64,000 nucleotides of DNA, taken from Acidobacteriota bacterium. Its GTDB lineage: Bacteria; Acidobacteriota; Terriglobia; Versatilivoradales; Versatilivoraceae. A program made the translations under genes and the position numbers. How positions within the stretch are numbered: the stretch's first letter is position 1; each line of letters opens with the position of its first letter. Below the pieces are notes generated by a model. That model worked only from the letters and a program-made list of their open reading frames with translations. It was not told where the DNA came from and did not search any database. Positions 1 to 64,000 of this stretch are shown here, in pieces. The DNA is taken from the NCBI GenBank assembly GCA_028875575.1, contig JAPPDF010000055.1, positions 1 through 64,000 of the forward strand, given 5' to 3'.

Positions 1-50
1 CTACGCTCTTCGGTCGCGAGCACGCGCTGAAGGGAAAATTCCTGCGCCAT
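1..50 (-). CDS. N-terminal fragment of a gene running off the left edge
   Basis: An ATG at 50 reading leftwards opens a frame with no stop before the window edge; it begins M-A-Q-E-F-S-L-Q-R-V. A purine-rich AGGGGG ribosome-binding sequence lies about 8 bases upstream of the ATG, in the short gap after the xseB stop at 79. In many bacteria the gene after xseB is a polyprenyl (farnesyl/geranyl) diphosphate synthase, ispA, so that is the leading guess from context. Sixteen codons are too few to recognise a family, so the function stays unassigned. Confidence 0.5.
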   Translation of the reverse strand, partial: MAQEFSLQRVLATEER

Positions 51-78
51 GATCTTGCCCCCTGGTGAGAAGTGCGGG

Positions 79-321
79 CTAGTCCTGCTTGTCGCCGGAA
101 AAGGGTTTCCGCTCCAGGTCTCCTTCGCTCTTGCGGACCAGGATTTCGACCTTGCGTTCAGCTTCGTCAAGCTTCTCCTGGCAGAAATTCTGCAGCTTCA
201 CTCCCTCCTCGTAAATTTCCAGGAGGGATGCCAGAGGCAGTTCGCCCCTCTCCAGAATCTTGACGATTTCCTCAAGCCGTTTCATGGCTGACTCAAAGTC
301 TTTGTATTGGGTTTGGATCAT
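79..321 (-). CDS. xseB: Exodeoxyribonuclease VII small subunit
   Basis: An 80-residue protein with the XseB pattern: an N-terminal F-E-x-A-M-x-R-L-E-E-I-V helix, the E-R-G-E-L-P-L turn near residues 25-31, then a second helix E-E-G-V-K-L-Q-N-F-C. XseB subunits form coiled-coil pairs that decorate the large subunit of the cytoplasmic enzyme, which degrades single-stranded DNA from both ends during repair. The length is typical. The start codon overlaps the 3' end of xseA by 4 bp (ATGA type), so the two subunits are probably translationally coupled. Confidence 0.93.
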   Translation of the reverse strand: MIQTQYKDFESAMKRLEEIVKILERGELPLASLLEIYEEGVKLQNFCQEKLDEAERKVEILVRKSEGDLERKPFSGDKQD

Positions 322-1700
322 GGCTCATCCTGGCCGGCTGTCTTGCCGAAGTCCCGGGAGGTCTCGATGCGCTCCGCCCGCGCCGCGATATTCCCTTTTG
401 AAAGAGTAACGGAAAATGGATCTCCTGTTTGCAGCCGGGCCGCGTCTCTGAGAATGGTCCCGTCGGCGTCCCGGCAGATGGAATAACCCCGGTTCAGCAC
501 GGCTGACGGGCTCAGGCTGCGCAGTGTCCCCGCTTGCGCCGAGAGTCGAGCCTGAAGGGCTTGCAGGGTGAAGCGAACTTGGGTGGCGGCCCGCTCCGCC
601 CACAGGTTCAGGGCTTTTCCTCTTTGGGTCACCAGGTGGCGCAGGTCGAAGCGTTCCAGGCGCTCGGCAGTCAGGCGCCAGACCTCCCGACGAGTTGTCA
701 GGGTGTTCCGGGGCCACCCGCTGAGACGGAAGCCCATCTCGTCCAACCACTGTCGCTGCGAACGGATGCGGCCCTGCGCCGACTCGAAGGCACGATTTGC
801 CGACAACTCAAGCACCCGGTTGCGTAATTGACTGAGCCGGAGCTGCAGGGTCCGTTGCAGCCGATCTCGAAAATGGCTTAGCCGGGTGGCCAGCTCTTCC
901 CGTGTCGCAACAACCATCTCGGCTGCGCTGGTCGGAGTCGCGGCCCGAATGTCGGCGACGAAATCGGAAATCGTGAAATCGACCTGGTGACCCACCGCCG
1001 AGATTACGGGAACCCGGGAGAGGGAGATGGCTCTGGCAACCGCCTCCTGGTTGAAGGCCCACAGGTCTTCCATCGATCCGCCACCGCGGCCGACAATGAT
1101 GAGATCTACGTCGGGAATGCCGTTAAGGGTGTGGATGCCGGAGGCAATTTCCTCCGCGGCTGCCTCGCCCTGGACCCTGGCTGGGAACAGCAGCGCGGGA
1201 ATCGCTTGGCGACTGCGATTCAAGGTCCGCAGAATGTCGTGAATCGCCGCTCCGGTCGGTGAGGTCACGATCCCGACGGTTCGAGGGAGGGCCGGCAAGG
1301 ACTTCTTGCGGGCTTCGTCAAACAGGCCCTCGGCCTCGAGCTTGGCTTTCAGCCGATCGAAGGCGATCTGCAGGGCGCCGATCCCTCTGGGTTCAATGGA
1401 TTCGGCATAGAGGGAATATTCGCCGCGGAGTTCATAGACCCCCAGGCTTCCTCGGACCAGCACCTGGTCACCGTCTTCAAATGGTTGGCGAAGGTTCCGG
1501 GCCTTGCCGCGGAAGCAGACGCATTTCAACTGGGCTCGAGCGTCTTTCAGTGCGAAGTAGATATGCCCGGCGTTGGAGACGGTCCAGTTGGAGATCTCTC
1601 CCTCGACCAGCACACCCTGAAATTCTCCCTCCAGGAGCGATCTCACCTCGGCAGTGATTTCGGAGACCCCATGGATTCGCTCTGAGGAAAAGGAACGCAT
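318..1700 (-). CDS. xseA: Exodeoxyribonuclease VII large subunit
   Basis: A 460-residue protein colinear with XseA. An OB-fold DNA-binding domain occupies about residues 5-105. The catalytic domain carries the family motifs T-S-P-T-G-A (146-151) and G-R-G-G-G-S-M-E-D-L-W (204-214), followed by a long Arg/Leu-rich helical region (about 270-400) that binds the small subunits. It cleaves single-stranded DNA to oligonucleotides with XseB, whose start overlaps its stop. The C-terminal tail past residue 440 is less typical. The ATG at 1700 is used because the OB fold begins at once with an S-E-I-T-A-E-V-R-x-L-L-E helix. Confidence 0.96.
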   Translation of the reverse strand: MRSFSSERIHGVSEITAEVRSLLEGEFQGVLVEGEISNWTVSNAGHIYFALKDARAQLKCVCFRGKARNLRQPFEDGDQVLVRGSLGVYELRGEYSLYAESIEPRGIGALQIAFDRLKAKLEAEGLFDEARKKSLPALPRTVGIVTSPTGAAIHDILRTLNRSRQAIPALLFPARVQGEAAAEEIASGIHTLNGIPDVDLIIVGRGGGSMEDLWAFNQEAVARAISLSRVPVISAVGHQVDFTISDFVADIRAATPTSAAEMVVATREELATRLSHFRDRLQRTLQLRLSQLRNRVLELSANRAFESAQGRIRSQRQWLDEMGFRLSGWPRNTLTTRREVWRLTAERLERFDLRHLVTQRGKALNLWAERAATQVRFTLQALQARLSAQAGTLRSLSPSAVLNRGYSICRDADGTILRDAARLQTGDPFSVTLSKGNIAARAERIETSRDFGKTAGQDEP

Positions 1701-1739
1701 GCGTGTTGGGTCCGCCTTGGCAGCCGCGGAAACCGGGGG

Positions 1740-1952
1740 CTACCGCCGGAAGAAGAAAGACAGAACCAGGGTCAGGAGAATGCTGAGCACGATGGAGGTG
1801 GTCAACGGGAGATAGAGGGTAAAGGTGTCCCGCTTGAAGGTCAGGTCTCCGGGAAGCCGGCCCAACTTCAAGAACGACAAATGGCCGGCAAAATGCAGGA
1901 GCAGGCCTATCGCCAGAAAGACCAGTCCCAGGATAATCAAGACCCTGGCCAT
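1740..1952 (-). CDS. DUF2905 small inner-membrane protein
   Basis: A 70-residue protein with two hydrophobic helices (about 3-23 and 46-67) separated by a short polar segment reading L-G-R-L-P-G-D-L near residues 31-38. This glycine/proline-containing linker between two helices is characteristic of the DUF2905 family, whose members are about 65-75 residues long and of unknown function. It ends in F-F-F-R-R. It lies 39 bp upstream of xseA on the same strand and is probably co-transcribed with it. Nothing suggests a role in exonuclease VII activity. Confidence 0.85.
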   Translation of the reverse strand: MARVLIILGLVFLAIGLLLHFAGHLSFLKLGRLPGDLTFKRDTFTLYLPLTTSIVLSILLTLVLSFFFRR

Positions 1953-2077
1953 GTGACCCTTCCTATCCGACCCAAAGCTCGGGGGGCTCCGGCAAGTCGG
2001 GTCTCTACCCAGGCGGGTGGATCATTCGAGAGCGAAACGGCTTGAATTCCGGTAAGCCGCCGCCGGGCTCTCTTCAC

Positions 2078-2500
2078 CTAGTCCAGCAACTCCGAATCGC
2101 TGAAGAAGTATTGGATCTCCCTCCGGGCATTCTCATCGCTGTCTGAACCGTGGACGACGTTCTTTTCGATGGAGGTGGCGTAGAGTTTACGCAGGGTTCC
2201 TTCTGCAGCCTGTCTGGGGTCGGTAGCTCCCATCAGCTCCCGCAGGCGAACCACCGCATCGGGGGATTCAAGGACCACCACCACCACGGCGCCCGAGCTC
2301 ATGTAGCGAACCAGGTCCTGAAAGAAGCTTCGTTCGCGGTGCACCGCGTAGAATCCCGCGGCCTGCTGCGGACTCAAGTGCAGCATTTTGAGGGCCTTGA
2401 GCTCGAATTCCTTTTCCTCGAACCGTTTCAGAATATCCCCGACGTTGCCCTGGGCCACGCCGTCCGGTTTGATGATTGACAGGGTGCGTTGCAGACTCAA
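2078..2500 (-). CDS. ndk: Nucleoside diphosphate kinase
   Basis: A 140-residue cytoplasmic enzyme that transfers the gamma phosphate of ATP to NDPs through a phosphohistidine. The catalytic His is residue 117 in N-V-V-H-G-S-D-S-D-E-N-A, the Ndk signature, and the nucleotide-binding K-P-D-G is at residues 11-14. Length and motifs are standard. It is the third gene of a minus-strand series sucC-sucD-ndk, 52 bp after sucD. Succinyl-CoA synthetase makes a nucleoside triphosphate that Ndk can equilibrate, and this neighbourhood is common in bacteria. Confidence 0.97.
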   Translation of the reverse strand: MSLQRTLSIIKPDGVAQGNVGDILKRFEEKEFELKALKMLHLSPQQAAGFYAVHRERSFFQDLVRYMSSGAVVVVVLESPDAVVRLRELMGATDPRQAAEGTLRKLYATSIEKNVVHGSDSDENARREIQYFFSDSELLD

Positions 2501-2552
2501 AGGAAAGCCTCCACATTTCTGAAACGGATCACCTGAGTGCCGCCCAACACGC

Positions 2553-3425
2553 TTATGTCGGCAGAATCCGGACTGTCGTTTCGCCGATGTCGGCAGGACT
2601 GCGGGCCACGTGGAGTCCGCACTCCTCCATCAGGCGGATCTTCTCCTCCGCCGTGCCCTGGCCTCCGCTGATGATGGCCCCCGCATGCCCCATGCGCCTT
2701 CCGGGAGGAGCTGTCTGACCCGCGATGAATCCCACAACCGGTTTGGAAAGACGGGATTGCACATAGCGTGCGGCGGCCTCCTCGGCCGTGCCTCCAATCT
2801 CCCCAATCAGCACGATTGCTTCCGTTGCCGGATCATCCTTGAAGAGGCGGAGGGCGTCCACGAAGGAGGTGCCGATGATCGGATCTCCCCCGATGCCGAT
2901 GCAGGTCGATTGACCGATGCCCCGGGAACTCAACTGCTGCACGGCTTCGTAGGTCAAGGTCCCGCTTCGGGAGATTACGCCGACCGTGCCCTCTCGATGG
3001 ATGGCTCCGGGCATGATTCCGACCTTGCATTTGCCCGGAGAAATGATCCCCGGGCAGTTGGGTCCGATCAGTCGGGATTTCTTTCCGGCCATGAACTGTC
3101 GAACCTGGATCATGTCGAGCGTGGGAATCCCTTCGGTGATACAGACCACCAGCTCGACCCCGGCATCTACCGCCTCCATGACGGCATCTGCAGCCACGGC
3201 GGGAGGGACGAAGATTACCGAGGCGTTGCCGCCGGTCTCCCGGCAGGCCTGTTCCATGCTGTTGAAAACGGGAATCCCTTCATGAACGGACCCGCCCTTG
3301 CCCGGGGTGACTCCGCCTACGACCCGGGTCCCGTACCGGACGCACTGGAGGGTATGGAAGGTTCCCTCGCGTCCGGTAATGCCCTGTACGATGAGCCGTG
3401 TGTCCTGGTCGACCAGAATGCTCAC
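2553..3425 (-). CDS. sucD: Succinyl-CoA synthetase alpha subunit
   Basis: A 290-residue alpha subunit of the TCA-cycle enzyme that interconverts succinyl-CoA and succinate with NTP formation. The CoA-binding Rossmann fold starts near [11 protein letters not shown] (11-21), and the active-site histidine that is phosphorylated is His247 in [15 protein letters not shown] (121-126) is also conserved. It is read with sucC upstream, but the two genes are separated by about 255 bp holding a family E repeat, which is unusual because sucC and sucD normally abut or overlap. Confidence 0.97.
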
Positions 3426-3504
3426 GTCGTTGACCTTGTCTGGAACATCCCTGATTCGCCTCTCATGAGACGCCCCGTCGTCCCGGACGGCAGCGCGGCT
3501 AGGT

Positions 3505-3674
3505 GAAAAGTGACTAGTGATCAGTGGTTAGTGGCTAGTAATTTGATCGATTGGTTGAGCTTATTGCTCGGACCTCCCCTGTTTCACCCTGCATGATCCG
3601 CACCGAAGGGCGGGGGCTCGGCTATACACTGACCACTAACCACTAACCACTAACCACTAACCACTGACCACTGG
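3505..3674. repeat. Family E repeat pair (7 bp units) between sucC and sucD
   Basis: The left arm (3505-3551) contains AGTGATCAGTGGTTAGTGGC. The right arm (3626-3674) is a run of about six CCACTAA-type heptamers ending CCACTGACCACTGG. The arms are imperfect reverse complements, so the roughly 170 bp segment could fold into a long hairpin. The left arm matches, in inverted orientation, the right arm at 26490-26536 over about 45 bases. No ORF lies inside. It occupies the gap inside what should be the sucCD operon. Confidence 0.8.
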
Positions 3675-3680
3675 CCGGGT

Positions 3681-4844
3681 TCACCGGCCCGATGCCAACC
3701 GAACCACCTTCTCGGCTGCATCCCGCATACCCGAGGCCACTGTCAGCCTGAGTCCGGATGCCTTGAGGATTTCCTGGCCCTGTTCCAGGTTGGTGCCTTC
3801 CAACCGGACCACTATGGGAACTTCCAGTTCCATGGACTTGGCGGCTTCCACCACGCCCCGGGCCACGATGTCGCACCGCATGATGCCGCCGAAGATATTG
3901 ATCAGAACCGCCTTGACGTTGGAATCGGTGAGAATGATGCCAAAGGCGTTCCGGACCTGTTCGGCAGTAGCTCCGCCGCCGACATCCAGGAAGTTGGCTG
4001 GAGATCCCCCGGACAATTTGATGATGTCCATGGTGGCCATGGCCAGCCCGGCCCCGTTGACCATGCAACCCACGTTGCCGTCCAACTTGATGTAATTCAG
4101 TCCGTGCTTGCCGGCTTCAACTTCCAGGGGGTCTTCTTCGTCGGTATCCCGGAGCTCTCGGATGCCGGGGTGCCGGTAAAGCGCATTGTCGTCGAAGTTG
4201 ATCTTGGCATCCAGGGCATAGAGACGCCCGTCTTCGGTCAGGAGCAAGGGGTTGATCTCGGCCAGGGAGGCGTCGGTGGCTTCGAATGCCCGGTAAAGAG
4301 AAAGCATGAACCGAACCGCGGCAGGAGCCAGCTTCGCAGGCAGGTCCAGGCCAAAAGCCAGCTTTCGGGCTTGGAAGGGGGTCAGCCCCAGCCCCGGCTC
4401 CAACGCTTCCTTGAGGATCAACTCCGGGTTTTCCGCCGCAACCCTTTCAATTTCGACTCCACCTTCCCGGCTAGCCATGAAGATCACTTTGCCGGCATCC
4501 CGGTCGATGGCGATCCCGAGGTAATACTCCCGCTGGATCTTGAGGCCCTCCTCGACCAGAACCCGCTTTACGGTTTGTCCCTCGGGCCCGGTCTGATGGG
4601 TGACCAGCTGCATTCCCAGTATCGAATCGGCGACCTCCTGGGCCTCTTCCGGAGAACGAGCCAGCCGGACCCCTCCTCCCTTCCCGCGTCCACCGGCGTG
4701 AATTTGGGCCTTGACCACCACCAGTCCGCCCAGCTCGCCGGCGATTTCCCGAGCTTTCTCCTTGGTGTCGGCCACCCTGCCCCTGGGCACGGGAACTTCG
4801 TGGTCGCTAAGGATTGCCTTGGCCTGGAATTCGTGAATCTTCAT
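3681..4844 (-). CDS. sucC: Succinyl-CoA synthetase beta subunit (ADP/GDP-forming)
   Basis: A 387-residue protein from the ATG at 4844, which gives the family N-terminus M-K-I-H-E-F-Q-A-K; an ATG 27 bp upstream would add nine atypical residues. An ATP-grasp domain with [15 protein letters not shown] near residue 45 binds the nucleotide, and the C-terminal ligase domain carries [15 protein letters not shown] and F-L-D-V-G-G-G-A. With SucD it forms the TCA-cycle synthetase. A good promoter lies about 60 bp upstream. Confidence 0.96.
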
Positions 4845-4904
4845 GGTGGAATGTCCCGGGGCCGGGGTCAAACGGGATTGCCGAGCCGCCCTCGGAAGCG
4901 CCCA

Positions 4905-4932
4905 AGTATATCGGAAGCGGCCGCCATTTCAA
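4905..4932 (-). promoter_or_regulatory. Sigma70-type promoter of sucC
   Basis: Read on the minus strand: TTGAAA at 4932-4927 (-35), a 16 bp spacer, and TATACT at 4910-4905 (-10). Transcription would start near 4898, giving a leader of about 55 bases before the sucC ATG at 4844. It is the only clear promoter upstream of the sucC-sucD-ndk-DUF2905-xseAB series. Confidence 0.6.
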
Positions 4933-4999
4933 ACATGGGTGGTGCCCAACCCTGACGGGTGAATCATTCAAAGGAAAAACAACCGATCATTAGTAAAGA

Positions 5000-5405
5000 C
5001 GAACCACGAATGAACACGAATAGGCACGAATTCAGATGGACCCTTCTCAGCGACAAGCGTCGCCCAAGCACTTCTGCAATTTTGTCCCCTTGGATCTGCT
5101 TCCCGGCCAGCGCAGATTACCTCCTCGAACTCGGTTGCTACACCCCGCATTTAACAACTCGGGCCTTTCGCAAAATTCGGCAGCGGGACGTTTGCCGGGA
5201 ATGGCCACAAAAGGCACAAAAACACAATTTGTGCCTTTTGTGCTTTTTGTGGTTAGAAAGCCTTTTTCACCAGGACGCACCCGATATTGACAAACGCAGA
5301 ACCTCAGGATTGCCGGCAAGACGTCCTGCCCCCCTGCCATTTTTCAAAAAGCTCAACTCACCAATCTGCTTATTGGTGTTCATTTGTGTCCATTCGTGGT
5401 TCGCC
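5000..5405. repeat. Family A repeat arms (10 bp units) enclosing a D element
   Basis: The left arm (5000-5031) has three CACGAAT motifs spaced 10 bp apart after CGAACCACGAATGAACACGA. The right arm (about 5370-5404) is its imperfect reverse complement, reading CGAACCACGAATGGACACAA on the minus strand. The arms enclose a family D palindromic element (5161-5353). Single family A arms recur at 40716-40755 and 60426-60465. The whole 4845-5494 gap (650 bp) has no credible gene: the long open frames over it only follow the low-complexity repeats. Confidence 0.85.
5161..5353 (-). repeat. Family D palindromic element, copy 1
   Basis: On the minus strand this copy runs from a terminal GAGCTTTTTGAAAAATGGC-like end, through GCCGGCAATCCTGAGGTTCT and a core of CACAAAAAG/CACAAAAGG/CACAAATTG units facing TTTTTGTGCC, to an end reading CGAATTTTGCGAAAGGCC. 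The two ends are imperfect inverted repeats. It matches copies at 22199-22326 and 22959-23152 over most of its length. It encodes nothing recognisable and resembles a MITE-like non-autonomous unit or a large structured repeat. Confidence 0.8.
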
Positions 5406-5494
5406 GTTCGCCTTGGTGGAGTTCTTGTGCCTTGGCTGACGAGCCCCTCGTTTGGTTTCCGGCAAGGCAGGTCCGGTACCAACGGGATTCGGGG

Positions 5495-5935
5495 CTAATT
5501 GACCCTCTCACTGGAAGCCGGGGGGTTCTGGCTGGTGGTCGGGGGCTTCAGAACGTTCAACGGCAGTTCCTTTACCGTGAAGCCGTCGAGGTAGACCTGC
5601 AGAATATGGGTTCCATATTCGGAGAAGCCCAGGTTGTTGAAGAGGGTTACGTTGTCGGCGAAGCTGCGCGCATCCAGGGAGAACGTGGAGGGGCTGGTCT
5701 TCATGAGTGTCTTGCCGCGGCCGGGTGAGAGCAGTTGAATCTGGGTTTCGTGCCGGCCTTGGCCCACCCAATGATTCAACAGGGCGAACCGGAGCACCGT
5801 GGAGGGGAGGGAAGGCAGGTAAATGTCCTGAAAGATGCCCATGATGCTGAGCTTGTTCCCGGCTTCCAGGCGGACGTCGTCGCAGAGGAGCGAATAGGAC
5901 AGGTGGACGTGTCCGGTGGACGGTGCCGGATTCAT
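5495..5935 (-). CDS. DUF6941-type hypothetical protein
   Basis: A 146-residue protein whose first half reads S-Y-S-L-L-C-D-D-V-R-L-E-A-G-N-K-L-S-I-M, then G-I-F-Q-D-I. I associate this opening with the DUF6941 family of short bacterial proteins of unknown role. No signal peptide or membrane segment is seen, so it should be cytoplasmic; the predicted structure is beta-rich. The tail beyond residue 130 is Pro/Ser-rich and probably disordered. It sits 97 bp downstream of the mpl stop on the opposite coordinate side, same strand but upstream in transcription order, with no shared function evident. Confidence 0.65.
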   Translation of the reverse strand: MNPAPSTGHVHLSYSLLCDDVRLEAGNKLSIMGIFQDIYLPSLPSTVLRFALLNHWVGQGRHETQIQLLSPGRGKTLMKTSPSTFSLDARSFADNVTLFNNLGFSEYGTHILQVYLDGFTVKELPLNVLKPPTTSQNPPASSERVN

Positions 5936-6032
5936 AGTGGGAGGGTTGCTTTAAGTGGACATGCCGGGGTCATGGTCAGCGGATGAGGCGCGTGAATGAG
6001 GCCACGGCCGCCTGTTTCCGGTTGCTGGCACT

Positions 6033-7451
6033 TCAATTCCGGTCGAGTTCGGCCAGGAGCCTGGCGTGAATACCGTCGAAGCCGCCGTTGGACATGATCA
6101 CCACCTTATCGCCTTTTTGAAGCTGGGGGGCGATCTGTTGGACGATCTCGCCGGCCGTGGGAAAGCAGTGTGCGTCCTGGCCCTGCTTTCTCAGGTCTCG
6201 CACCAACCGATCCAGGTCGAGGCGCAGGTCGGGGTCCAGCTTCTCGGGAGCGAAGATCGAGCACAATATTACGTGGTCGGCATCGGCGAAACAACGGGAA
6301 AATTGTCTCTGAAATACCCGTCTGCGGGCAGTTGCGGACCGGGGTTCGAAAATCGCCCACACACGGTTTCGGGGAAACTGCTTCCTGACGGCGGCCAAGG
6401 TGGCGGTTATGGCCGTGGGATGGTGAGCGAAATCGTCGAAGACGGTGATTCCGGCTGCTTCACCGCGGATCTCGAGCCGTCGCTTCACGCTCTTGAAGGA
6501 GCCCAATCCCCGGGAAAGGGTGTCCCGGGACAGGCCGAGTCGATGAGCGCAGGCCAGGGCAGCCAGCGCATTCCGGACATTGAAGCTACCGGCGAGTGGC
6601 ATCTCGAACCAGCCCCAATCCTTGCCATCCTGAAACGCCTGGAAGCAGGTGGACTGTTCCAGGAATCGTATTGAGGAGGCGGTCCATTGGGCTGCCGGGT
6701 TCATTCCGAAGGAAATGACGTTGGTGGGCGAATCGGCGCTCAGCGTTCGAACCACCTCGTCGTCCCAGCCGGCAATCAATGCCCCCTTGGAAGGGATAAT
6801 GTTCAATAGTCGCCGGAAACTCTGTTTGACCGCGGAAAAATCGGGATAGATGTCGGCGTGGTCGTACTCGCAGTTGTTGAAGATGACCAGGTCGGGCAAG
6901 TAGTGCAGGAACTTGGGCCCCTTATCGAAGAAGGCGGTGTCGTATTCGTCTCCTTCGATCACGAAATGCTCTCCGTCGGTTACGCGGAAGCTGGTGTTGA
7001 AGTTGCGGGCAATGCCCCCGATCAGGAAGGAGGGCCGGAGCCCGGCGGACTCCAGCAACCAGGTCAGCAGGGCGGCCGTGGTGGTCTTTCCGTGAGTGCC
7101 CGCCACCACCACCGAGGTTTTGCCCCGAATGAAGACTTCCTTCAGAATTTCCGGCAGGGAGCGGTAGGGAATTTTCTCATCCAGCGTTGCCTCCACTTCC
7201 GGATTGCCCCGGGAGACCGCATTGCCGATGACCACCAGATCGGGCTGGGGGCTGAGATGAGATTCCGAAAACCCCTCGAGGATGGGAATGCCCCGATCCT
7301 GCAGGAAGGTGGACATGGGAGGGTAGACATTCCGGTCCGAGCCGGTGACACGAAACCCCTTCTGCTGCAGCATGCCCGCCAGCGAAGCCATGGCCGTGCC
7401 GCAGATTCCGACCAGGTGGATGTGTCTGACGCCTCGGAGAGAATCAACCAT
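6033..7451 (-). CDS. mpl: UDP-MurNAc:L-Ala-gamma-D-Glu-meso-DAP ligase
   Basis: A 472-residue Mur-ligase family enzyme. The N-terminal Rossmann motif H-L-V-G-I-C-G-T-A-M-A-S-L-A-G (residues 12-26), the P-loop G-T-H-G-K-T-T-T (118-125), and the Mpl-specific stretches G-N-A-V-S-R-G-N-P-E-V and E-G-D-E-Y-D-T-A-F-F-D-K-G-P-K-F separate it from MurC. Mpl attaches recycled murein tripeptide to UDP-MurNAc, saving de novo synthesis. The next gene upstream is an LD-carboxypeptidase, which makes the tripeptide that Mpl uses. It implies DAP-type peptidoglycan and a Gram-negative envelope. Confidence 0.93.
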   Translation of the reverse strand: MVDSLRGVRHIHLVGICGTAMASLAGMLQQKGFRVTGSDRNVYPPMSTFLQDRGIPILEGFSESHLSPQPDLVVIGNAVSRGNPEVEATLDEKIPYRSLPEILKEVFIRGKTSVVVAGTHGKTTTAALLTWLLESAGLRPSFLIGGIARNFNTSFRVTDGEHFVIEGDEYDTAFFDKGPKFLHYLPDLVIFNNCEYDHADIYPDFSAVKQSFRRLLNIIPSKGALIAGWDDEVVRTLSADSPTNVISFGMNPAAQWTASSIRFLEQSTCFQAFQDGKDWGWFEMPLAGSFNVRNALAALACAHRLGLSRDTLSRGLGSFKSVKRRLEIRGEAAGITVFDDFAHHPTAITATLAAVRKQFPRNRVWAIFEPRSATARRRVFQRQFSRCFADADHVILCSIFAPEKLDPDLRLDLDRLVRDLRKQGQDAHCFPTAGEIVQQIAPQLQKGDKVVIMSNGGFDGIHARLLAELDRN

Positions 7452-7523
7452 CGGCGGACTTCTCCAACGGGGTGGGCGATTGGGTGGAGCGATTCCTCCG
7501 ATTGAGAAGGGGGTCGCCGGAAT

Positions 7524-8447
7524 TCATCCCGCGTCCACGGCGACTTCCTCGAACTGGAGCCAGCGCTGCCCGGCATCCAGTTGAACCTCCACGCCGAAGG
7601 GAAGGGTCAGGCACCCGGTGCTGGTGTGTCCGGAATGCAGTCCGTACCAGATGGGGACCTGAAATTCCTGCAACAGGCCCAAGACAATCTCCGGTATGTC
7701 CGGTGCCTGACCGGCCTGGCCGCAGCCGAACATTTCGCCGAAGACGAAGCCCCGAACCCCCTCCAGCTTTCCCGCCAGCTTGAGCTGCATCAACATTCGG
7801 TCCACCTGGTAGGGCTTGGCGTTGATGTCCTCCAGAAAGAGAATCCTGTCCCGAGACTGCATTTCATAGGGGGTGCCCAGGGAGGCAGCCAGAAGCGACA
7901 GGCATCCCCCGGTCAATCGCCCGCGAGCGGTTCCGGCTTGCAGCGTCAGGCTATCGTGGGATTGGAGCCTCTGGCCGGGCCGAGATCCGGTCAGACAGTG
8001 CAGCAGGTTGTCGCGAACGTAGTAGGGCTCGCCCTGGGCGAACTCCTTGGCCACCATGGGTCCGTGGAAGCAGACCAGGCCGCACTGGTTTTCCAGGAAC
8101 TGCAGCAGGACGGTGACATCGCTGTAGCCCAGAAAAATCTTGGGATGGGCCTGCAGGGTTTCCGGATCCAGCAGCTCCAGCAGGTATTGGCAACCGTAGC
8201 CGCCACGGGCGCAAAAAATCGCCTTCACCCCAGGGTCGGTGAACAGATCCGTGAGTGACTCCGCCCGTTGCCGGTGGGAGCCGGCAAAGTAGCGGTGCCT
8301 GGAAAAGAGGGAGTCGTCGTAGCGTACCTGGTAGCCCAGCCTCCGGATCTCCGAGATCCCGCGCAGCAGGTCCTCGCGCTGGACGCACCCCGACGGCGCT
8401 GAAATGCCGACCGTGTCCCCGGGTTGAAGCGGTTTAGCTTTTTGCAT
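7524..8447 (-). CDS. ldcA: LD-carboxypeptidase (S66 family, muramoyltetrapeptide carboxypeptidase)
   Basis: A 307-residue S66 peptidase. The nucleophile is the Ser of G-Y-S-D (Ser109), preceded by A-R-G-G-Y-G (80-85). The Glu lies in F-L-E-D-I-N-A-K-P-Y near residue 213 and the His in L-H-S-G-H-T-S-T-G near residue 280, so the Ser-Glu-His triad appears complete. It removes the terminal D-Ala from murein tetrapeptides in the cytoplasm to give tripeptide for Mpl, whose gene starts 72 bp downstream. Its start overlaps the CbiX-like gene by 14 bp. Confidence 0.92.
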   Translation of the reverse strand: MQKAKPLQPGDTVGISAPSGCVQREDLLRGISEIRRLGYQVRYDDSLFSRHRYFAGSHRQRAESLTDLFTDPGVKAIFCARGGYGCQYLLELLDPETLQAHPKIFLGYSDVTVLLQFLENQCGLVCFHGPMVAKEFAQGEPYYVRDNLLHCLTGSRPGQRLQSHDSLTLQAGTARGRLTGGCLSLLAASLGTPYEMQSRDRILFLEDINAKPYQVDRMLMQLKLAGKLEGVRGFVFGEMFGCGQAGQAPDIPEIVLGLLQEFQVPIWYGLHSGHTSTGCLTLPFGVEVQLDAGQRWLQFEEVAVDAG

Positions 8448-8835
8448 CGGCTGAGCCAGGCAGGACCTTTGCCTCCCTGATTCGCTCCAGGATCAGCTCT
8501 CCCATCTTGGGATGGGGCCCCAGCGGGGCGCTGAAACAAATGGTGACCTGAGGGTGGTTTCGGGCTGCTTCCCGGACCATCCTGGGAATGTCGCTGCTAG
8601 AGTGTCTCCCCGGACCCAGGAAGTAGGGCTGGATCACGATCGCTTCCACCCCGGCCTCCACACAGGTCTCGAATCCCTGTTGGATGGTGGGCTCCGCCAA
8701 TTCCATGTGGGCGTGCTGGACAATCAGGAAACGGGACTTGTCCCGAACCATTGCGGCAACCTGGCGCACCACTCGATTGGCGTGGGGCCGGCGGCTTCCA
8801 TGGTCGATTATCAGAAGTCCTGTCTTGTCAGCCAT
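8434..8835 (-). CDS. CbiX/sirohydrochlorin chelatase-like protein
   Basis: A 133-residue protein beginning with the CbiX motif L-L-I-I-D-H-G-S-R (residues 7-15); the metal-binding His is residue 12. It continues with a class II chelatase-like helix E-P-T-I-Q-Q-G-F-E and P-Y-F-L-G-P-G-R-H, the second histidine region. Small, about 120-130 residue CbiX proteins insert Co2+ or Fe2+ into sirohydrochlorin as dimers. No other tetrapyrrole gene is visible nearby, so the metal and pathway cannot be assigned. The 14 bp overlap with ldcA suggests coupled translation. Confidence 0.82.
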   Translation of the reverse strand: MADKTGLLIIDHGSRRPHANRVVRQVAAMVRDKSRFLIVQHAHMELAEPTIQQGFETCVEAGVEAIVIQPYFLGPGRHSSSDIPRMVREAARNHPQVTICFSAPLGPHPKMGELILERIREAKVLPGSADAKS

Positions 8836-8836
8836 T

Positions 8837-9994
8837 TCAGGATCGATCCTTCAACACGGCCCGGGCGATGGTCTCGAGCTGCATGAAGGAGGTCCCTTCG
8901 TAGATCTTGCCGATCTTGGCATCCCGGTAGAATTTCTCGACCGGGTAGTCTCGGGTATAGCCGTAGCCTCCAAAGATCTCGATCACCTCGGAGGCAATCC
9001 GCTCGGCCACCTGAGAGGCATAGTATTTGGCCATGGCCGCCTCCTTGAGGAACGGTGTGCCGGCGTCCTTCATCCGGGCCGCGTTGTAGGTCAACAGGCG
9101 AGCCGCTTCCAACTCGGTGGAGAGCTCGGCGATCTGGAATCGTATGGCTTGAAATCTGGAGAGCGGCTGTCCGAACTGCTGCCGCTCTCCTGCGTAGCGG
9201 GTTGCCTGTTCCAGCGCTCCGGCAGCCAGTCCGATCATCTGTGCGGCGATTCCGATTCTGCCCTCATTGAGGGTTTCAATGGAGACCTTGTACCCCTTGC
9301 CGCGCTCGCCCAGGATATTTTCTGCAGGAACCCGACAATGGTCCAGCACCAGCTCGCAGGTGCTGCTGGCGCGGATGCCCAGCTTGTCTTCCTTCTTGCC
9401 CACCGAAAATCCGGGGAAGTCCTTCTCGACGAGAAAGGCGGTGATTCCCCGATATCCCAGGTCGGGGTCCAGGGTTGCGAACAGAATGAAGAGGTCGGCC
9501 TCCAGGGCATTGGTGGTCCACAGCTTCTGGCCGCTCAGCAAAAAGGCTCCGTCCTTTTCCACCGCCCGCGTTCGGAGTGCAAAGGCATCGCTGCCGGCGC
9601 CCGCCTCCGACAGCGCGTAGGCCCCCACCGAGCCGGTGGCCAAACGGGAAAGGTATCGGGTTTTTTGCGTCTGATTGCCCCAGTTGAGGAGGGCATTGTT
9701 GACCAGAGTATTCTGGACATCCACGATGACGGCGGCAGACGGGTCTACCCGGGACAGCTCTTCCACCGCCAGGACGGACATGAAAAAGCTGCCCTCGGCT
9801 CCCCCCCACTGCTGGGGAATCTGAATACCCATCAAGTTCAGCTCGAAAAATTGCCGCAGGAGATCGGGGTCGAACTTCTCCCTCGCGTCCATTTCCTTGA
9901 CACGGGGACAGATCTCCGAGCGCGCGAAATCGCGAACGGCATCCCGGAACAACTCCTCCTCGGCCGTCAATTGCGTCAGGACTTGACTGTTCAT
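8837..9994 (-). CDS. Acyl-CoA dehydrogenase (short-chain type)
   Basis: A 385-residue FAD enzyme from the ATG at 9994 (M-N-S-Q-V-L-T-Q-L); an upstream ATG at 10102 would add 36 residues without family character. Signatures include A-L-S-E-A-G-A-G-S-D-A-F-A-L-R-T in the middle beta domain and E-I-F-G-G-Y-G-Y-T-R-D-Y-P near the end. The catalytic Glu is in I-Y-E-G-T-S, as in short/medium-chain enzymes. It oxidises acyl-CoA thioesters and passes electrons to ETF. Its stop abuts the next gene within 1-2 bp, which looks operonic, but the substrate cannot be read from sequence. Confidence 0.93.
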   Translation of the reverse strand: MNSQVLTQLTAEEELFRDAVRDFARSEICPRVKEMDAREKFDPDLLRQFFELNLMGIQIPQQWGGAEGSFFMSVLAVEELSRVDPSAAVIVDVQNTLVNNALLNWGNQTQKTRYLSRLATGSVGAYALSEAGAGSDAFALRTRAVEKDGAFLLSGQKLWTTNALEADLFILFATLDPDLGYRGITAFLVEKDFPGFSVGKKEDKLGIRASSTCELVLDHCRVPAENILGERGKGYKVSIETLNEGRIGIAAQMIGLAAGALEQATRYAGERQQFGQPLSRFQAIRFQIAELSTELEAARLLTYNAARMKDAGTPFLKEAAMAKYYASQVAERIASEVIEIFGGYGYTRDYPVEKFYRDAKIGKIYEGTSFMQLETIARAVLKDRS

Positions 9995-10112
9995 GAGAGA
10001 AGCGGGAACTCCTGGACTTGGGATCGGCCGGTGGTGCCCGGAGGAACCGGCATTAACGCTGCAATCGGCGACTGTCAACGGCGACCGCTTCCGTTCCCGC
10101 ACGACCTCGTTT

Positions 10113-10925
10113 TCAGAGGGGCAGCGCCGTCCGGTGGCGGTGGAGGAAGTCCAGGGTCACGCGATTGAATTCTTCCGGCCGCTCGATATTGTGCAGATGA
10201 CCGCCATTCTGAAAAATCACCAACTCGCTGTTGGGGATGGCGGCGGCGACCTCTTGAGCATACATCGGGGGAAGGGCGAGATCAAAGCTTCCCACCGTGA
10301 TCAGGGTCGGCACCTGAATCTCATGGAGGCGCCCAAGGGCGTCATGATCCAGATCCGCCTGGTACTGTTGCCTCAGCAGTTCTCGGTCCGGGAGGTTGCG
10401 GACGATTTGCTGAATTTGCCGCTCCACCCGATCGGGATGGCGGCGCATGGTTTCCGGAGTGATGAACCACAACACGTTGATGGCGTAAAAGGCGGCAAGA
10501 TCGAGCGTTTCCAGCAGCTTGAGCTGAGCCCTGAATTTTCTGGCGGCGTATCCGTGCGCTCGTCCCCAGGTCCCATGAAGCTGCAGGGTCAGGACCAGCT
10601 CGGGGCGATTCAAGGCCAGTTCCTGGGCGATGCAGGAACCCAATGACAACCCCGAGACATGGGCCGGACCCGCTTCCAGGGACTCCAGCAGGGCAGCCGT
10701 ATCCTCGGCCATCAGGGGAACGCTCAACGGGACGGGAGGAGCCTGGGTCTTTCCCGTGCCGCGGTTGTCGAAGCGGATGCAGTCGAATTCCTGTTGGTAG
10801 GCTTCCACCTGAGGGGTCCAGCAGGAGCAGTCCAGTCCGGTGCCCATGATGAGGATCAGAGGCGGGCCCATTCCCTGGCGTTCATAGTGGACACGGACCC
10901 CCGTCGGGAGATTCAGAAAGGGCAT
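10113..10925 (-). CDS. Alpha/beta-fold hydrolase
   Basis: A 270-residue protein from the ATG at 10925 (M-P-F-L-N-L-P-T-G-V-R). Nucleophile elbow G-L-S-L-G-S, oxyanion region I-L-I-M-G-T-G-L-D, acid in V-G-S-F-D-L-A-L-P-P and histidine in N-G-G-H-L-H-N-I-E-R-P-E-E-F: a complete Ser-Asp-His triad. The arrangement is that of epoxide-hydrolase/lactonase-like (3-oxoadipate enol-lactonase-like) family members with a cap region. No signal peptide. The start faces mqnD across a 176 bp divergent gap. The substrate is unknown. Confidence 0.85.
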   Translation of the reverse strand: MPFLNLPTGVRVHYERQGMGPPLILIMGTGLDCSCWTPQVEAYQQEFDCIRFDNRGTGKTQAPPVPLSVPLMAEDTAALLESLEAGPAHVSGLSLGSCIAQELALNRPELVLTLQLHGTWGRAHGYAARKFRAQLKLLETLDLAAFYAINVLWFITPETMRRHPDRVERQIQQIVRNLPDRELLRQQYQADLDHDALGRLHEIQVPTLITVGSFDLALPPMYAQEVAAAIPNSELVIFQNGGHLHNIERPEEFNRVTLDFLHRHRTALPL

Positions 10926-10969
10926 GGTCGTGGGCGCTGATTCCCCTGAAATCGGACATCTTACCACGT

Positions 10970-10998
10970 TTGAAATTGCGCCGACCCGGGGTTTAAGA
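10970..10998 (+). promoter_or_regulatory. Possible promoter for mqnD
   Basis: TTGAAA at 10970-10975 and a weak TTAAGA at 10993-10998 with a 17 bp spacer lie about 100 bp upstream of mqnD, in the divergent gap. The -10 match is poor, so this is only a candidate. Confidence 0.3.
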
Positions 10999-11101
10999 CT
11001 AAGATAGCCTGCTCTTTCGGCGGCCGTAGGCGCTGCAGGAAGAATTCAGCACGAAGCTTCTGCCACACAGGGTTGTCGAGGCACCGGGAGCGTTTTTCGC
11101 C

Positions 11102-11962
11102 ATGGCGGGTCAATTGATCACCGTAGCCCACAGTCCGGACTCGGACGACGCCTTCATGTTCTATGCGCTGGCGAAAAACCGCATCGACAGCGGAGGGTTC
11201 GAGTTCCGTCACGTCTTGAAGGACATCGAGACCTTGAATCGACGCGCACTGGAGGGCCGATACGAGGTCACGGCCATCTCCTTTCATGCCTATGCCTTTT
11301 TGCATGATCGATACAGCCTGCTGGACAGCGGAGCCAGCATGGGGGATCGCTACGGCCCCCTGGTGGTTGCCAAGAGACCGATGGAGGTCGGGGAACTCAA
11401 GGGCAAGGTCATTGCCATCCCCGGAACCATGACCTCGGCTTTTCTGATCATGAGGCTGTTCCAGCCCGACTTCACGCCGGTGGTGGTTCCCTTCGACCGG
11501 ATATTCGAGGCGGTGGCCGATGATCGTGCCGATGCCGGACTGATTATTCACGAGGGTCAATTGACCTATTCCAGCCTGGGCCTGCACGCCGTGGTCGACC
11601 TGGGGGAGTGGTGGCACCGGGAAACCGGCCTGCCGTTGCCCCTGGGAGGCAATGCCATCCGCAAGGATCTGGGGACGACCGCCATCGGGCGGATTGCCCG
11701 CATCCTCAAGCAGAGTATTCAGTACGGGTTGGACCACCGCGCCCAAGCCCTGGACTATGCCATGAGCTTTGCCAGGGACATGGACCCGCGGCTGGCGGAC
11801 CGATTCGTGGGCATGTACGTGAATCAAAGGACTCTGGGCTACGGGGCAGCCGAGCGCCGCGCGGTACAACTGCTGTTGGACCGGGGATACCGGGAGGGGG
11901 TTATCGACCGCCGGGTAGCGGTGGAATTCGCGGACCGGGATGGATCGGACGAACAGGTTTGA
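11102..11962 (+). CDS. mqnD: 1,4-dihydroxy-6-naphthoate synthase-like protein (MqnD family)
   Basis: A 286-residue protein of the periplasmic-binding-protein-fold MqnA/MqnD family. The start [18 protein letters not shown] aligns with the S-P-C-P-N-D-T-F segment of MqnD. Also visible are [28 protein letters not shown] and P-L-P-L-G-G-N-A-I. MqnD cleaves cyclic de-hypoxanthine futalosine to dihydroxynaphthoate in menaquinone synthesis. A close paralogue of other function is possible. Menaquinone would supply the fumarate reductase encoded at 18-21 kb. No signal peptide is seen, as expected for the cytoplasmic enzyme. Confidence 0.78.
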
Positions 11963-11989
11963 GGCCGTCTTCCGCCCGTCCTCCAAACG

Positions 11990-12019
11990 TTGACAGGTTC
12001 GAAGGGGTCCCCTTATAAT
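11990..12019 (+). promoter_or_regulatory. Strong sigma70 promoter of rplU
   Basis: TTGACA at 11990-11995 and TATAAT at 12014-12019, both perfect consensus, with an 18 bp spacer. Transcription would start near 12026, only about 17 bases before the rplU ATG at 12043; the SD-like GAGGT lies at 12035-12039. The leader is therefore too short for an L21-type regulatory RNA leader. Confidence 0.85.
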
Positions 12020-12042
12020 CTCGGGCCACGGAGCGAGGTGTC

Positions 12043-12369
12043 ATGTACGCAGTCATCAAGACCGCAGGCAAGCAGTATCGGGTATCCCCCGGGGAGGTTG
12101 TGCGCCTGGACAAGATGGAGGAGCAGGTAGGCGATCAGGTCGAATTCGACAAGGTGCTGGCCATACAGGACGAGGAGCAGCACACCATCGGTCGTCCCAC
12201 TATCGACAATGCCAGGGTTCTGGGGACAGTGGTCGAGACCGGCAGAGCCAAGAAGATCCGCGTCCTGAAATTCAAGCGTAGAAAACAGTATCGCGTCCTG
12301 CGGGGGCACCGCCAGGATTTCACCGCCGTCAAGATCGACGCCATCCGGTCTGAACCACAAGAAGGTTGA
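12043..12369 (+). CDS. rplU: 50S ribosomal protein L21
   Basis: A 108-residue protein starting [14 protein letters not shown] and carrying the C-terminal [17 protein letters not shown] segment that binds 23S rRNA, followed by G-H-R-Q. The length is normal. It is first in the conserved order rplU-rpmA-obgE and is driven by an excellent promoter. Residues after the G-H-R-Q motif end as [10 protein letters not shown]. Confidence 0.98.
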
Positions 12370-12382
12370 AGGAGGAGAACCC

Positions 12383-12643
12383 GTGGCCCATAAAAAAGGC
12401 GTGGGCAGTTCCCGAAATGGCCGTGATTCCAATGCTCAGCGGCTCGGCGTCAAGCGATTCGACGGCCAGCGGGTGACCGGCGGTTCCATTCTGGTCCGCC
12501 AGCGGGGCACTAGAATCAAGCCCGGCGCCAACGTGGGTCTCGGAAAGGACGACACGCTCTTTGCCCGCATCGATGGACAGGTGAAGTTTGAAGACAAAGG
12601 ACGAAAAGGACGGTTTGTCAGCATCTATCCCGCGGCTCAATAG
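12383..12643 (+). CDS. rpmA: 50S ribosomal protein L27
   Basis: An 86-residue protein from a GTG at 12383, with GGAGGA at 12371-12376 as ribosome-binding site. It starts [16 protein letters not shown], the mature L27 N-terminus that reaches the peptidyl transferase centre, so there is no Firmicutes-type cleaved leader before A-H-K-K. The middle contains [10 protein letters not shown] strong hairpin followed by a T-run follows 18 bp after the stop. Confidence 0.98.
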
Positions 12644-12661
12644 AACAACTTGATTCGCATG

Positions 12662-14410
<1,749 letters not shown>

Positions 14411-14421
<11 letters not shown>

Positions 14422-14450
14422 AGAGTGGAGAGTGAAGAGTTGTCGGCCGA
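14411..14450. repeat. Family E-type heptamer repeat across the nadD stop and rsfS start
   Basis: The run GAGGAGAGTGAAGAGTGGAG continues as AGTGAAGAGTTGTCGGCCGA. It matches 26378-26410 (AGAGTGAAGAGTGGTCAGCC and onwards to the GAGGGCTTCGGG region) over about 35 bases. Here the repeat supplies the last nadD codons, its TGA, and the rsfS GTG with the first codons of RsfS. A repeat copy inside two essential-type genes is unusual. Confidence 0.65.
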
Positions 14451-14841
14451 GGTGTTCGGGGACGAATCCCTCCTCAGTTGTGCGTTTGAAGCCGCCCGGG
14501 ACAAAAAGGCGCTCGATCTCGTCGTTCTGGATCTCAGGGAGATGGCGGCCTTTACCGATTACTTCATCATTTGCTCGGGCAGCTCGGCTCCCCAGATTCA
14601 TGCGATCTCCAACGAGATCGAAGTCAGACTGAAGAACGTTGGAAAAACCCCCGACCACATAGAGGGTTACCGGCAGGCTCAGTGGATCCTGATGGATTAT
14701 TCGGAGTTCGTCGTCCATATTTTTTCTCCGGAGAGGCGTTCGTACTACAACTTGGAGCGACTATGGCGCGGCGCCGGCAGGATTGACGACTCCAACCCTT
14801 CCGCAACTGCATCCCCCGGTTCGTTATCGCAAATGTCCTGA
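14425..14841 (+). CDS. rsfS: Ribosomal silencing factor RsfS
   Basis: A 138-residue RsfS/Iojap protein; it binds L14 and blocks subunit joining during starvation. The core is clear: A-A-R-D-K-K-A-L-D-L-V-V-L-D-L-R then F-T-D-Y-F-I-I-C-S-G-S-S-A-P-Q-I and G-Y-R-Q-A-Q-W-I-L-M-D-Y. The GTG at 14425 is the first possible start, since the nadD TGA (14419-14421) is in the same frame one codon earlier; TTG at 14437 is an alternative. The C-terminal tail S-N-P-S-A-T-A-S-P-G is probably disordered. Confidence 0.93.
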   Translation: MESEELSAEVFGDESLLSCAFEAARDKKALDLVVLDLREMAAFTDYFIICSGSSAPQIHAISNEIEVRLKNVGKTPDHIEGYRQAQWILMDYSEFVVHIFSPERRSYYNLERLWRGAGRIDDSNPSATASPGSLSQMS

Positions 14842-14844
14842 GGC

Positions 14845-15306
14845 ATGAAACTGATTCTGCGGTGGATCGGTAAGACCAGAAATCCTCACCTTTCGGCACT
14901 CATAGGCGACTACCAGGCTCGCATCGGCAGCTTGGTGGATATGACGCTATCCGAAGTCAAGGGCGTCGAGTTTCAGGATCCCGTCCGGGCAGTCGAGGCC
15001 GAGGGGCGACAGCTGCTCAGAGGACTCGGCCGGGATGACTTTCTGATTGCCATGGACCCGCAAGGCCAATACTTGAATACGGAGGAATTCGCCCAACTCA
15101 TCGCCTATAGGAGGGAACACTCCCTGAAGAGGCTGGTATTCGTTATTGGGGGTCCGGATGGGTTGTCACAGGAGGTTCGGAGCTGCAGCCATCGAGTCAT
15201 TTCCCTGTCTTCCATGACCTTCAGCCACGAGATTGCGCGCCTGCTGCTGCTGGAGCAGCTTTATCGGGCCTTCACCCTGGTCCATCGCATTCCCTATCAC
15301 AAATAG
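14845..15306 (+). CDS. rlmH: 23S rRNA (pseudouridine1915-N3)-methyltransferase
   Basis: A 153-residue SPOUT methyltransferase. SAM-binding knot motif F-V-I-G-G-P-D-G-L-S near residue 103, and the C-terminal E-I-A-R-L-L-L-L-E-Q-L-Y-R-A segment ending I-P-Y-H-K, as in RlmH. It methylates helix 69 of 23S rRNA on assembled 70S ribosomes. It starts 3 bp after rsfS, consistent with one operon of ribosome-related genes from rplU onwards. Confidence 0.96.
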   Translation: MKLILRWIGKTRNPHLSALIGDYQARIGSLVDMTLSEVKGVEFQDPVRAVEAEGRQLLRGLGRDDFLIAMDPQGQYLNTEEFAQLIAYRREHSLKRLVFVIGGPDGLSQEVRSCSHRVISLSSMTFSHEIARLLLLEQLYRAFTLVHRIPYHK

Positions 15307-15422
15307 TTTGAGGTTTACCGCTTTTTTGGGGTAGTATTCCCGGCTCGTTGCCGCCTACCCGCATGCTTGGCAAGGTGGGCAGGGCCGTCATCGCCTCAGC
15401 CACCGCTTCGGATGTCATGGTC

Positions 15423-15794
15423 ATGGATGCCAAGAAAGTGGACCACTTCAGAAAGAAGCTGTTGACAAAGAAGGAAGAGCTGCACCGGATGGTCTCCAAA
15501 ACGGAGCAGTATGGCCGGGAGGCGGACGAGGAGAGTTCCCAGGACGTTGCCGACAAGGCGGCCAGCTCCTACACCAAGGAGTTTCTCTTCAGCCACAGCA
15601 GTAGCGAGCGGTCCATCATGCAACTGGTGGAGGAGGCCCTGGACAGGGTCGGCACCGACTCGTTCGGCGTGTGTATCGCCTGCGGAAACGCCATTCTTGC
15701 CAGAAGACTGGAGGCTGTTCCATGGACGCGGTACTGCATTAGCTGCCAGGAAAAACAGGAAGAAGGTCTTCTGGAAGAATCCCACTATTACTAA
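15423..15794 (+). CDS. DksA/TraR-family zinc-finger protein
   Basis: About 123 residues from the ATG at 15423; a longer frame from 15348 has no homologous look before M-D-A-K-K-V-D-H-F. A coiled coil comes first (residues about 5-75), then a C4 zinc finger C-I-A-C-G-N with the second pair C-I-S-C-Q, spaced C-x2-C-x17-C-x2-C. Members bind the RNA polymerase secondary channel and act with ppGpp. The coiled-coil tip lacks an obvious D-x-x-D-A motif but has D-E-E-S-S-Q-D-V-A-D-K-A, close to it, so the function is likely regulatory but not proven. Confidence 0.85.
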   Translation: MDAKKVDHFRKKLLTKKEELHRMVSKTEQYGREADEESSQDVADKAASSYTKEFLFSHSSSERSIMQLVEEALDRVGTDSFGVCIACGNAILARRLEAVPWTRYCISCQEKQEEGLLEESHYY

Positions 15795-15821
15795 TCCCTC
15801 CCTCGCTGTCCGCTCCGTAGT

Positions 15822-16583
15822 TTGAAGCCTATCTCCGGGCGTTTTCGCCCTCTTGTCGATTCGCTGGTTTCAGTTCTGTCTCCCGCCACTTGCGTGGTCT
15901 GTCAGAACTCCGTGGAAACCGTGGGGTGCGGGGTGGTTTGCCGGACCTGCTGGCAGAGTATTGCCCCGCTGGACGGAATTCTTTGCGACCTGTGCGGTTA
16001 CGCCTTTGCTTCCAGCAATCTTCCGGCTGAGAAGGCCTTGTGCGCGGCCTGCCGCCGAGGGTACTTCCACTTCGATTTCGCCCGATCCTACGGCAGGCTG
16101 GAGGACCCGCTCCAAGCGATCATCCACCAGTTCAAGTACGGCTCCCATCCCAGCTTGGCCCGTCCGCTGGCCCGCCTGATCCACACGCTTTGGGTGCAGG
16201 GCTATCAGGACCGGGCGCCGGACATGATCGTGCCGGTACCCCTCCACAAGGCTCGCCAGAGAGAACGCGGCTTCAACCAGGCCTGGTTGCTGGCCCGGCA
16301 CCTGAGTCGCTGGGCGCAAGTCCCTCTGATGGACAGGGTTCTCGTCAGACACCGGTCCACGGCGGTCCAGGCGGGGCTCTCCCGCGGACAGCGGCGCCGG
16401 AATACTCAGGGAGCGTTCACGGTGGCGGATCGGGGAGCCGTCCGCAAGCGGGCGGTGCTCCTGGTGGACGATGTCTTCACGACCGGGGCTACCTTGAACG
16501 AATGTGCTAGGATGCTAGGAAAACAGGGGGCACATCGAGTCGATGTCTTGACCGTTGCGCGAGTCGTGGCCTGGTCAGTCTAA
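15822..16583 (+). CDS. ComF-family phosphoribosyltransferase-like protein
   Basis: A 253-residue protein. An N-terminal double zinc-ribbon has C-V-V-C-Q, C-R-T-C, C-D-L-C-G and C-A-A-C-R pairs (residues about 24-76). A phosphoribosyltransferase domain follows with I-V-P-V-P-L-H, R-x-R-G-F-N-Q and the PRPP-loop V-L-L-V-D-D-V-F-T-T-G-A-T. In competent bacteria ComF helps DNA uptake, but in others the role is unclear. The TTG at 15822 is assumed as start because the zinc ribbon needs residues from about 24; the ribosome-binding site is weak. No other competence gene is near. Confidence 0.87.
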   Translation: MKPISGRFRPLVDSLVSVLSPATCVVCQNSVETVGCGVVCRTCWQSIAPLDGILCDLCGYAFASSNLPAEKALCAACRRGYFHFDFARSYGRLEDPLQAIIHQFKYGSHPSLARPLARLIHTLWVQGYQDRAPDMIVPVPLHKARQRERGFNQAWLLARHLSRWAQVPLMDRVLVRHRSTAVQAGLSRGQRRRNTQGAFTVADRGAVRKRAVLLVDDVFTTGATLNECARMLGKQGAHRVDVLTVARVVAWSV

Positions 16584-16588
16584 TCGGA

Positions 16589-17671
16589 GTGAGCCTCATG
16601 GCACGGTTCAGTCCCATAGCCAATGCCGCCGCAGCCTGCGGGGTCTTGTGGGGCCTGTGGTGTTTTCTGGCGCCTTGGGGAGTCGAACCGCTTGCCCGCG
16701 CTACCCCGGTTTCCCTCCCCGATGAGACAGAGGTTCGGCAGGATCTTTTTCTCAGTCCCGACTATCTCCCGCTCCGACTCGGCAATCGCTGGATCTACGA
16801 TCGGGAGGACAGTCGGTTTCAGAGAACCACTCAGGTCAAGGTCGAGATTATAGCCAGGCCTATCTTGAAGTGGACGACCTACTACGTTTTCAATCAGCTT
16901 CCGTTTGTGCCGGGTCTGGAGGGCGAGCAAAACGTGGTGGTTCGCTACGATCAGGACACCCGTCGGTTCCTCCGCCTGATTGCTCAGGATCAGGACCAGG
17001 AGGAAATTCCCCTGTTCCCGGTGGGGGAATCGGCCGACGCCATCCTCGACCAGTCTCCCGGCGAGGACGGACTGCCGGTCGCCAACCGTCTGAGCTACCT
17101 GACCTGTCCGGATTGTGAGGCTTCGGGCCTGGAGATGATCTTCGACAGAGGTCTGGGGATCCTGGAGGTGGGTGTCTTTTCCGAGTGGGGCTCGGAGAGC
17201 TACCGACTGAAATCGGCCCTGGTCAACGGCCGCCATTTCGGTGACCCCATGCAGCCGGAGACCGAGGCCAAACCGGAGCGACCCCGGTCCGAGGTGGTGA
17301 TCAGCCGGGCTGACCCGGTGCTGAGCCTGGAATTCCAGAAGAAGGCTCAAGCAGTCGATCTGTTGCTTGTCGTCAAGAATCCGACCGACTACTTTCTGAG
17401 CTTCAACTTCGACTCAAGCCAGACCTATGACTTTGTGGTCAGAGAAAAGCAGACGGGATTCGAAGTCTGGCGCTGGTCGAAGGGCTACTTCTTTACACAG
17501 GTGATCCGCAGTCATGCCCTGCTCCCTCAGAAGGAATGGAAGTTCAAGGAAGTCTGGAACCTGAAGGACAACGAACGCAACGACATCAGGCTGGGGTCCT
17601 ACGAGGCCGTGGCCATACTTACCTCACAAATACCCCGCGAATCCTCGGCAGTGGAGATCGTGCTGCCCTGA
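16589..17671 (+). CDS. Exported protein with C-terminal BsuPI-like domain
   Basis: A 360-residue protein with a signal peptide (hydrophobic A-N-A-A-A-A-C-G-V-L-W-G-L-W-C-F-L-A near residues 12-29). The middle (about 55-230) is beta-rich with L-G-N-R-W-I-Y, a pattern seen in secreted acidobacterial proteins. The end (about 245-355) matches BsuPI-type proteinase-inhibitor domains: V-V-K-N-P-T-D-Y-F-L-S-F, T-Y-D-F-V-V-R-E-K, V-W-R-W-S-K-G. That fold is immunoglobulin-like and the inhibitory role is not assured. The start is GTG at 16589, or ATG at 16598 just after it. The last gene of the plus-strand run. Confidence 0.7.
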   Translation: MSLMARFSPIANAAAACGVLWGLWCFLAPWGVEPLARATPVSLPDETEVRQDLFLSPDYLPLRLGNRWIYDREDSRFQRTTQVKVEIIARPILKWTTYYVFNQLPFVPGLEGEQNVVVRYDQDTRRFLRLIAQDQDQEEIPLFPVGESADAILDQSPGEDGLPVANRLSYLTCPDCEASGLEMIFDRGLGILEVGVFSEWGSESYRLKSALVNGRHFGDPMQPETEAKPERPRSEVVISRADPVLSLEFQKKAQAVDLLLVVKNPTDYFLSFNFDSSQTYDFVVREKQTGFEVWRWSKGYFFTQVIRSHALLPQKEWKFKEVWNLKDNERNDIRLGSYEAVAILTSQIPRESSAVEIVLP

Positions 17672-17755
17672 CCCACCTCCCTCACCACCAGTGAGGAGTG
17701 CAGGCTAGAGACGCACCAGCCCGCGTTTCGCTGCCCCCGTCCCAACCAACGTCTA

Positions 17756-17815
17756 TCTGAAACAAACGAAAAAAAGAGTTATCCACCAAGGAACACGAAG
17801 GGCCACCAAGAGGTT
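17756..17815 (+). repeat. Family B repeat (10 bp units) at 17.8 kb
   Basis: AAAAAGAGTTATCCACCAAG, then GAACACGAAGGGCCACCAAG at about 10 bp spacing, and a flanking TCTGAAAACAAACGA stretch. It aligns with minus-strand copies at 22411-22450, 40771-40836 and 60560-60633; the copy at 60 kb also shares CCAACCTCTTGGTGGCCCTT on the opposite strand. Confidence 0.75.
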
Positions 17816-17966
17816 GGAGCAGGCTCAAGTGGGATGCGCCAAGGGTCGGCAAGGGGTCAAAGAAGGGCACCAGGGATAAAAGGATTTTCCGCGGAGGGGC
17901 AACAAGAACCGCGGCGAAGCCAGTAGTGGGCGCTTCCCACCACATCGTGACGTACAGGGATGATTC

Positions 17967-18118
17967 ACATCGATGCACAGGATGCACAGGATTTTTTCAG
18001 CAAACGGCCAGCTTCCTATGCCGGGAATCCGCAAATCCGCACCGGATCATCGCCCGAGCCGGCTTCTGGTGCAGGAAGCTCTCGTCCTGTTAATCCTGTG
18101 CATCCTGTGCATCGATGT
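17967..18118. repeat. Family C inverted pair at 18.0 kb
   Basis: Left arm 17967-17993 and right arm 18092-18118 are 27 bp perfect reverse complements, starting ACATCGATGCACAGGATGCA, with GCACAGGAT-type 9 bp units. The 98 bp between the arms is not repetitive and has no ORF. A single transcript would form a 27 bp perfect hairpin. Confidence 0.9.
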
Positions 18119-18240
18119 TCAATCTGTAGAAAACCAGTTTAACGGGACATGGCCCAGGCTCGCGATAGCCAATATGGATCCCTTGTTTCACTTTCGGATG
18201 ATCCGCACGTCGTGGCGGGGTTACGGCTAAACCTGCGCCG

Positions 18241-18594
18241 TTACGGGAGGGTCCACAACAGGTAGGCGGCCACCACCGTTCCCGCCACGGCTCCTCCGTA
18301 ACAGATAAGGGTGATGATCGGATTGAGGTGCTTGATCTGCAGGCCGTCGTAGAGGGTGAAGCGAAATCGATGAGCCCAATGAAAGAGCGACAGGAAACAA
18401 AGCACGAACAGCCCCAGGCGACCCACGGGATGCCGGACCAGGTTCAGCGTTCTCTCATAATCGGGCGGCTGCAGCCATCCCAGCGGGAAAGCCAACCCGT
18501 AGAGAAAGAGGAGAATGGGGATCAGGAATGCGGCCACCACACCTCCCCCGCTGAAGAGGGCCCAGAGAAGAGGTTCGTTGGATCGATTGGCCAT
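18241..18594 (-). CDS. frdD: Fumarate reductase membrane anchor subunit FrdD
   Basis: A 117-residue protein with three hydrophobic helices (about 15-36, 55-75, 92-114), an S-N-E-P start and a polar segment H-P-V-G-R-L-G-L-F between the first two. The pattern and size match FrdD of the E. coli-type quinol:fumarate reductase, an anchor without haem. It is last in the frdABCD order, 3 bp after frdC, which fixes its identity beyond its weakly conserved sequence. Confidence 0.88.
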   Translation of the reverse strand: MANRSNEPLLWALFSGGGVVAAFLIPILLFLYGLAFPLGWLQPPDYERTLNLVRHPVGRLGLFVLCFLSLFHWAHRFRFTLYDGLQIKHLNPIITLICYGGAVAGTVVAAYLLWTLP

Positions 18595-18597
18595 GGG

Positions 18598-19017
18598 TCA
18601 ACCTTGTCGCATGAGCAGGAAAACAATCAGCGCGGAAATCGCCAGCCAGGCCACGTAGTTGGGAGCGGCCACCAGCACGTTGGGGAGCCGTTTGCCTCGC
18701 AAGCGGACCACCATCGCCTTGGGAGTCAAGTTAAACCAGGTAACCGCGTGAAGGATCACGAAAAAAAGACTGATGCCATTGAGAATCACCAGCACCGGGT
18801 TCTTGAGCCAGTGCTGGAATTCCTGATAGGGTTCGGGCCCTCCCCTCAAGGCATGGAGCTGCATCAGGAGGATCACCACGTAGAAAGCCACGAAGACGCT
18901 GCTGATCTCCCGGAGCATGAACTTCAGGTACGACCACTTCCGGCTCCACCAGAGGGTCGAGACCCGGGTTCGGTACCATTTGGGATGGTACTGGCGATAA
19001 GCCACCGGTGGCTTCAT
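18598..19017 (-). CDS. frdC: Fumarate reductase membrane anchor subunit FrdC
   Basis: A 139-residue protein from the ATG at 19017, which overlaps the frdB stop by 4 bp (ATGA). A longer frame upstream is out-of-frame frdB and is rejected. It begins [16 protein letters not shown] and has three transmembrane helices (about 33-53, 75-95, 115-135). The R-x-P and [12 protein letters not shown] pieces resemble E. coli FrdC, near the menaquinone sites. Transcribed between frdB and frdD. Confidence 0.9.
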
Positions 19018-19757
19018 TGCTTGCTCCAGGGCATCAGAAAGGACTTGAACCAGTCCTTGGTGGCCGCGAGCTTGTATTGCTGGATGGCTCCTGCCGGATC
19101 CACGTTCTTGGGACAGACCTCGGTGCACTCTCCCACGAATGTGCATCCCCAGATCCCCTCGTGCTGGGAGAGTACATCCAGACGCTCTTGCTCGCCCTGG
19201 TCGCGGGAATCCAGATTGTATCGCTGGGCCAGGGCAATGGCGGCCGGTCCCACGAATTGAGGGTCGAGCCCGTAAACCGGACAGGCCGCGTAGCAAATCA
19301 TGCAGTTGATGCACATGCTGAACTGCTTGAATTCGTCCAACTGTTCCGGAGTTTGCAGAAACTCTCCCTTCGCGGGGGCCGGATCATCCTTTCGGACGAT
19401 CCAGGGTTTCACCGACTGCAGTTTTTCCAGAAAGTCGGTCATTTCGATAACCAGGTCCCGAACCACCGGAAAATTCTGAAGGGGCTCCACCCGGATAGGT
19501 CCAGGGGAATAGTGGGACAAGAAGGTGGCGCAGGTCAGCTTGGGTTCGCCGTTGACGGTCATACCGCAACTCCCGCAGACACCCATCCTGCAGGACCAAC
19601 GAAAGGACAGGGAACCGTCCAGATGGTCCTTGATGTAGTTCAAGGCGTCCAGAACCACCCAGTCCTTGCTCAAGGGGACCTCGTAGGATTGGAAGGTGGG
19701 TTCGCCCTCCTGCTCGGGGCGGTAGCGAGTCACTTCGATGGTTATCGTTTCAGCCAT
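19014..19757 (-). CDS. frdB: Fumarate reductase iron-sulfur subunit FrdB
   Basis: A 247-residue protein with a ferredoxin-like [2Fe-2S] site ([10 protein letters not shown], then a further Cys) and two C-terminal cluster motifs [12 protein letters not shown] and [12 protein letters not shown] for the [4Fe-4S] and [3Fe-4S] clusters. It moves electrons between menaquinol and the flavoprotein FrdA. Ends [10 protein letters not shown]. The gene starts about 100 bp after frdA. Confidence 0.96.
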
Positions 19758-19854
19758 TTCTCCTCTAGGGTGATGAATTCCCGGTAGTCCATTGGTTCAG
19801 AAGCAGTCCGGTCACCTCCAAAAACAAAGCGGCACACCGGATGTGCCGGCACGG

Positions 19855-21615
19855 TCAACCCTGTGGCGCTTCAGCTGCCGGCCGGCCGTAAACCCGTTCG
19901 CCCGGGGGCCAGCGGGTGATGGAAACGGGCAGGTATTCGACCTTGGGACGATCGTCGGGTCGGTGAGAGACCAGGGAGTGGGCCAGAAACCCTTCATCGT
20001 CCCGCTGTGGAAAATCGGTCCGCTGATGGGCCCCCCGGGATTCGGTTCGATTCAAGGCACACTCGACCACGGCCTCGGCCACGTCCAACATGTATGAGAG
20101 CTCCAGGGCGGTCGTCAACTCGGTGTTGAAGGTGTGGCTGTGGTCCTGGATGGCTACTCGACGGAAACGTTCCTTCAGTTCGGCAACATCGGACCGGGCC
20201 TCTTCCAGCAGAGCCCCCGTTCGGTAAATTCCGGCGCTCTTTTCCATGGTGGCCTGCATTTCGCTGCGAAGGCCCGCAATGGACTCGCTGCCGTCGCTCT
20301 TGTGGAGAAACTCTCGTTCCAGGCGCTTTTTCTCATCGGCTGCCTGAGCCTCGATGCCGGCGCTCACCGGCTTGTCCTGCAAGGCGTGTTCGGCCGCAGC
20401 CTGTCCCGCCCGGGCGCCGAAAACCAGAAGCTCGGTCAAGGAATTGGAGCCCAGTCGGTTGGCGCCGTTGATACTTACACAAGCCACTTCGCCGGCAGCG
20501 AACAGCCCCTCCAGGGGCGTGGCTCCCTGGATGTCGGTGTGGACGCCGCCCATCATGTAGTGGACCACCGGTCGGACCGGTATCAACTGGCTCACCGGGT
20601 CGATGTTCTCGTACTTGAGGCAAAGTTCGCGAACAAAGGGCAACTTGGTGTCGATGATCTTCTTGCCCAGGTGGGTGAGGTCGAGATGGACATAGGGTCC
20701 ATAGGGCCCCTCGAGCGTCCGGCCCTTGTCCAACTCCTTCATGAAGGCTTGCGACAAGCGGTCTCGAGGGCCCAGCTCCATGGACCGCAGTACCGGCTTG
20801 GGCTGAGGCGTCCCCAGATCGTAGTCCTGCAGGTAGCGGTATCCATCCTTGTTGAGCAGGAACCCGCCTTCGGCCCGGGAGGCTTCGGTGATCAGAATCC
20901 CGGTGAAGGGGAGTCCGGTGGGATGGTACTGCACGAACTCCATGTCCTTCAGGGGCACTCCCGCACGGTAGGCAAGCGACATGCCGTCACCGTTCTTGAT
21001 GTTGGCATTGGTGGTGAAAGGGAACACCTTTCCGCAACCGCCGGTACAGAGGATGACGGATTTGGCGGTAATGGCCTGGATCCTGCCCGTCATCAGCTCG
21101 ATAGCCACCACGCCCTGCACGCGGCCGTCCTCCACCAGAAGCCTGGTGACGAACCATTCGTCGTAACGAGTGATGGATCCGTATTTGAGAGAGGTCTGAA
21201 AGAGCGCGTGGAGCATGTGGAAGCCGGTCTTGTCGGCGGCGAACCAGGTACGCTCCTTCTTCATTCCGCCGAAGGGACGAACGGCCACGGTTCCGTCAGG
21301 TTCACGGCTCCAGGGGCAACCCCAATGCTCCAGTTGAAGCATTTCACGGGGAGCCTCGTTGACGAAGAGTTCCACGGCATCCTGGTCGCACATCCAGTCT
21401 CCACCGGAGATGGTGTCATAGGCGTGTTCGTCCAGGCTGTCGCCCTCCTTGATGACGGCTGCAGCTCCGCCTTCCGCCGACACGGTGTGGCTCCTCATGG
21501 GATAGACCTTGGAGACCACGGCTACGCTCAGATTGGGGTCAACCTCGGAAACGGCAATGGCGGCTCTCAGGCCTGCTCCTCCACCACCCACCAACAGAAC
21601 GTCATGGGAAGGCAT
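19855..21615 (-). CDS. frdA: Fumarate reductase flavoprotein subunit FrdA
   Basis: A 586-residue flavoprotein from the ATG at 21615 ([15 protein letters not shown]); a frame from 21663 would add 16 residues. The FAD-linked His lies in [19 protein letters not shown] and [12 protein letters not shown] follow; fumarate-binding motifs include the Q-Y-H-P-T-G-L and [11 protein letters not shown] segments. FrdA reduces fumarate to succinate in the cytoplasm. With FrdBCD it forms the four-subunit E. coli-type complex for anaerobic respiration, or acts as succinate dehydrogenase; no other sdh is in this window. Confidence 0.96.
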
Positions 21616-22129
21616 TTCTGTCAAGGGAATCACCCTGGTGCCTGGTCGGGAGACCGGACACACGGTTCGATTGAGGCAGCGGAATCACTCGCCGGTGGTG
21701 CCCAAGCCCTTGCCGGCTGTGCTGCCTTAAGCCATTCAACCTGCATTGCTCTCCGGGGGGTTGAACTCGCAGGGTGCGTTTCTGGCGTCGCTGGGCAAAG
21801 GAAGTACGATCCGGAGCGACTCGACTGATCCACTGCTTTCCGGCTGTGCCAAGTGCGGGCCGGGACTCGGTCAGTATTCCTGCAGGCGTCTCGACCGCCT
21901 GAAGCGGATTGTGTTAGGACCTGGCAGGATGGTTGGGACGTCGCAGTACGCACCGTCCGGGGACAACGGTGCAGAGATTACCTTAACCCTTCCCGCGGAA
22001 TCAAGAGCGGATTTGGGGAGAGAGAACGGCAGTGGCAAGTGAAGGAGAGTACCGAAGTCAAGTGGCCTGCCTTGACAGGTTTCGGAGACCGGAGGGAGCA
22101 CGCCGCCGTGTGAATAACTTCGATTATTT
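21616..22129. other. Intergenic stretch upstream of frdA, no gene seen
   Basis: About 510 bp with no RBS-preceded frame of family-like composition and no tRNA-like hairpins. The short plus frames here are antisense or random. The frd promoter should lie here but I could not find a convincing -35/-10 pair. Confidence 0.6.
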
Positions 22130-22358
22130 ACATCGATGCACAGGATGCACAGGATAAACAGGATGAGAAGCTGCTGCGAGGTAGCTGAACCACTCGCTGA
22201 TCGGGTGCGACCTGGTGAAAACTGCTTTCTAACCACAAAAAGCACAAAAGGCACAAATTGTGTTTTTGTGCCCTTTGTGGCCATTCCCGGTAAACGTCTC
22301 GCTGCCGAATTCTGCAAAAGGCTCAACAAATAATCCTGTTAATCCTGTGCATCGATGT
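22130..22358. repeat. Family C inverted pair at 22.2 kb enclosing a D element
   Basis: Left arm 22130-22165 (ACATCGATGCACAGGAT, then GCACAGGAT and AAACAGGAT units of 9 bp) and right arm 22332-22358 are reverse complements, perfect over 17 bp (22130-22146 with 22342-22358), then imperfect. Between the arms lies a family D element (22199-22326). Confidence 0.85.
22199..22326 (+). repeat. Family D palindromic element, copy 2 (left end missing)
   Basis: From ATCGGGTGCGACCTGGTGAA through the CACAAAAAG/CACAAAAGG/CACAAATTG core to CCGAATTCTGCAAAAGGC it matches copy 1 almost base by base. The left terminal end seen in copies 1 and 3 is absent, replaced by a different 30 bp and the family C arm. Confidence 0.8.
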
Positions 22359-22410
22359 TAATCAGGAATCCAATCTTCCTCGACGCGGAGAGCCGGAGCG
22401 GGGAGCATCA

Positions 22411-22450
22411 TTTCGTGACATTCGTGCCCCTTGGTGGATAACTCTTTTTC
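22411..22450 (-). repeat. Family B repeat at 22.4 kb
   Basis: TTTCGTGACATTCGTGCCCC then TTGGTGGATAACTCTTTTTC, the minus-strand form of the B unit. It abuts the 3' end of the deoxyribosyltransferase gene (stop at 22458). Confidence 0.7.
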
Positions 22451-22457
22451 CCGCCGG

Positions 22458-22922
22458 CTAGCCCTTGCTCAACCACCGGGCCAGCGCCTTTTGCGTATCT
22501 GCCAGTTCCTCGATTGAGGTGTACCAACTGGCTTCCCAACCGTTTTCAGGGAGACCGGTGAACACCATCAGGTTGAGGGGATAGCCCTCGCTGTCGCTGC
22601 AGCGCCGGAAATCGTCCCGGAAGAGGAACACCGGCTTTCCCCAGGCGATGGCCATGCCCAGCTCAACCATCACGCCCTCGTCCGGGGGGCAGCCATTGAC
22701 GACTGCAAACAACCCATCCGCCTCCCGCACGTCGCGAAGGTCGGCTTGACCGATCCGATAAGCCCAGTCCGGAGTGGTCCGGTCGATCTGGTTGTTCCGG
22801 GCAAAGGGCTCCCAGACCTCGGCGCCCATCGATTCGAGGGCCGCCACCAGATCCTGCAGCGGTCCCCGGCTCTGTTGCGCCGAGAAGCCGTAGGGATTGG
22901 CCAGATAGAGGGTCTTGCTCAT
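22458..22922 (-). CDS. Nucleoside 2-deoxyribosyltransferase-like protein
   Basis: A 154-residue protein with the family N-terminus K-T-L-Y-L-A-N-P-Y-G-F-S and the active-site segment V-M-V-E-L-G-M-A-I-A-W-G-K-P-V, where Glu87 is the expected nucleophile; the E-A-D-G-L-F-A-V-V-N-G stretch precedes it. The length is right for this family, which exchanges bases between deoxynucleosides or hydrolyses deoxynucleotides in salvage. Enzymes of this fold also occur in anti-phage systems, but nothing nearby supports that. The gene is isolated, with repeats on both sides. Confidence 0.78.
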   Translation of the reverse strand: MSKTLYLANPYGFSAQQSRGPLQDLVAALESMGAEVWEPFARNNQIDRTTPDWAYRIGQADLRDVREADGLFAVVNGCPPDEGVMVELGMAIAWGKPVFLFRDDFRRCSDSEGYPLNLMVFTGLPENGWEASWYTSIEELADTQKALARWLSKG

Positions 22923-22958
22923 TTTGGTGTTTCCCTGGTGGATATCTTTTTACCCGTG

Positions 22959-23152
22959 GGCCTTTTGCAAATTTCGCGGCGCGGCTGGTCATTTTGCCGG
23001 CAAACCTGAGGTTCTACCGTTTTCAATATTGGGTGCGACTCGATGATCAATTCTGTCCGACCACAAAAAGCACAAAAGTCACAAATTGTGTTTTTGTGCC
23101 CTTTGTGGCCATTCCCGGCAAGCGTCCCGCTGCTGAATTTTGCAAAAGGCTC
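22959..23152 (+). repeat. Family D palindromic element, copy 3
   Basis: The left end GGCCTTTTGCAAATTTCGCG and right end CTGAATTTTGCAAAAGGCTC are imperfect inverted repeats. Inside are TTTTGCCGGCAAACCTGAGG, TTTTCAATATTGGGTGCGAC and the core CACAAAAAG/CACAAAAGT/CACAAATTG. The right end stops 3 bp before the stop codon of the hydrolase gene at 23156, and this copy is not enclosed by A or C arms. Confidence 0.85.
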
Positions 23153-23155
23153 CCT

Positions 23156-24028
23156 TTATTGCTTGTAGGTTTGAGGCACAGCCTCGCCATTGGGTCCGCT
23201 GTCCGACACTTCATTCAGGAAGTCGTCGATCTTCTTCCAGTAGGATTGCCCCCCTACGCCCGACACATCGTTGTGGGCGGCGCCGGGAACCATCAGCCAC
23301 TCTTTGGGCTCCGGGGCCGCTTCAAAGAGCGCCCAGCCCAGCGGGAGGGGGACGGTCCTGTCCCGGTCGCCGTGAATGGCCAGCAACGGGCAGCTCAGTC
23401 CCTTGATCTTGGGCAGTGAATCGAAAGGGTCCTTCATCAACAGGCCCACGGGCAGAAGGGGGTACCTGTGTTGGCCGACATCCGCCGCCGAGGAGAAACC
23501 CGATTGAATGATGAGTCCGGCAGGCGGGGCTCGGGTCGCCATCTCCACCGCCACTCCGGACCCCAGTGATTCTCCAAGGTAAGCCAGTTTCCGACCCGGG
23601 TCTCTGGCGAGCCAGTCCAGGGCCGCCTGGGCGTCCCGGTAGAGATTCCTCTCGGTGGGAGTTCCGGGGTTGCCCCCGTACCCCCGGTATTCCAGGAGGA
23701 AGAGGCCGTAGCCCAGGCGGTGAAAGTCTCGCGCCCACTCGAGGCGATCCGCGCGGTTGCCGCCATTGCCACTGAAATAGACCAGGGTGAGCGGCCGGTC
23801 TCCCGGCCAGTACCAACTCAGCAACCGGATTCCGTCCTCTGTTTCCAGCTCGATCTCCTGGAGTCCTCGAAATGCCTGTCCCTGTGGCAGGGGAACCGGA
23901 TCCGCGTTAGGGAAGTATTGGAGTTTCCTCTGGAACAGGTAGACGCTTCCGACCAGGACCACATAGATTACCAACAGGCCTTTCAGCAGCGGCCAGAGGA
24001 AGGAGAGGTCGGGTTGGGATGTCGCCAT
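23156..24028 (-). CDS. Membrane-anchored alpha/beta hydrolase (ABHD13/17-like)
   Basis: A 290-residue protein from the ATG at 24028, whose last base overlaps the oligopeptidase stop (TGATG). One N-terminal membrane helix (about 10-32), then an alpha/beta core: oxyanion Y-F-S-G-N-G-G-N, E-Y-R-G-Y-G-G, nucleophile elbow G-E-S-L-G-S-G, acid in H-G-D-R-D-R-T-V-P, and His in G-A-A-H-N-D-V. This is the ABHD13/ABHD17-like layout, with the catalytic domain outside the cytoplasm. The substrate is unknown. It is translationally coupled to the S9 peptidase gene upstream. Confidence 0.85.
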   Translation of the reverse strand: MATSQPDLSFLWPLLKGLLVIYVVLVGSVYLFQRKLQYFPNADPVPLPQGQAFRGLQEIELETEDGIRLLSWYWPGDRPLTLVYFSGNGGNRADRLEWARDFHRLGYGLFLLEYRGYGGNPGTPTERNLYRDAQAALDWLARDPGRKLAYLGESLGSGVAVEMATRAPPAGLIIQSGFSSAADVGQHRYPLLPVGLLMKDPFDSLPKIKGLSCPLLAIHGDRDRTVPLPLGWALFEAAPEPKEWLMVPGAAHNDVSGVGGQSYWKKIDDFLNEVSDSGPNGEAVPQTYKQ

Positions 24029-26238
24029 CAGTTCTTTCCGGTCCGGGAGGAGTCCGTTGCCTCCAAATCGGACAGGTCCATTCTCAGGGTGTGGACCAGG
24101 AAGCCCCACTGATCGGCCACTTCCTCGATGACCTTGCTGGTGGGCTTGCCGGCTCCGTGGCCCGCCTGGGTCTCGATGCGGATGAGCACCGGTGCGTCGC
24201 CCGCCTGGGCGTCCTGCAGGGCGGCGGCGAACTTGTAGCTGTGGGCAGGAACCACCCGGTCGTCGTGGTCGGCGGTGGTGACGAGGGTGGGCGGGTAGCG
24301 GGTGCCGTGCCGAAGGTTGTGAAGCGGGGAGTAGGCCAGCAGCGCCTTGAACTGACTTGGATCCTCCGAGGACCCGTAGTCCGAAACCCAGGCCCATCCG
24401 ATGGTGAATTTTTGGAAACGCAGCATGTCCAGAACCCCAACTCCCGGTAGAGCCGCACCGAACAGTTCCGGCCGCTGGGTCATGACGGCTCCCACCAGCA
24501 GCCCTCCATTGCTGCGCCCGCCGATGGCCAATTGGGAAGGACGGGTGTATCCGTGCCGTATCAGCCATTCGGCGGCAGCAATGAAGTCATCGAACACGTT
24601 CTGCTTGTTTTCCTTGGTCCCGGCCTGGTGCCACTCCTCTCCGTACTCGCCTCCTCCTCTGAGATTGGGGACGGCCAACACGCCCCCCAGCTCCAGCCAG
24701 ACAAGATTGGAGACGGAGAAGTAGGGGGTCAGGGAAATGTTGAAGCCCCCGTAGCCGTACAGGAAGGTCGGGTGCGTCCGCTCCCTTGAGAGATCCTTGC
24801 GGTGAGTCAAAAACATCGGGATTCGGGTCCCGTCCTTGCTTCGATAGAAGACCTGCCGGGTCTCATAGACCCGGGCGTCGAAATCGACGCTCGGCTCCCG
24901 GAACAGCCGGCGATTACCCGATTCGAGGTCCTGGTGGAAAATAGTCAGAGGAGTGGTGAAACCGGCAAAACCGAAGAAAGTCTCCGAGTCGTCTTTCTTG
25001 CCGTCGAAGCCGGTGACGGTGCCGAGGCCGGGAAGGTCAATGGTGCCGGCGGACTGTCCCTCGAGCCCAAAGAGCCGCACCAGGGAGTAGGCGTCCTTGA
25101 GGTAGGTGGCAATGAACCGATGGTTGATCAGGCTCACCTGTTCCAGCGTTTCGGCCATCTCGGGGATGACCTCCCGCCAGTTCGACCGCCCCGGCCTTAG
25201 GATATCCACCGCAATCACTCGTCCACGTGGAGCCTCCAGGTCGGTACTGAACCAGAAAAGGGAACCGTCGTTGTTGATGAACCTGTAGGAAGCGTCGAAA
25301 TCATCCAGCAGGGGAACGACCTTCGAGGCCGCGTCCTCGAGGGACCGGATGTAGACACGATTTCGCCTGTCGGTCCCCTTCCAAACGTGAATAACCAGAT
25401 ACTTCCCGTCTTCGGTGACCACGGGGCTGAAGCCCCATTCCTTCTGGTCGGGGCGCTCATAAACCAGCACATCCTCCGACTGAGGCGTGCCGATCCGGTG
25501 GTAGTAGAGTTTCTGGTGGTAGTGGGTGTCCGCCGGTCCGGGAGTTCCCTTGGGTTCGTCGTAGCGGCTGTAGTAGAATCCCCGGTTGTCGCGGTCCCAT
25601 GAGGCTCCGGAGAACTTGATCCAGCGCAGTTTCTCCTTCAAGTCCTTGCCTGTCGAGACCTCTCGAATCTTCCATTCCATCCAATCCGAACCGGAGGTTG
25701 AGAGACCGTAGGCCATGAAACGGCCATCAGGACTGATGGAGTAGTTGGCCAGGGCGATGGTCCCTTGATCGGAAAGCCGGTTGGGGTCCAGCAGCACACG
25801 CGGCTTCCCGGTCAGGCTGGCCAGCGTATAGAGTACGCTTTGGTTCTGCAGACCGTCGTTTTTTCGGTAGAAGTAGCGGCCGCCCTCCTTATGAGGCACG
25901 CTGTAGCGTTCGTAGTTCCACAGCCGCTCCAGCGTTCTCCTGATTGGCGCCCGCTGGGATATCTTGCCGAGGTATCGGAACGTCAGCGCATTCTGGGCCT
26001 GAATCCAGGAACGGGTCTCTTCCGAATCCGGGGTTTCGAGCCAGCGATAGGGGTCCGGGACATCGATGCCGTGGTAACGGTCAACCTGGTCGGCTTTTCG
26101 GGTCTTGGGATAGGCAAGCGGGCGATCTTCGGGCCAGGCGCCCAAGGCGTGGACCCGTGGCTGCATGATCGCCGCCGCCAACCATCCCAGGGAGAGTGCC
26201 GCCATCAAGACAACCAGGAGGGCAAGCAAGCGTTTCAT
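24028..26238 (-). CDS. Exported prolyl oligopeptidase (S9A)
   Basis: A 736-residue protein from the ATG at 26238, giving the signal peptide M-K-R-L-L-A-L-L-V-V-L-M-A-A-L-S. A beta-propeller domain fills the middle (V-P-D-P-Y-R-W-L-E near the start is typical). The C-terminal catalytic domain has G-G-R-S-N-G-G-L-L, acid in T-A-D-H-D-D-R-V-V-P and His in Q-A-G-H-G-A-G, so the Ser-Asp-His triad is complete. S9A enzymes cut short proline peptides; this one is probably periplasmic. An upstream frame from 26331 adds 31 residues without signal character. Confidence 0.92.
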   Translation of the reverse strand: MKRLLALLVVLMAALSLGWLAAAIMQPRVHALGAWPEDRPLAYPKTRKADQVDRYHGIDVPDPYRWLETPDSEETRSWIQAQNALTFRYLGKISQRAPIRRTLERLWNYERYSVPHKEGGRYFYRKNDGLQNQSVLYTLASLTGKPRVLLDPNRLSDQGTIALANYSISPDGRFMAYGLSTSGSDWMEWKIREVSTGKDLKEKLRWIKFSGASWDRDNRGFYYSRYDEPKGTPGPADTHYHQKLYYHRIGTPQSEDVLVYERPDQKEWGFSPVVTEDGKYLVIHVWKGTDRRNRVYIRSLEDAASKVVPLLDDFDASYRFINNDGSLFWFSTDLEAPRGRVIAVDILRPGRSNWREVIPEMAETLEQVSLINHRFIATYLKDAYSLVRLFGLEGQSAGTIDLPGLGTVTGFDGKKDDSETFFGFAGFTTPLTIFHQDLESGNRRLFREPSVDFDARVYETRQVFYRSKDGTRIPMFLTHRKDLSRERTHPTFLYGYGGFNISLTPYFSVSNLVWLELGGVLAVPNLRGGGEYGEEWHQAGTKENKQNVFDDFIAAAEWLIRHGYTRPSQLAIGGRSNGGLLVGAVMTQRPELFGAALPGVGVLDMLRFQKFTIGWAWVSDYGSSEDPSQFKALLAYSPLHNLRHGTRYPPTLVTTADHDDRVVPAHSYKFAAALQDAQAGDAPVLIRIETQAGHGAGKPTSKVIEEVADQWGFLVHTLRMDLSDLEATDSSRTGKN

Positions 26239-26369
26239 GGGAATTCCGGTTTTGGGAAACGGCGCGGTCCGTTTCGTTCCTTCGGGTTCGGGCTTGCGGA
26301 CAGGGTCCCCGCGCCTTCGACTAAAATACAACAGGGTCGGTTAGAGGGCAATGGCCGCTCAAATCGCTG
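26239..26369. other. Gap upstream of the oligopeptidase, no gene seen
   Basis: The first part of the 365 bp divergent gap (26239-26603). It should hold the promoter of the oligopeptidase; no clear -35/-10 pair is seen. The rest is occupied by the family E-type repeat. Confidence 0.5.
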
Positions 26370-26536
26370 AAGTGGAGAGTGGAGAGTGAAGAGTGGTCAG
26401 CCGAGGGCTTCGGGAGCGGGCAAATGCCTGATGAACTGACCGAGCTTATGGGAAGGACGGCGCCGACACCGACAAGACGCATTGCGTGTCGATTAAATAA
26501 CTATCCACTAACCACTGACCACTATTCACTTTTTGC
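26370..26536. repeat. Family E-type repeat pair upstream of the ABC transporter
   Basis: The left arm (26370-26420) is GTGGAGAGTGGAGAGTGAAG followed by AGTGGTCAGCCGAGGGCTTC, matching the nadD/rsfS junction. The right arm (26490-26536) reads ACTATCCACTAACCACTGAC and, on the minus strand, matches the sucC-sucD copy at 3505-3551 over about 45 bases. Left and right arms are only loosely complementary. Confidence 0.75.
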
Positions 26537-26603
26537 CTAGGCGCGCCGCCGTCCCATACGACGAGGCGGCTCATACGGGGCGAAACATGGGTATCCCAGA
26601 CAA

Positions 26604-27365
26604 GTGTCATCGGTGATTCTGGCTGTCGACAACCTGTGCAAGAAATATGGAGACCTGGTCGCCGTCGATCGGGTCAGCTTCTCGGTTCGCCGCCAGGAAA
26701 TCTTCGGCATCCTCGGCCCCAACGGCGCCGGAAAGACCTCAACTCTGGAAATGATCGAAACGCTGAGGCCCATCGATGCCGGGACGGTCATTCTGGATGG
26801 GCTGGACGTCCGCGGTCACCCCCGGCAGGTTCAACAGCGGATAGGTGTTCAGCTCCAGTCGGCTTCCTTTTTCGAGAAGCTCAATCTGAGGGAGTTGCTG
26901 CTGTTGTTGGGAGAACTTTACGGCCGGTCGGTGGATCCCGTGCGACTGTTGGGCGAGGTGGAATTGCAGGATCGCGCCAAGGCTCAGGTGGAGCAGCTCT
27001 CGGGGGGGCAAAAGCAGCGTTTCTCGGTAGCCGCGGCCCTGGTGAACGATCCGCTGCTGGTGTTTCTGGATGAGCCTACCACCGGACTGGACCCTCAGGC
27101 TCGACGGCACCTCTGGGGCGTCATCCGCAGAATTCGCTCCGAGGGAAAAACGGTGGTCCTGACGACCCATTACATGGAAGAGGCCGAGGAGTTGTGCGAT
27201 CGAGTGGCTATCATGGACCGAGGCAGGATCGTCGCCGACGCCCCTCCCCAAAAACTCATCGGCGATCTCTTGGCATCCGGGTTCAAGAAGGAAAGAGTGG
27301 AACGGTTGGCCAACCTGGAAGACGTGTTTCTCCACCTCACCGGCCACGCCTTGCAAGAGGAATAA
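26604..27365 (+). CDS. ABC transporter ATP-binding protein
   Basis: A 253-residue ATPase from a GTG at 26604. Walker A G-P-N-G-A-G-K-T-S (about 38-46), Q-loop near V-Q-L-Q-S-A, signature L-S-G-G-Q-K-Q-R, Walker B L-L-V-F-L-D-E-P-T-T-G-L-D and the switch His in V-L-T-T-H-Y-M-E-E-A. It resembles the ABC-2 drug/polysaccharide exporter ATPases (CcmA/DrrA type). The next gene is its permease, after a roughly 100 bp gap. The substrate cannot be inferred. Confidence 0.95.
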   Translation: MSSVILAVDNLCKKYGDLVAVDRVSFSVRRQEIFGILGPNGAGKTSTLEMIETLRPIDAGTVILDGLDVRGHPRQVQQRIGVQLQSASFFEKLNLRELLLLLGELYGRSVDPVRLLGEVELQDRAKAQVEQLSGGQKQRFSVAAALVNDPLLVFLDEPTTGLDPQARRHLWGVIRRIRSEGKTVVLTTHYMEEAEELCDRVAIMDRGRIVADAPPQKLIGDLLASGFKKERVERLANLEDVFLHLTGHALQEE

Positions 27366-27467
27366 CCCGGAGATCTCGGTTGATTACCCATACCGAATAA
27401 AAATCGCAGGCGAAGGCTGGGACCCCGGTTAATCCCGGCTCACCTGGCATACCAACGGTGGCAAATC

Positions 27468-28535
27468 ATGCGGCTCCAGTGGAAATTGACGGTGGCTTCC
27501 CTGAAGATGTTCACACGACAGAAGGAAGCCATCATCTGGACCATGTTGCTGCCGCTCTTCATGATCTTTCTGTTCGGATTCGTGAGTTTCGAGAGTTTGG
27601 GAAAGATTCGGATCGGAGTGGCAGGCGGGGAGGATGAGCCGGCCGGGCAGCTCGTCGGGAGGCTCGGGGAGGTCCGGACGGTTCAGGTCAGCCGCGGGGC
27701 GGAAAGCTCCGAGCTGGAACAGCTCATGGCCGGCAAGCGCCACCTGGTTCTAGTCATTCCCGAGGAGTTCGATGCCGCCAAGGGGAAAGAGCTGAGGGTC
27801 CTGGTCAATGACGGCACGCCCGAGGAATCCCAATTGGGACTGCTCATCCTGCGCAAGGTGCTGGACGATGAGACTTTCAGGATGCATACGGCGCCCGATC
27901 GAGTTCCAATGACCCTCCAATCGGTAGCCAGCCGCCGCTCCAGCTATATCGACTTCCTGCTTCCCGGGGTGCTGTCCCTGGCCATCATGCAGAGCGGTAT
28001 TTTCGGGGTGGCCTTCGGATTCGTTGCGCTCCGAAAACGGGGGGTGCTTCGCCGCCTGTCGGTGACTCCCATGAGACCCCAGGAATTCATCGCGGCCCAG
28101 GTGACCATGCGGCTGATAGTCTTGCTGGCGCAAACCGTTGTCCTGGTTGGGGTGGGGATTTTCTTCTTCGACCTGCAGTTCATGGGAAGTCTGCTGGATC
28201 TCTTCGCCGTGGGCCTGTTGGGCGGAGCCGTGTTCCTGGCCATCGGCTTTTTCCTGGCCGGTATCGCCAGGACCGAAGATCAGGTCGTCCCCCTGGCCAA
28301 CGTGGTTTCGCTACCCATGATGCTCCTCTCGGGTGTGTTTTTCAGCCGCTCCAATCTGCCGGAGCCGGTGCGACTGGTTACCGATTTCTTCCCCCTGACT
28401 TACCTGGCAGACGGCATGCGAAGCATTGTGCTGGAAGGTTCGACTCTTCCGACTCTTTGGCTCCAGTTGGCCGGCCTGGGATTGTGGAGCATCGTTTCGG
28501 TCTGGGCGGCGGTGAAGGTTTTTCGCTGGGAGTAG
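27468..28535 (+). CDS. ABC-2 type transporter permease
   Basis: A 355-residue membrane protein. One helix near the N-terminus (about 24-44), a soluble extracytoplasmic domain (about 45-160), then five helices (Y-I-D-F-L-L-P-G-V-L-S-L-A-I-M-Q-S, I-V-L-L-A-Q-T-V-V-L-V-G-V, L-G-G-A-V-F-L-A-I-G-F-F, and others). The P-L-A-N-V-V-S-L-P-M-M-L-L-S-G-V-F-F-S segment is the ABC-2 signature. Pairs with the preceding ATPase as an exporter. The next gene is a glycosyltransferase, which hints at envelope glycoconjugate export, but only by position. Confidence 0.92.
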   Translation: MRLQWKLTVASLKMFTRQKEAIIWTMLLPLFMIFLFGFVSFESLGKIRIGVAGGEDEPAGQLVGRLGEVRTVQVSRGAESSELEQLMAGKRHLVLVIPEEFDAAKGKELRVLVNDGTPEESQLGLLILRKVLDDETFRMHTAPDRVPMTLQSVASRRSSYIDFLLPGVLSLAIMQSGIFGVAFGFVALRKRGVLRRLSVTPMRPQEFIAAQVTMRLIVLLAQTVVLVGVGIFFFDLQFMGSLLDLFAVGLLGGAVFLAIGFFLAGIARTEDQVVPLANVVSLPMMLLSGVFFSRSNLPEPVRLVTDFFPLTYLADGMRSIVLEGSTLPTLWLQLAGLGLWSIVSVWAAVKVFRWE

Positions 28536-28572
28536 CCTTGTCTCCCCAAGCCGAGGCCGCAATTCCCCCTTC

Positions 28573-29796
28573 ATGGACTTGCTTTTCCTCCTTCTTGCCG
28601 GAGTGGTTCTCCTCAAGGGCTTGCTCGGCGCATTGCACAGCCTGAGCTACACGCGCTATCTCGACCGCCAGTTGTCACGCACACCGCCTGCCTGGATGCC
28701 TCCAGCTTCGGTGATCGTTCCCTGCAAGGGGACCGATTTCGAGTTGCAGGAGAACGTGGAGGCCATCCTGGATCAGGAGTTCGAGGACTACGAAGTCATC
28801 GTCGTGACCGCCACCGAGTCCGATCCCTCGCTGGGAGCTCTCCGCAGGGCAGCTCGGAGATTTCCGGGCCGGCGGGTCAAGTTCGTGGTGTCCGGACTCT
28901 CGAACCAGCGCGGAGAGAAGGTGCACAATCTCCTGCGGGCCTTGGAAAGTGTGGATCCGGCCTCGCAGGTCCTGGTTTTCGCAGATTCGGACGGGCGGCC
29001 TCACCGGCATTGGCTGCGGGATCTGCTGGCACCCCTGAGAGACCCCGAAACAGGAGCCTCCACCGGCTACAGGTGGTTCTTCCCCCGCAGGGGAAATCTG
29101 GCCAGCCTTTTGCGGGCCACCTGGAACAGCTCCATAGCCACGCTCTTGGGGGAGCATCCTCACAACTTTGCCTGGGGAGGCTCGATGGCCATCCGACGGT
29201 CGACCTTTGCGGCCGTGGACGTACCGGCTTATTGGAAGCGTTCCGTCAGTGACGACTATTCCCTCACGGAGGCGGTAAATGCGGCGGGCCTGCGAGTCCA
29301 CTTTCAACCTCGCTGTCTGGTGGCCTCCCATGGGGACTGCACCTGGAGAGAGCTGCTGGAATGGTCCACTCGCCAAATTATCATTACCAAGGTCTACTCG
29401 CGAGGTCGCTGGAGGCTGGCGCTGCTCTCGGAGTGGCCCTTTGTCCTGTTCTGGTGGTGGACGGTGGGTGAGCTGCTGGCGTCGGCCCTTGGGGTGGGGG
29501 GATCCATCGAGATCGACTGGCTGCAGGGCGCCCCGTTGCTGTTCCTGTTGGTGTTGGTCTGGTTTTTCGGTGCTGTTCGCGGTCTGTTTCGCTGGAGAAT
29601 GATCCGGCGGATCCGCTCCGAGCAGCAAGAAGGGCTCAAGCGAGACTTTTGGGGATACCTGCTGCTGGGGCCGCTGGCGGCGACGCTGACCGCCTGCAAT
29701 CTAGCGATCTCCCTGTTTACTTCCACCATCGTCTGGCGCCGCGTACGCTACGAATTGGTGTCCAGACGCGAGGTGCGCGTGGTTCGGGACGAATGA
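28573..29796 (+). CDS. GT2 glycosyltransferase, ceramide glucosyltransferase-like
   Basis: A 407-residue protein with an N-terminal membrane helix (1-22), a GT-A domain with V-I-V-P-C-K-G, A-D-S-D (D-x-D), W-G-G-S-M-A-I-R-R, S-V-S-D-D-Y-S-L (catalytic region) and a R-Q-I-I-I-T-K-V-Y piece, then 3-4 C-terminal helices. The D1-D2-D3-RQxxRW arrangement places it among GT21-like ceramide glucosyltransferases, also seen as HpnI in hopanoid clusters. No other hopanoid gene is visible. Its 3' end overlaps the convergent rlmN by 49 bp. It could glycosylate a lipid for the exporter next door. Confidence 0.85.
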   Translation: MDLLFLLLAGVVLLKGLLGALHSLSYTRYLDRQLSRTPPAWMPPASVIVPCKGTDFELQENVEAILDQEFEDYEVIVVTATESDPSLGALRRAARRFPGRRVKFVVSGLSNQRGEKVHNLLRALESVDPASQVLVFADSDGRPHRHWLRDLLAPLRDPETGASTGYRWFFPRRGNLASLLRATWNSSIATLLGEHPHNFAWGGSMAIRRSTFAAVDVPAYWKRSVSDDYSLTEAVNAAGLRVHFQPRCLVASHGDCTWRELLEWSTRQIIITKVYSRGRWRLALLSEWPFVLFWWWTVGELLASALGVGGSIEIDWLQGAPLLFLLVLVWFFGAVRGLFRWRMIRRIRSEQQEGLKRDFWGYLLLGPLAATLTACNLAISLFTSTIVWRRVRYELVSRREVRVVRDE

Positions 29797-30854
29797 TCCG
29801 CCGCCAGGTGCAGTTGCCCGCAGGCGGCATAGATGTCCATTCCCCTGGGTCGCCGGACGTAAGCCGGCAGGCCCTTTCCGGTGAGGATCTCCCGAAAGCG
29901 GTTCACCCGCCGGGGGGATGAGGGTCTCAAGCCGTTGGCATTGCCGGGGTTCAGCGGAAGGAGGTTGACCTTTGACCGGAGGTGGGCCAGCAGTTTGACC
30001 AGCCGTCGGGCATCGTCGTCGCTGTCGTTGACTCCGTCCATGAGGACGTACTCGAATGTCACCCGCTGGTTTCGTTTCAGAGGGTAATCGGCGCAGGCCT
30101 GAAGGATGGTGTCAATGGGATACCTTCGGTTGATGGGCATCAGCCGGTCACGAACCTCATCGGTGGTGGCGGACAGCGAGACGGCCAGGTTGGGTACAAC
30201 GGGTGCCCGAGCCAGTCTCCTCATCTGGGGAACCAGCCCCACCGTCGATAGGGTGATGCGGCGCGGTGAAAGAGCCAATCCTCCGGGATCGGCCAATATG
30301 ATCAGGGACTTGAGGACATTATCCAGGTTGAGAAGAGGCTCGCCCATTCCCATCAGTACCAGGTTGGTGAGTGCCGGACGGCTGCCATCCCCCGCCGAGT
30401 TTATTGCCAGGTTTCTGTCAGCAAGCACGTAGAGGACCTGACCCAGGATCTCTGCCGGGTTGAGGTTGCGCCTGAACCCCAGCATGGCCGTCAGACAGAA
30501 GCGGCAATCCAGTGGGCAGCCCGCCTGAGTCGATATGCACAGGGTAGTGCGCTTCCGCTCCGGGATCAGAACGCACTCGATCTTCGCCTTGTCCGTCAGC
30601 TCAAGCAGGTATTTATCGGTGCCGTCGCCGGCTCGCTGACGCTTTTTGAGCCGGGGCAGGGTAATGGTGCAGCTTGCAAGCTTCCGCCGCAGGGACTTGG
30701 AGAGTTCGGTCATCGATCGCGTATCCAGTTGCCTTCGGCGGTATAGGGCTCCGTAAAGCTGGCGTCCGTGATAGGGCTTCTCACCCCAATCGACCATCAG
30801 GGCGCCCAGTTCGTCGGCAGTCAGCCCCAAAAGCTCGCCCCTGGAAGCAGCCAT
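29748..30854 (-). CDS. rlmN: 23S rRNA/tRNA adenine-C2 methyltransferase RlmN
   Basis: A 368-residue radical-SAM enzyme. Cluster motif C-P-L-D-C-R-F-C (CxxxCxxC), G-M-G-E-P-L-L-N-L-D-N-V, S-L-S-A-T-T-D-E-V-R, and the resolving Cys in D-I-Y-A-A-C-G-Q-L near the end. RlmN methylates A2503 of 23S rRNA and A37 of some tRNAs, using a transient methyl-cysteine. About 18 residues beyond the A-C-G-Q-L motif are encoded inside the 49 bp overlap with the glycosyltransferase and look non-conserved. Confidence 0.95.
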   Translation of the reverse strand: MAASRGELLGLTADELGALMVDWGEKPYHGRQLYGALYRRRQLDTRSMTELSKSLRRKLASCTITLPRLKKRQRAGDGTDKYLLELTDKAKIECVLIPERKRTTLCISTQAGCPLDCRFCLTAMLGFRRNLNPAEILGQVLYVLADRNLAINSAGDGSRPALTNLVLMGMGEPLLNLDNVLKSLIILADPGGLALSPRRITLSTVGLVPQMRRLARAPVVPNLAVSLSATTDEVRDRLMPINRRYPIDTILQACADYPLKRNQRVTFEYVLMDGVNDSDDDARRLVKLLAHLRSKVNLLPLNPGNANGLRPSSPRRVNRFREILTGKGLPAYVRRPRGMDIYAACGQLHLAADHSSRTTRTSRLDTNS

Positions 30855-31092
30855 TGCGGGAAGTCTCCTGTTTTCAACCGGTTCAAGCTGGAATGGAGAT
30901 CATAGCAGACGGGTTGAAGATCGCGCAATCGGCTCTGGAGTCGGGGCTCGGCTATTGGTTGCCGGCGGCGTTCGGTGCTATATTTTCGGCTTGACTCGAC
31001 TACCCGGTCCAGGGCGCGAAGCGCCCGGGGTTCTTGGCGCGGAAGGGGGAGCCAACCCGCCCTCATTCAGCGCCTGTTGCGTCGGAGGTGAG

Positions 31093-32244
31093 ATGGGCGG
31101 AGACCTGCGTTTGCGGCGTCTGCGACTACGGAATTGGCGAAACTTCACCAGCATCGAAGTTGCCATCCCGGACCGTCTGTATCTCATCGGCCCCAATGCG
31201 TCGGGGAAATCCAACTTTCTGGATGTCTTCCGCTTCCTGCGGGACCTGGCTGCGCCGGGGGGCGGATTTCAGCAGGCCGTGTCTCGACGAGGCGGGGTGA
31301 GCACCATCCGCTGCCTGGCGGCCCGCAGGCAGTCCGTGGTCGAGATCGGCGTTGAATTGACCGAGGGGAAGGCAGGGATTCAGTGGAACTACGAGTTGGG
31401 TCTTCACCAGGATCAGCAAAGACGGCCGGTGGTTTGCATGGAACGGGTCTTGCGCGATTGCGTGGAACTGATCAAGCGTCCCGATGAACAGGATTATGCC
31501 GATCCCGAGCGTCTCACCCAAACCAGCCTGGAGCAGGTGAACGCCAACCGGACCTTTCGAGAGTTGTCCGCCTTCTTTGCTTCCATTCGCTACCTGCACA
31601 TCGTGCCCCAACTGATTCGCGACCCTGACCGTACGGGGGGAGGCTTGAACGACCCATTCGGCGGAGACTTCCTGGAGCAGGTCGCCGGCGTCCAGGAGCG
31701 CACCCGCAATGCTCGGCTCCGACGGATCGGGAAGGCTCTTCAGATGGCGGTACCCCAACTGGAGGCCATCGACCTGTGGCGCGATTCCCGGGGGACACCC
31801 CATCTTCGCGGCAAATACCGTCACTGGCGCCCCCAGGGCGCCTGGCAGACGGAGGAACAGTTCTCCGACGGCACTTTGAGGCTTATCGGCCTTTTCTGGT
31901 CAGCCATGGAGAAGGAGGGGCCGTTATTGCTCGAGGAGCCGGAACTTTCACTCCATCCCGGCATGGTCCGGGCACTGCCGAAGATGCTGGCCCGGGTCCA
32001 GCGCCGCACCGGGAGGCAGACCCTGCTGAGCACCCACTCTCCGGAACTGTTGCGAGACAAGAGAATTGGACTGCAGCAGACTCTGGTCATCATCCCGGGA
32101 ATGGAGGGGGCTCAGGCGATTCCCCTGGAATCGAACGGGAAAGCACGCCAACTGCTGGAGAGCGGCTTTTCCCTTGCCGAAGACCTGACCTCCGGGGTTG
32201 GTCCGGAACAGGCTGGCCAACGTCCCCTGTTCGGGGAGGAGTGA
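31093..32244 (+). CDS. AAA family ATPase (AAA_21/RecF-like)
   Basis: A 383-residue protein from the ATG at 31093 with GGAGG just upstream (31084-31088). Walker A G-P-N-A-S-G-K-S (33-40) following a short N-terminal L-R-L-R-N-W-R-N-F segment; S-D-G-T-L-R-L (an ABC-type signature-like piece) and Walker B L-L-L-E-E-P-E-L-S-L-H, then L-L-S-T-H-S-P-E-L-L. This is the AAA_21/DUF2813-like class. No TOPRIM domain follows, unlike OLD nucleases; the C-terminal 60 residues are of unknown kind. The gene is single, with a protease next to it. Its role is unknown. Confidence 0.85.
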   Translation: MGGDLRLRRLRLRNWRNFTSIEVAIPDRLYLIGPNASGKSNFLDVFRFLRDLAAPGGGFQQAVSRRGGVSTIRCLAARRQSVVEIGVELTEGKAGIQWNYELGLHQDQQRRPVVCMERVLRDCVELIKRPDEQDYADPERLTQTSLEQVNANRTFRELSAFFASIRYLHIVPQLIRDPDRTGGGLNDPFGGDFLEQVAGVQERTRNARLRRIGKALQMAVPQLEAIDLWRDSRGTPHLRGKYRHWRPQGAWQTEEQFSDGTLRLIGLFWSAMEKEGPLLLEEPELSLHPGMVRALPKMLARVQRRTGRQTLLSTHSPELLRDKRIGLQQTLVIIPGMEGAQAIPLESNGKARQLLESGFSLAEDLTSGVGPEQAGQRPLFGEE

Positions 32245-32389
32245 ATTCACCCCGTTGAAAACCCGCTGGGGTTGTGTTAGCTTCATACCTTAAGTGATCA
32301 CCTACGCGGCTCGACCCATTTTCCCACTGCCGCAGCTGCATTCGAGTCTTCCGGAACAATCCAGTTCGCACCCCTGGGACACGGACTCC

Positions 32390-33658
32390 ATGGAGAATGT
32401 CAATAAGGACGTGTTGGACAATGGGCTCACGGTTCTCACCGAGCGCATGCCTCATGTCCGTTCCGTTTCCCTGGGTGTCTGGGTAAAGAACGGCTCTCGC
32501 AGCGAAACCCCTGAACTGAACGGCGTAGCCCATTTCGTGGAGCACCTGTTGTTCAAGGGCACCCGGCGGCGCACGGCCGAACAGATCGCCAAGGAGGTGG
32601 ACTCGATCGGTGGCCACCTGGATGCCTTCACGGGAAAGGAAACCGCCTGTTACAGCGCCAAGGTTCTGGATGACCATCTTCCCCTGGCATTCGACATCCT
32701 TTCGGATCTCGTCCTCGACCCGCAGTTCGATCCCGATGAGATGGAGCGGGAACGCCGCGTGGTTCTGGAGGAGATCAAGATGGAGGAAGACAGTCCGGAT
32801 GATCTGGTTTGCGAGATATTCACCCAGAACTTCTGGAGGGACCAACCGCTGGGGCGACCGATCCTGGGAACCAGCCGGACAGTCAGCGGCCTGGACCGGG
32901 ACCGGGTAGCTGGTTTTTTCCGGGAGCATTACACCCCGGATCAACTGGTGGTCTCGGCCGCTGGCCACCTGGACCACCGCAACATCCTGGACCTGGCCCT
33001 GCAGCATTTCGGCCACCTGGAAGGCCGATCGAACGGGCGAGCCCTGGCTCCGGCCAAGCCCTGCAATCCCATCTCATTGCGCACCAAGAAAGAGCTGGAA
33101 CAGGCCCACATCTGCATGGGCGTGCCCGGTTGCGCCCTCACCGACCAGGACCGATTCGCGTTCTACCTGTTGAGCACCATCCTGGGAGCCGGAATGAGTT
33201 CCCGTCTCTTTCAGAACATCAGGGAGAAACAGGGTCTGGCCTATGCCGTCTACTCGGGATTGAGTTCATTTCGGGACACCGGCTGTCTGTCGGTCTTCGC
33301 GGGAACCTCTCTCGAAAACACCGGCAGGGTGGTCAGTTCGATCGTGCGGGAGTTCCGTGACCTCAAGGAGCATCGAGTCAAGGACGAAGAACTCCGGCGC
33401 GCCAAGGATCACTTGAAGGGGAGCCTGCTGCTGAGCCTGGAATCCAGTTCCAGCCGCATGTCCAACCTGGCGCGCCAGGAACTCTATTTCGGGGACTACA
33501 CACCTCCGCAGGAGACGATTCTGGAAATCGATCGAGTGTCCGCGGATGAAGTTCAGGGGTTGGCTGGTTCGGTTTTTGACACTCGGCAGGTGGCACTTAC
33601 CGTGCTGGGCAACCTGGAGGGGGTCCGATTGAGCCGTGCCGACCTGGATTGTGGATGA
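32390..33658 (+). CDS. M16 family zinc peptidase
   Basis: A 422-residue M16B-like protease from the ATG at 32390; GTG or other starts further up (32294) add a low-complexity leader. The zinc motif is H-F-V-E-H, with the general-base Glu within the motif and a downstream E-E-I-K-M-E-E-D ligand helix. Y-A-V-Y-S-G-L-S-S-F and the R-L-F-Q-N-I-R-E-K-Q-G-L-A-Y segment are the C-terminal half hallmark. Processing-peptidase-like enzymes degrade or process small proteins; the location (no clear signal peptide from this start) suggests cytoplasm. It stands between the ATPase and WalJ-type hydrolase. Confidence 0.93.
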   Translation: MENVNKDVLDNGLTVLTERMPHVRSVSLGVWVKNGSRSETPELNGVAHFVEHLLFKGTRRRTAEQIAKEVDSIGGHLDAFTGKETACYSAKVLDDHLPLAFDILSDLVLDPQFDPDEMERERRVVLEEIKMEEDSPDDLVCEIFTQNFWRDQPLGRPILGTSRTVSGLDRDRVAGFFREHYTPDQLVVSAAGHLDHRNILDLALQHFGHLEGRSNGRALAPAKPCNPISLRTKKELEQAHICMGVPGCALTDQDRFAFYLLSTILGAGMSSRLFQNIREKQGLAYAVYSGLSSFRDTGCLSVFAGTSLENTGRVVSSIVREFRDLKEHRVKDEELRRAKDHLKGSLLLSLESSSSRMSNLARQELYFGDYTPPQETILEIDRVSADEVQGLAGSVFDTRQVALTVLGNLEGVRLSRADLDCG

Positions 33659-33727
33659 GCGGGCGGCCGAGGCAAGGTCAGGAAGACCAGGGATCCTTCA
33701 GCCACGCGGTTCATTGAATTTCCACTG

Positions 33728-34525
33728 GTGAAGCCGGGCGGGGCAACGGTGGCGGTTACGGTTTCAGTTCTGGGCAGCGGGAGTTCCGGCAACTGTACCT
33801 TCATTGCCACCGGAAGAGTCAAGCTGCTTCTGGATGCGGGCTTCAGTCGGGCTCAGACGGCCAGAAGACTTCTGGCCATCGGAGAAACGCTGGAAGACAT
33901 CGATGCCCTGGTCATTTCCCACGAGCACAGTGACCACGTCAAGGGCTTGGCGGGGCTCCTGAAGACCTGTGATATTCTCACCTTCGTTGGAGATGCGACC
34001 TACGAGGCGCTCTCACTAAAGCCGGTGCTGAAAAGGAGGGAACGCCTCCGCGCGGGAGAGTCGTTTCAAGTTGGCGACTTGAAGATATCCCCGTTTTCCG
34101 TTCCCCACGATGCCGCCGATCCCCTGGCATTCAACCTGGAAGCCGAGGGAGTCAAGATCTCTCATGTGATGGATCTGGGTGTCCTCACCGAATTGGTGCG
34201 GCGCCGAATGTCCGGGAGCGACCTGCTGGTCCTGGAGTCGAACCATGACCTGGAAATGTTGCGTCTCAGCCCCTATCCCTGGGCGGTGAAGCAGCGAATC
34301 ATGAGCCGCCATGGCCATCTTTCCAACGAAAGCGTCGGGAAATTCTTCGAGGAAGACTTTGACGGAAAGGCCGCCTATATCCTGCTGGCTCACCTGAGTG
34401 AGAACAACAACCATCCCGATATCGCACGCATGGTCGCCGGTAAAGCCTTGGGGAAAAAGGGCTTTGACCTCGAAAACCTGCTCTTGGCTTCCCGGTCGGG
34501 TCCGAGCAGGGTCATTCGCTTGTAG
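33728..34525 (+). CDS. WalJ/YycJ-type metallo-beta-lactamase fold hydrolase
   Basis: A 265-residue protein from a GTG at 33728 (GTG at 33749 is also possible). L-G-S-G-S-S-G-N-C-T near residue 14 is the YycJ/WalJ N-terminus, and the metal motif H-E-H-S-D-H is intact near residue 62. Later ligand positions include S-H-V-M-D-L-G and L-A-H-L-S-E-N-N-N. Family members are reported as 5'-exonuclease-like or double-strand-break related; the exact activity here is not known. Not linked to a WalK/WalR pair in this window. Confidence 0.88.
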   Translation: MKPGGATVAVTVSVLGSGSSGNCTFIATGRVKLLLDAGFSRAQTARRLLAIGETLEDIDALVISHEHSDHVKGLAGLLKTCDILTFVGDATYEALSLKPVLKRRERLRAGESFQVGDLKISPFSVPHDAADPLAFNLEAEGVKISHVMDLGVLTELVRRRMSGSDLLVLESNHDLEMLRLSPYPWAVKQRIMSRHGHLSNESVGKFFEEDFDGKAAYILLAHLSENNNHPDIARMVAGKALGKKGFDLENLLLASRSGPSRVIRL

Positions 34526-34554
34526 CCCGCATTTTTTCAAGAGGATTTTTCACT

Positions 34555-35850
34555 GTGATTGAACGTTATACCCGTCCCCGCATGGGGCAGATCTGGTCTC
34601 CGGAAAACAAGTTTCGAAAGTGGTTGGAAGTGGAGCTGGCCTGCGTGGATGTCCTGGCCGAGCGGGGCGTCATCCCCCGGGATGCGGCTCGGGTCATTCG
34701 GGCGAAAGCCGACTTCGACGTGGCACGGATCGACGAGATCGAGCGCGAGGTCAAGCACGATGTGGTCGCCTTCACCACCTCGGTGGCCGAGCATGTGGGG
34801 CCGGAGTCCCGCTACGTACACTACGGTCTGACCTCCTCCGACGTGGTGGATACGGCCCTGGCTCTGCAGCTCAAGGAAGCGTCGGAGATTCTCACCGAAG
34901 GGCTGGACCGGTTCGTGAAGGTGCTGGAGAAGCGCGCCCATGAGTTCAAGAGAACGGTCATGGTGGGGCGGACTCATGGGATTCATGCCGAACCCACCAC
35001 GCTGGGCCTCAAGCTGGCCGTGTGGTACGAAGAAGCTCGCCGCAACCAGAGGCGGCTGCGGGACGCGTCCGAATGCGTTCGAGTGGGCAAGCTGTCGGGG
35101 GCCGTCGGGACCTTTGCCCACCTCGATCCCACCGTGGAGGAATCCGTATGCCGCATCCTGGGACTGCAGCCCGACCCGGTTTCGACCCAGATCGTGCAAC
35201 GTGACCGCCATGCCGAATTCCTGTCCGCGCTGGCCCTGATCGCCGCCAGCCTGGAGAAGATCGCCACCGAGGTCCGGGGGCTGCAGCGCACCGAGGTCCG
35301 GGAGGTGGAAGAGTACTTTTCGGCCGGGCAGAAGGGCTCTTCGGCAATGCCGCACAAGAGGAATCCCGTTACCTGCGAACAGATCTCCGGCCTGGCCCGG
35401 GTGGTGCGCTCCAACCTGCTGGCCGGCCTGGAAAACATCACGCTGTGGCACGAGCGGGATATTTCCCACTCTTCAGTGGAGCGCGTGATTCTGCCGGATT
35501 CAACCATTCTGGTCGACTACCTGTTGGCCAAGTCCACGCGACTGCTGGAAAGGCTGCTGGTCTACCCGGAGCGGATGGTGGAGAACCTGAATTTGATGAA
35601 GGGTCTGGTCTTTTCCGGACAGATTCTCCTCGACCTGACTCGAAAAGGGGTCAGCCGGGAGAAGGCCTATCGGTGGGTGCAGCGAAACGCCATGCGCGTG
35701 TGGTCGGAGGGGACGGAATTCAAGAGCCTGGTGCTTCAGGACGAAGAGATAGGCCAACATCTGTCCCGTTCCGAGATCGAAACCAGCTTCGATCTGGACC
35801 ACCACTTGCGCCATGTGGACACCGTTTTCGAGCGTGTTTTCGGTGGGTGA
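34555..35850 (+). CDS. purB: Adenylosuccinate lyase
   Basis: A 431-residue lyase of the fumarase/aspartase superfamily, cleaving SAICAR and adenylosuccinate. Starts I-E-R-Y-T-R-P-R-M-G-Q-I-W; catalytic loop S-S-A-M-P-H-K-R-N-P with the flexible-loop Ser; V-G-R-T-H-G-I-H-A-E and T-S-S-D-V-V-D motifs. The GTG at 34555 is the start. It opens the purine cluster that continues purS, purQ, purL, purF, purM, purN. Confidence 0.96.
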   Translation: MIERYTRPRMGQIWSPENKFRKWLEVELACVDVLAERGVIPRDAARVIRAKADFDVARIDEIEREVKHDVVAFTTSVAEHVGPESRYVHYGLTSSDVVDTALALQLKEASEILTEGLDRFVKVLEKRAHEFKRTVMVGRTHGIHAEPTTLGLKLAVWYEEARRNQRRLRDASECVRVGKLSGAVGTFAHLDPTVEESVCRILGLQPDPVSTQIVQRDRHAEFLSALALIAASLEKIATEVRGLQRTEVREVEEYFSAGQKGSSAMPHKRNPVTCEQISGLARVVRSNLLAGLENITLWHERDISHSSVERVILPDSTILVDYLLAKSTRLLERLLVYPERMVENLNLMKGLVFSGQILLDLTRKGVSREKAYRWVQRNAMRVWSEGTEFKSLVLQDEEIGQHLSRSEIETSFDLDHHLRHVDTVFERVFGG

Positions 35851-35853
35851 GAT

Positions 35854-36096
35854 ATGCGGGCTAGAGTTTACGTCAGCCTCAAAAAAAGCGTTCTGGATCC
35901 CCAGGGCAAGACCATTCATCACAGTCTGCAGAACATCGGCTTTCGAAAGATTACCGAGGTGCGCCAGGGAAAGTTTTTCGAAATCGACTTCGCCTCCGAG
36001 TTGACTCGGGAAGAAGTTCAAGCCGAGGTCGAAAAGATAGCCAGGGACGTGTTGACCAACCCGGTGATCGAGGAATTCAGTTACCGGATCGAGTAG
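35854..36096 (+). CDS. purS: Phosphoribosylformylglycinamidine synthase subunit PurS
   Basis: An 80-residue protein: [16 protein letters not shown], then L-Q-N-I-G-F and [10 protein letters not shown], typical of PurS. It bridges PurQ and PurL in the three-subunit FGAR amidotransferase, as in Gram-positives and many other phyla. The gene starts 3 bp after purB, and purL is the small form, which confirms the split arrangement. Confidence 0.94.
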
Positions 36097-36175
36097 TTGC
36101 GTCCTGGATGGGGGAATGTGCCGTGGGCAAGGGAAGGCTTCTGCCTTCCGACCGATTTCCAGGAGACGGTTGAAG

Positions 36176-36871
36176 ATGAAATTCGGCGTGCTGATGTTTC
36201 CGGGCAGCAATTGCGAGCACGATGCCTATCATGCCGTTCGCAAGGTGATGCGACAGCCGGCGGAGTTTATTTGGCACCAGTCGACCGATCTCAAGGATTG
36301 CCAGGCCATCATCGTCCCAGGAGGATTCTCCTACGGGGATTATCTGCGCACCGGGGCCATCGCCCGGTTCTCTCCGGTGATGGGAGTGGTGCGGCGTTTC
36401 GCTGATCGGGGCGGACTGGTCCTGGGCATCTGCAACGGCTTCCAGATACTGCTGGAATCGGGGCTGCTGCCGGGAGCCATGCTGAGGAACCGCGGGTTGA
36501 AGTATGTGTGCCGGCAGGTCTCGATTCGGGTGGAGAACGCCCGGATTCCCTTTACCGGTCTGGCCAGGGAAGGCGACGTCTGGAACATTCCCATCGGACA
36601 CATGGAGGGCAACTACACCCTTGACCCTGACGCGTTCCGGAAGCTGGAGCGCAACCGGCAGGTGGTGTTCCGCTACTGTACGCCGGACGGTGAAATTACC
36701 GCCGACTCCAACCCCAATGGCTCGGTCGCCAATGTGGCCGGGATCTGCAATCCCCATGGCAACGTCTTGGGAATGATGCCCCACCCGGAAAGAGCCAGCG
36801 AGCCCCTGCTGGGCAGCGAGCACGGGGTGCGCCTTTTTCAGTCGATGATCCAGTCCCGATCCCAGGCCTGA
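36176..36871 (+). CDS. purQ: Phosphoribosylformylglycinamidine synthase glutaminase subunit PurQ
   Basis: A 231-residue class I glutamine amidotransferase from the ATG at 36176, with AGGAG near 36160; a frame from 36116 adds 20 unlikely residues. [13 protein letters not shown] is the family start. The nucleophile Cys lies in G-I-C-N-G-F-Q-I-L, and the catalytic His and Glu lie in M-M-P-H-P-E-R near residue 200. It supplies ammonia to PurL. Stop and next start are 1 bp apart. Confidence 0.95.
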
Positions 36872-36872
36872 A

Positions 36873-39152
36873 ATGCAAGCCAATCTGTCGGTTACGGCTG
36901 AAGTGCTGGAACAGCACAACCTGACCCGGCCCGAATTCGATCGCATCCTGTCGATCCTGGGTCGCTCCCCCAACCTGACGGAACTGGGGATCTTCAGCGT
37001 CATGTGGAGCGAACACTGCAGTTACAAGAGTTCCAAGCTCCACCTGAAGCGGCTGCCCACTCAAGGCCCCCAGGTGCTGCAGGGACCCGGCGAGAACGCC
37101 GGGATCGTCGATATCGGCGACGGCTACGCGGTGGCCTTCAAGATCGAGTCCCACAATCACCCCAGCTTCGTCGAGCCCTACCAGGGAGCGGCCACCGGCG
37201 TCGGCGGGATTTTGCGCGATATCTTTACCATGGGAGCCCGTCCCATCGCTGCCATGAACTCCCTGCGCTTCGGACCGCCCGATCAGCCCCGCAACCGGCG
37301 CATCATGGAGGGTGTGGTGGCCGGGATCGCCGGATACGGCAACTGTTTCGGGGTCCCGACCGTGGGTGGGGAAGTGGTGTTCGAGGAATGTTACTCCCAA
37401 AACCCTCTGGTCAACGCCTTTGCCCTGGGTCTGTTCAGAAAGGACCGGATCTTTTATGGGAAAGCCGTGGGAATCGGGAATCCGGTGATCTACGTCGGCG
37501 CCAAGACCGGCAGGGACGGCATTCACGGGGCCACCATGGCTTCGGCCGAGTTCGATGAAGCCTCGGAGAGCAAGCGCCCCAACGTGCAGGTTGGCGATCC
37601 CTTTCTGGAGAAACTGCTGCTGGAGGCCTGTCTGGAAGCCATGAAGACGGGTGCCGTAGTAGGCATCCAGGACATGGGGGCCGCCGGACTGACCTGCTCC
37701 ACCTGTGAGATGGGCGGGCGGGCGGACACGGGAATCGAGATCGATCTGGCGAGGGTGCCTCAACGCGAGGAGGGCATGACTCCCTACGAGATCATGCTGA
37801 GCGAATCCCAGGAACGGATGCTCCTGGTGGCCGAACGGGGCAGGGAAGAGGAGATTTTCCGGATCTTCCGAAAATGGGAGATCGATGCCGTCGCCATTGG
37901 AGAAGTTACCGGGGACGGAATGCTTCGGATCCTGGACCGGGGACGGAAAGTGGCCGAAATACCCAATCGGGCCCTGACCGACGAGGCTCCGCTTTACCGC
38001 CGACCGGTGGCAGCCTCCGCAGGGGCCTCGCCGTCCCTGCCCGCGCCAGGTCCTCTGTCCATGGATTGGGGCAGGCTCCTGGAGTGTTTTCTGGCTTCCC
38101 CCAATCTGAGTTCGCGCGAGTGGGTCTATCGCCAATACGACCACATGGTACGGACCAATACGGTTCAGGTCCCCGGAGCCGATGCAGCCGTGGTTCGAGT
38201 CAAGAATACCCGGAAGGCACTGGCCATGAGCCTGGACGGCAACGGTCGCTACTGCCGCCAGGATCCCCGAGTCGGTGCCCAGTTGGCAGTGGCCGAGAGC
38301 TGCCGCAACCTGGTCTGCGCCGGAGCTCGTCCCCTGGCAGCCACCAACTGCCTGAATATGGGCAATCCGGAGAAACCCGAAATCATGTGGCAAATGACCC
38401 AGGTGGTTGAAGGAATGGGTGAAGCCTGCCGTGCCCTGGGGACACCCATCACCGGCGGAAACGTCAGCCTCTACAATGAGACGCTTGGGGAGGGCATCGA
38501 CCCCACTCCCGTCATTGGAATGGTGGGCTTGATTGAACCGCTTTCCCGCCTCCGGGGCTCCTGGTTTATCCGGGAAGGCCATCGGGTCGTCTTGCTGGGT
38601 CCACTGGTCGGACAACCGACCGGCTATTCAAGCGCTGTCCGCCACAACCTGTCGAGGCTGCAACCGTCGCGGGATAACGGAGCAGACGTCTATACGCGGT
38701 GGGTCAGTCGGCTTCCCTGTCCTCCCCTGGACCTGGATCTGGAGGTGCGCGTGCAGAGGACCTGCCGCGAGGGCATCGAGAGAGGCCTCATTCTCTCTGC
38801 TCACGACTGTTCGGATGGAGGTTTGGCCGTAGCCCTGGCGGAGATGGGCTTTTCCCGCTTTGGCGCCGGGACTCTGGGGGCAGAGATCCTCTTGCCTTCG
38901 GCCCAAGAGGTGGGAGAGGTGTTGTTTGCGGAATATCCCTCCCGGATTCTGGTTACGGTCGAGGAGGAGAACCTGGCGGCCCTGGAGAACATTGCCGGGC
39001 TTCAAGGCGTGCCGGTGACTCCTTTGGGGCAGGTGGTTCCGGATGTGTTGAGCGTGCGAAATCCCGCCTCGGTCATAATCGAAAGATCGGTCGTCTCGCT
39101 GGAGAAGACCTGGAGAAATTGTCTGGGTGGATTGTTCGCCGATCCATTATAA
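36873..39152 (+). CDS. purL: Phosphoribosylformylglycinamidine synthase subunit PurL
   Basis: A 759-residue small-type PurL that makes FGAM from FGAR, ATP and ammonia. Motifs: [29 protein letters not shown], and the second-half S-L-Y-N-E-T-L-G-E. Length excludes the fused FGAM synthase, in line with separate purS and purQ. The last codons overlap a TATAAT by chance; no -35 was found for it. Confidence 0.96.
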
Positions 39153-39245
39153 TTTCTGGTTCGCATTGCCGGTCATTCCTGTTGCTACTCCCTGACAAAC
39201 GCCGCTGGCTGCGGTACCGACAGAGCGAGGTGTCCCGGGTAACCG

Positions 39246-40637
39246 ATGTTTGACAAATTTCGGGAAGAGTGCGGAGTCTTTGGGGTGTTCGGGCATCGGG
39301 AGGCGTCGCGGATTGCCTATCTTGGCCTGTACGCACTTCAGCATCGGGGACAAGAGAGCGCGGGCATCGTCTCCAGTGACGGCAACGGCCTCCACAATGA
39401 AACGGGAATGGGCCAGGTGGCCGACATTTTCGACCACTCTCGCCTGGAGCACTTGAAGGGGGAGGCGGCCATTGGCCATACCCGCTACTCGACGGCGGGT
39501 GAGAGCGCCGCCAAGAACGCCCAGCCCCTGGTCGTTTCCTGCAGTCAGGGTGACCTGGCGCTCTGTCATAACGGGAATCTGATCAATGCCTTGCAGGTGA
39601 GGTGCCAGCTCGAGAAGTCGGGGTCGATCTTCCAGTCGACGACCGATAGCGAGGTCATTCTCCACCTCATCGCCCGGTCCCAACAGAGAGACATCGAGGA
39701 CGCCATCCAGGAAGCTCTGTCACAGTTGACAGGAGCTTACTCGCTGATCTTTCTGACCCGGGAAAAGGTAATCGCCGTTCGGGATCCACGGGGTTTTCGC
39801 CCACTTAACCTGGGTTGGCTGGACGGTTCTCCCGTGCTGGCTTCGGAGACCTGCGCCTTTGACCTCATCGAAGCCACCTTCGACCGCGAAGTCGCCCCCG
39901 GGGAAATGTTGACCCTCTTCAGGGGCGGGATCCGGTCACGCCAGATCTCGCCCCCGCAGTCTCCTTCCTTCTGCGTCTTCGAGCACGTCTACTTTTCCAG
40001 ACCCGATAGCCATATCTTTGGCCGGTCCGTTTACGAGAGCCGTCACCTATTAGGGAGGACCCTTGCGCAGGAGCAGCCGGTGGAGGCCGATATCGTCGTG
40101 CCGGTGCCGGATTCGGGCGTGGCCGCCGCCATCGGCTTTTCCCACGAGTCGAAGATCCAGTTCGAATTCGGGCTGATCCGCAACCACTATGTCGGCAGAA
40201 CCTTTATCGAGCCCAAGCAGTCCATTCGCCATTTCGGAGTCAAGATCAAGCTGAATCCGGTGGCGGAGCTGATCCGGGGGAAACGAGTGGTTCTGGTGGA
40301 CGACTCCATCGTGAGGGGAACGACCAGCCGAAAGATCGTCAAGATGGTCCGGGACTCAGGCGCCGTGGAAGTGCACGTGCGCATCAGTTGTCCGCCCACC
40401 ATCTCCCCATGCTTTTACGGGGTGGACACGCCTACCAAGAGGGAGTTGATTGCCTCCAGCCATTCGGTTGAAGAAATTCGCAAGTATATCGAGGCCGACA
40501 GCTTGGGGTATTTGAGCCATGAAGGCATGCTCCGCAGCTGCGGCGTGGAGCAGGGCCAGGGACATTTCTGCTCGGCCTGCTATACCGGCGACTATCCGGT
40601 GCCTTTTCCTCAGATGCCCGCGGTCGAGACTGCCTGA
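39246..40637 (+). CDS. purF: Amidophosphoribosyltransferase (Fe-S type)
   Basis: A 463-residue enzyme for the first step of purine synthesis. The N-terminal nucleophile is Cys9 after a short propeptide F-R-E-E, then G-V-F-G-V-F. The PRTase loop is V-V-L-V-D-D-S-I-V-R-G-T-T-S. Cysteines at the four B. subtilis cluster positions are visible: F-C-V-F-E, P-C-F-Y-G, and the pair in H-F-C-S-A-C-Y. This is therefore the Fe-S-containing, oxygen-sensitive, propeptide-processed class. It is the last gene before a repeat-filled gap. Confidence 0.95.
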   Translation: MFDKFREECGVFGVFGHREASRIAYLGLYALQHRGQESAGIVSSDGNGLHNETGMGQVADIFDHSRLEHLKGEAAIGHTRYSTAGESAAKNAQPLVVSCSQGDLALCHNGNLINALQVRCQLEKSGSIFQSTTDSEVILHLIARSQQRDIEDAIQEALSQLTGAYSLIFLTREKVIAVRDPRGFRPLNLGWLDGSPVLASETCAFDLIEATFDREVAPGEMLTLFRGGIRSRQISPPQSPSFCVFEHVYFSRPDSHIFGRSVYESRHLLGRTLAQEQPVEADIVVPVPDSGVAAAIGFSHESKIQFEFGLIRNHYVGRTFIEPKQSIRHFGVKIKLNPVAELIRGKRVVLVDDSIVRGTTSRKIVKMVRDSGAVEVHVRISCPPTISPCFYGVDTPTKRELIASSHSVEEIRKYIEADSLGYLSHEGMLRSCGVEQGQGHFCSACYTGDYPVPFPQMPAVETA

Positions 40638-40841
40638 ACCGGTCCGAGCATTTGCACTCCCCATATCCACGAAGGAGCACGAAGGACCGATAAGAGTAAT
40701 CCACAAGGAAAAACGACGAACCACCAACGGACACGAATGAACACGAATAGGGACAGATTTCTTTCAGTTTTTCTTCGTGGCCCTTCGTCTTCCTTCGTGG
40801 CCCTTCGTGGATAACTCTTTTCTGTTGTTCCAGACAAGCCC
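40638..40841. repeat. Family B arms enclosing a family A unit between purF and purM
   Basis: Left B arm at 40665-40689 (CCACGAAGGAGCACGAAGGA on the plus strand) faces a longer right B arm at 40771-40820 (TTCTTCGTGGCCCTTCGTCT then TTCGTGGATAACTC), imperfect reverse complement. A family A unit with CACGAAT copies lies between, 40716-40755. The B tail TTGTTCCAGACA (40825-40836) ends 5 bp before the purM ATG. No gene seen. Confidence 0.85.
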
Positions 40842-41885
40842 ATGACCGCCAAGACCGTCTTTGCCTATCGGGACGCCGGCGTGGATATCGACCGGGCCGA
40901 TGCCGCCAAGAAACGCATCAAGGCGCTGGCCCGTCAGACCTTTACGCCGGAGGTCGCCAGCGAGATCGGCAGCTTCGGTGGGCTCTTTCGCCTGAAGAGC
41001 AAGGGGACGTCTCGGCCCATTCTGGTGTCCAGCGTCGATGGCGTGGGGACCAAGCTCAAGATTGCCTTCGCCACCGGCGTTCACCACACCGTGGGCAGGG
41101 ATCTGGTAGCTCACTGTGTCAACGACATCCTGGTTCAAGGAGCCACGCCTCTCTTCTTCATGGACTACATCGCAACCCATCGGATGGAGCCGGAGGTCAT
41201 CGCCAAGGTCGTCGAAGGGATCGCCGCCGGTTGCCGGGAATCGGAATGCGCTCTGCTGGGAGGAGAAACTGCCGAGATGCCTGGGTTCTACTCCAGCGGG
41301 GAATACGATCTGGCCGGTTTCATCGTGGGACTGGTCGATCAGTCGCGACTGCTGGACGGACAACGCATCCGGCCGGGAGATGCCATCCTGGGACTGGCAT
41401 CCACCGGATTGCACACCAACGGCTACTCCCTGGTGCGCAAGTTGTTGTTCGAGGTGGGCGGTTATGAGGTTGGCAGCAGGCTTCCCCAGTTGCCGCTTCC
41501 CCTGGGAGAGGTGCTGTTGCAGCCTCATCGGAACTATCTGTCCCTGTTGAAGCCGCTGCTGGACCGGGGCCGGCTCAGCGGACTGGCCCACATCACCGGA
41601 GGGGGACTCACCGATAATCTCCCCCGGATTCTGCCCGGCGGCTGCTCAGCCCACATTCAACTGAACTCCTGGACCGAGCCGCCCATCTTTGGCGTTCTTC
41701 AGGAGCTGGGCCGGATCGATGAGGCCGAAATGCTGCGTACCTTCAATATGGGTATCGGCATGGCATTGATCGTTTCACCCGGAGAAGTGTCCAAGGTGGA
41801 AGAATATCTTGCCCGTAGCGGGGAGCCCCTCTACCGGATCGGCGAAATCCGTTCGGGGAAGCGTCGGGTTTATTACAGGCGGTAG
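40842..41885 (+). CDS. purM: Phosphoribosylformylglycinamidine cyclo-ligase
   Basis: A 347-residue AIR synthetase. Motifs: Y-R-D-A-G-V-D-I-D-R-A-D-A near the start, S-S-V-D-G-V-G-T-K-L-K, H-C-V-N-D-I-L-V-Q-G-A, and L-L-G-G-E-T-A-E-M-P-G. It closes the imidazole ring of purine synthesis with ATP. The gene starts next to a family B repeat tail, so its translation start must lie just outside the repeat; the ribosome-binding site is weak. Confidence 0.96.
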   Translation: MTAKTVFAYRDAGVDIDRADAAKKRIKALARQTFTPEVASEIGSFGGLFRLKSKGTSRPILVSSVDGVGTKLKIAFATGVHHTVGRDLVAHCVNDILVQGATPLFFMDYIATHRMEPEVIAKVVEGIAAGCRESECALLGGETAEMPGFYSSGEYDLAGFIVGLVDQSRLLDGQRIRPGDAILGLASTGLHTNGYSLVRKLLFEVGGYEVGSRLPQLPLPLGEVLLQPHRNYLSLLKPLLDRGRLSGLAHITGGGLTDNLPRILPGGCSAHIQLNSWTEPPIFGVLQELGRIDEAEMLRTFNMGIGMALIVSPGEVSKVEEYLARSGEPLYRIGEIRSGKRRVYYRR

Positions 41886-41948
41886 CTACGAAGAAAGGCA
41901 GCAGTCTGCTTAGACGGCAGTCTGGCCTACAGGATGGGTGTGCTTTAA

Positions 41949-42551
41949 ATGAAGCGTCTTGCGATCTTGCTTTCTGGACGCGGCTCCAACTTCGAGGCCA
42001 TTGCCGACAGCATCAAGCGGGGGCGTTTGCCGGCCCGTATCGAAGTGGTGGTAAGCAATCTGGCCTCGGCACCCGGACTGGAAAAGGCGCGGCGGCGGGG
42101 ATTGAAGACGCTGGTGATTCCCTCCCGAGGTGTGCCACGAGAGGACTATGATCGGAGCCTGGTCTACGAGCTCAGGCGGCACCGCGTTGATCTGGTCTGC
42201 CTGGCCGGGTTCATGCGGATCCTCAGCCCCGTGTTCGTCCGGGCCTTTCCCAACCGAATCCTGAACATCCATCCCTCCCTGCTTCCGGCCTTTCCCGGAC
42301 TGAATTCCCAGCGGCAGGCACTGGAATACGGCGTCCAGTTTTCGGGCTGCACCGTCCACCTTGTAGATGAAGGGGTCGATTCCGGCCCCATTCTGTTGCA
42401 GGCTGCAGTGCCGGTGCTGGAGAGCGACGATGAAGAGTCGCTGGCCGCGAGAATCCTGGCCGAAGAACATCGGCTCTATCCCCAGGCGATCGGGATGCTG
42501 GTCCGGGGTGAAGTGCGCCTGGAGGGTCGAAGAGTGGTCCGCCGGTTCTGA
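41949..42551 (+). CDS. purN: Phosphoribosylglycinamide formyltransferase
   Basis: A 200-residue folate-dependent GAR transformylase. The catalytic Asn-His-Asp set is seen in N-I-H-P-S-L-L-P and H-L-V-D-E-G-V-D-S-G-P, with L-L-S-G-R-G-S-N-F at the start. The pathway gene follows purM after about 60 bp, in the usual order. The size is close to the 200-220 residues expected. Confidence 0.95.
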   Translation: MKRLAILLSGRGSNFEAIADSIKRGRLPARIEVVVSNLASAPGLEKARRRGLKTLVIPSRGVPREDYDRSLVYELRRHRVDLVCLAGFMRILSPVFVRAFPNRILNIHPSLLPAFPGLNSQRQALEYGVQFSGCTVHLVDEGVDSGPILLQAAVPVLESDDEESLAARILAEEHRLYPQAIGMLVRGEVRLEGRRVVRRF

Positions 42552-42643
42552 CTGTGAAAATACCCATGCCCGGCATTGAACCGGATTCGCGCCACCCGGC
42601 GCAGGGCGTTGTTTCAAACGGCTGGAGAAGGTAGGGCCCGACG

Positions 42644-43861
42644 GTGACCATCGAGGAACAACTGAGCTTCCTGCAGCAGGGAGTCTCCGAGCTGATTCGA
42701 CCGGAAGAGCTTCGAGAACGGCTGGTCCGCTCGGCTCAAACCGCAATACCGTTGCGGATCAAGGCGGGTTTCGATCCGACGGCGCCGGACCTGCATCTGG
42801 GCCACACGGTCATGCTGCGCAGCATGAGGCGTTTTCAGGACCTGGGCCACACGGTCATCTTCCTGATTGGCGACTTTACCGGTCTGATCGGGGACCCGTC
42901 CGGCCGCAGCGCCACCCGCAAGCCCTTGACCCGGGAGGAGGTGGCGGAGAATGCCGAGACCTACAAGCAGCAAGTCTTCAAGGTGCTGGATCCGGAAAAG
43001 ACCGTTATCGACTTCAACAGCCGCTGGATGATGCCCTTCAGCAGCGAGCAGTTCCTTACCTTGGCCGCCCGCTACACCGTGGCCCGCATGCTGGAAAGGG
43101 ACGACTTCAGCAAGCGCTTGAAGAGGTCGCAGCCGGTCGCCATCCACGAGCTCCTCTATCCCCTGATTCAAGGGTACGACTCGGTGGTGTTGCAGGCCGA
43201 CGTGGAAATGGGTGGCACCGATCAGAAATTCAATCTGCTGGTGGGGCGGGAACTGCAGAGGGAGTATGGACAGGACCCCCAGGTGCTGCTGATGCTGCCA
43301 CTGCTGGAGGGATTGGACGGCGTGCAGAAGATGTCGAAGTCGTTGGGAAACTACATCGGGATCCAGGAGCCGGCCTCGGAGATCTTCGGCAAGGTCATGT
43401 CGATTTCGGATGACCTCATGTATCGCTACTACGAACTCTGCACCGAGCTGAGTTCGCCGGAGGTGGACCGAATCCGAAACCAGGTGGCTCAAGGCAGTTT
43501 GCATCCCAAGGCCGCCAAGGTGGACCTGGCCAAGAGGATTGTGCGTGAGTTTCATTCGCGCCAGGCCGCCGACCGGGCCGAGGAGGAGTTCCATCGCATC
43601 CATTCCCAACGGCTGCTCCCGGACAAAATGGAAGAGAAAAGGCTGCCGGTTTCTCGGGAGCGGTTGCGGCTTTCGAAGTTGATGGTTCGGGTGGGACTGG
43701 CCGCCTCGGTGGGCCAGGCCGTACGTCTGATTTCTCAGGACGCCGTTTCCCTGAACCAGGAGAAGGTCACCGATGTGAAGGCGGAGATGGATTGCTCCCA
43801 ACCCTCATCCTCGGTGCTGAAGGTTGGCAAACGGGGATTTGTGAAAGTGATTGTGGAGTAG
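42644..43861 (+). CDS. tyrS: Tyrosyl-tRNA synthetase (TyrZ-like)
   Basis: A 405-residue class Ic synthetase from a GTG at 42644. Signature H-L-G-H in [13 protein letters not shown] near residue 50, K-M-S-K-S-L-G-N near residue 230, and a C-terminal S4-like domain (about 340-405). The F-D-P-T-A-P-D-L-H start is more like the TyrZ branch than E. coli TyrS. It closes the purine series on the plus strand but is probably its own unit. Confidence 0.95.
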
Positions 43862-43889
43862 GGGCAACCCTTGTGGTTGCCCGTTGTTC
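43862..43889 (+). terminator. Hairpin directly after tyrS
   Basis: GGGCAACC (43862-43869), a 5-base loop CTTGT, and GGTTGCCC (43875-43882), then GTTGTTC. An 8 bp perfect GC stem starting at the base after the tyrS stop codon. The T-run is weak. The sequence resembles a widespread GGGGCAACC palindromic repeat, so it may be a repeat that also terminates tyrS. Confidence 0.55.
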
Positions 43890-44035
43890 GCATTTGCCTG
43901 ATTATCCCCGGATTAGGCGTCCACAAGGAACTCCCCTTGGGTTGGATGCAGGACCGTCCCACGCGGAATATGGGTGTGGCTCAGTCATATTGATCCGCCT
44001 TTTGCCTCAAATCCGGTTGCACGGGATCACCCTGG

Positions 44036-44072
44036 TTGACAGGGAACAGTTGTTGAAGTAGCCTTAGCTACT
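44036..44072 (+). promoter_or_regulatory. Possible promoter with a palindrome before the small secreted protein gene
   Basis: TTGACA (44036-44041) and, after a 17 bp spacer, TAGCCT (44059-44064) as a weak -10. Across it lies the inverted repeat AGTAGC-CTTA-GCTACT (44057-44072), a 6 bp perfect stem that could be an operator or a hairpin. The gene starts at 44117. Confidence 0.4.
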
Positions 44073-44116
44073 GTAGTCCCTGAAACAATGACATTGCTCG
44101 GGAAGCGGGAGGAACT

Positions 44117-44437
44117 ATGAAAAAGGCAGTCCTGATTTTATTGCTGGCCGTTGCCGTGGCCGGCGGGCAATTCCTGGCGGGTGAGACCCTGACCGGACAT
44201 GTCTCCGACGCGAGGTGCGGCGCTGCTCACGCCGACAATTCCGAAAAGTCGATCAGTTGCGTCAAGGGGTGTGTCAGTGGGGGTCAGGCGCCCGTCTTCG
44301 TCACGGGAGACAAGAAGGTCCTTAAGATCGCCAATGCCGACAAGGTGATGGGCCATCTCGGCCACAAGGTCGAAGTCACCGGCAAGGTGATGGATGGGAC
44401 CCTGACTGTCAAGTCAGTCAAGCACTTGGCTCCTTAA
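44117..44437 (+). CDS. Small secreted cysteine protein (DUF5818-like)
   Basis: A 106-residue protein with a signal peptide (L-I-L-L-L-A-V-A-V-A-G-G-Q-F-L-A). The mature part reads T-G-H-V-S-D-A-R-C-G-A-A-H-A, later C-V-K-G-C-V-S-G-G and V-G-H-K-V-E-V-T-G-like beta strands. This pattern (S-D-x-x-C-G..., C-V-x-x-C-V-x-G-G, then a T-G-x-V end) is shared by many small exported acidobacterial proteins whose function is unknown to me. Family assignment is from recall. Three cysteines could bind metal or form a disulfide. Confidence 0.75.
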   Translation: MKKAVLILLLAVAVAGGQFLAGETLTGHVSDARCGAAHADNSEKSISCVKGCVSGGQAPVFVTGDKKVLKIANADKVMGHLGHKVEVTGKVMDGTLTVKSVKHLAP

Positions 44438-44657
44438 GGGTTGCACCCGACGGCAAACTTCCGGGGCAGGCGTTCCAGCCTGGCTCCGTTTCCTGTCTAC
44501 AGGTCGTTGACCTGTGAAGTCCCCGTTGCGCCAGTGGGTGCGACGGGGGCCGCTGTATCCTCCAAGGCAGTCCCTCGGTCTCCCTGCTTCAATTTCTTGA
44601 ATGTGCATCTCCCGAGCCGGAGGAGTCCAACTGCTCCGCATGTGCCATAATGGTTTC

Positions 44658-45050
44658 ATGTTAAAAGTTCTTGCGCTTTTCCTACTCCTTCCCCTGATTG
44701 AACTGGTACTCCTGATCGAGATTGGCAGTCACATAGGCACGTTGGCCACGGTGACGCTGATCCTCGCCACCGGGGCTCTGGGCGCCTTTCTGGCACGCAG
44801 CCAGGGGCTGGAGGTTCTACGCCGGTTACGGGCGGAAACGGCGGCCGGAAGGCTTCCGGCGGCCCCGCTGGTTGACGGGGTGATCATCCTGCTGGCGGGC
44901 GCCGTTCTGCTGACTCCCGGAGTCCTGACAGACATCCTGGGCTTTTTGTGCCTGGTACCTGCATTCCGGCAGCTCCTGAAATCGCTGCTCTGGCGAAAGT
45001 TGAGGCATTGGGTGGAACAGAACCGGGTTCAAGTATCAGTCAACCTCTAG
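44658..45050 (+). CDS. fxsA: FxsA family membrane protein
   Basis: A 130-residue protein from the ATG at 44658; a longer frame from 44601 adds 19 non-homologous residues. It has P-L-I-E-L-V-L-L-I-E-I-G and the L-A-T-G-A-L-G-A-F-L-A-R-S-Q-G segment and a later helix P-G-V-L-T-D-I-L-G-F-L-C-L-V-P, typical of FxsA. FxsA suppresses F-factor exclusion of phage T7 in E. coli; its native role is unclear. The stop codon overlaps a GTG that may start the next gene (TAGTG). Confidence 0.88.
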   Translation: MLKVLALFLLLPLIELVLLIEIGSHIGTLATVTLILATGALGAFLARSQGLEVLRRLRAETAAGRLPAAPLVDGVIILLAGAVLLTPGVLTDILGFLCLVPAFRQLLKSLLWRKLRHWVEQNRVQVSVNL

Positions 45051-45463
45051 TGTTACGGGACACCAGCCCTTGGGCGGACATCCCGCATCGGGCGCGACAG
45101 GCCATGCAATCTCCAGGGGATTCTACCGATCTGGTCGTTGACAGCAGCACGGGCCTGGTCTGGAGCCGACGAGACAACGGAAGCCGCCTCAACTGGCACG
45201 ATGCCGTCCACCGCGCGCAGAGTCTGGATTTGGGTGGCTATCGCGATTGGCGCCTGCCGACCCTGGAGGAACTCCACGGGCTTTGGGACCCGCCGCGCCG
45301 CACCGTTCGAAAGCCTTTCGAGTTGACTGGAGCCTGGGTGTGGAGCGCCACTCGTGCCGGGGCCGACCACGCCTGGTGCTTCTACTTCGCCATCGGGATG
45401 CGGATGCCCTATCCGCTCAACGTGTCCTATGATTTGAGGGCTCTGTTTGTGAGAGACCCCTGA
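45050..45463 (+). CDS. DUF1566 (Lcl C-terminal-like) domain protein
   Basis: About 137 residues if the GTG at 45050 is used (or 120 from an ATG at 45104). The core reads V-V-D-S-S-T-G-L-V-W-S-R, then G-Y-R-D-W-R-L-P-T-L-E-E-L and a final F-Y-F-A-I-G-M-R, typical of DUF1566. Usual members are exported, but here no signal peptide is in frame; the frame from 44948 would overlap fxsA by 100 bp. A signal may have been lost, or the protein may be cytoplasmic. Confidence 0.75.
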   Translation: MLRDTSPWADIPHRARQAMQSPGDSTDLVVDSSTGLVWSRRDNGSRLNWHDAVHRAQSLDLGGYRDWRLPTLEELHGLWDPPRRTVRKPFELTGAWVWSATRAGADHAWCFYFAIGMRMPYPLNVSYDLRALFVRDP

Positions 45464-45534
45464 ACGGGTTCCCGATTGGCCGGGATGGCGGCGCGAACCG
45501 GCTTGCCGGGGTTCGTTCGCAGGAAGGAGACCAT

Positions 45535-47175
45535 ATGCTGGGCAGCCAGGTGATCGCCGAGCTCTTGAAACGCGAAGGCGTGGAACAGATCTTCTGCTTT
45601 CCAATGACTCCGATCCTCGAGGCCTTGACCGAGGCCGGGGTTCGGCTGATCGTGGCCCGCCAGGAACGGGTGGCGGGAAACATGGCCGACGGCTTCTCGC
45701 GGACCGCCTGCGGGGACCGAATCGGCATCGTGACGGTGCAGCAGGGTCCCGGAGCCGAAAACGCCTTCGCCGGGATCGCCCACGCCTATACCGACTCCAG
45801 CCCCATCCTCTTCCTTCCGGGTCATCCCGGGCGAGACCAGGCCGGGGTTCCACCCACCTTCGGCTCGCTTGAGAACTACCGGGCCACCACCAAGTGGGCT
45901 GACCGGGTCCCGTCGGCCGCAGCCATCCCCGGCCGGATGGCCCGGGCTTTTACCGCCTTGCGATCCGGGCGGCCCGGCCCGGTGCTGCTGGAGATTCCGG
46001 TAGACGTGGCCGAGGAGGAGTTTCCGGGCCGCCTGGAGTACCGGCCGGTGCCGGCAGTCAGGACCGGTCCCGATCCCGCGGCTGTCAGGGAGGCGGTTCG
46101 GTTGCTGCTGGCCGCCAGGCGGCCGCTCATCTGGGCAGGGCAGGGGATTTTCTACGCCAAGGCCTCCAGGGAGCTGGAGCGGGTGGCGGAGCAGTTGGCT
46201 GCGCCGGTGATGACCTCGCTCCAGGGCAAGAGCGCCTTCAACGAAACCCATCCCCTGGCATTGGGAACGACCGGATACAGCCAGACCGACATGGTGGGAG
46301 AGCAGCTGGCGTCGAGCGACGCCCTGTTGGTCATCGGCTCCAGCCTGACCCGTTCCCTGTTTGCGCCTGCCATTCCCGGCGACGGCAGGGTGCTCATTCA
46401 CGCCACCCTGGACTGGAAGGATCTGAACAAGGCCTATCGGGCCGACGTGCCCATCCTGGGGGACGCCAAGCTGGTTCTGGAGCAAATGCTGGAGGAAATT
46501 GCCCGCCAATCGGAGAAGGGAAAGCGGGACGAACGGCGCCGGTCGGTCGAGGCCGACATAGGAAAGCTTCGGAACGCCTGGCAGGCCCGCTGGGCGGGTA
46601 AGCTCCAATCCTCCCAGGTACCCATCAACCCCTATCGCGTCATCGGGGAACTGAAGCAGGCGTTAGACCCGGCTTCGGCCATTGTCACCCACGATTCCGG
46701 CTCCCCCCGAGATCAGATCGCTCCGCTCTATGAGGCGGTGACCCCTCGCGGCTACCTGGGATGGGGAAATTCAACCCAACTGGGCTTTTCTCTGGGCGCT
46801 GCCATGGGGGCCAAGCTGGCCGCTCCCGACAAGCTGGTGGTTACCTTCATGGGCGATGCAGCCTTCGGTATGGTGGGCATGGATCTGGAGACGGCCGTGA
46901 GGGAACACATACCCATCCTGGTTCTGCTGTTGAACAATTCGGCCATGGGCGGCTACGAACAGTACATCCCCAAGGCCGCCATCGAGGGTCGCGCCAAGTT
47001 TCTTTCGGGAAACTACAGCCAGGTGGCCCGGGGGCTGGGGGCTTACGCCGAGCGGGTCGAGGACCCGGAGGCGGTGCAGGCTGCCCTGCAACGTGGAATA
47101 GCCGCAACCCGGGAAGGACATCCGGCCTTGCTCGAGTTCATCACCTGTGAGGAGACCGACATCGCCAAGCGGTAG
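45535..47175 (+). CDS. Thiamine diphosphate-dependent enzyme, acetolactate synthase-like
   Basis: A 546-residue three-domain ThDP enzyme. N-terminal Pyr domain with the activating Glu in V-A-R-Q-E-R, middle Rossmann-like domain, and PP domain with the ThDP motif M-G-D-A-A-F-G-M ... L-L-L-N-N (about 445-475). Q-Q-G-P-G-A-E-N-A and G-H-P-G-R-D-Q in the first part. Acetolactate synthase large subunit, benzoylformate and oxalyl-CoA decarboxylases share this pattern. No small regulatory subunit is near, so catabolic activity is likely. The exact substrate is unknown. Confidence 0.85.
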   Translation: MLGSQVIAELLKREGVEQIFCFPMTPILEALTEAGVRLIVARQERVAGNMADGFSRTACGDRIGIVTVQQGPGAENAFAGIAHAYTDSSPILFLPGHPGRDQAGVPPTFGSLENYRATTKWADRVPSAAAIPGRMARAFTALRSGRPGPVLLEIPVDVAEEEFPGRLEYRPVPAVRTGPDPAAVREAVRLLLAARRPLIWAGQGIFYAKASRELERVAEQLAAPVMTSLQGKSAFNETHPLALGTTGYSQTDMVGEQLASSDALLVIGSSLTRSLFAPAIPGDGRVLIHATLDWKDLNKAYRADVPILGDAKLVLEQMLEEIARQSEKGKRDERRRSVEADIGKLRNAWQARWAGKLQSSQVPINPYRVIGELKQALDPASAIVTHDSGSPRDQIAPLYEAVTPRGYLGWGNSTQLGFSLGAAMGAKLAAPDKLVVTFMGDAAFGMVGMDLETAVREHIPILVLLLNNSAMGGYEQYIPKAAIEGRAKFLSGNYSQVARGLGAYAERVEDPEAVQAALQRGIAATREGHPALLEFITCEETDIAKR

Positions 47176-47235
47176 TTGGGATTGAAACTGCCGCCGGCGA
47201 CAACCTGCCGGGAAGGAGTCTCCCTATTGGATCCG

Positions 47236-47263
47236 ATGGATCCGATCGGGACGACCGATCCAT
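47236..47263. terminator. Imperfect inverted repeat between convergent genes
   Basis: ATGGATC (47236-47242) and GATCCAT (47257-47263) flank a GC-rich middle, with a second GGATCC nearby, in the gap between the ThDP gene stop (47175) and the exchanger stop (47265). It could act as a two-way terminator, but there is no T-run. Confidence 0.35.
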
Positions 47264-47264
47264 C

Positions 47265-48290
47265 CTAAGTGCCGTCCAGAATATAGCTGACCACCGTATA
47301 CACGACATAAATGGCCAGCATGACCACTCCATGGGAGCGGCCCAGCCGGTCCTGGCCCGGGAGGAGTCCGATCCTCAGGATCAGCATCAATAGCAGCATG
47401 GTCGGGAACAGAAGTATAAAGAACATGGGATCGGCGCTCAGACCCCCGCGCGTGACCGCCCCCGCGGCTCCTACCACGAACAGGACGTTGAGGATATTGG
47501 CTCCGATCACGTTGCCCAGCGCCAACTCTCCGTGACCCCGCACGGCTGCCGTGGTGGCGACCACCAGCTCCGGCAGGGACGTGCCGAAAGCCACCAGAGT
47601 GGCTGCGATCACGCTCTCCGGAACTTCCAGTCGGACGGCGGACTCGGTGACCGCGGGCAGGAGAATGCGGGCCGACACCACCACCAGCGCAACCGATCCC
47701 ACCAGCCTGGCGACAATCACCCCAATCGAGTCCGTTTCGCTTTCCTGACCCTCTCCCGACACCGGGTTTCTCTCCCGGGCCCAGCGGACCGATTGCCAGA
47801 CATAACCGGCAAGGGCCAGCAGAAAGGCGACGGCCACGAATCGGGTGACTTGGCCACCACCGGTGAAGGCATCGCCTGCCGAAGGCCAGGGGAAGGAGGC
47901 CAGAACCAGCAGGATGACCGCGGCCAACTGGATGGCGTTCTGCCGCATGACGATCTTCCGGGCGATCCTGGGCGGGTCCAGCATGCAGGACAGCCCCAGA
48001 ATCAGACCGGTGTTGCAGATGATGGAGCCGACGGCGTTTCCCAAAGCCAGGCTTGATTGCCCCCGAACGGCGGCCAGAACCGAGACGGCCACCTCCGGCA
48101 TGGTTGTTCCCAGGCTCACGATGGTGGCCCCGATCACCACCTTCGGAATGTTCGAGCGCTCCGACAGGCTGACGGCCGCGGAGATCAGCCAGTCGGCTGC
48201 CTTTCCCAGAATGAGCAGGCTGCCCAGAATCACTCCGGTCAGCAGGCTCCAATGGATTTCGGACAGAAAGGATTGAAAGGCTTGTTCCAA
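47265..48290 (-). CDS. Ca2+/Na+ exchanger family protein
   Basis: A 341-residue membrane protein with about ten helices in two inverted halves. The duplicated alpha motifs are G-A-T-I-V-S-L-G-T-T-M-P-E and A-T-L-V-A-F-G-T-S-L-P-E, and each is followed by a G-N-A-V-G-S or G-N-V-I-G-A segment. This is the NCX/CaxA pattern, with the acidic residue of each repeat intact. Probably moves Ca2+ against Na+ or H+ at the inner membrane. The start ATG at 48290 is the first plausible one. Confidence 0.93.
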   Translation of the reverse strand: MEQAFQSFLSEIHWSLLTGVILGSLLILGKAADWLISAAVSLSERSNIPKVVIGATIVSLGTTMPEVAVSVLAAVRGQSSLALGNAVGSIICNTGLILGLSCMLDPPRIARKIVMRQNAIQLAAVILLVLASFPWPSAGDAFTGGGQVTRFVAVAFLLALAGYVWQSVRWARERNPVSGEGQESETDSIGVIVARLVGSVALVVVSARILLPAVTESAVRLEVPESVIAATLVAFGTSLPELVVATTAAVRGHGELALGNVIGANILNVLFVVGAAGAVTRGGLSADPMFFILLFPTMLLLMLILRIGLLPGQDRLGRSHGVVMLAIYVVYTVVSYILDGT

Positions 48291-48469
48291 GGGGTCGAGC
48301 GCGGGTCGTGGGGTGCTGGCCGCTGGAGCGGCGGATGGCTGATGGCGAAGTCCGCCCGGTAATCGGCGCGTCTCGCAGGCAGGATGCTAATCGTTTCCGT
48401 CTCGGATGGCAATCAAATCCCGGATATTCTGGAGAGGCGTGCTTCAGACCGACAAGTCAGGGGAAAGAG

Positions 48470-48497
48470 AAATCCACGAAGGGACACGAAGGACCAG
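48470..48497 (+). repeat. Family B repeat at 48.5 kb
   Basis: AATCCACGAAGGGACACGAA followed by GGACCAGGG, two 10 bp units of the B family. No facing arm is found within 100 bp, so this looks like a solitary or decayed copy. Confidence 0.65.
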
Positions 48498-48596
48498 GGA
48501 AAGACAAGAATCCCATCTCCCCGGGGTTGTCGTGGCGCTACCACTACGGGCAGATAGCCTGGTAGGCCGCCGTCATTTGATCTACAGGGACAATTA

Positions 48597-48750
48597 ACAT
48601 CGATGCACAGGATATACAGGAATTGGTTTTGGGAGCTTGCAGTGCCCTAGTCCCGGGCATCAGCAAACCCGCGTCAAACCATTTCGCCGGTCGACACCCT
48701 GTGCAGCAATCTTCCCTCCCGTCAATCCTGTGCATGCTGTGCATCGATGT
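48597..48750. repeat. Family C inverted pair at 48.7 kb
   Basis: Left arm from 48597 (ACATCGATGCACAGGATATA) and right arm 48724-48750 (reverse complement ACATCGATGCACAGCATGCA). The first 14 bases pair perfectly, then single mismatches. The ca. 100 bp inside has no ORF. The third C element of the window, and the most diverged. Confidence 0.8.
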
Positions 48751-48824
48751 TCGAGAAAATACCGTTCCCCGCAATCGGTCCGGCGTTTCCCCACCGCATC
48801 AGGTGTTGCCTCGACGACCCCCTC

Positions 48825-49433
48825 TCAACGGCGGAGTGATCCGCTGCTTTTACCGGTGACGTTCCCTCCGGGGGCCGGCTCCAGGTGCACCGTGTACCTC
48901 TGGGTGACCGGAATGCAGAAGGTGTCGGCGTCATCGCAGGCGAAGTAGCGCACGGTAAGGCGCAAGGGCCGGCTCTGTCCGCTGGTGGCGATGTCCAGCA
49001 GGAACTCCCGGGGGTCCTTGTCGGCAGGTTGTTTCACCTTGGGGCCAGTCCCGCGGCTGGGCGTGACCCGGACTCCCTCGGCAGTCTCCAGCCGGAATTC
49101 CAGCGGCTTGACCCGGTTGTTCCAGTGGACGGCGTAGAGTGGGTCCAGGTGGAAACCGAGATAGAGTTTGCCCTCACTCCGGGTCAGAAAGGGTCGGTCC
49201 ACCTCCGCCCGCAGCCTGGCATAGAAGGGGATGGGTCTTTTCTGCTTCTCCGGCACGACTTTCAGCGGGACCATTCCGGCAGGGCGCCGGACACCGGGGA
49301 CGATGCCGGAAGGAATGTTCGGATTGGAACGGCCGTGCTTCGCCTCCGTCTGCGGCTCGGTTGCCCGAGCCCGTTCCGGGCTGACGGGAGTCAAGGCCAC
49401 CAATCCCAATCCAAGCCATGCAGCTGTCCGCAT
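48825..49433 (-). CDS. Exported protein of unknown function
   Basis: A 202-residue protein from the ATG at 49433, with GGAGGAGGAT just upstream (reverse strand), giving a signal peptide A-A-W-L-G-L-G-L-V-A-L-T-P. The mature part is beta-rich; the end has T-V-R-Y-F-A-C-D-D-A-D-T-F-C-I-P-V-T, a paired-Cys strand like that in the N-terminal (alpha) domain of DsbD-type thiol-disulfide proteins. It could be a DsbD-alpha-like redox protein. The similarity is local, so the function stays open. It starts opposite the exchanger gap and is followed by a MATE gene upstream. Confidence 0.55.
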   Translation of the reverse strand: MRTAAWLGLGLVALTPVSPERARATEPQTEAKHGRSNPNIPSGIVPGVRRPAGMVPLKVVPEKQKRPIPFYARLRAEVDRPFLTRSEGKLYLGFHLDPLYAVHWNNRVKPLEFRLETAEGVRVTPSRGTGPKVKQPADKDPREFLLDIATSGQSRPLRLTVRYFACDDADTFCIPVTQRYTVHLEPAPGGNVTGKSSGSLRR

Positions 49434-49519
49434 CGGGGATCCTCCTCCCCGTCTAGTGTATCGCTTGTCGAACGGCATCCGCCACCGGTTTTGGAGACAC
49501 CGCCCGTGCGGGAGCGGTG

Positions 49520-50911
49520 TCAAGGCAGCGCGGCCGTGCGGCCCTCCCTGAGCTCTCCGGACTTGCGGATCCAGACCGCCAGCAGCACCGCCCCGATGCC
49601 GATCAGTCCGGCCGACAGTCCGACCCACAGGCCCTGAACCCCCCAATTGAAATGAAAACAGAGTAAATAGCCCAGTACCATGCCGAACGGCCAGTGTCCG
49701 ATCAGATTGACCACCATGGGCGTCCTGGTGTCTGCGGCGCCTCTCAAATTCCCGGTGGCCACCACCTGAATGCCGTCGAAAAACATGAAGGCCGCAGCGA
49801 TCAGCAGCAGGGGCGTTCCGATGGCAATCACCTGCGCGTCCACGGTAAAGAGGCGCATGATTCCTTCAGGCAGCAGGACAAAAAGCAGGCCGGACACCAG
49901 CATGAAGCCGCTTCCAAGGAGTAGGGCCATCCACCCCGAATCGGCCGCCCGCTGCAGGTCTCCTCGACCGATTTCCCGGCCCACCCGCACCGCTCCGGCC
50001 GAGGAGACCCCCAGCGGAACCATGAACACGAAGCCGGCCGCGTTCAGCGCGATCTGGTGGGCGGCCACCGCTGCCGGCTCCAGCTTGCCTGCCAGCGAGG
50101 TCACGGCGGCGAAGACCCCGACCTCCAGGGTGGTCTGCAGCGATGCCGGAAGACCCAGGTTCACCAGGCGGCGCATTCTGTCCAGGTCGGGCTTGAAGGA
50201 AATTCCCAGCAGGGGTGTCCGCTGTCGGCGGTGGTAGCGGAAGATGAGCATCCCCAGGCCGAGCGCCATGTAGACGCGCGAGATGCAGGTGGCCCAGCCC
50301 GCGCCCTCGACTCCCATGGCTGGGAACCCCAGTTTGCCGAATATGAGTACCCAGTTGGAGGCGACGTTCACCATGTTGGCGGTGACCAGCACCACCATGA
50401 TCCCCTGGACTCGCTCGATTCCCTGCAGATAGCGACGAAAGGTGTTGTAGAGCATCAGGGGGAAAATGCCCCAGCTTACCGCCTTCAGGTAGGGCAGCGT
50501 GAGCGCCAGCACCTCGGGGTGGAAGCCCCACAGGTCCAGGTAGGGCAGGCTTCCCCAGAGAACGAACATCATGAGGGGGCTGAGCAGAAGGCTGAGGTGA
50601 ATACCGTGCACCAGCCATCCCTGGCATTCCCGCCATTGATTGGCTCCGTGGGCTTGCGACACCAGGGTGTCCAACCCCAGCGACAGGCCCATTCCCAGGA
50701 TGGTGGCCGCCAGGAAAACCGCCGTGCCGATGCTCACGGCCCCTATGGCTTCCGCACTCAGCCGTCCTACCATCATGGTGTCCACCAGGCTCATGGTCAT
50801 CCAGCCCAACTCGGTCATGACCACCGGGACCGACAGGGAAACCATCGGCTTCAGCTCGCGGAGCAGTCCGGCCGGCGAATCCTTCGGGGAGTAATGCGGA
50901 ATGAGAGGCAT
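49520..50911 (-). CDS. MATE family efflux transporter
   Basis: A 463-residue membrane protein from the ATG at 50911 with about 12 helices. First half S-L-S-V-P-V-V-M-T-E-L-G-W and L-V-D-T-M-M-V-G-R-L-S-A; second half repeats L-E-V-G-V-F-A and R-V-G-R-E-I-G-R-G. MATE/NorM proteins export cations and drugs against Na+ or H+. A longer frame to 51007 adds a cysteine-rich unrelated leader. The next gene starts divergently. Confidence 0.93.
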   Translation of the reverse strand: MPLIPHYSPKDSPAGLLRELKPMVSLSVPVVMTELGWMTMSLVDTMMVGRLSAEAIGAVSIGTAVFLAATILGMGLSLGLDTLVSQAHGANQWRECQGWLVHGIHLSLLLSPLMMFVLWGSLPYLDLWGFHPEVLALTLPYLKAVSWGIFPLMLYNTFRRYLQGIERVQGIMVVLVTANMVNVASNWVLIFGKLGFPAMGVEGAGWATCISRVYMALGLGMLIFRYHRRQRTPLLGISFKPDLDRMRRLVNLGLPASLQTTLEVGVFAAVTSLAGKLEPAAVAAHQIALNAAGFVFMVPLGVSSAGAVRVGREIGRGDLQRAADSGWMALLLGSGFMLVSGLLFVLLPEGIMRLFTVDAQVIAIGTPLLLIAAAFMFFDGIQVVATGNLRGAADTRTPMVVNLIGHWPFGMVLGYLLCFHFNWGVQGLWVGLSAGLIGIGAVLLAVWIRKSGELREGRTAALP

Positions 50912-51093
50912 TCTTTTTGTCTGGTGGTTTGGGAAGTTACTCCTTAAACTCTCGACACGGTCCGGGCCGGTTGTGCATCCGGCATCGCGAGCTTTTTGGA
51001 GCGGCAACCGGACGGCTGGGAAATTGTATCCGGAAGCAGGCTGCCGGTGGCGGGAGACGGTTCATTCAACACAATAAGGAGGTCCCATTGGTC

Positions 51094-52197
51094 ATGAGAC
51101 ACGAATCCAATGTAGCAAAAAACAGGCCCATGGAGCGCCGGGAATTTCTGCGGGCGGCAGGGAAAATCGCAGCCGTCACCGCCATGACCTCGGAGGCCTT
51201 TGGCCGAAATTTCGGTCCTGAGGCGGAGCCGGTACGTTATCCGGAGCCGGACGTGGTGGCTCTCGACAAGCGCTTCAGGTACAAGCTGGGCAATTCACCC
51301 ATTCTGCGCCTGCACCGCGGGACCCTGTGGGCCGAAGGGCCGGCCTGGAACGGCGTCGGCCGCTACCTGCTATGGAGCGACATTCCCAACAACGAGCAGC
51401 TTCGCTGGTTGGAGGAAGACGGCCACGTGGCCCGTCGGTTTCGCTTCCCCTCGGGGAACTCCAACGGGAACACCTTTGATTTTCAGGGCCGGCAGATCGC
51501 CTGCGAGCACGGCAACCGCAGGGTGGTGCGCTACGAGTTCAACGGAGGAATCACGGTACTGGCCGACTCCCATGGAGGCAAGTCGCTCAACGCTCCCAAC
51601 GATGCCGTGGTCCATCCCGAAGACGGGGCCGTCTGGTTTACCGATCCCGGATACGGCAGCCTCATGAACTACGAGGGGAACCGGGCCGACACGGGATCCC
51701 TACAGCCTTACCAGAAGGAGGCGATCTACCGGGTCGACCCGCAGCAGGGCACACTGGAAAAGGTGGCGGACGACATCTACAAGCCCAACGGGCTCTGCTT
51801 TTCTCCCGATTACAAGAAACTCTACGTGGCCGACACCGGGGCCTCGCACTATCCGGACGCACCCAAGAACATCAAGGTCTGGGACGTGGTGGATCAGAGA
51901 TATCTGCGAAACGGGCGAGAGTTCGCTTCCATGGAGCTTGAAGGCAAGACCGGTTTCGCCGACGGCATCCGGGCCGATACCGACGGCAACGTCTGGGCCA
52001 GCGCCGGTTGGGTGGGGGACGGTTACGACGGGGTGCACATCTTCGCCCCTGACGGCGACCGCATCGGCTTGATCCGGCTGCCGGAGATCTGTTCCAACGT
52101 CTGCTTCGGGGGAACCAAGCGCAACCGGCTGTTCATGACAGGGAGTCAGTCCCTCTACGCCGTCTACGTGGAGACCCAGGGAGCGCACCTGACCTGA
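51094..52197 (+). CDS. Exported SMP-30/gluconolactonase-like protein
   Basis: A 367-residue protein from the ATG at 51094 (GGAGG about 11 bp upstream). The signal has the twin-arginine pattern M-E-R-R-E-F-L-R-A-A-G-K-I-A-A-V, so Tat export is likely. A six-bladed propeller follows: L-W-A-E-G-P-A-W, L-N-A-P-N-D-A-V-V-H, W-F-T-D-P-G-Y-G and K-P-N-G-L-C-F-S-P-D are the metal-ligand loops (Glu, Asn, Asp) of the SMP-30/gluconolactonase/Drp35 family. Substrate is likely a lactone; not provable from sequence. Confidence 0.88.
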   Translation: MRHESNVAKNRPMERREFLRAAGKIAAVTAMTSEAFGRNFGPEAEPVRYPEPDVVALDKRFRYKLGNSPILRLHRGTLWAEGPAWNGVGRYLLWSDIPNNEQLRWLEEDGHVARRFRFPSGNSNGNTFDFQGRQIACEHGNRRVVRYEFNGGITVLADSHGGKSLNAPNDAVVHPEDGAVWFTDPGYGSLMNYEGNRADTGSLQPYQKEAIYRVDPQQGTLEKVADDIYKPNGLCFSPDYKKLYVADTGASHYPDAPKNIKVWDVVDQRYLRNGREFASMELEGKTGFADGIRADTDGNVWASAGWVGDGYDGVHIFAPDGDRIGLIRLPEICSNVCFGGTKRNRLFMTGSQSLYAVYVETQGAHLT

Positions 52198-52251
52198 TGC
52201 CACCGGTCTTTTCCACGTTGGCAGCGTTGGCGGCCCTCACGGCGGGGCCCA

Positions 52252-52734
52252 TCAGCTTGCGTCAGCGCCCGCGTTCCGGTTGCCGCGCCCCTTGATGAGG
52301 AGCAGGATGGAGCCCAGTACCATTCCAGCGACCATGGCCATCACGACCCAGACTACCAGGTTGCGCCCCGGAATCACCAAATAGGCCTGAAAGGGGCCTA
52401 TTCCCTCGCCCACGTTGCCTCCCCGAGCCAGGAGGAAGCGGGGGGATTGCCACTGCCAGAGGTAGGCCATCCAGTAGGTCACCAGCACCATCAGCCGGGT
52501 GTAGAGGGTGTAGAGGACGAGGCCCTTGAACAGCGCTCGGTAGGGCCGATCGCTTTGGGACGACTGGATCTGGTAGGCGAGGTAGAAGGGCACCAGAAAG
52601 TGCAGCCAGGCGACCCCCAGCAGGTTGTTGATCGAATCGGGGGCGCCCAGTTGTTCCAGAACGATCCGCAGCACGACCACGATTGCGGCGACGATCAGCG
52701 GCCATTTCAGCCTGTTTCCGGTGTCCGATGCCAT
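52252..52734 (-). CDS. Multi-helix membrane protein of unknown function
   Basis: A 160-residue protein from the ATG at 52734 with about four hydrophobic helices (about 9-27, 35-55, 70-92, 118-142), the last followed by a basic K-G-R-G-N-R-N tail. It contains H-F-L-V-P-F-Y-L-A-Y-Q-I and W-M-A-Y-L-W-Q-W. I do not recognise the family. It is convergent to the SMP-30-like gene, 54 bp away, and divergent from the ThuA-fusion gene at 52871. Confidence 0.6.
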   Translation of the reverse strand: MASDTGNRLKWPLIVAAIVVVLRIVLEQLGAPDSINNLLGVAWLHFLVPFYLAYQIQSSQSDRPYRALFKGLVLYTLYTRLMVLVTYWMAYLWQWQSPRFLLARGGNVGEGIGPFQAYLVIPGRNLVVWVVMAMVAGMVLGSILLLIKGRGNRNAGADAS

Positions 52735-52870
52735 GGGGTGTCTCCTTGGGATGCGATCAATGTCGGCGGCTTGTAGCATATCACGGTCTGCGGCCTGGAA
52801 TGACTCCTCCCGGCCGTAGTTTGGGAGTCGTAACCTGGCGGGCAGGCCCAGGCGAGTACAGGAATGATCG

Positions 52871-54361
52871 ATGGTTAGATTCGGTCCATTGATCGGGTGT
52901 CTTTTTGTGGCCGCGGGAGGCGGATCGGCCCGAGCCCTCGATTTTGTGCAGCAGATCGCGCCCGGTGTCCACTTGGCCGGCTTCGCCGACCGCTACGGTT
53001 CCGCCAACTGCGGTTGGATCGAGTTGGAGGATCGCACGGTGCTGATCGATCTGCCGCATGGGATCGGAGTGGAAGCGTTCCTGGAGGCGGTTTCCCGAAC
53101 TGCCTCCAAGCCAATCCGCTCGTTGTTGCTGACCAGCAAACCGAATCCTCAAGACGAGAGGCTGCAAGCGCTCAAGGCGCGCGGCGTTGGAGTGGTCGAG
53201 GTTTCCGAGGCTCGGAGAACAATCTCGTTGGGCAAGGGGCCGCGGCTCATCGAAGCGATCCCCTGCGACGACGGCCGGAAAACCCCGGCGGTAGCCTTCT
53301 TCCTGCCGCGAGAGCGGATCCTGTTTGCGGGCCGGATGGTCATCCACGGTCCTCGGGCCGATCTGTCGGGCCGGGACACCCTGGCCTGGATGGCTACGCT
53401 TCGAAAACTGAAGCAGCTTGGGGCCAAGCGGGTGGTTCCGGGCTACGGCAGCTGGGAGGGCGGAGATCTACTGGGGCGCCAGATGGGCTATCTGGCCGAG
53501 TTGCGCCGCCAGGTGGCTTATGGGATCTGCCTGGGCCTTCCGTTGGAAGAGATCCGCAAGGGGATCCTGCTGCCTGCTTCCTACTTTCCCTGGGTGCCAT
53601 ACGGAGAGCCGGCCGCCGAAGACATCGATCACCTGTTCCGGGAACAGACGGTCCCCGTGGCTCCCTTCGGACGGAAGGGTCCCCCCGGAAAAGGCGAGGG
53701 TCCTCAGGCCCTGGTCCTGATCGGCGACCGGTTTCATGAGCCGGAGCACATCCAGGAGGGGTTGAAACCGGTCTTCGAGGCGACCGGGGTGACCCCCCAC
53801 TTTGCCGTCGACTTCCGGGCGCTGTCAGCCCAAAACCTGGCTCGGGTCCAGCTGCTGGTGATCTTGAAGGACGGCATGCTGTGGCCGGAGGGGTATGACC
53901 GTCCCTACCGCCAGTGGATGACCATGGAGCAGCAGAAAGCGGTGGTGGAATTCGTGGAGGCCGGAGGGGGATTTCTGAACCTGCACAACTCCATGGGACT
54001 CTATCCCGAGGGCCCCTACCTCGACCTGGTGGGAGGGCGTTATCAGGGTCATGGGCCGCTGGAGAGATTTGGCGTGGAGGTGGTGGATGCGGAACACCCG
54101 GTTACGCGGGGTGTGAGGGACTTTTTCGTAGCCGACGAGCAGCACACGCCCTCATACGAATCGCAAAAGGTGGGTTTGCTGCTGAAGAATCGCTCCGATC
54201 AGGGCAAGGTGGCCGCAGCCGGCTGGGCCTACCAAACCGGCCAGGGGCGCCTCTGCCACCTGGCCAACGGCCATACCCGGGAATCCCTGGATCATCCCAT
54301 GTTCCAGCGCCTGATGCGGAATGCCGTCAAGTGGTGTCTGGCCAGGCCGGATCCTCGTTAG
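52871..54361 (+). CDS. Fusion of a metal-less metallo-beta-lactamase fold and a ThuA domain, exported
   Basis: A 496-residue protein with a signal peptide (1-23). Residues about 26-250 follow the metallo-beta-lactamase fold, but each metal motif is lost: the H-x-H-x-D-H site is S-K-P-N-P-Q (89-94), the G-D ligand is A-G-R (153-155), and the G-H-G loop is P-G-Y-G (190-193). A ThuA/trehalose-utilisation-type domain follows (about 265-490): L-V-L-I-G-D-R-F-H-E, N-L-H-N-S-M-G, L-V-G-G-R-Y-Q-G-H and E-H-P-V-T-R-G-V. It could bind a ligand rather than hydrolyse it. Same direction and near the SMP-30-like gene. Confidence 0.82.
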   Translation: MVRFGPLIGCLFVAAGGGSARALDFVQQIAPGVHLAGFADRYGSANCGWIELEDRTVLIDLPHGIGVEAFLEAVSRTASKPIRSLLLTSKPNPQDERLQALKARGVGVVEVSEARRTISLGKGPRLIEAIPCDDGRKTPAVAFFLPRERILFAGRMVIHGPRADLSGRDTLAWMATLRKLKQLGAKRVVPGYGSWEGGDLLGRQMGYLAELRRQVAYGICLGLPLEEIRKGILLPASYFPWVPYGEPAAEDIDHLFREQTVPVAPFGRKGPPGKGEGPQALVLIGDRFHEPEHIQEGLKPVFEATGVTPHFAVDFRALSAQNLARVQLLVILKDGMLWPEGYDRPYRQWMTMEQQKAVVEFVEAGGGFLNLHNSMGLYPEGPYLDLVGGRYQGHGPLERFGVEVVDAEHPVTRGVRDFFVADEQHTPSYESQKVGLLLKNRSDQGKVAAAGWAYQTGQGRLCHLANGHTRESLDHPMFQRLMRNAVKWCLARPDPR

Positions 54362-54412
54362 CAATCGGCGCCGATCCGTCTCCCTGCCTGATGGGCCAGG
54401 GCGGAATCCGTT

Positions 54413-55474
54413 CTACTGGTTCTTCTTTCTCTCCTCGGCCGCCGAGAAGGTGGTTTTCACCTTTTTGGAAAAGGCCGCGATCATGGTCTTGGCCTCCAGC
54501 GCGTGAGACCCGGTGGGAGCGATCTCCAGATACCTCTGATAGGCCTCCAGGGTGCCGGGAGCAGGGATCTGCTGGCCATCGTCGGTGACCGTGGCCATGC
54601 TGACCAGGGTGACAGCCAATTGGTACTGGGCCTCGGCGTTCTTGGGGTTGGCCTCGAGGGATTTCCTGAAGGCCTCCACCGCCTCGGCGGACTTGCCGGT
54701 CCGCACGAAAGCCGCCGCGATTCTGAAGTAGGCATCGGACAGTCTTTCCGGCGCCAGCTCGGCAATCCTCTCGACCGCCGCGTAGGCCTCGGTGCCCTTG
54801 CCGGCCATGGCCAAGGCTGAAGCCATGCTTCTCCGGTAAGCCACCTCGGAGTCGGGGTTGGACTTCTTTGAAAGAGCGGTGAGAGCGTTCCGGTAGCTGC
54901 CGACAGCCTGGTCGTACTTTCTCATCTGCCGGTAGGTGTCGCCCAGAAAGGCGTGAATCACGTGCTGATCCGGGTCCATCTTGGCGGCCCTTTGGAAGGA
55001 CAGGGCGGCCATGGTGAAGTTCTTCTTCATGAACAGGTCCCGCCCCTGCTGAAACTCCTGATTCAACTTGGCGTAAGCAGCCTGGTTACCCCCCCCTCCT
55101 CCTTTGGAGGTGCGAAGAGCAATGGGAGGCATGACGCGAGTTTCCTTCCCTCCCAGACACTGGGATCCGGGGCTGCAGACATCGACGACGTTCTCCCAGA
55201 CCTTGTCGTTGTCGATGTGCACCGAGACCTTGTAACGCCCGATGGGAATGAAGTAGCGGTTGAAGCGCCCCTTCTTGTTGGTCTTGGCCTTGATGGGCTT
55301 TCCGGCCCGCCCCAGGTTCTCGAACTGGATAACGGCGTCTCTAACGGGTTGACCGTCGAGCGTGACGACTCCTTCGACGGTGCCTCTTTGAGCCAGGGCT
55401 TCCGGCGGCTCAGCCAGAGCCGCAAAGGTCAGTACCAGGCCACAGGCCAGAAAGAATTTCCAATGCTTTCTCAT
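54413..55474 (-). CDS. Exported regulatory-domain plus TPR protein
   Basis: A 353-residue protein with signal peptide A-C-G-L-V-L-T-F-A-A-L-A. Residues about 30-115 form a carboxypeptidase-regulatory-like (Ig-type) domain: V-E-G-V-V-T-L-D-G-Q-P-V, then R-F-N-R-Y-F-I-P-I-G-R-Y-K-V. The rest holds about five TPR units (for example A-L-S-F-Q-R-A-A-K-M-D-P-D, A-V-G-S-Y-R-N-A-L, A-V-E-A-F-R-K-S-L-E-A-N-P-K). Two Cys (C-S-P-G-S-Q-C) could bridge. Common architecture in Acidobacteriota; probably periplasmic protein binding. Confidence 0.82.
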   Translation of the reverse strand: MRKHWKFFLACGLVLTFAALAEPPEALAQRGTVEGVVTLDGQPVRDAVIQFENLGRAGKPIKAKTNKKGRFNRYFIPIGRYKVSVHIDNDKVWENVVDVCSPGSQCLGGKETRVMPPIALRTSKGGGGGNQAAYAKLNQEFQQGRDLFMKKNFTMAALSFQRAAKMDPDQHVIHAFLGDTYRQMRKYDQAVGSYRNALTALSKKSNPDSEVAYRRSMASALAMAGKGTEAYAAVERIAELAPERLSDAYFRIAAAFVRTGKSAEAVEAFRKSLEANPKNAEAQYQLAVTLVSMATVTDDGQQIPAPGTLEAYQRYLEIAPTGSHALEAKTMIAAFSKKVKTTFSAAEERKKNQ

Positions 55475-55714
55475 GGGAACCTCCAGGGTCGTCTCCTCGG
55501 GGCTGGGGCGCGGTCGCGGCTACGGAACCGGGGCCGCGGCCAGAAAAATTGCACCGACGGAAGTTGTTCAAACAAGGGTCGATTATACGCCAGGGGTTCG
55601 CCCACCGCCACCCTTTCTTGAGCGGCCGTTGGGATGCCCCTCGCTTTGCATTAGGACGTAGAAACCGGTCAATGGGTTTCGAAAAGGAATGACCAGGGCG
55701 CCGGCGTCGCCCCA

Positions 55715-56836
55715 TCACCCGGTGGCAACCGGATTTGGAGAGAGTTGGCGCTGAAGGGCAGGCATGACCTCGGAAGCGAACAGCTCCAGGCTGTGGAGAT
55801 GCCGCTCCTTGTCATCCCAGTCGTGGGCCACCAGCGCCAGCGTGCCGAACGGTCCCACCTCCTGGCGGAGCTCAACGATTCGGCGGGTCACTTCGTCGGG
55901 ATCGCCCGCAACAACGACCTCGTTCATGAAGTAGTCGAGGTTGCAATCGGCGTCGTCCATCTCCGGGTCTCGCCGGAACAGCTTCAGCTCGCCCGCGAAC
56001 TTCCGCGTGAAGGTCAGGATATATTCAATGGTCCGTCCCAAGGTATTTTCGCGCGCCAGGCGCTTGGCTTCCGCCGTGGAGTCGGCCACGAAGACATTGA
56101 GCGAGACCTTCCAGTCTTGCGGCCGCGGAGTTCGCCCGGCCCGTTCGGCAGCCTGGCTGTAGGTGATCCAGTGATCCTTCAGAACCTCTCTGTGGAGCAT
56201 ATGGTGGCTGAAGGGCTGGAAGCCGTGAGCGCCGGCCATCTTTACCGTTCCCGAACCACGGCTCATGCAGGGCACTGCGATGGGGGGATGGGGAAGTTGG
56301 TAGGGCCGGTGAACCACTCCGGTGCCAAGCTCCGCCGAAATACTTTCCTTCAGACGGTAGTCCCAGAACCTGCCCGTCATCTCCCGGGGCGGCTCTTCGG
56401 CCCAGAGTTTCAGGATCATGTCGATGGACTCGGCAACCATGGCCCCGCTGTTCTTGGGCTCGACGTTATGGACTTCCAGGTCGGACGGAACCGCGCCCGG
56501 ACCAAAGCACAGATTGAGCCGTCCCTTGCAGAGGTGGTCCAGAAAGGCCAGGCGCCCGGCTACCTGGGCCGGGTGGTGGTATTGAAGACAGATAGGGGCC
56601 GGTCCCAGGCGAATCCTCTCGGTCAGGGTAAAGGCCTTGGCCAGAAAGATCTCCGGCATGACGATGTTTTCGTAGCTTGAGGTGTGGTGCTCGCCCACCC
56701 AGAACTCCTCGTATCCCCATTCCTCGCAACGGCCGATCAGCTCCAGGTCTTCGTCGTAGCACTGGGCCTTGGGCTTGTCCGGGTTGTGGATAGGCATCAG
56801 GAACATGCCGTATTTCAGAGGTTGATCGGGACTCAT
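55715..56836 (-). CDS. LLM-class flavin-dependent oxidoreductase
   Basis: A 373-residue luciferase-like monooxygenase from the ATG at 56836; a longer frame adds 22 residues. Early motif G-M-F-L-M-P-I-H-N-P, then E-F-W-V-G-E-H-H-T-S-S-Y-E and later P-P-I-A-V-P-C-M-S-R-G-S-G-T-V. FMN/F420-binding TIM barrel. Whether it uses FMN or F420 cannot be told. The sequence has a regular length. The gene stands alone, divergent from the sialidase-like pair. Confidence 0.87.
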   Translation of the reverse strand: MSPDQPLKYGMFLMPIHNPDKPKAQCYDEDLELIGRCEEWGYEEFWVGEHHTSSYENIVMPEIFLAKAFTLTERIRLGPAPICLQYHHPAQVAGRLAFLDHLCKGRLNLCFGPGAVPSDLEVHNVEPKNSGAMVAESIDMILKLWAEEPPREMTGRFWDYRLKESISAELGTGVVHRPYQLPHPPIAVPCMSRGSGTVKMAGAHGFQPFSHHMLHREVLKDHWITYSQAAERAGRTPRPQDWKVSLNVFVADSTAEAKRLARENTLGRTIEYILTFTRKFAGELKLFRRDPEMDDADCNLDYFMNEVVVAGDPDEVTRRIVELRQEVGPFGTLALVAHDWDDKERHLHSLELFASEVMPALQRQLSPNPVATG

Positions 56837-57144
56837 GGTGGATTCCTCGCTGGGTTGTCTGGGGGGATCTCCCCGTCTGCAAGACCGGAAACATATATTC
56901 AACCCCGGATAGAGTCAATCTCAAAAAGGGAGCCGTGAATGGCCGACCAATTGGAGACGAATCGGGTCGAGAGGGTGATCGAATGACTCTCATCCAACCA
57001 AGTTCGAGGAACGTCGTTCGGGGGCGCGCTTTTCTCTTTGAGTTGTCCCGAAACATCGAATAGATTAGGTGGCTGATTCACCGACAGGAGGCCACCTCGG
57101 CTCCAAGGCCGGGAGCTCCGACATCGAAGGGAGAGGAATCGAAG
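56837..57144. other. Divergent gap, no gene seen
   Basis: 308 bp between the LLM oxidoreductase (minus) and the sialidase-like gene (plus). On the minus strand a TTGACT and a TATATG occur with a 15 bp spacing (about 56890-56920), a poor candidate promoter. An ORF in this region is not supported. Confidence 0.4.
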
Positions 57145-58419
57145 ATGCCCAACGGGAACTGCTACACCGACGACTGGAAACGGACCACCCCCGACTATGC
57201 CGTCTATCTGCAGAAGGCTCCGGGGGAAAGGGACGAGTATTCCGACCACATTCACGTCTTTTACACGCCTGGGGGCGATCTCATGTGCATGTGGACCCAG
57301 GGCTCCCATGAGAGTTCCCCCGACCTCAGAGTGGTTTGCTCGCGCAGCCGGGATGGTGGAAAGACCTGGTCCCCGACTCTTGCCATTGACGAGTCCAAGT
57401 ACAAGAACATGGTTCCTTCGCTGGGATTTCCCCTGATCAGCCGCTCGGGAAGAATGTACTGCCTTTACAACCAGCACCTGGGATACGGCGACGGAGGTCT
57501 CTATTCCTCGCCCCTGCGGGTCAAGTACTCGGATGACGATGGCCACACCTGGGTCGCCAGCGGCGTGGACATCCCTTGGCGGCGGACCCGTTTCGACCAT
57601 CCCGATCCCAAAGTCCACCCCACGGGTATCGTCTGGCAGCAGCCCATTCGGGATGCCAAGGATCGCATGCTCGTGGGATTCACCCGGTGGAGCAGCCCCA
57701 TGGCCTATCCCCGGCCCATCGGGGGCAATCGCAACCACGGCGACAGCGGCATCGAGTTCATGCGCTTCGAGAATGTGGATGAGGGCCCCCATCCCAGGGA
57801 TCTGAAAATCACCTGGCTGCCGGACGAGGCCGGGACCGTTCGAGTTTCACCCAACATCGAACCCGAGCACTCCCGCGGCTACAGCCTGGCCCAGGAGCCG
57901 GGTCTGGTGCTTCTGCCGGACGGGCGATTGTTCACCACCATGAGGACAGTGACCGGCTATATCTGGTACACCGTTTCCGATGACCACGGCCACAGTTGGC
58001 GCCCCACCCAACCCATGCGCTTTCGAGACAACGGCGCCAAGGTCGAGCATCCGAAGTCGCCCGAGCCCCTCTACCGCCTGGCAGACGGCCGTTACCTTTT
58101 CTTCTTCCACAATCACTCCGGCTACCGGGACGGGGCCACCGGTCCCTGGGACATGGACGCTCGCAGGCCCGTCTACATTACGGTGGGAGAATTTCGCCCC
58201 CGGGCGGAACAGCCTCTGTGGTTCAGCGAGCCCAAGTTTCTCTTCGACACGCAGAAGGTGACCGCTGGAACGACCCGGCTCTGGTGGCTGGCCATGTACG
58301 CCAGCCTGACGGAGAGGGACGGCCGCCGAGTCTTCTGGTACGCCGACCGCAAACAGTTTGTCCTGGGAAAAAACATCACCGACGAGATGCTGGCCGACAT
58401 GAGAGCCCCGGAGGCCTGA
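57145..58419 (+). CDS. Sialidase-like six-bladed propeller protein
   Basis: A 424-residue protein with three Asp-boxes, S-R-D-G-G-K-T-W (68-75), S-D-D-D-G-H-T-W (129-136) and S-D-D-H-G-H-S-W (278-285), which define the BNR/sialidase superfamily. No signal peptide is seen at this start, so it may be cytoplasmic, or an earlier start was missed. The catalytic Arg triad and Tyr/Glu of true sialidases were not identified, so it may act on other sugar esters or bind glycans. The next gene starts 5 bp after its stop. Confidence 0.78.
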   Translation: MPNGNCYTDDWKRTTPDYAVYLQKAPGERDEYSDHIHVFYTPGGDLMCMWTQGSHESSPDLRVVCSRSRDGGKTWSPTLAIDESKYKNMVPSLGFPLISRSGRMYCLYNQHLGYGDGGLYSSPLRVKYSDDDGHTWVASGVDIPWRRTRFDHPDPKVHPTGIVWQQPIRDAKDRMLVGFTRWSSPMAYPRPIGGNRNHGDSGIEFMRFENVDEGPHPRDLKITWLPDEAGTVRVSPNIEPEHSRGYSLAQEPGLVLLPDGRLFTTMRTVTGYIWYTVSDDHGHSWRPTQPMRFRDNGAKVEHPKSPEPLYRLADGRYLFFFHNHSGYRDGATGPWDMDARRPVYITVGEFRPRAEQPLWFSEPKFLFDTQKVTAGTTRLWWLAMYASLTERDGRRVFWYADRKQFVLGKNITDEMLADMRAPEA

Positions 58420-58424
58420 GGTTC

Positions 58425-60293
58425 ATGAACATGAAGAAGATACGGATGAGATATCAGAAACCGTTCGGGTGGCTGGCAGTCCTCTTCCTTTCAGTGGCCA
58501 TCTTCTGGATGGGCTGTTCGGTGGCGCCTCCTCCCGGAGAGCAATCCGCTTCCGGTATTTCCGACGCGGATTCAGAGGCCAGCGCCATCTATCTGACCGA
58601 CCTGGAGAAGTGCCGGCCGGCTTCCGCCCTGGCCAGTGAATGGAAACATGGCACTTGGCGGTTGCTCTCCTACGCCACCGATTCCTTCAGTGGCAACCTG
58701 CTGGTGGCCGCCGAGGACAACCGGCCACCTGAAATCACCTATCCGCTGCAGCGGGAAGGGTGGCACCGGATCTACATCGGAATCTACCGCGAACCGTTCA
58801 CCGGCCCCAGACGGGTTCGGGTCCGCCTGAGCGACGACCAGGCCTTCGGCACCCTGACGGGGCTCGAGGGAGCCAAGGACCATCAGGAGCATTTCATCGA
58901 TGATATCTTCTGGAAGGAAGCCGACCTCACTGGCAGGGACATCGTCTTCAAACAGATTACCGAGCCCATGGCGGTGCACGCCTGGGTCGCCTACATCAAG
59001 CTGGTGCCCCTCACCCAGAAGCAGGTGCGCTCCATCCGGACTGACCGGCGTCGCAAGGACACCAAGAGACTGTTCATCCATAACGACGCCGGAGTGATCA
59101 ACCGCAGCGGAACCGAGCAGGAAATCCGGGATCAACTGGAACCGTTGCGGCATTCCGACGTGGCCCGGGTCTACTGGGAGTTCGGCACCGGCGACCGCGC
59201 CAAGCGTTTCTCCAAGATCGCCCGCGACCACTCGCTGGATTTGACCCAGGCGGCAGGGGGCCGTCCCTTCTTTACCAGCCCCCACGGCCGCTGGTGGGCC
59301 GAGAGCTGGAAGGCCTACCACCGGAACGGGGTGGACCCCTTTCTGGTGGCTGCCGAGTACGCCCGCCAGGTGGGAATAGAGTTCCATGCCTCCTACCGTC
59401 CCGGGGGCTTCATTTACCCGGACAACTATGGTCCGACCCTTCCGGGCGTCAGCTTTTATGAACAGCACCCGGAATTGGTCTGTGTGAATCGCGAGGGCAA
59501 GCCCATGCCCCGCGTCTCCTATGCCTTCCCCGAGACGCGGCGCTATGTGTTGTCGCTCTTTCGTGAAGTGGCCACGGAAAATCCAATCGACGGAGTGGCG
59601 GTTCTCTACAATCGCCGCCCACCGCTGGTGGCCTACGAGGCGCCGGTGGTTGACGGGTTTCAGAAGGAATACGGCCTGGACCCGCGCCAGCTTCCGGAGA
59701 ATGATCCTCGCCTCATGCGCTACCGCTCACGGTTCCTGACCCAGTTCATGAGAGAACTGCGGGCCGAGCTGGATCAGGTGGCTCTGGAACTGAAGCGGGA
59801 AAAGCCCTTTGAGATCACGACCGTGGTTTCCAATGGCGAAGAAAACCTGTTTTTCGGGATGGACCTGGACACCTGGGTGAAGGAGGGTCTGGTGGATGTG
59901 ATCGTCCCCTATTCCTCGGTCGAGCGGATAGGAGCCTATGGAAACAAGGTTGGCCCAAATACATGGGACGGAGAACCCAGCTGGGAGGACCCAGAGGATG
60001 TGGAGTGGTTTGTCTCTCTGGTCAAGGGCACCCGAACCCGGGTGGCCCTGAACATGATGCCGCGGTTCCTGACGAAGGAGGCTCAATACCGCAAGGCACA
60101 CCAGCTCTACGAGGCCGGCGTGGAGAACCTCTTCTTCTGGGACGGGACCCACAGAGTGCGCAATGTTCTGCGGCTGGGACACCGGGAAGAGGTGTCTGAC
60201 TGGATGGCTTCGGGCCAGCCTCCCTTCCGACCCACCAACGTAAGGGTTTGGGAGCTGGGGGGATGGGACCTGCACACGGAAACCCCCGGGTAG
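58425..60293 (+). CDS. Lipoprotein with GHL10-type glycosidase-like domain
   Basis: A 622-residue protein from the ATG at 58425 (ATG at 58431 is possible). Signal with lipobox W-M-G-C near residue 29, so it is probably lipid-anchored. Residues about 60-180 are a beta-rich region (F-S-G-N-L-L-V-A-A-E-D-N-R), then a TIM-barrel-like part with V-A-V-L-Y-N-R-R-P-P, D-P-R-Q-L-P-E-N-D, F-E-I-T-T-V-V-S-N-G-E-E-N and L-V-D-V-I-V-P-Y, typical of GHL10/DUF4015 proteins. Substrate unknown. Follows the sialidase-like gene in an operon. Confidence 0.75.
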   Translation: MNMKKIRMRYQKPFGWLAVLFLSVAIFWMGCSVAPPPGEQSASGISDADSEASAIYLTDLEKCRPASALASEWKHGTWRLLSYATDSFSGNLLVAAEDNRPPEITYPLQREGWHRIYIGIYREPFTGPRRVRVRLSDDQAFGTLTGLEGAKDHQEHFIDDIFWKEADLTGRDIVFKQITEPMAVHAWVAYIKLVPLTQKQVRSIRTDRRRKDTKRLFIHNDAGVINRSGTEQEIRDQLEPLRHSDVARVYWEFGTGDRAKRFSKIARDHSLDLTQAAGGRPFFTSPHGRWWAESWKAYHRNGVDPFLVAAEYARQVGIEFHASYRPGGFIYPDNYGPTLPGVSFYEQHPELVCVNREGKPMPRVSYAFPETRRYVLSLFREVATENPIDGVAVLYNRRPPLVAYEAPVVDGFQKEYGLDPRQLPENDPRLMRYRSRFLTQFMRELRAELDQVALELKREKPFEITTVVSNGEENLFFGMDLDTWVKEGLVDVIVPYSSVERIGAYGNKVGPNTWDGEPSWEDPEDVEWFVSLVKGTRTRVALNMMPRFLTKEAQYRKAHQLYEAGVENLFFWDGTHRVRNVLRLGHREEVSDWMASGQPPFRPTNVRVWELGGWDLHTETPG

Positions 60294-60425
60294 CCGGCCG
60301 GCTGGGGTCCCCTTTATATGGTCGAAGAGACACGGTCAATCCAGCCGAGCCCGGAAAGATTCCGAAAAGGCCCGCCTACGCCGTGCCGTGCGGATCATGC
60401 GAGGGAAAACGGCCGACTGCCAATA

Positions 60426-60465
60426 AAGACGAACCACAAGTGGACACGAATGAACACAAATGACA
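60426..60465 (+). repeat. Family A repeat at 60.4 kb
   Basis: AGACGAACCACAAGTGGACA then CGAATGAACACAAATGACAC, with the A unit period of about 10 bp. Confidence 0.7.
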
Positions 60466-60559
60466 CTTGAATGATTCGAGTTTCCGCCAACCCCTTGGAG
60501 TCTCTGGCGGATTGATTTTTGCCCTTTTCATGCCCCTTGGCAGATCCTTCCGGAGCCTT

Positions 60560-60633
60560 CTCCAACCTCTTGGTGGCCCTTCGTCGTCCTTCGTGCTCCT
60601 TCGTGGATAACTCTTTTCCCATTGTTTCAGACA
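60560..60633 (-). repeat. Family B repeat at 60.6 kb
   Basis: On the plus strand TCTCCAACCTCTTGGTGGCC, TTCGTCGTCCTTCGTGCTCC and TTCGTGGATAACTCTTTTCC lead into ATTGTTTCAGACA. It is the longest B copy, with the TTGTTTCAGACA tail. Confidence 0.8.
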
Positions 60634-60660
60634 CGATTCGGGAACGCTCGCCCGGACCGG

Positions 60661-61995
60661 TCAGGGATTTGCCTGCCGGTCCAGCCGGATCAGCGTTTGC
60701 AGCAGCAGGTTGGCGCCGTTGGCGACGTCCCGCGGCCTGGTGTATTCCTGTGGCGAGTGGCTGATTCCACCCACGCTGGGAACGAAGATCAGGGCCGAGG
60801 GAGCAATGCTGGCCATATTCTGGGCGTCGTGGGCGGCCCCGCTGGGCAGCCGGGCGTAGCTCAGGTCCAGGGCCTGGGCCGTTTGCCGGATCACCTCCTG
60901 CAGGTTCGGGTCGGTCAGGGTCGGCTCCACCCCGATGTCGATTTCCGTGAACTCGATCTCGGTGCCTGTCTCCTGACCGATGAGTCGCGCCCGGCGCCGG
61001 ATTTCCTGAAAGAGTCGCTCCAGCTTGGGTTTGGCGAGATCGCGCAGCTCCAGGCTGAGCTCCACCCGTCCGGGAATGACGTTGGGCGCTCCCGGCTCGG
61101 CCCTGATGCGCCCCACCGTGGCCACCTGTCTGCCGGGCAGGCTCGTGGCGGCCCGGTTGACCGCGATCACCAGCCTGGCGGCCGCCAGCAGGGCGTCCCG
61201 GCGGGCGTTCATGGGAGTGGTGCCGGCGTGGTTGGCAAAACCCGTCACGGTCACGTCCCACCAGCGGATGCCTACGAATCCCTCCACAATGCCGATGTCT
61301 GTCCCCTCCGACTCCAGGCTGCCTCCCTGCTCGATGTGCAATTCCAGGTAGGCCTTCACCTCTCCAGGGGGGCGGATGGCCCCGGAAATTCGGTCGGCAT
61401 CGCCACCGAGGGCTGCAATCCCCTGCCGGACGGACATGCCGCTGCGGCTGGATTCCTCCAGGGCCTGGGCGTTGAGCCGGCCCGACAGGGCGCGGCTGCC
61501 GGTCAAGCCTCCCTCTTCGTTGGCGAAGACGATGACTTCCAGCGGGTGTCGGGTCCGAATTCCATGCTCCTCCAGCACCTGGACGCACTCGATGGCCGCC
61601 ATCACTCCCAGCACGCCGTCGAAGGCCCCGGACAGAGGCACGGTGTCGATGTGCGACCCCAGCACGATAGGGGCGAGTTCGGGAGAACCGCCCGGCAGGC
61701 GTCCCGACAGGTTGCCGGCCTCGTCGATGCCGACTTCCAGGCCAGCTTCCTGCATGAGCCGGATCACGTAGGCCCGGCCGCTGAGATCGGCCTCGGTGAA
61801 CGCCAGGCGGGTTACTCCCTGAGGACTCCCTCCGATGCGGGCCATTCGCTCGATGCGCTTCTGGAGCCGTTCAGGGTTGACCCGTAGTTTTGCCGGCTCT
61901 TCGGATTCAGCCCCGTACAGGGGCCATCCGAGCAGCAGCAAGCCGAGGGTCAGGCGGAAGAGGTTGGGCAATCTGTTGGCTTCGGACGGCCGCAT
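60661..61995 (-). CDS. Exported M20-family amidohydrolase (carbamoylase type)
   Basis: A 444-residue protein with a signal peptide (L-F-R-L-T-L-G-L-L-L-L-G-W-P). It matches N-carbamoyl-amino-acid / allantoate hydrolase enzymes of peptidase family M20: zinc ligands in G-S-H-I-D-T-V, G-A-F-D-G-V-L, A-N-E-E-G-G, E-L-H-I-E-Q-G and G-I-S-H-S-P-Q-E, with F-A-N-H-A-G-T-T-P-M near the dimer domain. It hydrolyses ureido or amide bonds of amino-acid derivatives; the exported location is atypical of the usual cytoplasmic members. Confidence 0.9.
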   Translation of the reverse strand: MRPSEANRLPNLFRLTLGLLLLGWPLYGAESEEPAKLRVNPERLQKRIERMARIGGSPQGVTRLAFTEADLSGRAYVIRLMQEAGLEVGIDEAGNLSGRLPGGSPELAPIVLGSHIDTVPLSGAFDGVLGVMAAIECVQVLEEHGIRTRHPLEVIVFANEEGGLTGSRALSGRLNAQALEESSRSGMSVRQGIAALGGDADRISGAIRPPGEVKAYLELHIEQGGSLESEGTDIGIVEGFVGIRWWDVTVTGFANHAGTTPMNARRDALLAAARLVIAVNRAATSLPGRQVATVGRIRAEPGAPNVIPGRVELSLELRDLAKPKLERLFQEIRRRARLIGQETGTEIEFTEIDIGVEPTLTDPNLQEVIRQTAQALDLSYARLPSGAAHDAQNMASIAPSALIFVPSVGGISHSPQEYTRPRDVANGANLLLQTLIRLDRQANP

Positions 61996-62357
61996 GGGAT
62001 TCTCCTGGATTGGGCTGATTCCGCTGGTTGTCGAGGTTCCGGCAGGAGCCGGGCATGGGTGCGCCGGCCATCATACCCGATGCAGAGAGATCGGGATCAG
62101 CACCAGGCGTTTTACCGGCCTCGGGAGGGACGGCAAGGCTTGCGCCAACGGGATCGCGCAACTATACTGGCGATGTTCTCGAAGACTCCCTCTCCACACG
62201 GACCGTTTGTGGGGTGGTCCTTTGTCCAGGACCGCTTCCAGCCCTGCAGACAATTCGGGACCCGCGGTTTCCGTTCAGCCGGCAAACAGGTTGAACAGTG
62301 CGCAGGTGGAACCTCAGCCGAGAGCCGTAGGAGCCAGTGAAAGGAGAGGGAGACCTC
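61996..62357. other. Divergent gap, no gene seen
   Basis: 362 bp between the M20 gene (minus) and the repeat coiled-coil gene (plus). A candidate promoter (TTGCGC 62140-62145, TATACT 62163-62168, 17 bp spacer) faces the coiled-coil gene with a long leader of about 190 bases. Otherwise no feature is recognised. Confidence 0.4.
62140..62168 (+). promoter_or_regulatory. Possible promoter for the coiled-coil gene
   Basis: TTGCGC at 62140-62145 and TATACT at 62163-62168, 17 bp apart, about 190 bp before the ATG at 62358. The -35 is weak (3 of 6). Confidence 0.3.
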
Positions 62358-62936
62358 ATGAGCATCATGGTCACGGAGGTATATCAGGCGCTTGTCGATG
62401 CAGGGGCGTCAGAGGAAAAAGCCAGAGCGGCGGCAGAAGCGATTCCCGACATGTCGGATCTAGCGGACAAAAATGACTTTGCCGAATTCAGTTCCGAGCT
62501 GAAGCAGGACATCACCGCTCATCGGTCCGAACTGAAGCAGGACATTGTTGACGTTCGGTCCGAGCTGAAACAGGACATCGCCGAACTTCGGACCGAGCTG
62601 AAACAGGACATCGCCGAACTTCGGACCGAGCTGAAGCAGGACATCGCCGAACTTCGGACCGAGCTGAAGCAGGAGATCGCCGAACTTCGGTCCGAGCTGA
62701 AGCAGCACATCGCCGAACTTCGGTCCGAGTTCCAACGTGAGATTATTGAACTTCGGACCGAGTTCCAACGTGAGATTGCTGAACTTCGGACCGAGCTGAA
62801 GCAGGACACCGCCGATCTTCGGACCGAGCTCAAACAGGACATTGTCGGACTGAAGGCCGACCTGTACAAGCACATGTGGCTCATGCAGGGGGCAACCATC
62901 GTTGCCATCGTCGGACTTCTGAAGCTCCTGCCCTGA
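62358..62936 (+). CDS. Hendecad-repeat coiled-coil membrane-tail protein (DUF1640-like)
   Basis: A 192-residue protein from the ATG at 62358 (GGAGAGGGAG upstream). The N-terminus (1-46, D-A-G-A-S-E-E-K-A-R-A-A-A-E-A-I) is followed by eleven 11-residue units of type E-L-K-Q-D-I-A-E-L-R-T (residues 47-167), two of them with F-Q-R-E in place of L-K-Q-D. A hydrophobic C-terminal segment A-T-I-V-A-I-V-G-L-L-K-L-L-P anchors it in a membrane. The layout resembles DUF1640/CCDC90-type proteins. Right-handed coiled-coil rod. Function unknown. Confidence 0.8.
   Translation: MSIMVTEVYQALVDAGASEEKARAAAEAIPDMSDLADKNDFAEFSSELKQDITAHRSELKQDIVDVRSELKQDIAELRTELKQDIAELRTELKQDIAELRTELKQEIAELRSELKQHIAELRSEFQREIIELRTEFQREIAELRTELKQDTADLRTELKQDIVGLKADLYKHMWLMQGATIVAIVGLLKLLP
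62496..62858 (+). repeat. 33 bp tandem repeat, eleven units, in the coiled-coil gene
   Basis: Eleven exact-length 33 bp units begin at 62496 and step every 33 bp to 62826. The consensus begins GAGCTGAAGCAGGACATCGC and ends CGAACTTCGGACC. Central units are nearly identical at DNA level; the outer ones diverge and two (62727, 62760) carry GAGTTCCAACGTGAGATT. The pattern suggests recent unit gain or loss by slippage or unequal crossover. Confidence 0.95.
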
Positions 62937-63150
62937 TCGCAACGGCTCCGGTAGGTGAACTCGTAGGGGCCGAGTCCCCCGGACACACATCATCGGGCAA
63001 CGACCTGCCATTCCGGGTTCCGAGACCCTGCGCATTCCATCCCCTGAATCACGAAAATCGTACCCGCGGACGTCATTGTGCGCCTTGCCCCTGCGGTGGT
63101 AACATGCTGTCAACACCAGAGTTGATGTGAAGGTGGGAGGAGGCCCGACG

Positions 63151-64000
63151 ATGCCCGGCTCCAGCCGCAGAGCGCTTCTCAGGAAGGTGGGCCTGATTGC
63201 CGGAGCGGCAGCGTTGAATACTCCGGCCGGCGGCCTGGCCCGGGCGCGTTCCCCCAACCGCCTAGACATGGACCGCCTTCGCGAGCGCATCCAGGGCGTC
63301 CATTGCTTCATGGTGACTCCCTTTCATCCCGACGGCAGCCTCAACGCCGAGGGGCTTCGCCGCAATATCGCCCACCACGCCGATGCCGGGATCCAGGACA
63401 CGACCATCGTGGTCGGGGGCGGCATGGGGGAGATCTTCTCCCTGGACCTGAAGGAGCACCGGGCCATGGCGGAGGCTGCGGCCAGGGGCGCCGGGGGCAA
63501 GCTGCCGGTGGTGGTGGGGGCTTGCGGCGGCTACCGCATGGCCAGGATCATGGCCCGCAACGCCCAGGAAGCCGGAGCCGACGCCATCCTGCTGTTCGCA
63601 CCTCCCTACTGGAACTGGATTCCCGGATACGACCAGGGCACCATTCGGTATTTCACCGAGGTGGCGCAATCGATCGACATCGGGGTGGTGCTGGCCACGG
63701 TTTCGGGGCACAATTTCCCCACTGGCAAGGAGAAGTATTGGCCCAGGGTCCTGAAACGCCTGTCCGAGCTTCCCAATGTCCTCGGGTTCGAGGATTCCAG
63801 CAGCGACATCGCCATGGGACAGGAACTGGGAGCCCTGGTCTCCGACCGGCTGGTCTGGATCGCCCGCGGTGAAGGGCACGCCGTCAAGGCCTTGCCGGCC
63901 GGAGCCCGAGGCAACACCTCGGCCGTGGCCACCTTCGTCCCTCAGGCCTGCAGAGAGTTTTGCAAGCAGGGGAAACTGGGAGAGGTCGAGCGCATGCAGG
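63151..64000 (+). CDS. Exported DapA-family protein lacking the Schiff-base lysine (partial, runs off the right edge)
   Basis: 283 residues before the edge. A basic S-R-R-A-L-L-R-K start and hydrophobic G-L-I-A-G-A-A-A-L suggest a Tat/Sec signal. The barrel follows the DHDPS/NAL family: H-C-F-M-V-T-P-F, E-A-G-A-D-A-I-L-L-F-A-P-P-Y, L-P-N-V-L-G-F. Three active-site motifs are altered: G-T-T-G-E is G-G-M-G-E (90-94), the Y-N-x-P loop is L-A-T-V-S-G-H (181-187), and the catalytic Lys of G-x-K-D is Glu214. So it is unlikely to make Schiff bases. No stop in the window. Confidence 0.85.
   Translation, partial: MPGSSRRALLRKVGLIAGAAALNTPAGGLARARSPNRLDMDRLRERIQGVHCFMVTPFHPDGSLNAEGLRRNIAHHADAGIQDTTIVVGGGMGEIFSLDLKEHRAMAEAAARGAGGKLPVVVGACGGYRMARIMARNAQEAGADAILLFAPPYWNWIPGYDQGTIRYFTEVAQSIDIGVVLATVSGHNFPTGKEKYWPRVLKRLSELPNVLGFEDSSSDIAMGQELGALVSDRLVWIARGEGHAVKALPAGARGNTSAVATFVPQACREFCKQGKLGEVERMQ

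Follow-up and report, generated by a model that had tools for sequence, protein, structure and literature searches.

A predicted exported fusion of a metallo-beta-lactamase-like domain lacking its metal ligands with a ThuA domain in Acidobacteriota

We analysed a stretch of 64,000 nucleotides (the window; assembly GCA_028875575.1, contig JAPPDF010000055.1) from a sponge-type acidobacterium and found a gene whose product, likely exported, joins a domain homologous to metallo-beta-lactamases (MBLs), with all its metal-ligand motifs replaced, to a complete ThuA domain (Table 1). The same metal-less pairing is present in about 30 acidobacterial genomes, and is therefore a real, conserved fusion and not a product of decay or sequencing error. 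The host genus (Acidobacteriota) includes Candidatus Versatilivorator vitaminiformans of the class Terriglobia in the named genome collection. The architecture is apparently undescribed, as the initial annotation had supposed: no description of an MBL-ThuA fusion was found in the literature searched, with most subscription journals outside its reach. It is most aptly classed as a new domain architecture, namely a family of pseudo-MBL/ThuA fusions in Acidobacteriota.

Table 1. Features of the fusion gene and of one neighbouring gene (window positions; residues are those of the fusion protein)
Feature	Residues	Position	Strand	Basis
Fusion gene, 496 aa: signal-like N-terminus, pseudo-MBL, ThuA	1-496	52871..54361	+	ORF list (exactly these bounds) and translation; homologous fusions
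Likely Sec signal peptide	1-22	52871..52936	+	Hydrophobic N-terminus; cleavage predicted after SARA, before LDF
Pseudo-MBL domain with C-terminal helical extension of intact relatives	24-266	52940..53668	+	PDB profile matches; hhalign
S-K-P-N-P-Q for H-x-H-x-D-H (His116, His118, Asp120, His121)	89-94	53135..53152	+	Alignment with intact relatives
A-G-R for (T/A)-G-D (Asp221 position)	153-155	53327..53335	+	Alignment with intact relatives
P-G-Y-G for P-G-H-G (His263 position)	190-193	53438..53449	+	Alignment with intact relatives
Segment before linker with most fused-family-specific conserved residues	203-266	53477..53668	+	Conservation comparison
Complete ThuA domain (PF06283)	281-489	53711..54337	+	Pfam; invariant residues
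SMP-30/gluconolactonase-like gene		50917..52197	+	Pfam SGL, E = 1e-44

Homology of the N-terminal domain and its lost metal site

The initial annotation described an exported fusion, which agrees with the open reading frame, with a hydrophobic N-terminus in 14/14 aligned fusion members despite their differing sequences, and with an A-x-A motif that precedes Leu23 in the window protein; on the last two features we predict that the protein is likely exported. Export as a lipoprotein through LIGC (residues 7-10) is unlikely because the Cys sits too near the N-terminus to belong to a lipobox, and members outside the genus lack the motif. The signal-like N-terminus FGPLIGCLFVAAGGGSARALDF (window 52871-52936) is nearly identical in protein sequence genus-wide while synonymous divergence in this region is high (dS about 0.4-1.2, from few sites), a constraint unusually strong for a signal peptide.

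By profile comparison, the N-terminal domain is homologous to the MBL superfamily, as initially proposed. With the window protein alone, phmmer matched class B1 MBLs of the SPM-1/IMP/CcrA type in the PDB over residues 117-204 (E = 1e-6). A profile of 15 homologues matched 6xfr (E = 4.5e-12, model positions 6-191), 8d2z (E = 4.9e-12, model positions 20-170), and VIM-type enzymes (from about 1e-9), and an hhalign comparison with nine aligned intact hydrolases of the MBL type, taken from related genomes, gave 99.9% probability (E = 7.3e-31, 239 columns). Two results would fit a domain that is no MBL at all and whose local motifs resemble one by chance: the Pfam Lactamase_B match (residues 141-191, E = 9e-4) is below its cut-off, and AlphaFold2, with shallow alignments made of just 8 close homologues, yielded low-confidence models (pLDDT 38 for the full protein, 37 for the MBL domain). 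This reading is highly improbable, however, given the profile matches, which span the domain with both solved MBLs and intact relatives, the near-constant distance from the Asp221 position to the His263 position (about 37 residues), and the C-terminal helical extension that the fused domain and the intact relatives have in common in the alignment.

MBL ligands occupy seven positions (His116, His118, Asp120, His121, His196, Asp221, and His263), and the motif replacements named at the outset, which together remove all ligand motifs, are present as named. The window protein has S/P/P/Q at the first four positions, no His196 equivalent, Arg for Asp221, and Tyr for His263; its TSKPNPQ, AGR, and PGYG stand against THHHGDH, AHTRGD, GD, and PGHG in intact relatives, and no His is found in the window protein at the AHTRGD motif position of that alignment. 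The loss is conserved across homologues, including the other genus members compared. By the metal-ligand criterion of active MBL-fold hydrolases, at most 2/7 positions are kept in any of 31 fused domains, whereas the nearest stand-alone relatives have full ligand sets (7/7). The matches that persist are His116 in a contig-end fragment (G011), His116 together with Asp120 in four genomes of family f33, Asp221 in G787 and G882, and a few further single ligands, all in gapped, uncertain columns. Conservation of the loss in 31 domains rules out a sequencing error and, together with the dN/dS values given below, recent decay.

A different active site could in principle have replaced the zinc site, giving the domain a non-canonical catalytic or metal center. 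The domain is under purifying selection and has conserved polar residues specific to the family (R162, R203, R213, and H254), both in keeping with such changed chemistry, but the old site has no conserved His/Asp/Cys cluster, and members vary in what occupies the ligand positions: SKPNPQ, SEPDPE, ARAGQD, APDAKD, SYREGD, or HIWEDS in the first motif, mostly Pro at the Asp221 position, and mostly Phe, Tyr, or Arg at the His263 position. We consequently hold changed chemistry to be improbable. The stretch from the first-motif Thr to the Asp221 position measures 24-67 residues in most fusions and 87 and 114 in some lineages, compared with 97-146 in the stand-alone set. Because the replacements differ by lineage and the surroundings of the site are shortened, the aligned sequences indicate that the zinc site is erased in several ways without being rebuilt around one new residue set. 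From the ligand loss we infer that the N-terminal domain is metal-free.

The closest known counterparts are the stand-alone MBL hydrolases that these bacteria export (HHHGDH / AHTRGD / GDxxVNGP / PGHG type), for which the nearest NCBIfam models are SoxH_rel_PQQ_2 (TIGR04559) and SoxH_rel_PQQ_1. The fused domain resembles them in whole-domain homology, a CNN/NCG motif, VNGP after the Asp221 position, the C-terminal helical extension, and a signal-like N-terminus, and departs from them in being fused, in keeping at most 2/7 ligands instead of 7/7, and in being usually shortened. Against TIGR04558 and TIGR04559 (quinoprotein relay zinc metallohydrolase) the window protein scores about 23 bits, far under the cut-offs of 300 and 280, and the intact relatives, at 95-111 bits against TIGR04559, are also below cut-off. 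The N-terminal domain would be a former zinc hydrolase that is related to these exported enzymes and has lost metal binding.

The ThuA domain and its sugar-related neighbors

ThuA is an abundant, poorly understood domain, for which a GATase1-like fold is expected, and we know of no biochemical activity in the present group. The pairing with ThuA proposed in the initial annotation is borne out by a Pfam match over profile positions 3-209 of 209 (E = 3e-26, 93.4 bits against a cut-off of 33.4), and 14/14 aligned fusion members have a ThuA match. H372, H394, D422, E423, W452, R460, and H468 are all present in the window protein and are 100% invariant in 55 ThuA domains (20 fused, 18 near, and 17 far), so that by sequence the window protein belongs fully to the ThuA family. 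Because all family-invariant residues are kept, ThuA appears to be the catalytic part, and the protein taken as a whole probably works as an enzyme that carries a dead partner domain. The term pseudo-enzyme therefore suits the MBL half, which has lost its ligands, but probably not the whole; the initial suggestion of a sugar-binding or scaffolding protein is not established, the ThuA invariants suggesting instead an enzyme with a dead partner.

The neighboring genes vary, but sugar enzymes recur near the fusion. A gluconolactonase-like gene is close to it in the window, and neighbor clustering placed one near the fusion in other genus members and in G209 (SGL, E = 4e-49). A Gfo/Idh/MocA oxidoreductase adjoins the fusion in G394, where it resembles glycoside 3-dehydrogenase BT_2158 (E = 1.8e-33, below cut-off), and another directly adjoins it in G292. 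A galactonate dehydratase above its NCBIfam cut-off adjoins it in G128, and an alcohol-dehydrogenase-type gene lies upstream in f33. No conserved synteny was found around the fusion across genera; its surroundings change from one genus to another, so the sugar link is a recurring theme rather than an operon. Evidence for keto-sugar activity is indirect and concerns thuAB, genes that have been tied to the formation of 3-keto-disaccharides (Ampomah et al. 2013, as cited in PMC4765114). Because sugar-enzyme neighbors recur and this published link exists, catabolism of oxidised sugars in the periplasm is our best guess for the role. The C-terminal ThuA would act there, probably on oxidised (3-keto) sugars or on sugar acids/lactones.

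The ThuA encoded in the rhizobial thuEFGKAB operons (3-keto derivatives of trehalose/maltitol) and the structures 1t0b and 4jqs are, like the window ThuA, of the PF06283 type by sequence, though distant from it. Rhizobial ThuA and the ThuA-like structures are, as far as is known, single-domain. Nearer are the stand-alone exported ThuA proteins of Acidobacteriota (L041, L042, L043, L086-L089, and others), with 46-52% identity where compared, the same invariant residues, signal-like N-termini, and, in two genera, neighbors of the enolase superfamily (sugar-acid dehydratase type). Unlike the fusion they have no MBL domain; they fall outside the fusion clade and often share a genome with the fusion. 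In these two genera (L041, 6481-7287; L042, 3875-5158) the stand-alone ThuA adjoins a related gene, by eye of the mandelate racemase/galactonate dehydratase type with a Tat-like N-terminus. Further along the window, a sialidase-like BNR_2 gene (57145-58419) is followed by a GHL10-like glycoside hydrolase (57996-60293); as listed, the two ORFs overlap, and translation of the second probably begins only after the first has ended.

Distribution and origin of the fusion

A search for the same pairing in other genomes, as the initial annotation had advised, recovered fusions in 32 Acidobacteriota genomes of four families, plus one contig-end fragment; the sensitive search covered Acidobacteriota. 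In the genus of the window the fusion is present in 7/7 genomes, one with its halves on separate contig ends and another with the first 198 residues missing at a contig end, where the ligand positions are not readable. Elsewhere it is present in 18/237 genomes of family f5, in 3/18 of f12, and, outside the class, in 4/18 genomes of the order to which f33 belongs. Close homologues with intact ligands would have spoken for a sequence error or recent decay, and no fusion with a full ligand set was found among the sampled Acidobacteriota genomes. A pattern scan across genomes, with patterns that reach close relatives only, returned genus members only, and no relative was found in viral contigs.

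In the MBL tree a single branch (support 100/100) separates the dead domains from the rest, and in the ThuA tree the fused domains form one clade (support 95/99); both trees are unrooted and have long branches. Because each domain forms one fusion clade, a single fusion is the simplest account; because the trees are unrooted and contain long branches, a single origin is likely rather than proven. The join to ThuA would probably date to one event in an early lineage of Acidobacteriota. Every fused copy seen has lost the zinc site, and the surrounding stretch is shortened in most; the dead domain might also have been ligand-less already when it was fused. Genomes that carry the fusion often encode a stand-alone ThuA sister as well (G043, G394, G420, G444, G663, G684, and G809). 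Since these bacteria also have intact stand-alone MBLs, the conserved fusion offers a clean natural comparison, which could test both ThuA function and what the metal-less MBL domain is kept for.

Selection on the dead domain and its possible role

Within the genus, pairwise dN/dS is 0.13-0.28 in the MBL core and 0.11-0.30 in ThuA; the former-site stretch (residues 84-140) is the loosest (0.19-0.71). With dN/dS values of 0.1-0.3, the dead MBL domain is under purifying selection. Ligand loss and deletions, and the faster divergence of the MBL part between families (38-48%, against 66-71% for the more conserved ThuA), might suggest a decaying, roleless remnant carried on a working ThuA. We consider such a remnant unlikely in view of the core dN/dS, the absence of stops, its retention in 32 genomes of four families, and near-invariant residues that include D60, G154, G160, P190, and W195.

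A comparison of 26 fused with 12 intact MBL domains identified residues conserved only in the fused family. Most lie in residues 203-266 (R203, R213, Q214, Y217, A236, P243, Y244, H254, T260, and P262), a segment that adjoins the ThuA linker and is present in intact relatives too; others (P62, G64, F152, R162, and W195) are beside the former ligand motifs. Because the fused-family residues cluster mostly in 203-265, near the linker, we favor a structural or contact role, and their conservation suggests that 203-265 may serve as an interface. The pseudo-MBL would then be kept as a scaffold, a dimer contact, or a lid over the ThuA site. Our best explanation, to which we give about even credence, is that ThuA is a working enzyme on oxidised sugars and the pseudo-MBL a metal-free module that packs against or orients it. 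Homology, ligand loss, one fusion clade, purifying selection, and the intact ThuA signature are its sequence basis; the metal-free state, the periplasmic site, the sugar substrate, and the scaffold role are the parts we infer.

Its main rival is that the pseudo-MBL binds a ligand, the emptied groove holding a sugar or glycan uncut and delivering it to ThuA. The conserved residues beside the former ligand motifs and the sugar-enzyme neighbors accord with this, but the loops of the former site are the most variable, under the loosest selection, and shortened in most members, which would be odd for a conserved pocket; we regard ligand binding as possible but clearly the weaker candidate. With somewhat less confidence still, an emptied MBL hydrolase may now serve a ThuA enzyme as its dedicated module for holding or gating substrate. 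If so, the family would represent a new class of metal-free, carbohydrate-related bacterial MBL module and provide a handle on ThuA function.

To our knowledge, MBL-fold pseudo-enzymes have been little described in bacteria. CPSF100 and INTS9 are MBL-fold proteins described as catalytically inactive and kept beside an active partner (PMC4819959). They differ from the fusion in that they belong to eukaryotic RNA processing, their active partner is another MBL protein, and no ThuA is involved. Two stand-alone MBL-like proteins, L105 (in G022) and L106 (in G014), have HxHxDH replaced by GPQADE and SAMPDL, respectively, and keep GD and P(G/A)HG; they constitute a further group of partly dead MBL proteins, distinct from the fusions, within the same class.

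Follow-up and report, generated by a model that had tools for sequence, protein, structure and literature searches.

A putatively exported KdgD-related protein of an Acidobacteriota bacterium with glutamate in place of the Schiff-base lysine

A Schiff-base lysine is the defining feature of the DHDPS/NAL superfamily. A 64,000-nucleotide stretch of DNA from an Acidobacteriota bacterium (the window) closes with a gene for a protein of this superfamily, apparently destined for export, that encodes glutamate where the lysine should be. This raises the question of what the protein does: it could be a decaying or misassembled copy, a class I enzyme that still works by another route, a non-catalytic binding or accessory protein, or an old substrate pocket put to a new, non-covalent use.

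Gene, signal sequence and family placement

The gene runs on the forward strand (63151..64000) and is truncated by the window edge alone, since its frame is open throughout and continues to a normal stop at 64194 in contig C55. The full product has 347 residues; the first 283 codons fall inside the window, and the remaining 64 residues lie beyond it together with the stop codon. The start is the ATG at 63151, seven bases after a Shine-Dalgarno-like GGAGGAGG (GGAGG; 63136..63143, forward strand), and an alternative in-frame GTG lies at 63127. Residues are numbered here from the GTG (P0001), giving Glu222 and His195; counted from the ATG, the same residues are Glu214 and His187.

The N-terminus, SSRRALLRKVGLIAGAAAL, is Tat-like, with a putative signal peptide, MPGSSRRALLRKVGLIAGAAALNTPAGGLARAR, at 63151..63249 (forward strand), assigned from the sequence and the orthologue motif. 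By inspection, SSRRALLRK fits the twin-arginine pattern S/T-R-R-x-hydrophobic-L-K. An orthologue from a second genus (L061) carries a motif of the same type, SSRRSLLKK, followed by a lipobox-like LQGC, and no obvious signal was seen at the N-terminus of the third-genus copy (G007). The protein, for which a signal sequence had been proposed in the original prediction, thus looks exported, probably after folding. Near relatives of the assembly are metagenome-assembled genomes (MAGs) of Acidobacteriota, class Terriglobia, including Candidatus Versatilivorator vitaminiformans, and the group to which the source bacterium belongs is largely sponge-associated.

Pfam assigns the protein to DHDPS (PF00701), with E values of 5.7e-34 for the in-window part and 2.4e-40 for the whole gene, and a score of 138.7 bits, above the curated cut-off of 22.1. 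Among PDB entries, 4ur7, a keto-deoxy-galactarate/glucarate dehydratase, matches best (E 1.4e-29); among NCBIfam models it is the KdgD subfamily NF002958 (174.6 bits, below its cut-off of 278). A second KdgD model, TIGR03249, gives 150.4 bits (cut-off 373.95), while the DapA model TIGR00674 gives 92.5, far below its cut-off of 206. The DapA-type assignment originally proposed holds at the level of the Pfam domain, but these matches make 5-keto-4-deoxyglucarate dehydratase (KdgD) the closest relative of known function, ahead of DapA. With DapA (4-hydroxy-tetrahydrodipicolinate synthase) the protein shares the Pfam family and probably the fold, but it has no equivalents of Lys161 or Tyr133 and no GTTGE. 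With KdgD (EC 4.2.1.41) it shares the GGxGE loop and a C-terminal R-GY-K-G-G-R pattern; it differs in its sub-threshold NF002958 score, its Glu at the Lys position, a longer His-bearing loop in place of the Tyr, and the Tat-type signal. Foldseek returned DHDPS/KdgD structures as best matches, although the query AlphaFold model was poor (pLDDT 54), as was a second one (pLDDT 48), both of these five-sequence predictions being too weak for pocket geometry. Viral contigs scanned for sequences to deepen the structure-prediction alignment yielded none.

Altered motifs and their conservation

In KdgD, the lysine forms a Schiff base with the substrate, the tyrosine takes the proton from C3, and the GGTGE loop holds the C1 carboxylate through its backbone amides (PMC13398020). 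In our protein, the strand 6 motif reads GFEDSS (63784..63801, forward strand), with Glu222 (GAG, 63790-63792) in place of the Schiff-base lysine. After strand 5, alignment shows ATVSGHNFPT (63694..63723, forward strand) instead of the Tyr-Pro-Arg motif: the Tyr of Y-P/N-R is gone, and the substituting loop is 5–7 residues longer and contains His195 (63709..63711, forward strand), which is invariant in 15/15 aligned Glu/Gln-type proteins and absent from all Lys, Phe or Leu types. The third motif, GGGMGE (63415..63432, forward strand), is the KdgD-type GGTGE carboxylate-binding loop with T changed to M, and its Glu is invariant across the whole aligned set. All three catalytic motifs had been predicted to be altered; the Lys-to-Glu exchange and the lost Tyr loop stand, but the supposed change of G-T-T-G-E does not, so that two motifs rather than three are lost, because GGGMGE keeps the final G-E. 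The alignment also shows that the KdgD-wide residues E102, R305, G310, K317 and R331 are kept.

These substitutions are shared by the orthologues, whose sequences come from draft MAGs. Six further genomes of the genus carry the gene at 92–94% identity (one copy is a fragment ending before the Lys position), the second-genus orthologue is about 65% identical, and the Glu-type relative in a third genus (G007) 56–58%. Whether the Glu is conserved among homologues had been put forward as a check, and both Glu222 and His195 are present in 8/8 Glu-type orthologues and near-orthologues in which the region is intact. The mature region evolves under purifying selection, with dN/dS of about 0.08–0.16, against 0.07–0.23 in the Lys-bearing paralogues.

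Between genera, the pocket columns (barrel-strand ends, hand-picked and placed by alignment) are 90% identical, compared to 64% elsewhere (p 2e-5). A pocket excess of similar kind is found in ordinary KdgD (94 vs 72 and 89 vs 74) and in the Lys-type paralogue K1 (90 vs 74). There was no such excess when the Phe-type paralogue was compared with the same genus (78 vs 73, p 0.52), nor between the Glu-type protein and its third-genus relative G007 (63 vs 56); for the Phe-type against a more distant Leu-type protein, the excess is present.

A decaying pseudogene, or an error of sequencing or assembly, would need only one base change from Lys to Glu, and the original prediction took a majority of Lys-bearing homologues as the mark of a pseudogene. 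Distant homologues do mostly have the Lys, namely 14 of the 17 PF00701 proteins of this 4.49 Mb genome (G000) and all KdgD outgroups; however, several independently assembled species share the Glu, the frame is uninterrupted, and purifying selection, the conserved pocket and conserved synteny together show that the gene is not a pseudogene. We therefore rule out decay or error, to which we assign a practically negligible probability.

A still-active class I enzyme, working through another lysine or through what is left of the same dehydratase reaction without any lysine, would be compatible with the KdgD-wide residues that remain besides Lys and Tyr. Against this, K317 is the sole Lys invariant in 8/8 Glu-type proteins, and ordinary KdgD conserves it just as strictly beside the true Lys; the catalytic Tyr has gone too. 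Lys conservation in the Glu-type group thus rules out a migrated Schiff-base lysine, and we consider continued class I activity very improbable. With the Lys absent and no replacement Lys in the group, the protein should be unable to form the usual Schiff base, in agreement with the original prediction.

Lysine loss within the putatively exported paralogue clade

The three Lys-less PF00701 proteins of the genome (Glu, Gln and Phe types) all belong to a single KdgD-derived clade of five with Tat-like signals, of which the other two, K1 and K2, keep both Lys and Tyr. In a tree computed without the trait columns, the exported clade splits from KdgD at 100/100, the K1, K2, Gln and Phe/Leu groups are each supported, and Glu and Gln form one side of a weakly supported branch (77/86). 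An AU test run without those columns speaks against a single Lys loss for all Lys-less paralogues (p 0.024, on the assumption that the Lys-less group was named beforehand). Profile searches, which covered Acidobacteriota, sampled 399 genomes of the class and found only two clade members outside the family (>480 bits), both with Lys, YPR and a Tat-like N-terminus, and the Lys is present in every KdgD outgroup. Because these two members keep both residues, Lys and Tyr represent the ancestral state, and the family has lost them on at least two occasions; on this tree the losses are independent, one in Glu/Gln (with the His) and one in Phe/Leu.

The Lys-type paralogues K1 (C13) and K2 (C9b) share with the Glu-type protein 50–53% identity, a Tat-type signal and the family-specific H59, W205, M290 and G327, but differ from it in keeping Lys and Tyr-Pro-Arg and in their operons. 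K1 (G000:C13:52699-53694 and the genes downstream of it; L009:2590-5704) shares a conserved cluster with the genes of two exported proteins, an amidohydrolase_2 and a member of the creatininase family, possibly a periplasmic pathway. K2 and the Gln-type gene (G000:C9:52648-54608; L008:4643-6666) overlap by 4 bases, with RraA-like and amidase genes next in line, and keep their tandem order in the family, which suggests a catalytic and a non-catalytic subunit. In the Phe-type paralogue (GFFPSLG; G000:C3:33675-34682; L083:5643-6728), Phe replaces the Lys in an independent loss; its gene stands between a PSD1-DUF1501 pair, which it follows directly, and an Ldh2-type dehydrogenase gene (named by eye), an arrangement conserved in the family.

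Gene neighbourhood and possible function

Around the Glu-type gene the order is TPR, LLM, BNR, GHL10, M20 peptidase, the DapA-like gene itself, a 657-residue exported protein, PSD1 and DUF1501; it is conserved throughout the genus and largely so in the second genus. The original prediction pointed to neighbours of sugar-acid type, and such Pfam-assigned genes do exist: an SMP-30-like gene (51073-52197) and the syntenically conserved BNR (sialidase-like; 57145..58419, forward strand) and GHL10-like (58428..60293, forward strand) genes. They lie 3–12 kb upstream, however, and an operon with them is unsupported because an M20-family peptidase gene (60661..61995, reverse strand), a syntenic neighbour that is probably transcribed separately, intervenes. 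Between 62337 and 62936, the window also encodes a coiled-coil protein of SELKQDIAELRT near-repeats, whose length varies among orthologues.

The neighbours that matter lie instead downstream, past the end of the window: the exported protein, PSD1 and DUF1501. The 657-residue protein has no Pfam match at 0.001 and is PPC-like by eye only. The genome holds a large set of the other two, 52 DUF1501 and 50 PSD1 genes, so that the adjacency of two of the five paralogues to PSD1-DUF1501 is only weakly improbable (rough binomial about 0.006–0.02) and suggestive at most.

These neighbours bear on the idea that the protein is a pseudoenzyme, that is, an exported non-catalytic binding or accessory protein such as a binding or assembly partner of PSD1-DUF1501 or a subunit of a Lys-type paralogue. 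The order of DapA-like gene, exported protein, PSD1 and DUF1501 in two genera, the Phe-type Lys-less paralogue beside another such pair, and the overlapping Lys-type/Gln-type genes with their hint of a partner subunit all fit this idea, as does the joint loss of Lys and Tyr, a classic pattern. As with pseudoenzymes in general (reviewed in PMC10211241), a conserved orthologue group has lost the family's catalytic residues, and the gene is under selection without them. Yet the adjacency is weak, the PSD1/DUF1501 pairs at the Glu-type and Phe-type loci fall in different score classes, and two features differ from pseudoenzymes in general: the pocket is conserved to the same degree as in relatives that carry the Lys, and the Tyr, rather than simply disappearing, has given way to a longer loop in which a His is conserved. 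We regard a pseudoenzyme as a credible possibility, short of an even chance.

With roughly even confidence, we favour a repurposed, non-Schiff-base sugar-acid pocket in a protein that belongs to the KdgD branch and leaves the cytoplasm by the Tat route. It would have kept the barrel, the GGxGE loop that binds the carboxylate and the C-terminal residues shared across KdgD, with the Schiff-base machinery replaced, Lys by Glu222 and Tyr by the loop with His195, so that class I aldolase or dehydratase activity by the usual route would be impossible. Outside the cytoplasm, the old KdgD substrate pocket would most likely bind a sugar acid, or an oxo- or hydroxy-acid related to one, non-covalently, and His195 and Glu222 would probably perform acid-base chemistry on it. 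That the two residues face one pocket is suggested by the alignment, both AlphaFold models being poor; export, ligand class and catalysis alike we infer. In the sister Gln-type paralogue an amide occupies the position at which catalysis would call for a Glu, and this points to binding rather than catalysis, at least in the Gln branch.

Rather unlikely, in our judgement, is a more specific form of catalysis in which His195 and Glu222, perhaps joined in a metal site by His59, Glu249 and His251, make the protein an enzyme without a Schiff base. The latter three residues are invariant in the Glu and Gln types, with H59 and H251 also present in the Lys-type paralogues. If true, such a His/Glu enzyme would represent a switch to another mechanism within a superfamily whose hallmark is the Schiff-base lysine. 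In the open-access literature we found no papers on Lys-less DHDPS, exported DHDPS, DUF1501 function or Ca. Versatilivorator, which is weak evidence of novelty.

An apparently exported sublineage of a lysine-defined superfamily has thus lost this lysine at least twice, and the Glu/Gln loss comes with a replacement loop, a highly conserved pocket and Lys-bearing sister paralogues in the same genome. The paralogue set offers a natural, testable series for the conversion of a covalent-catalysis fold to other uses, and the Glu-type gene provides a lead on the role of the PSD1-DUF1501 modules, in which these bacteria are rich.
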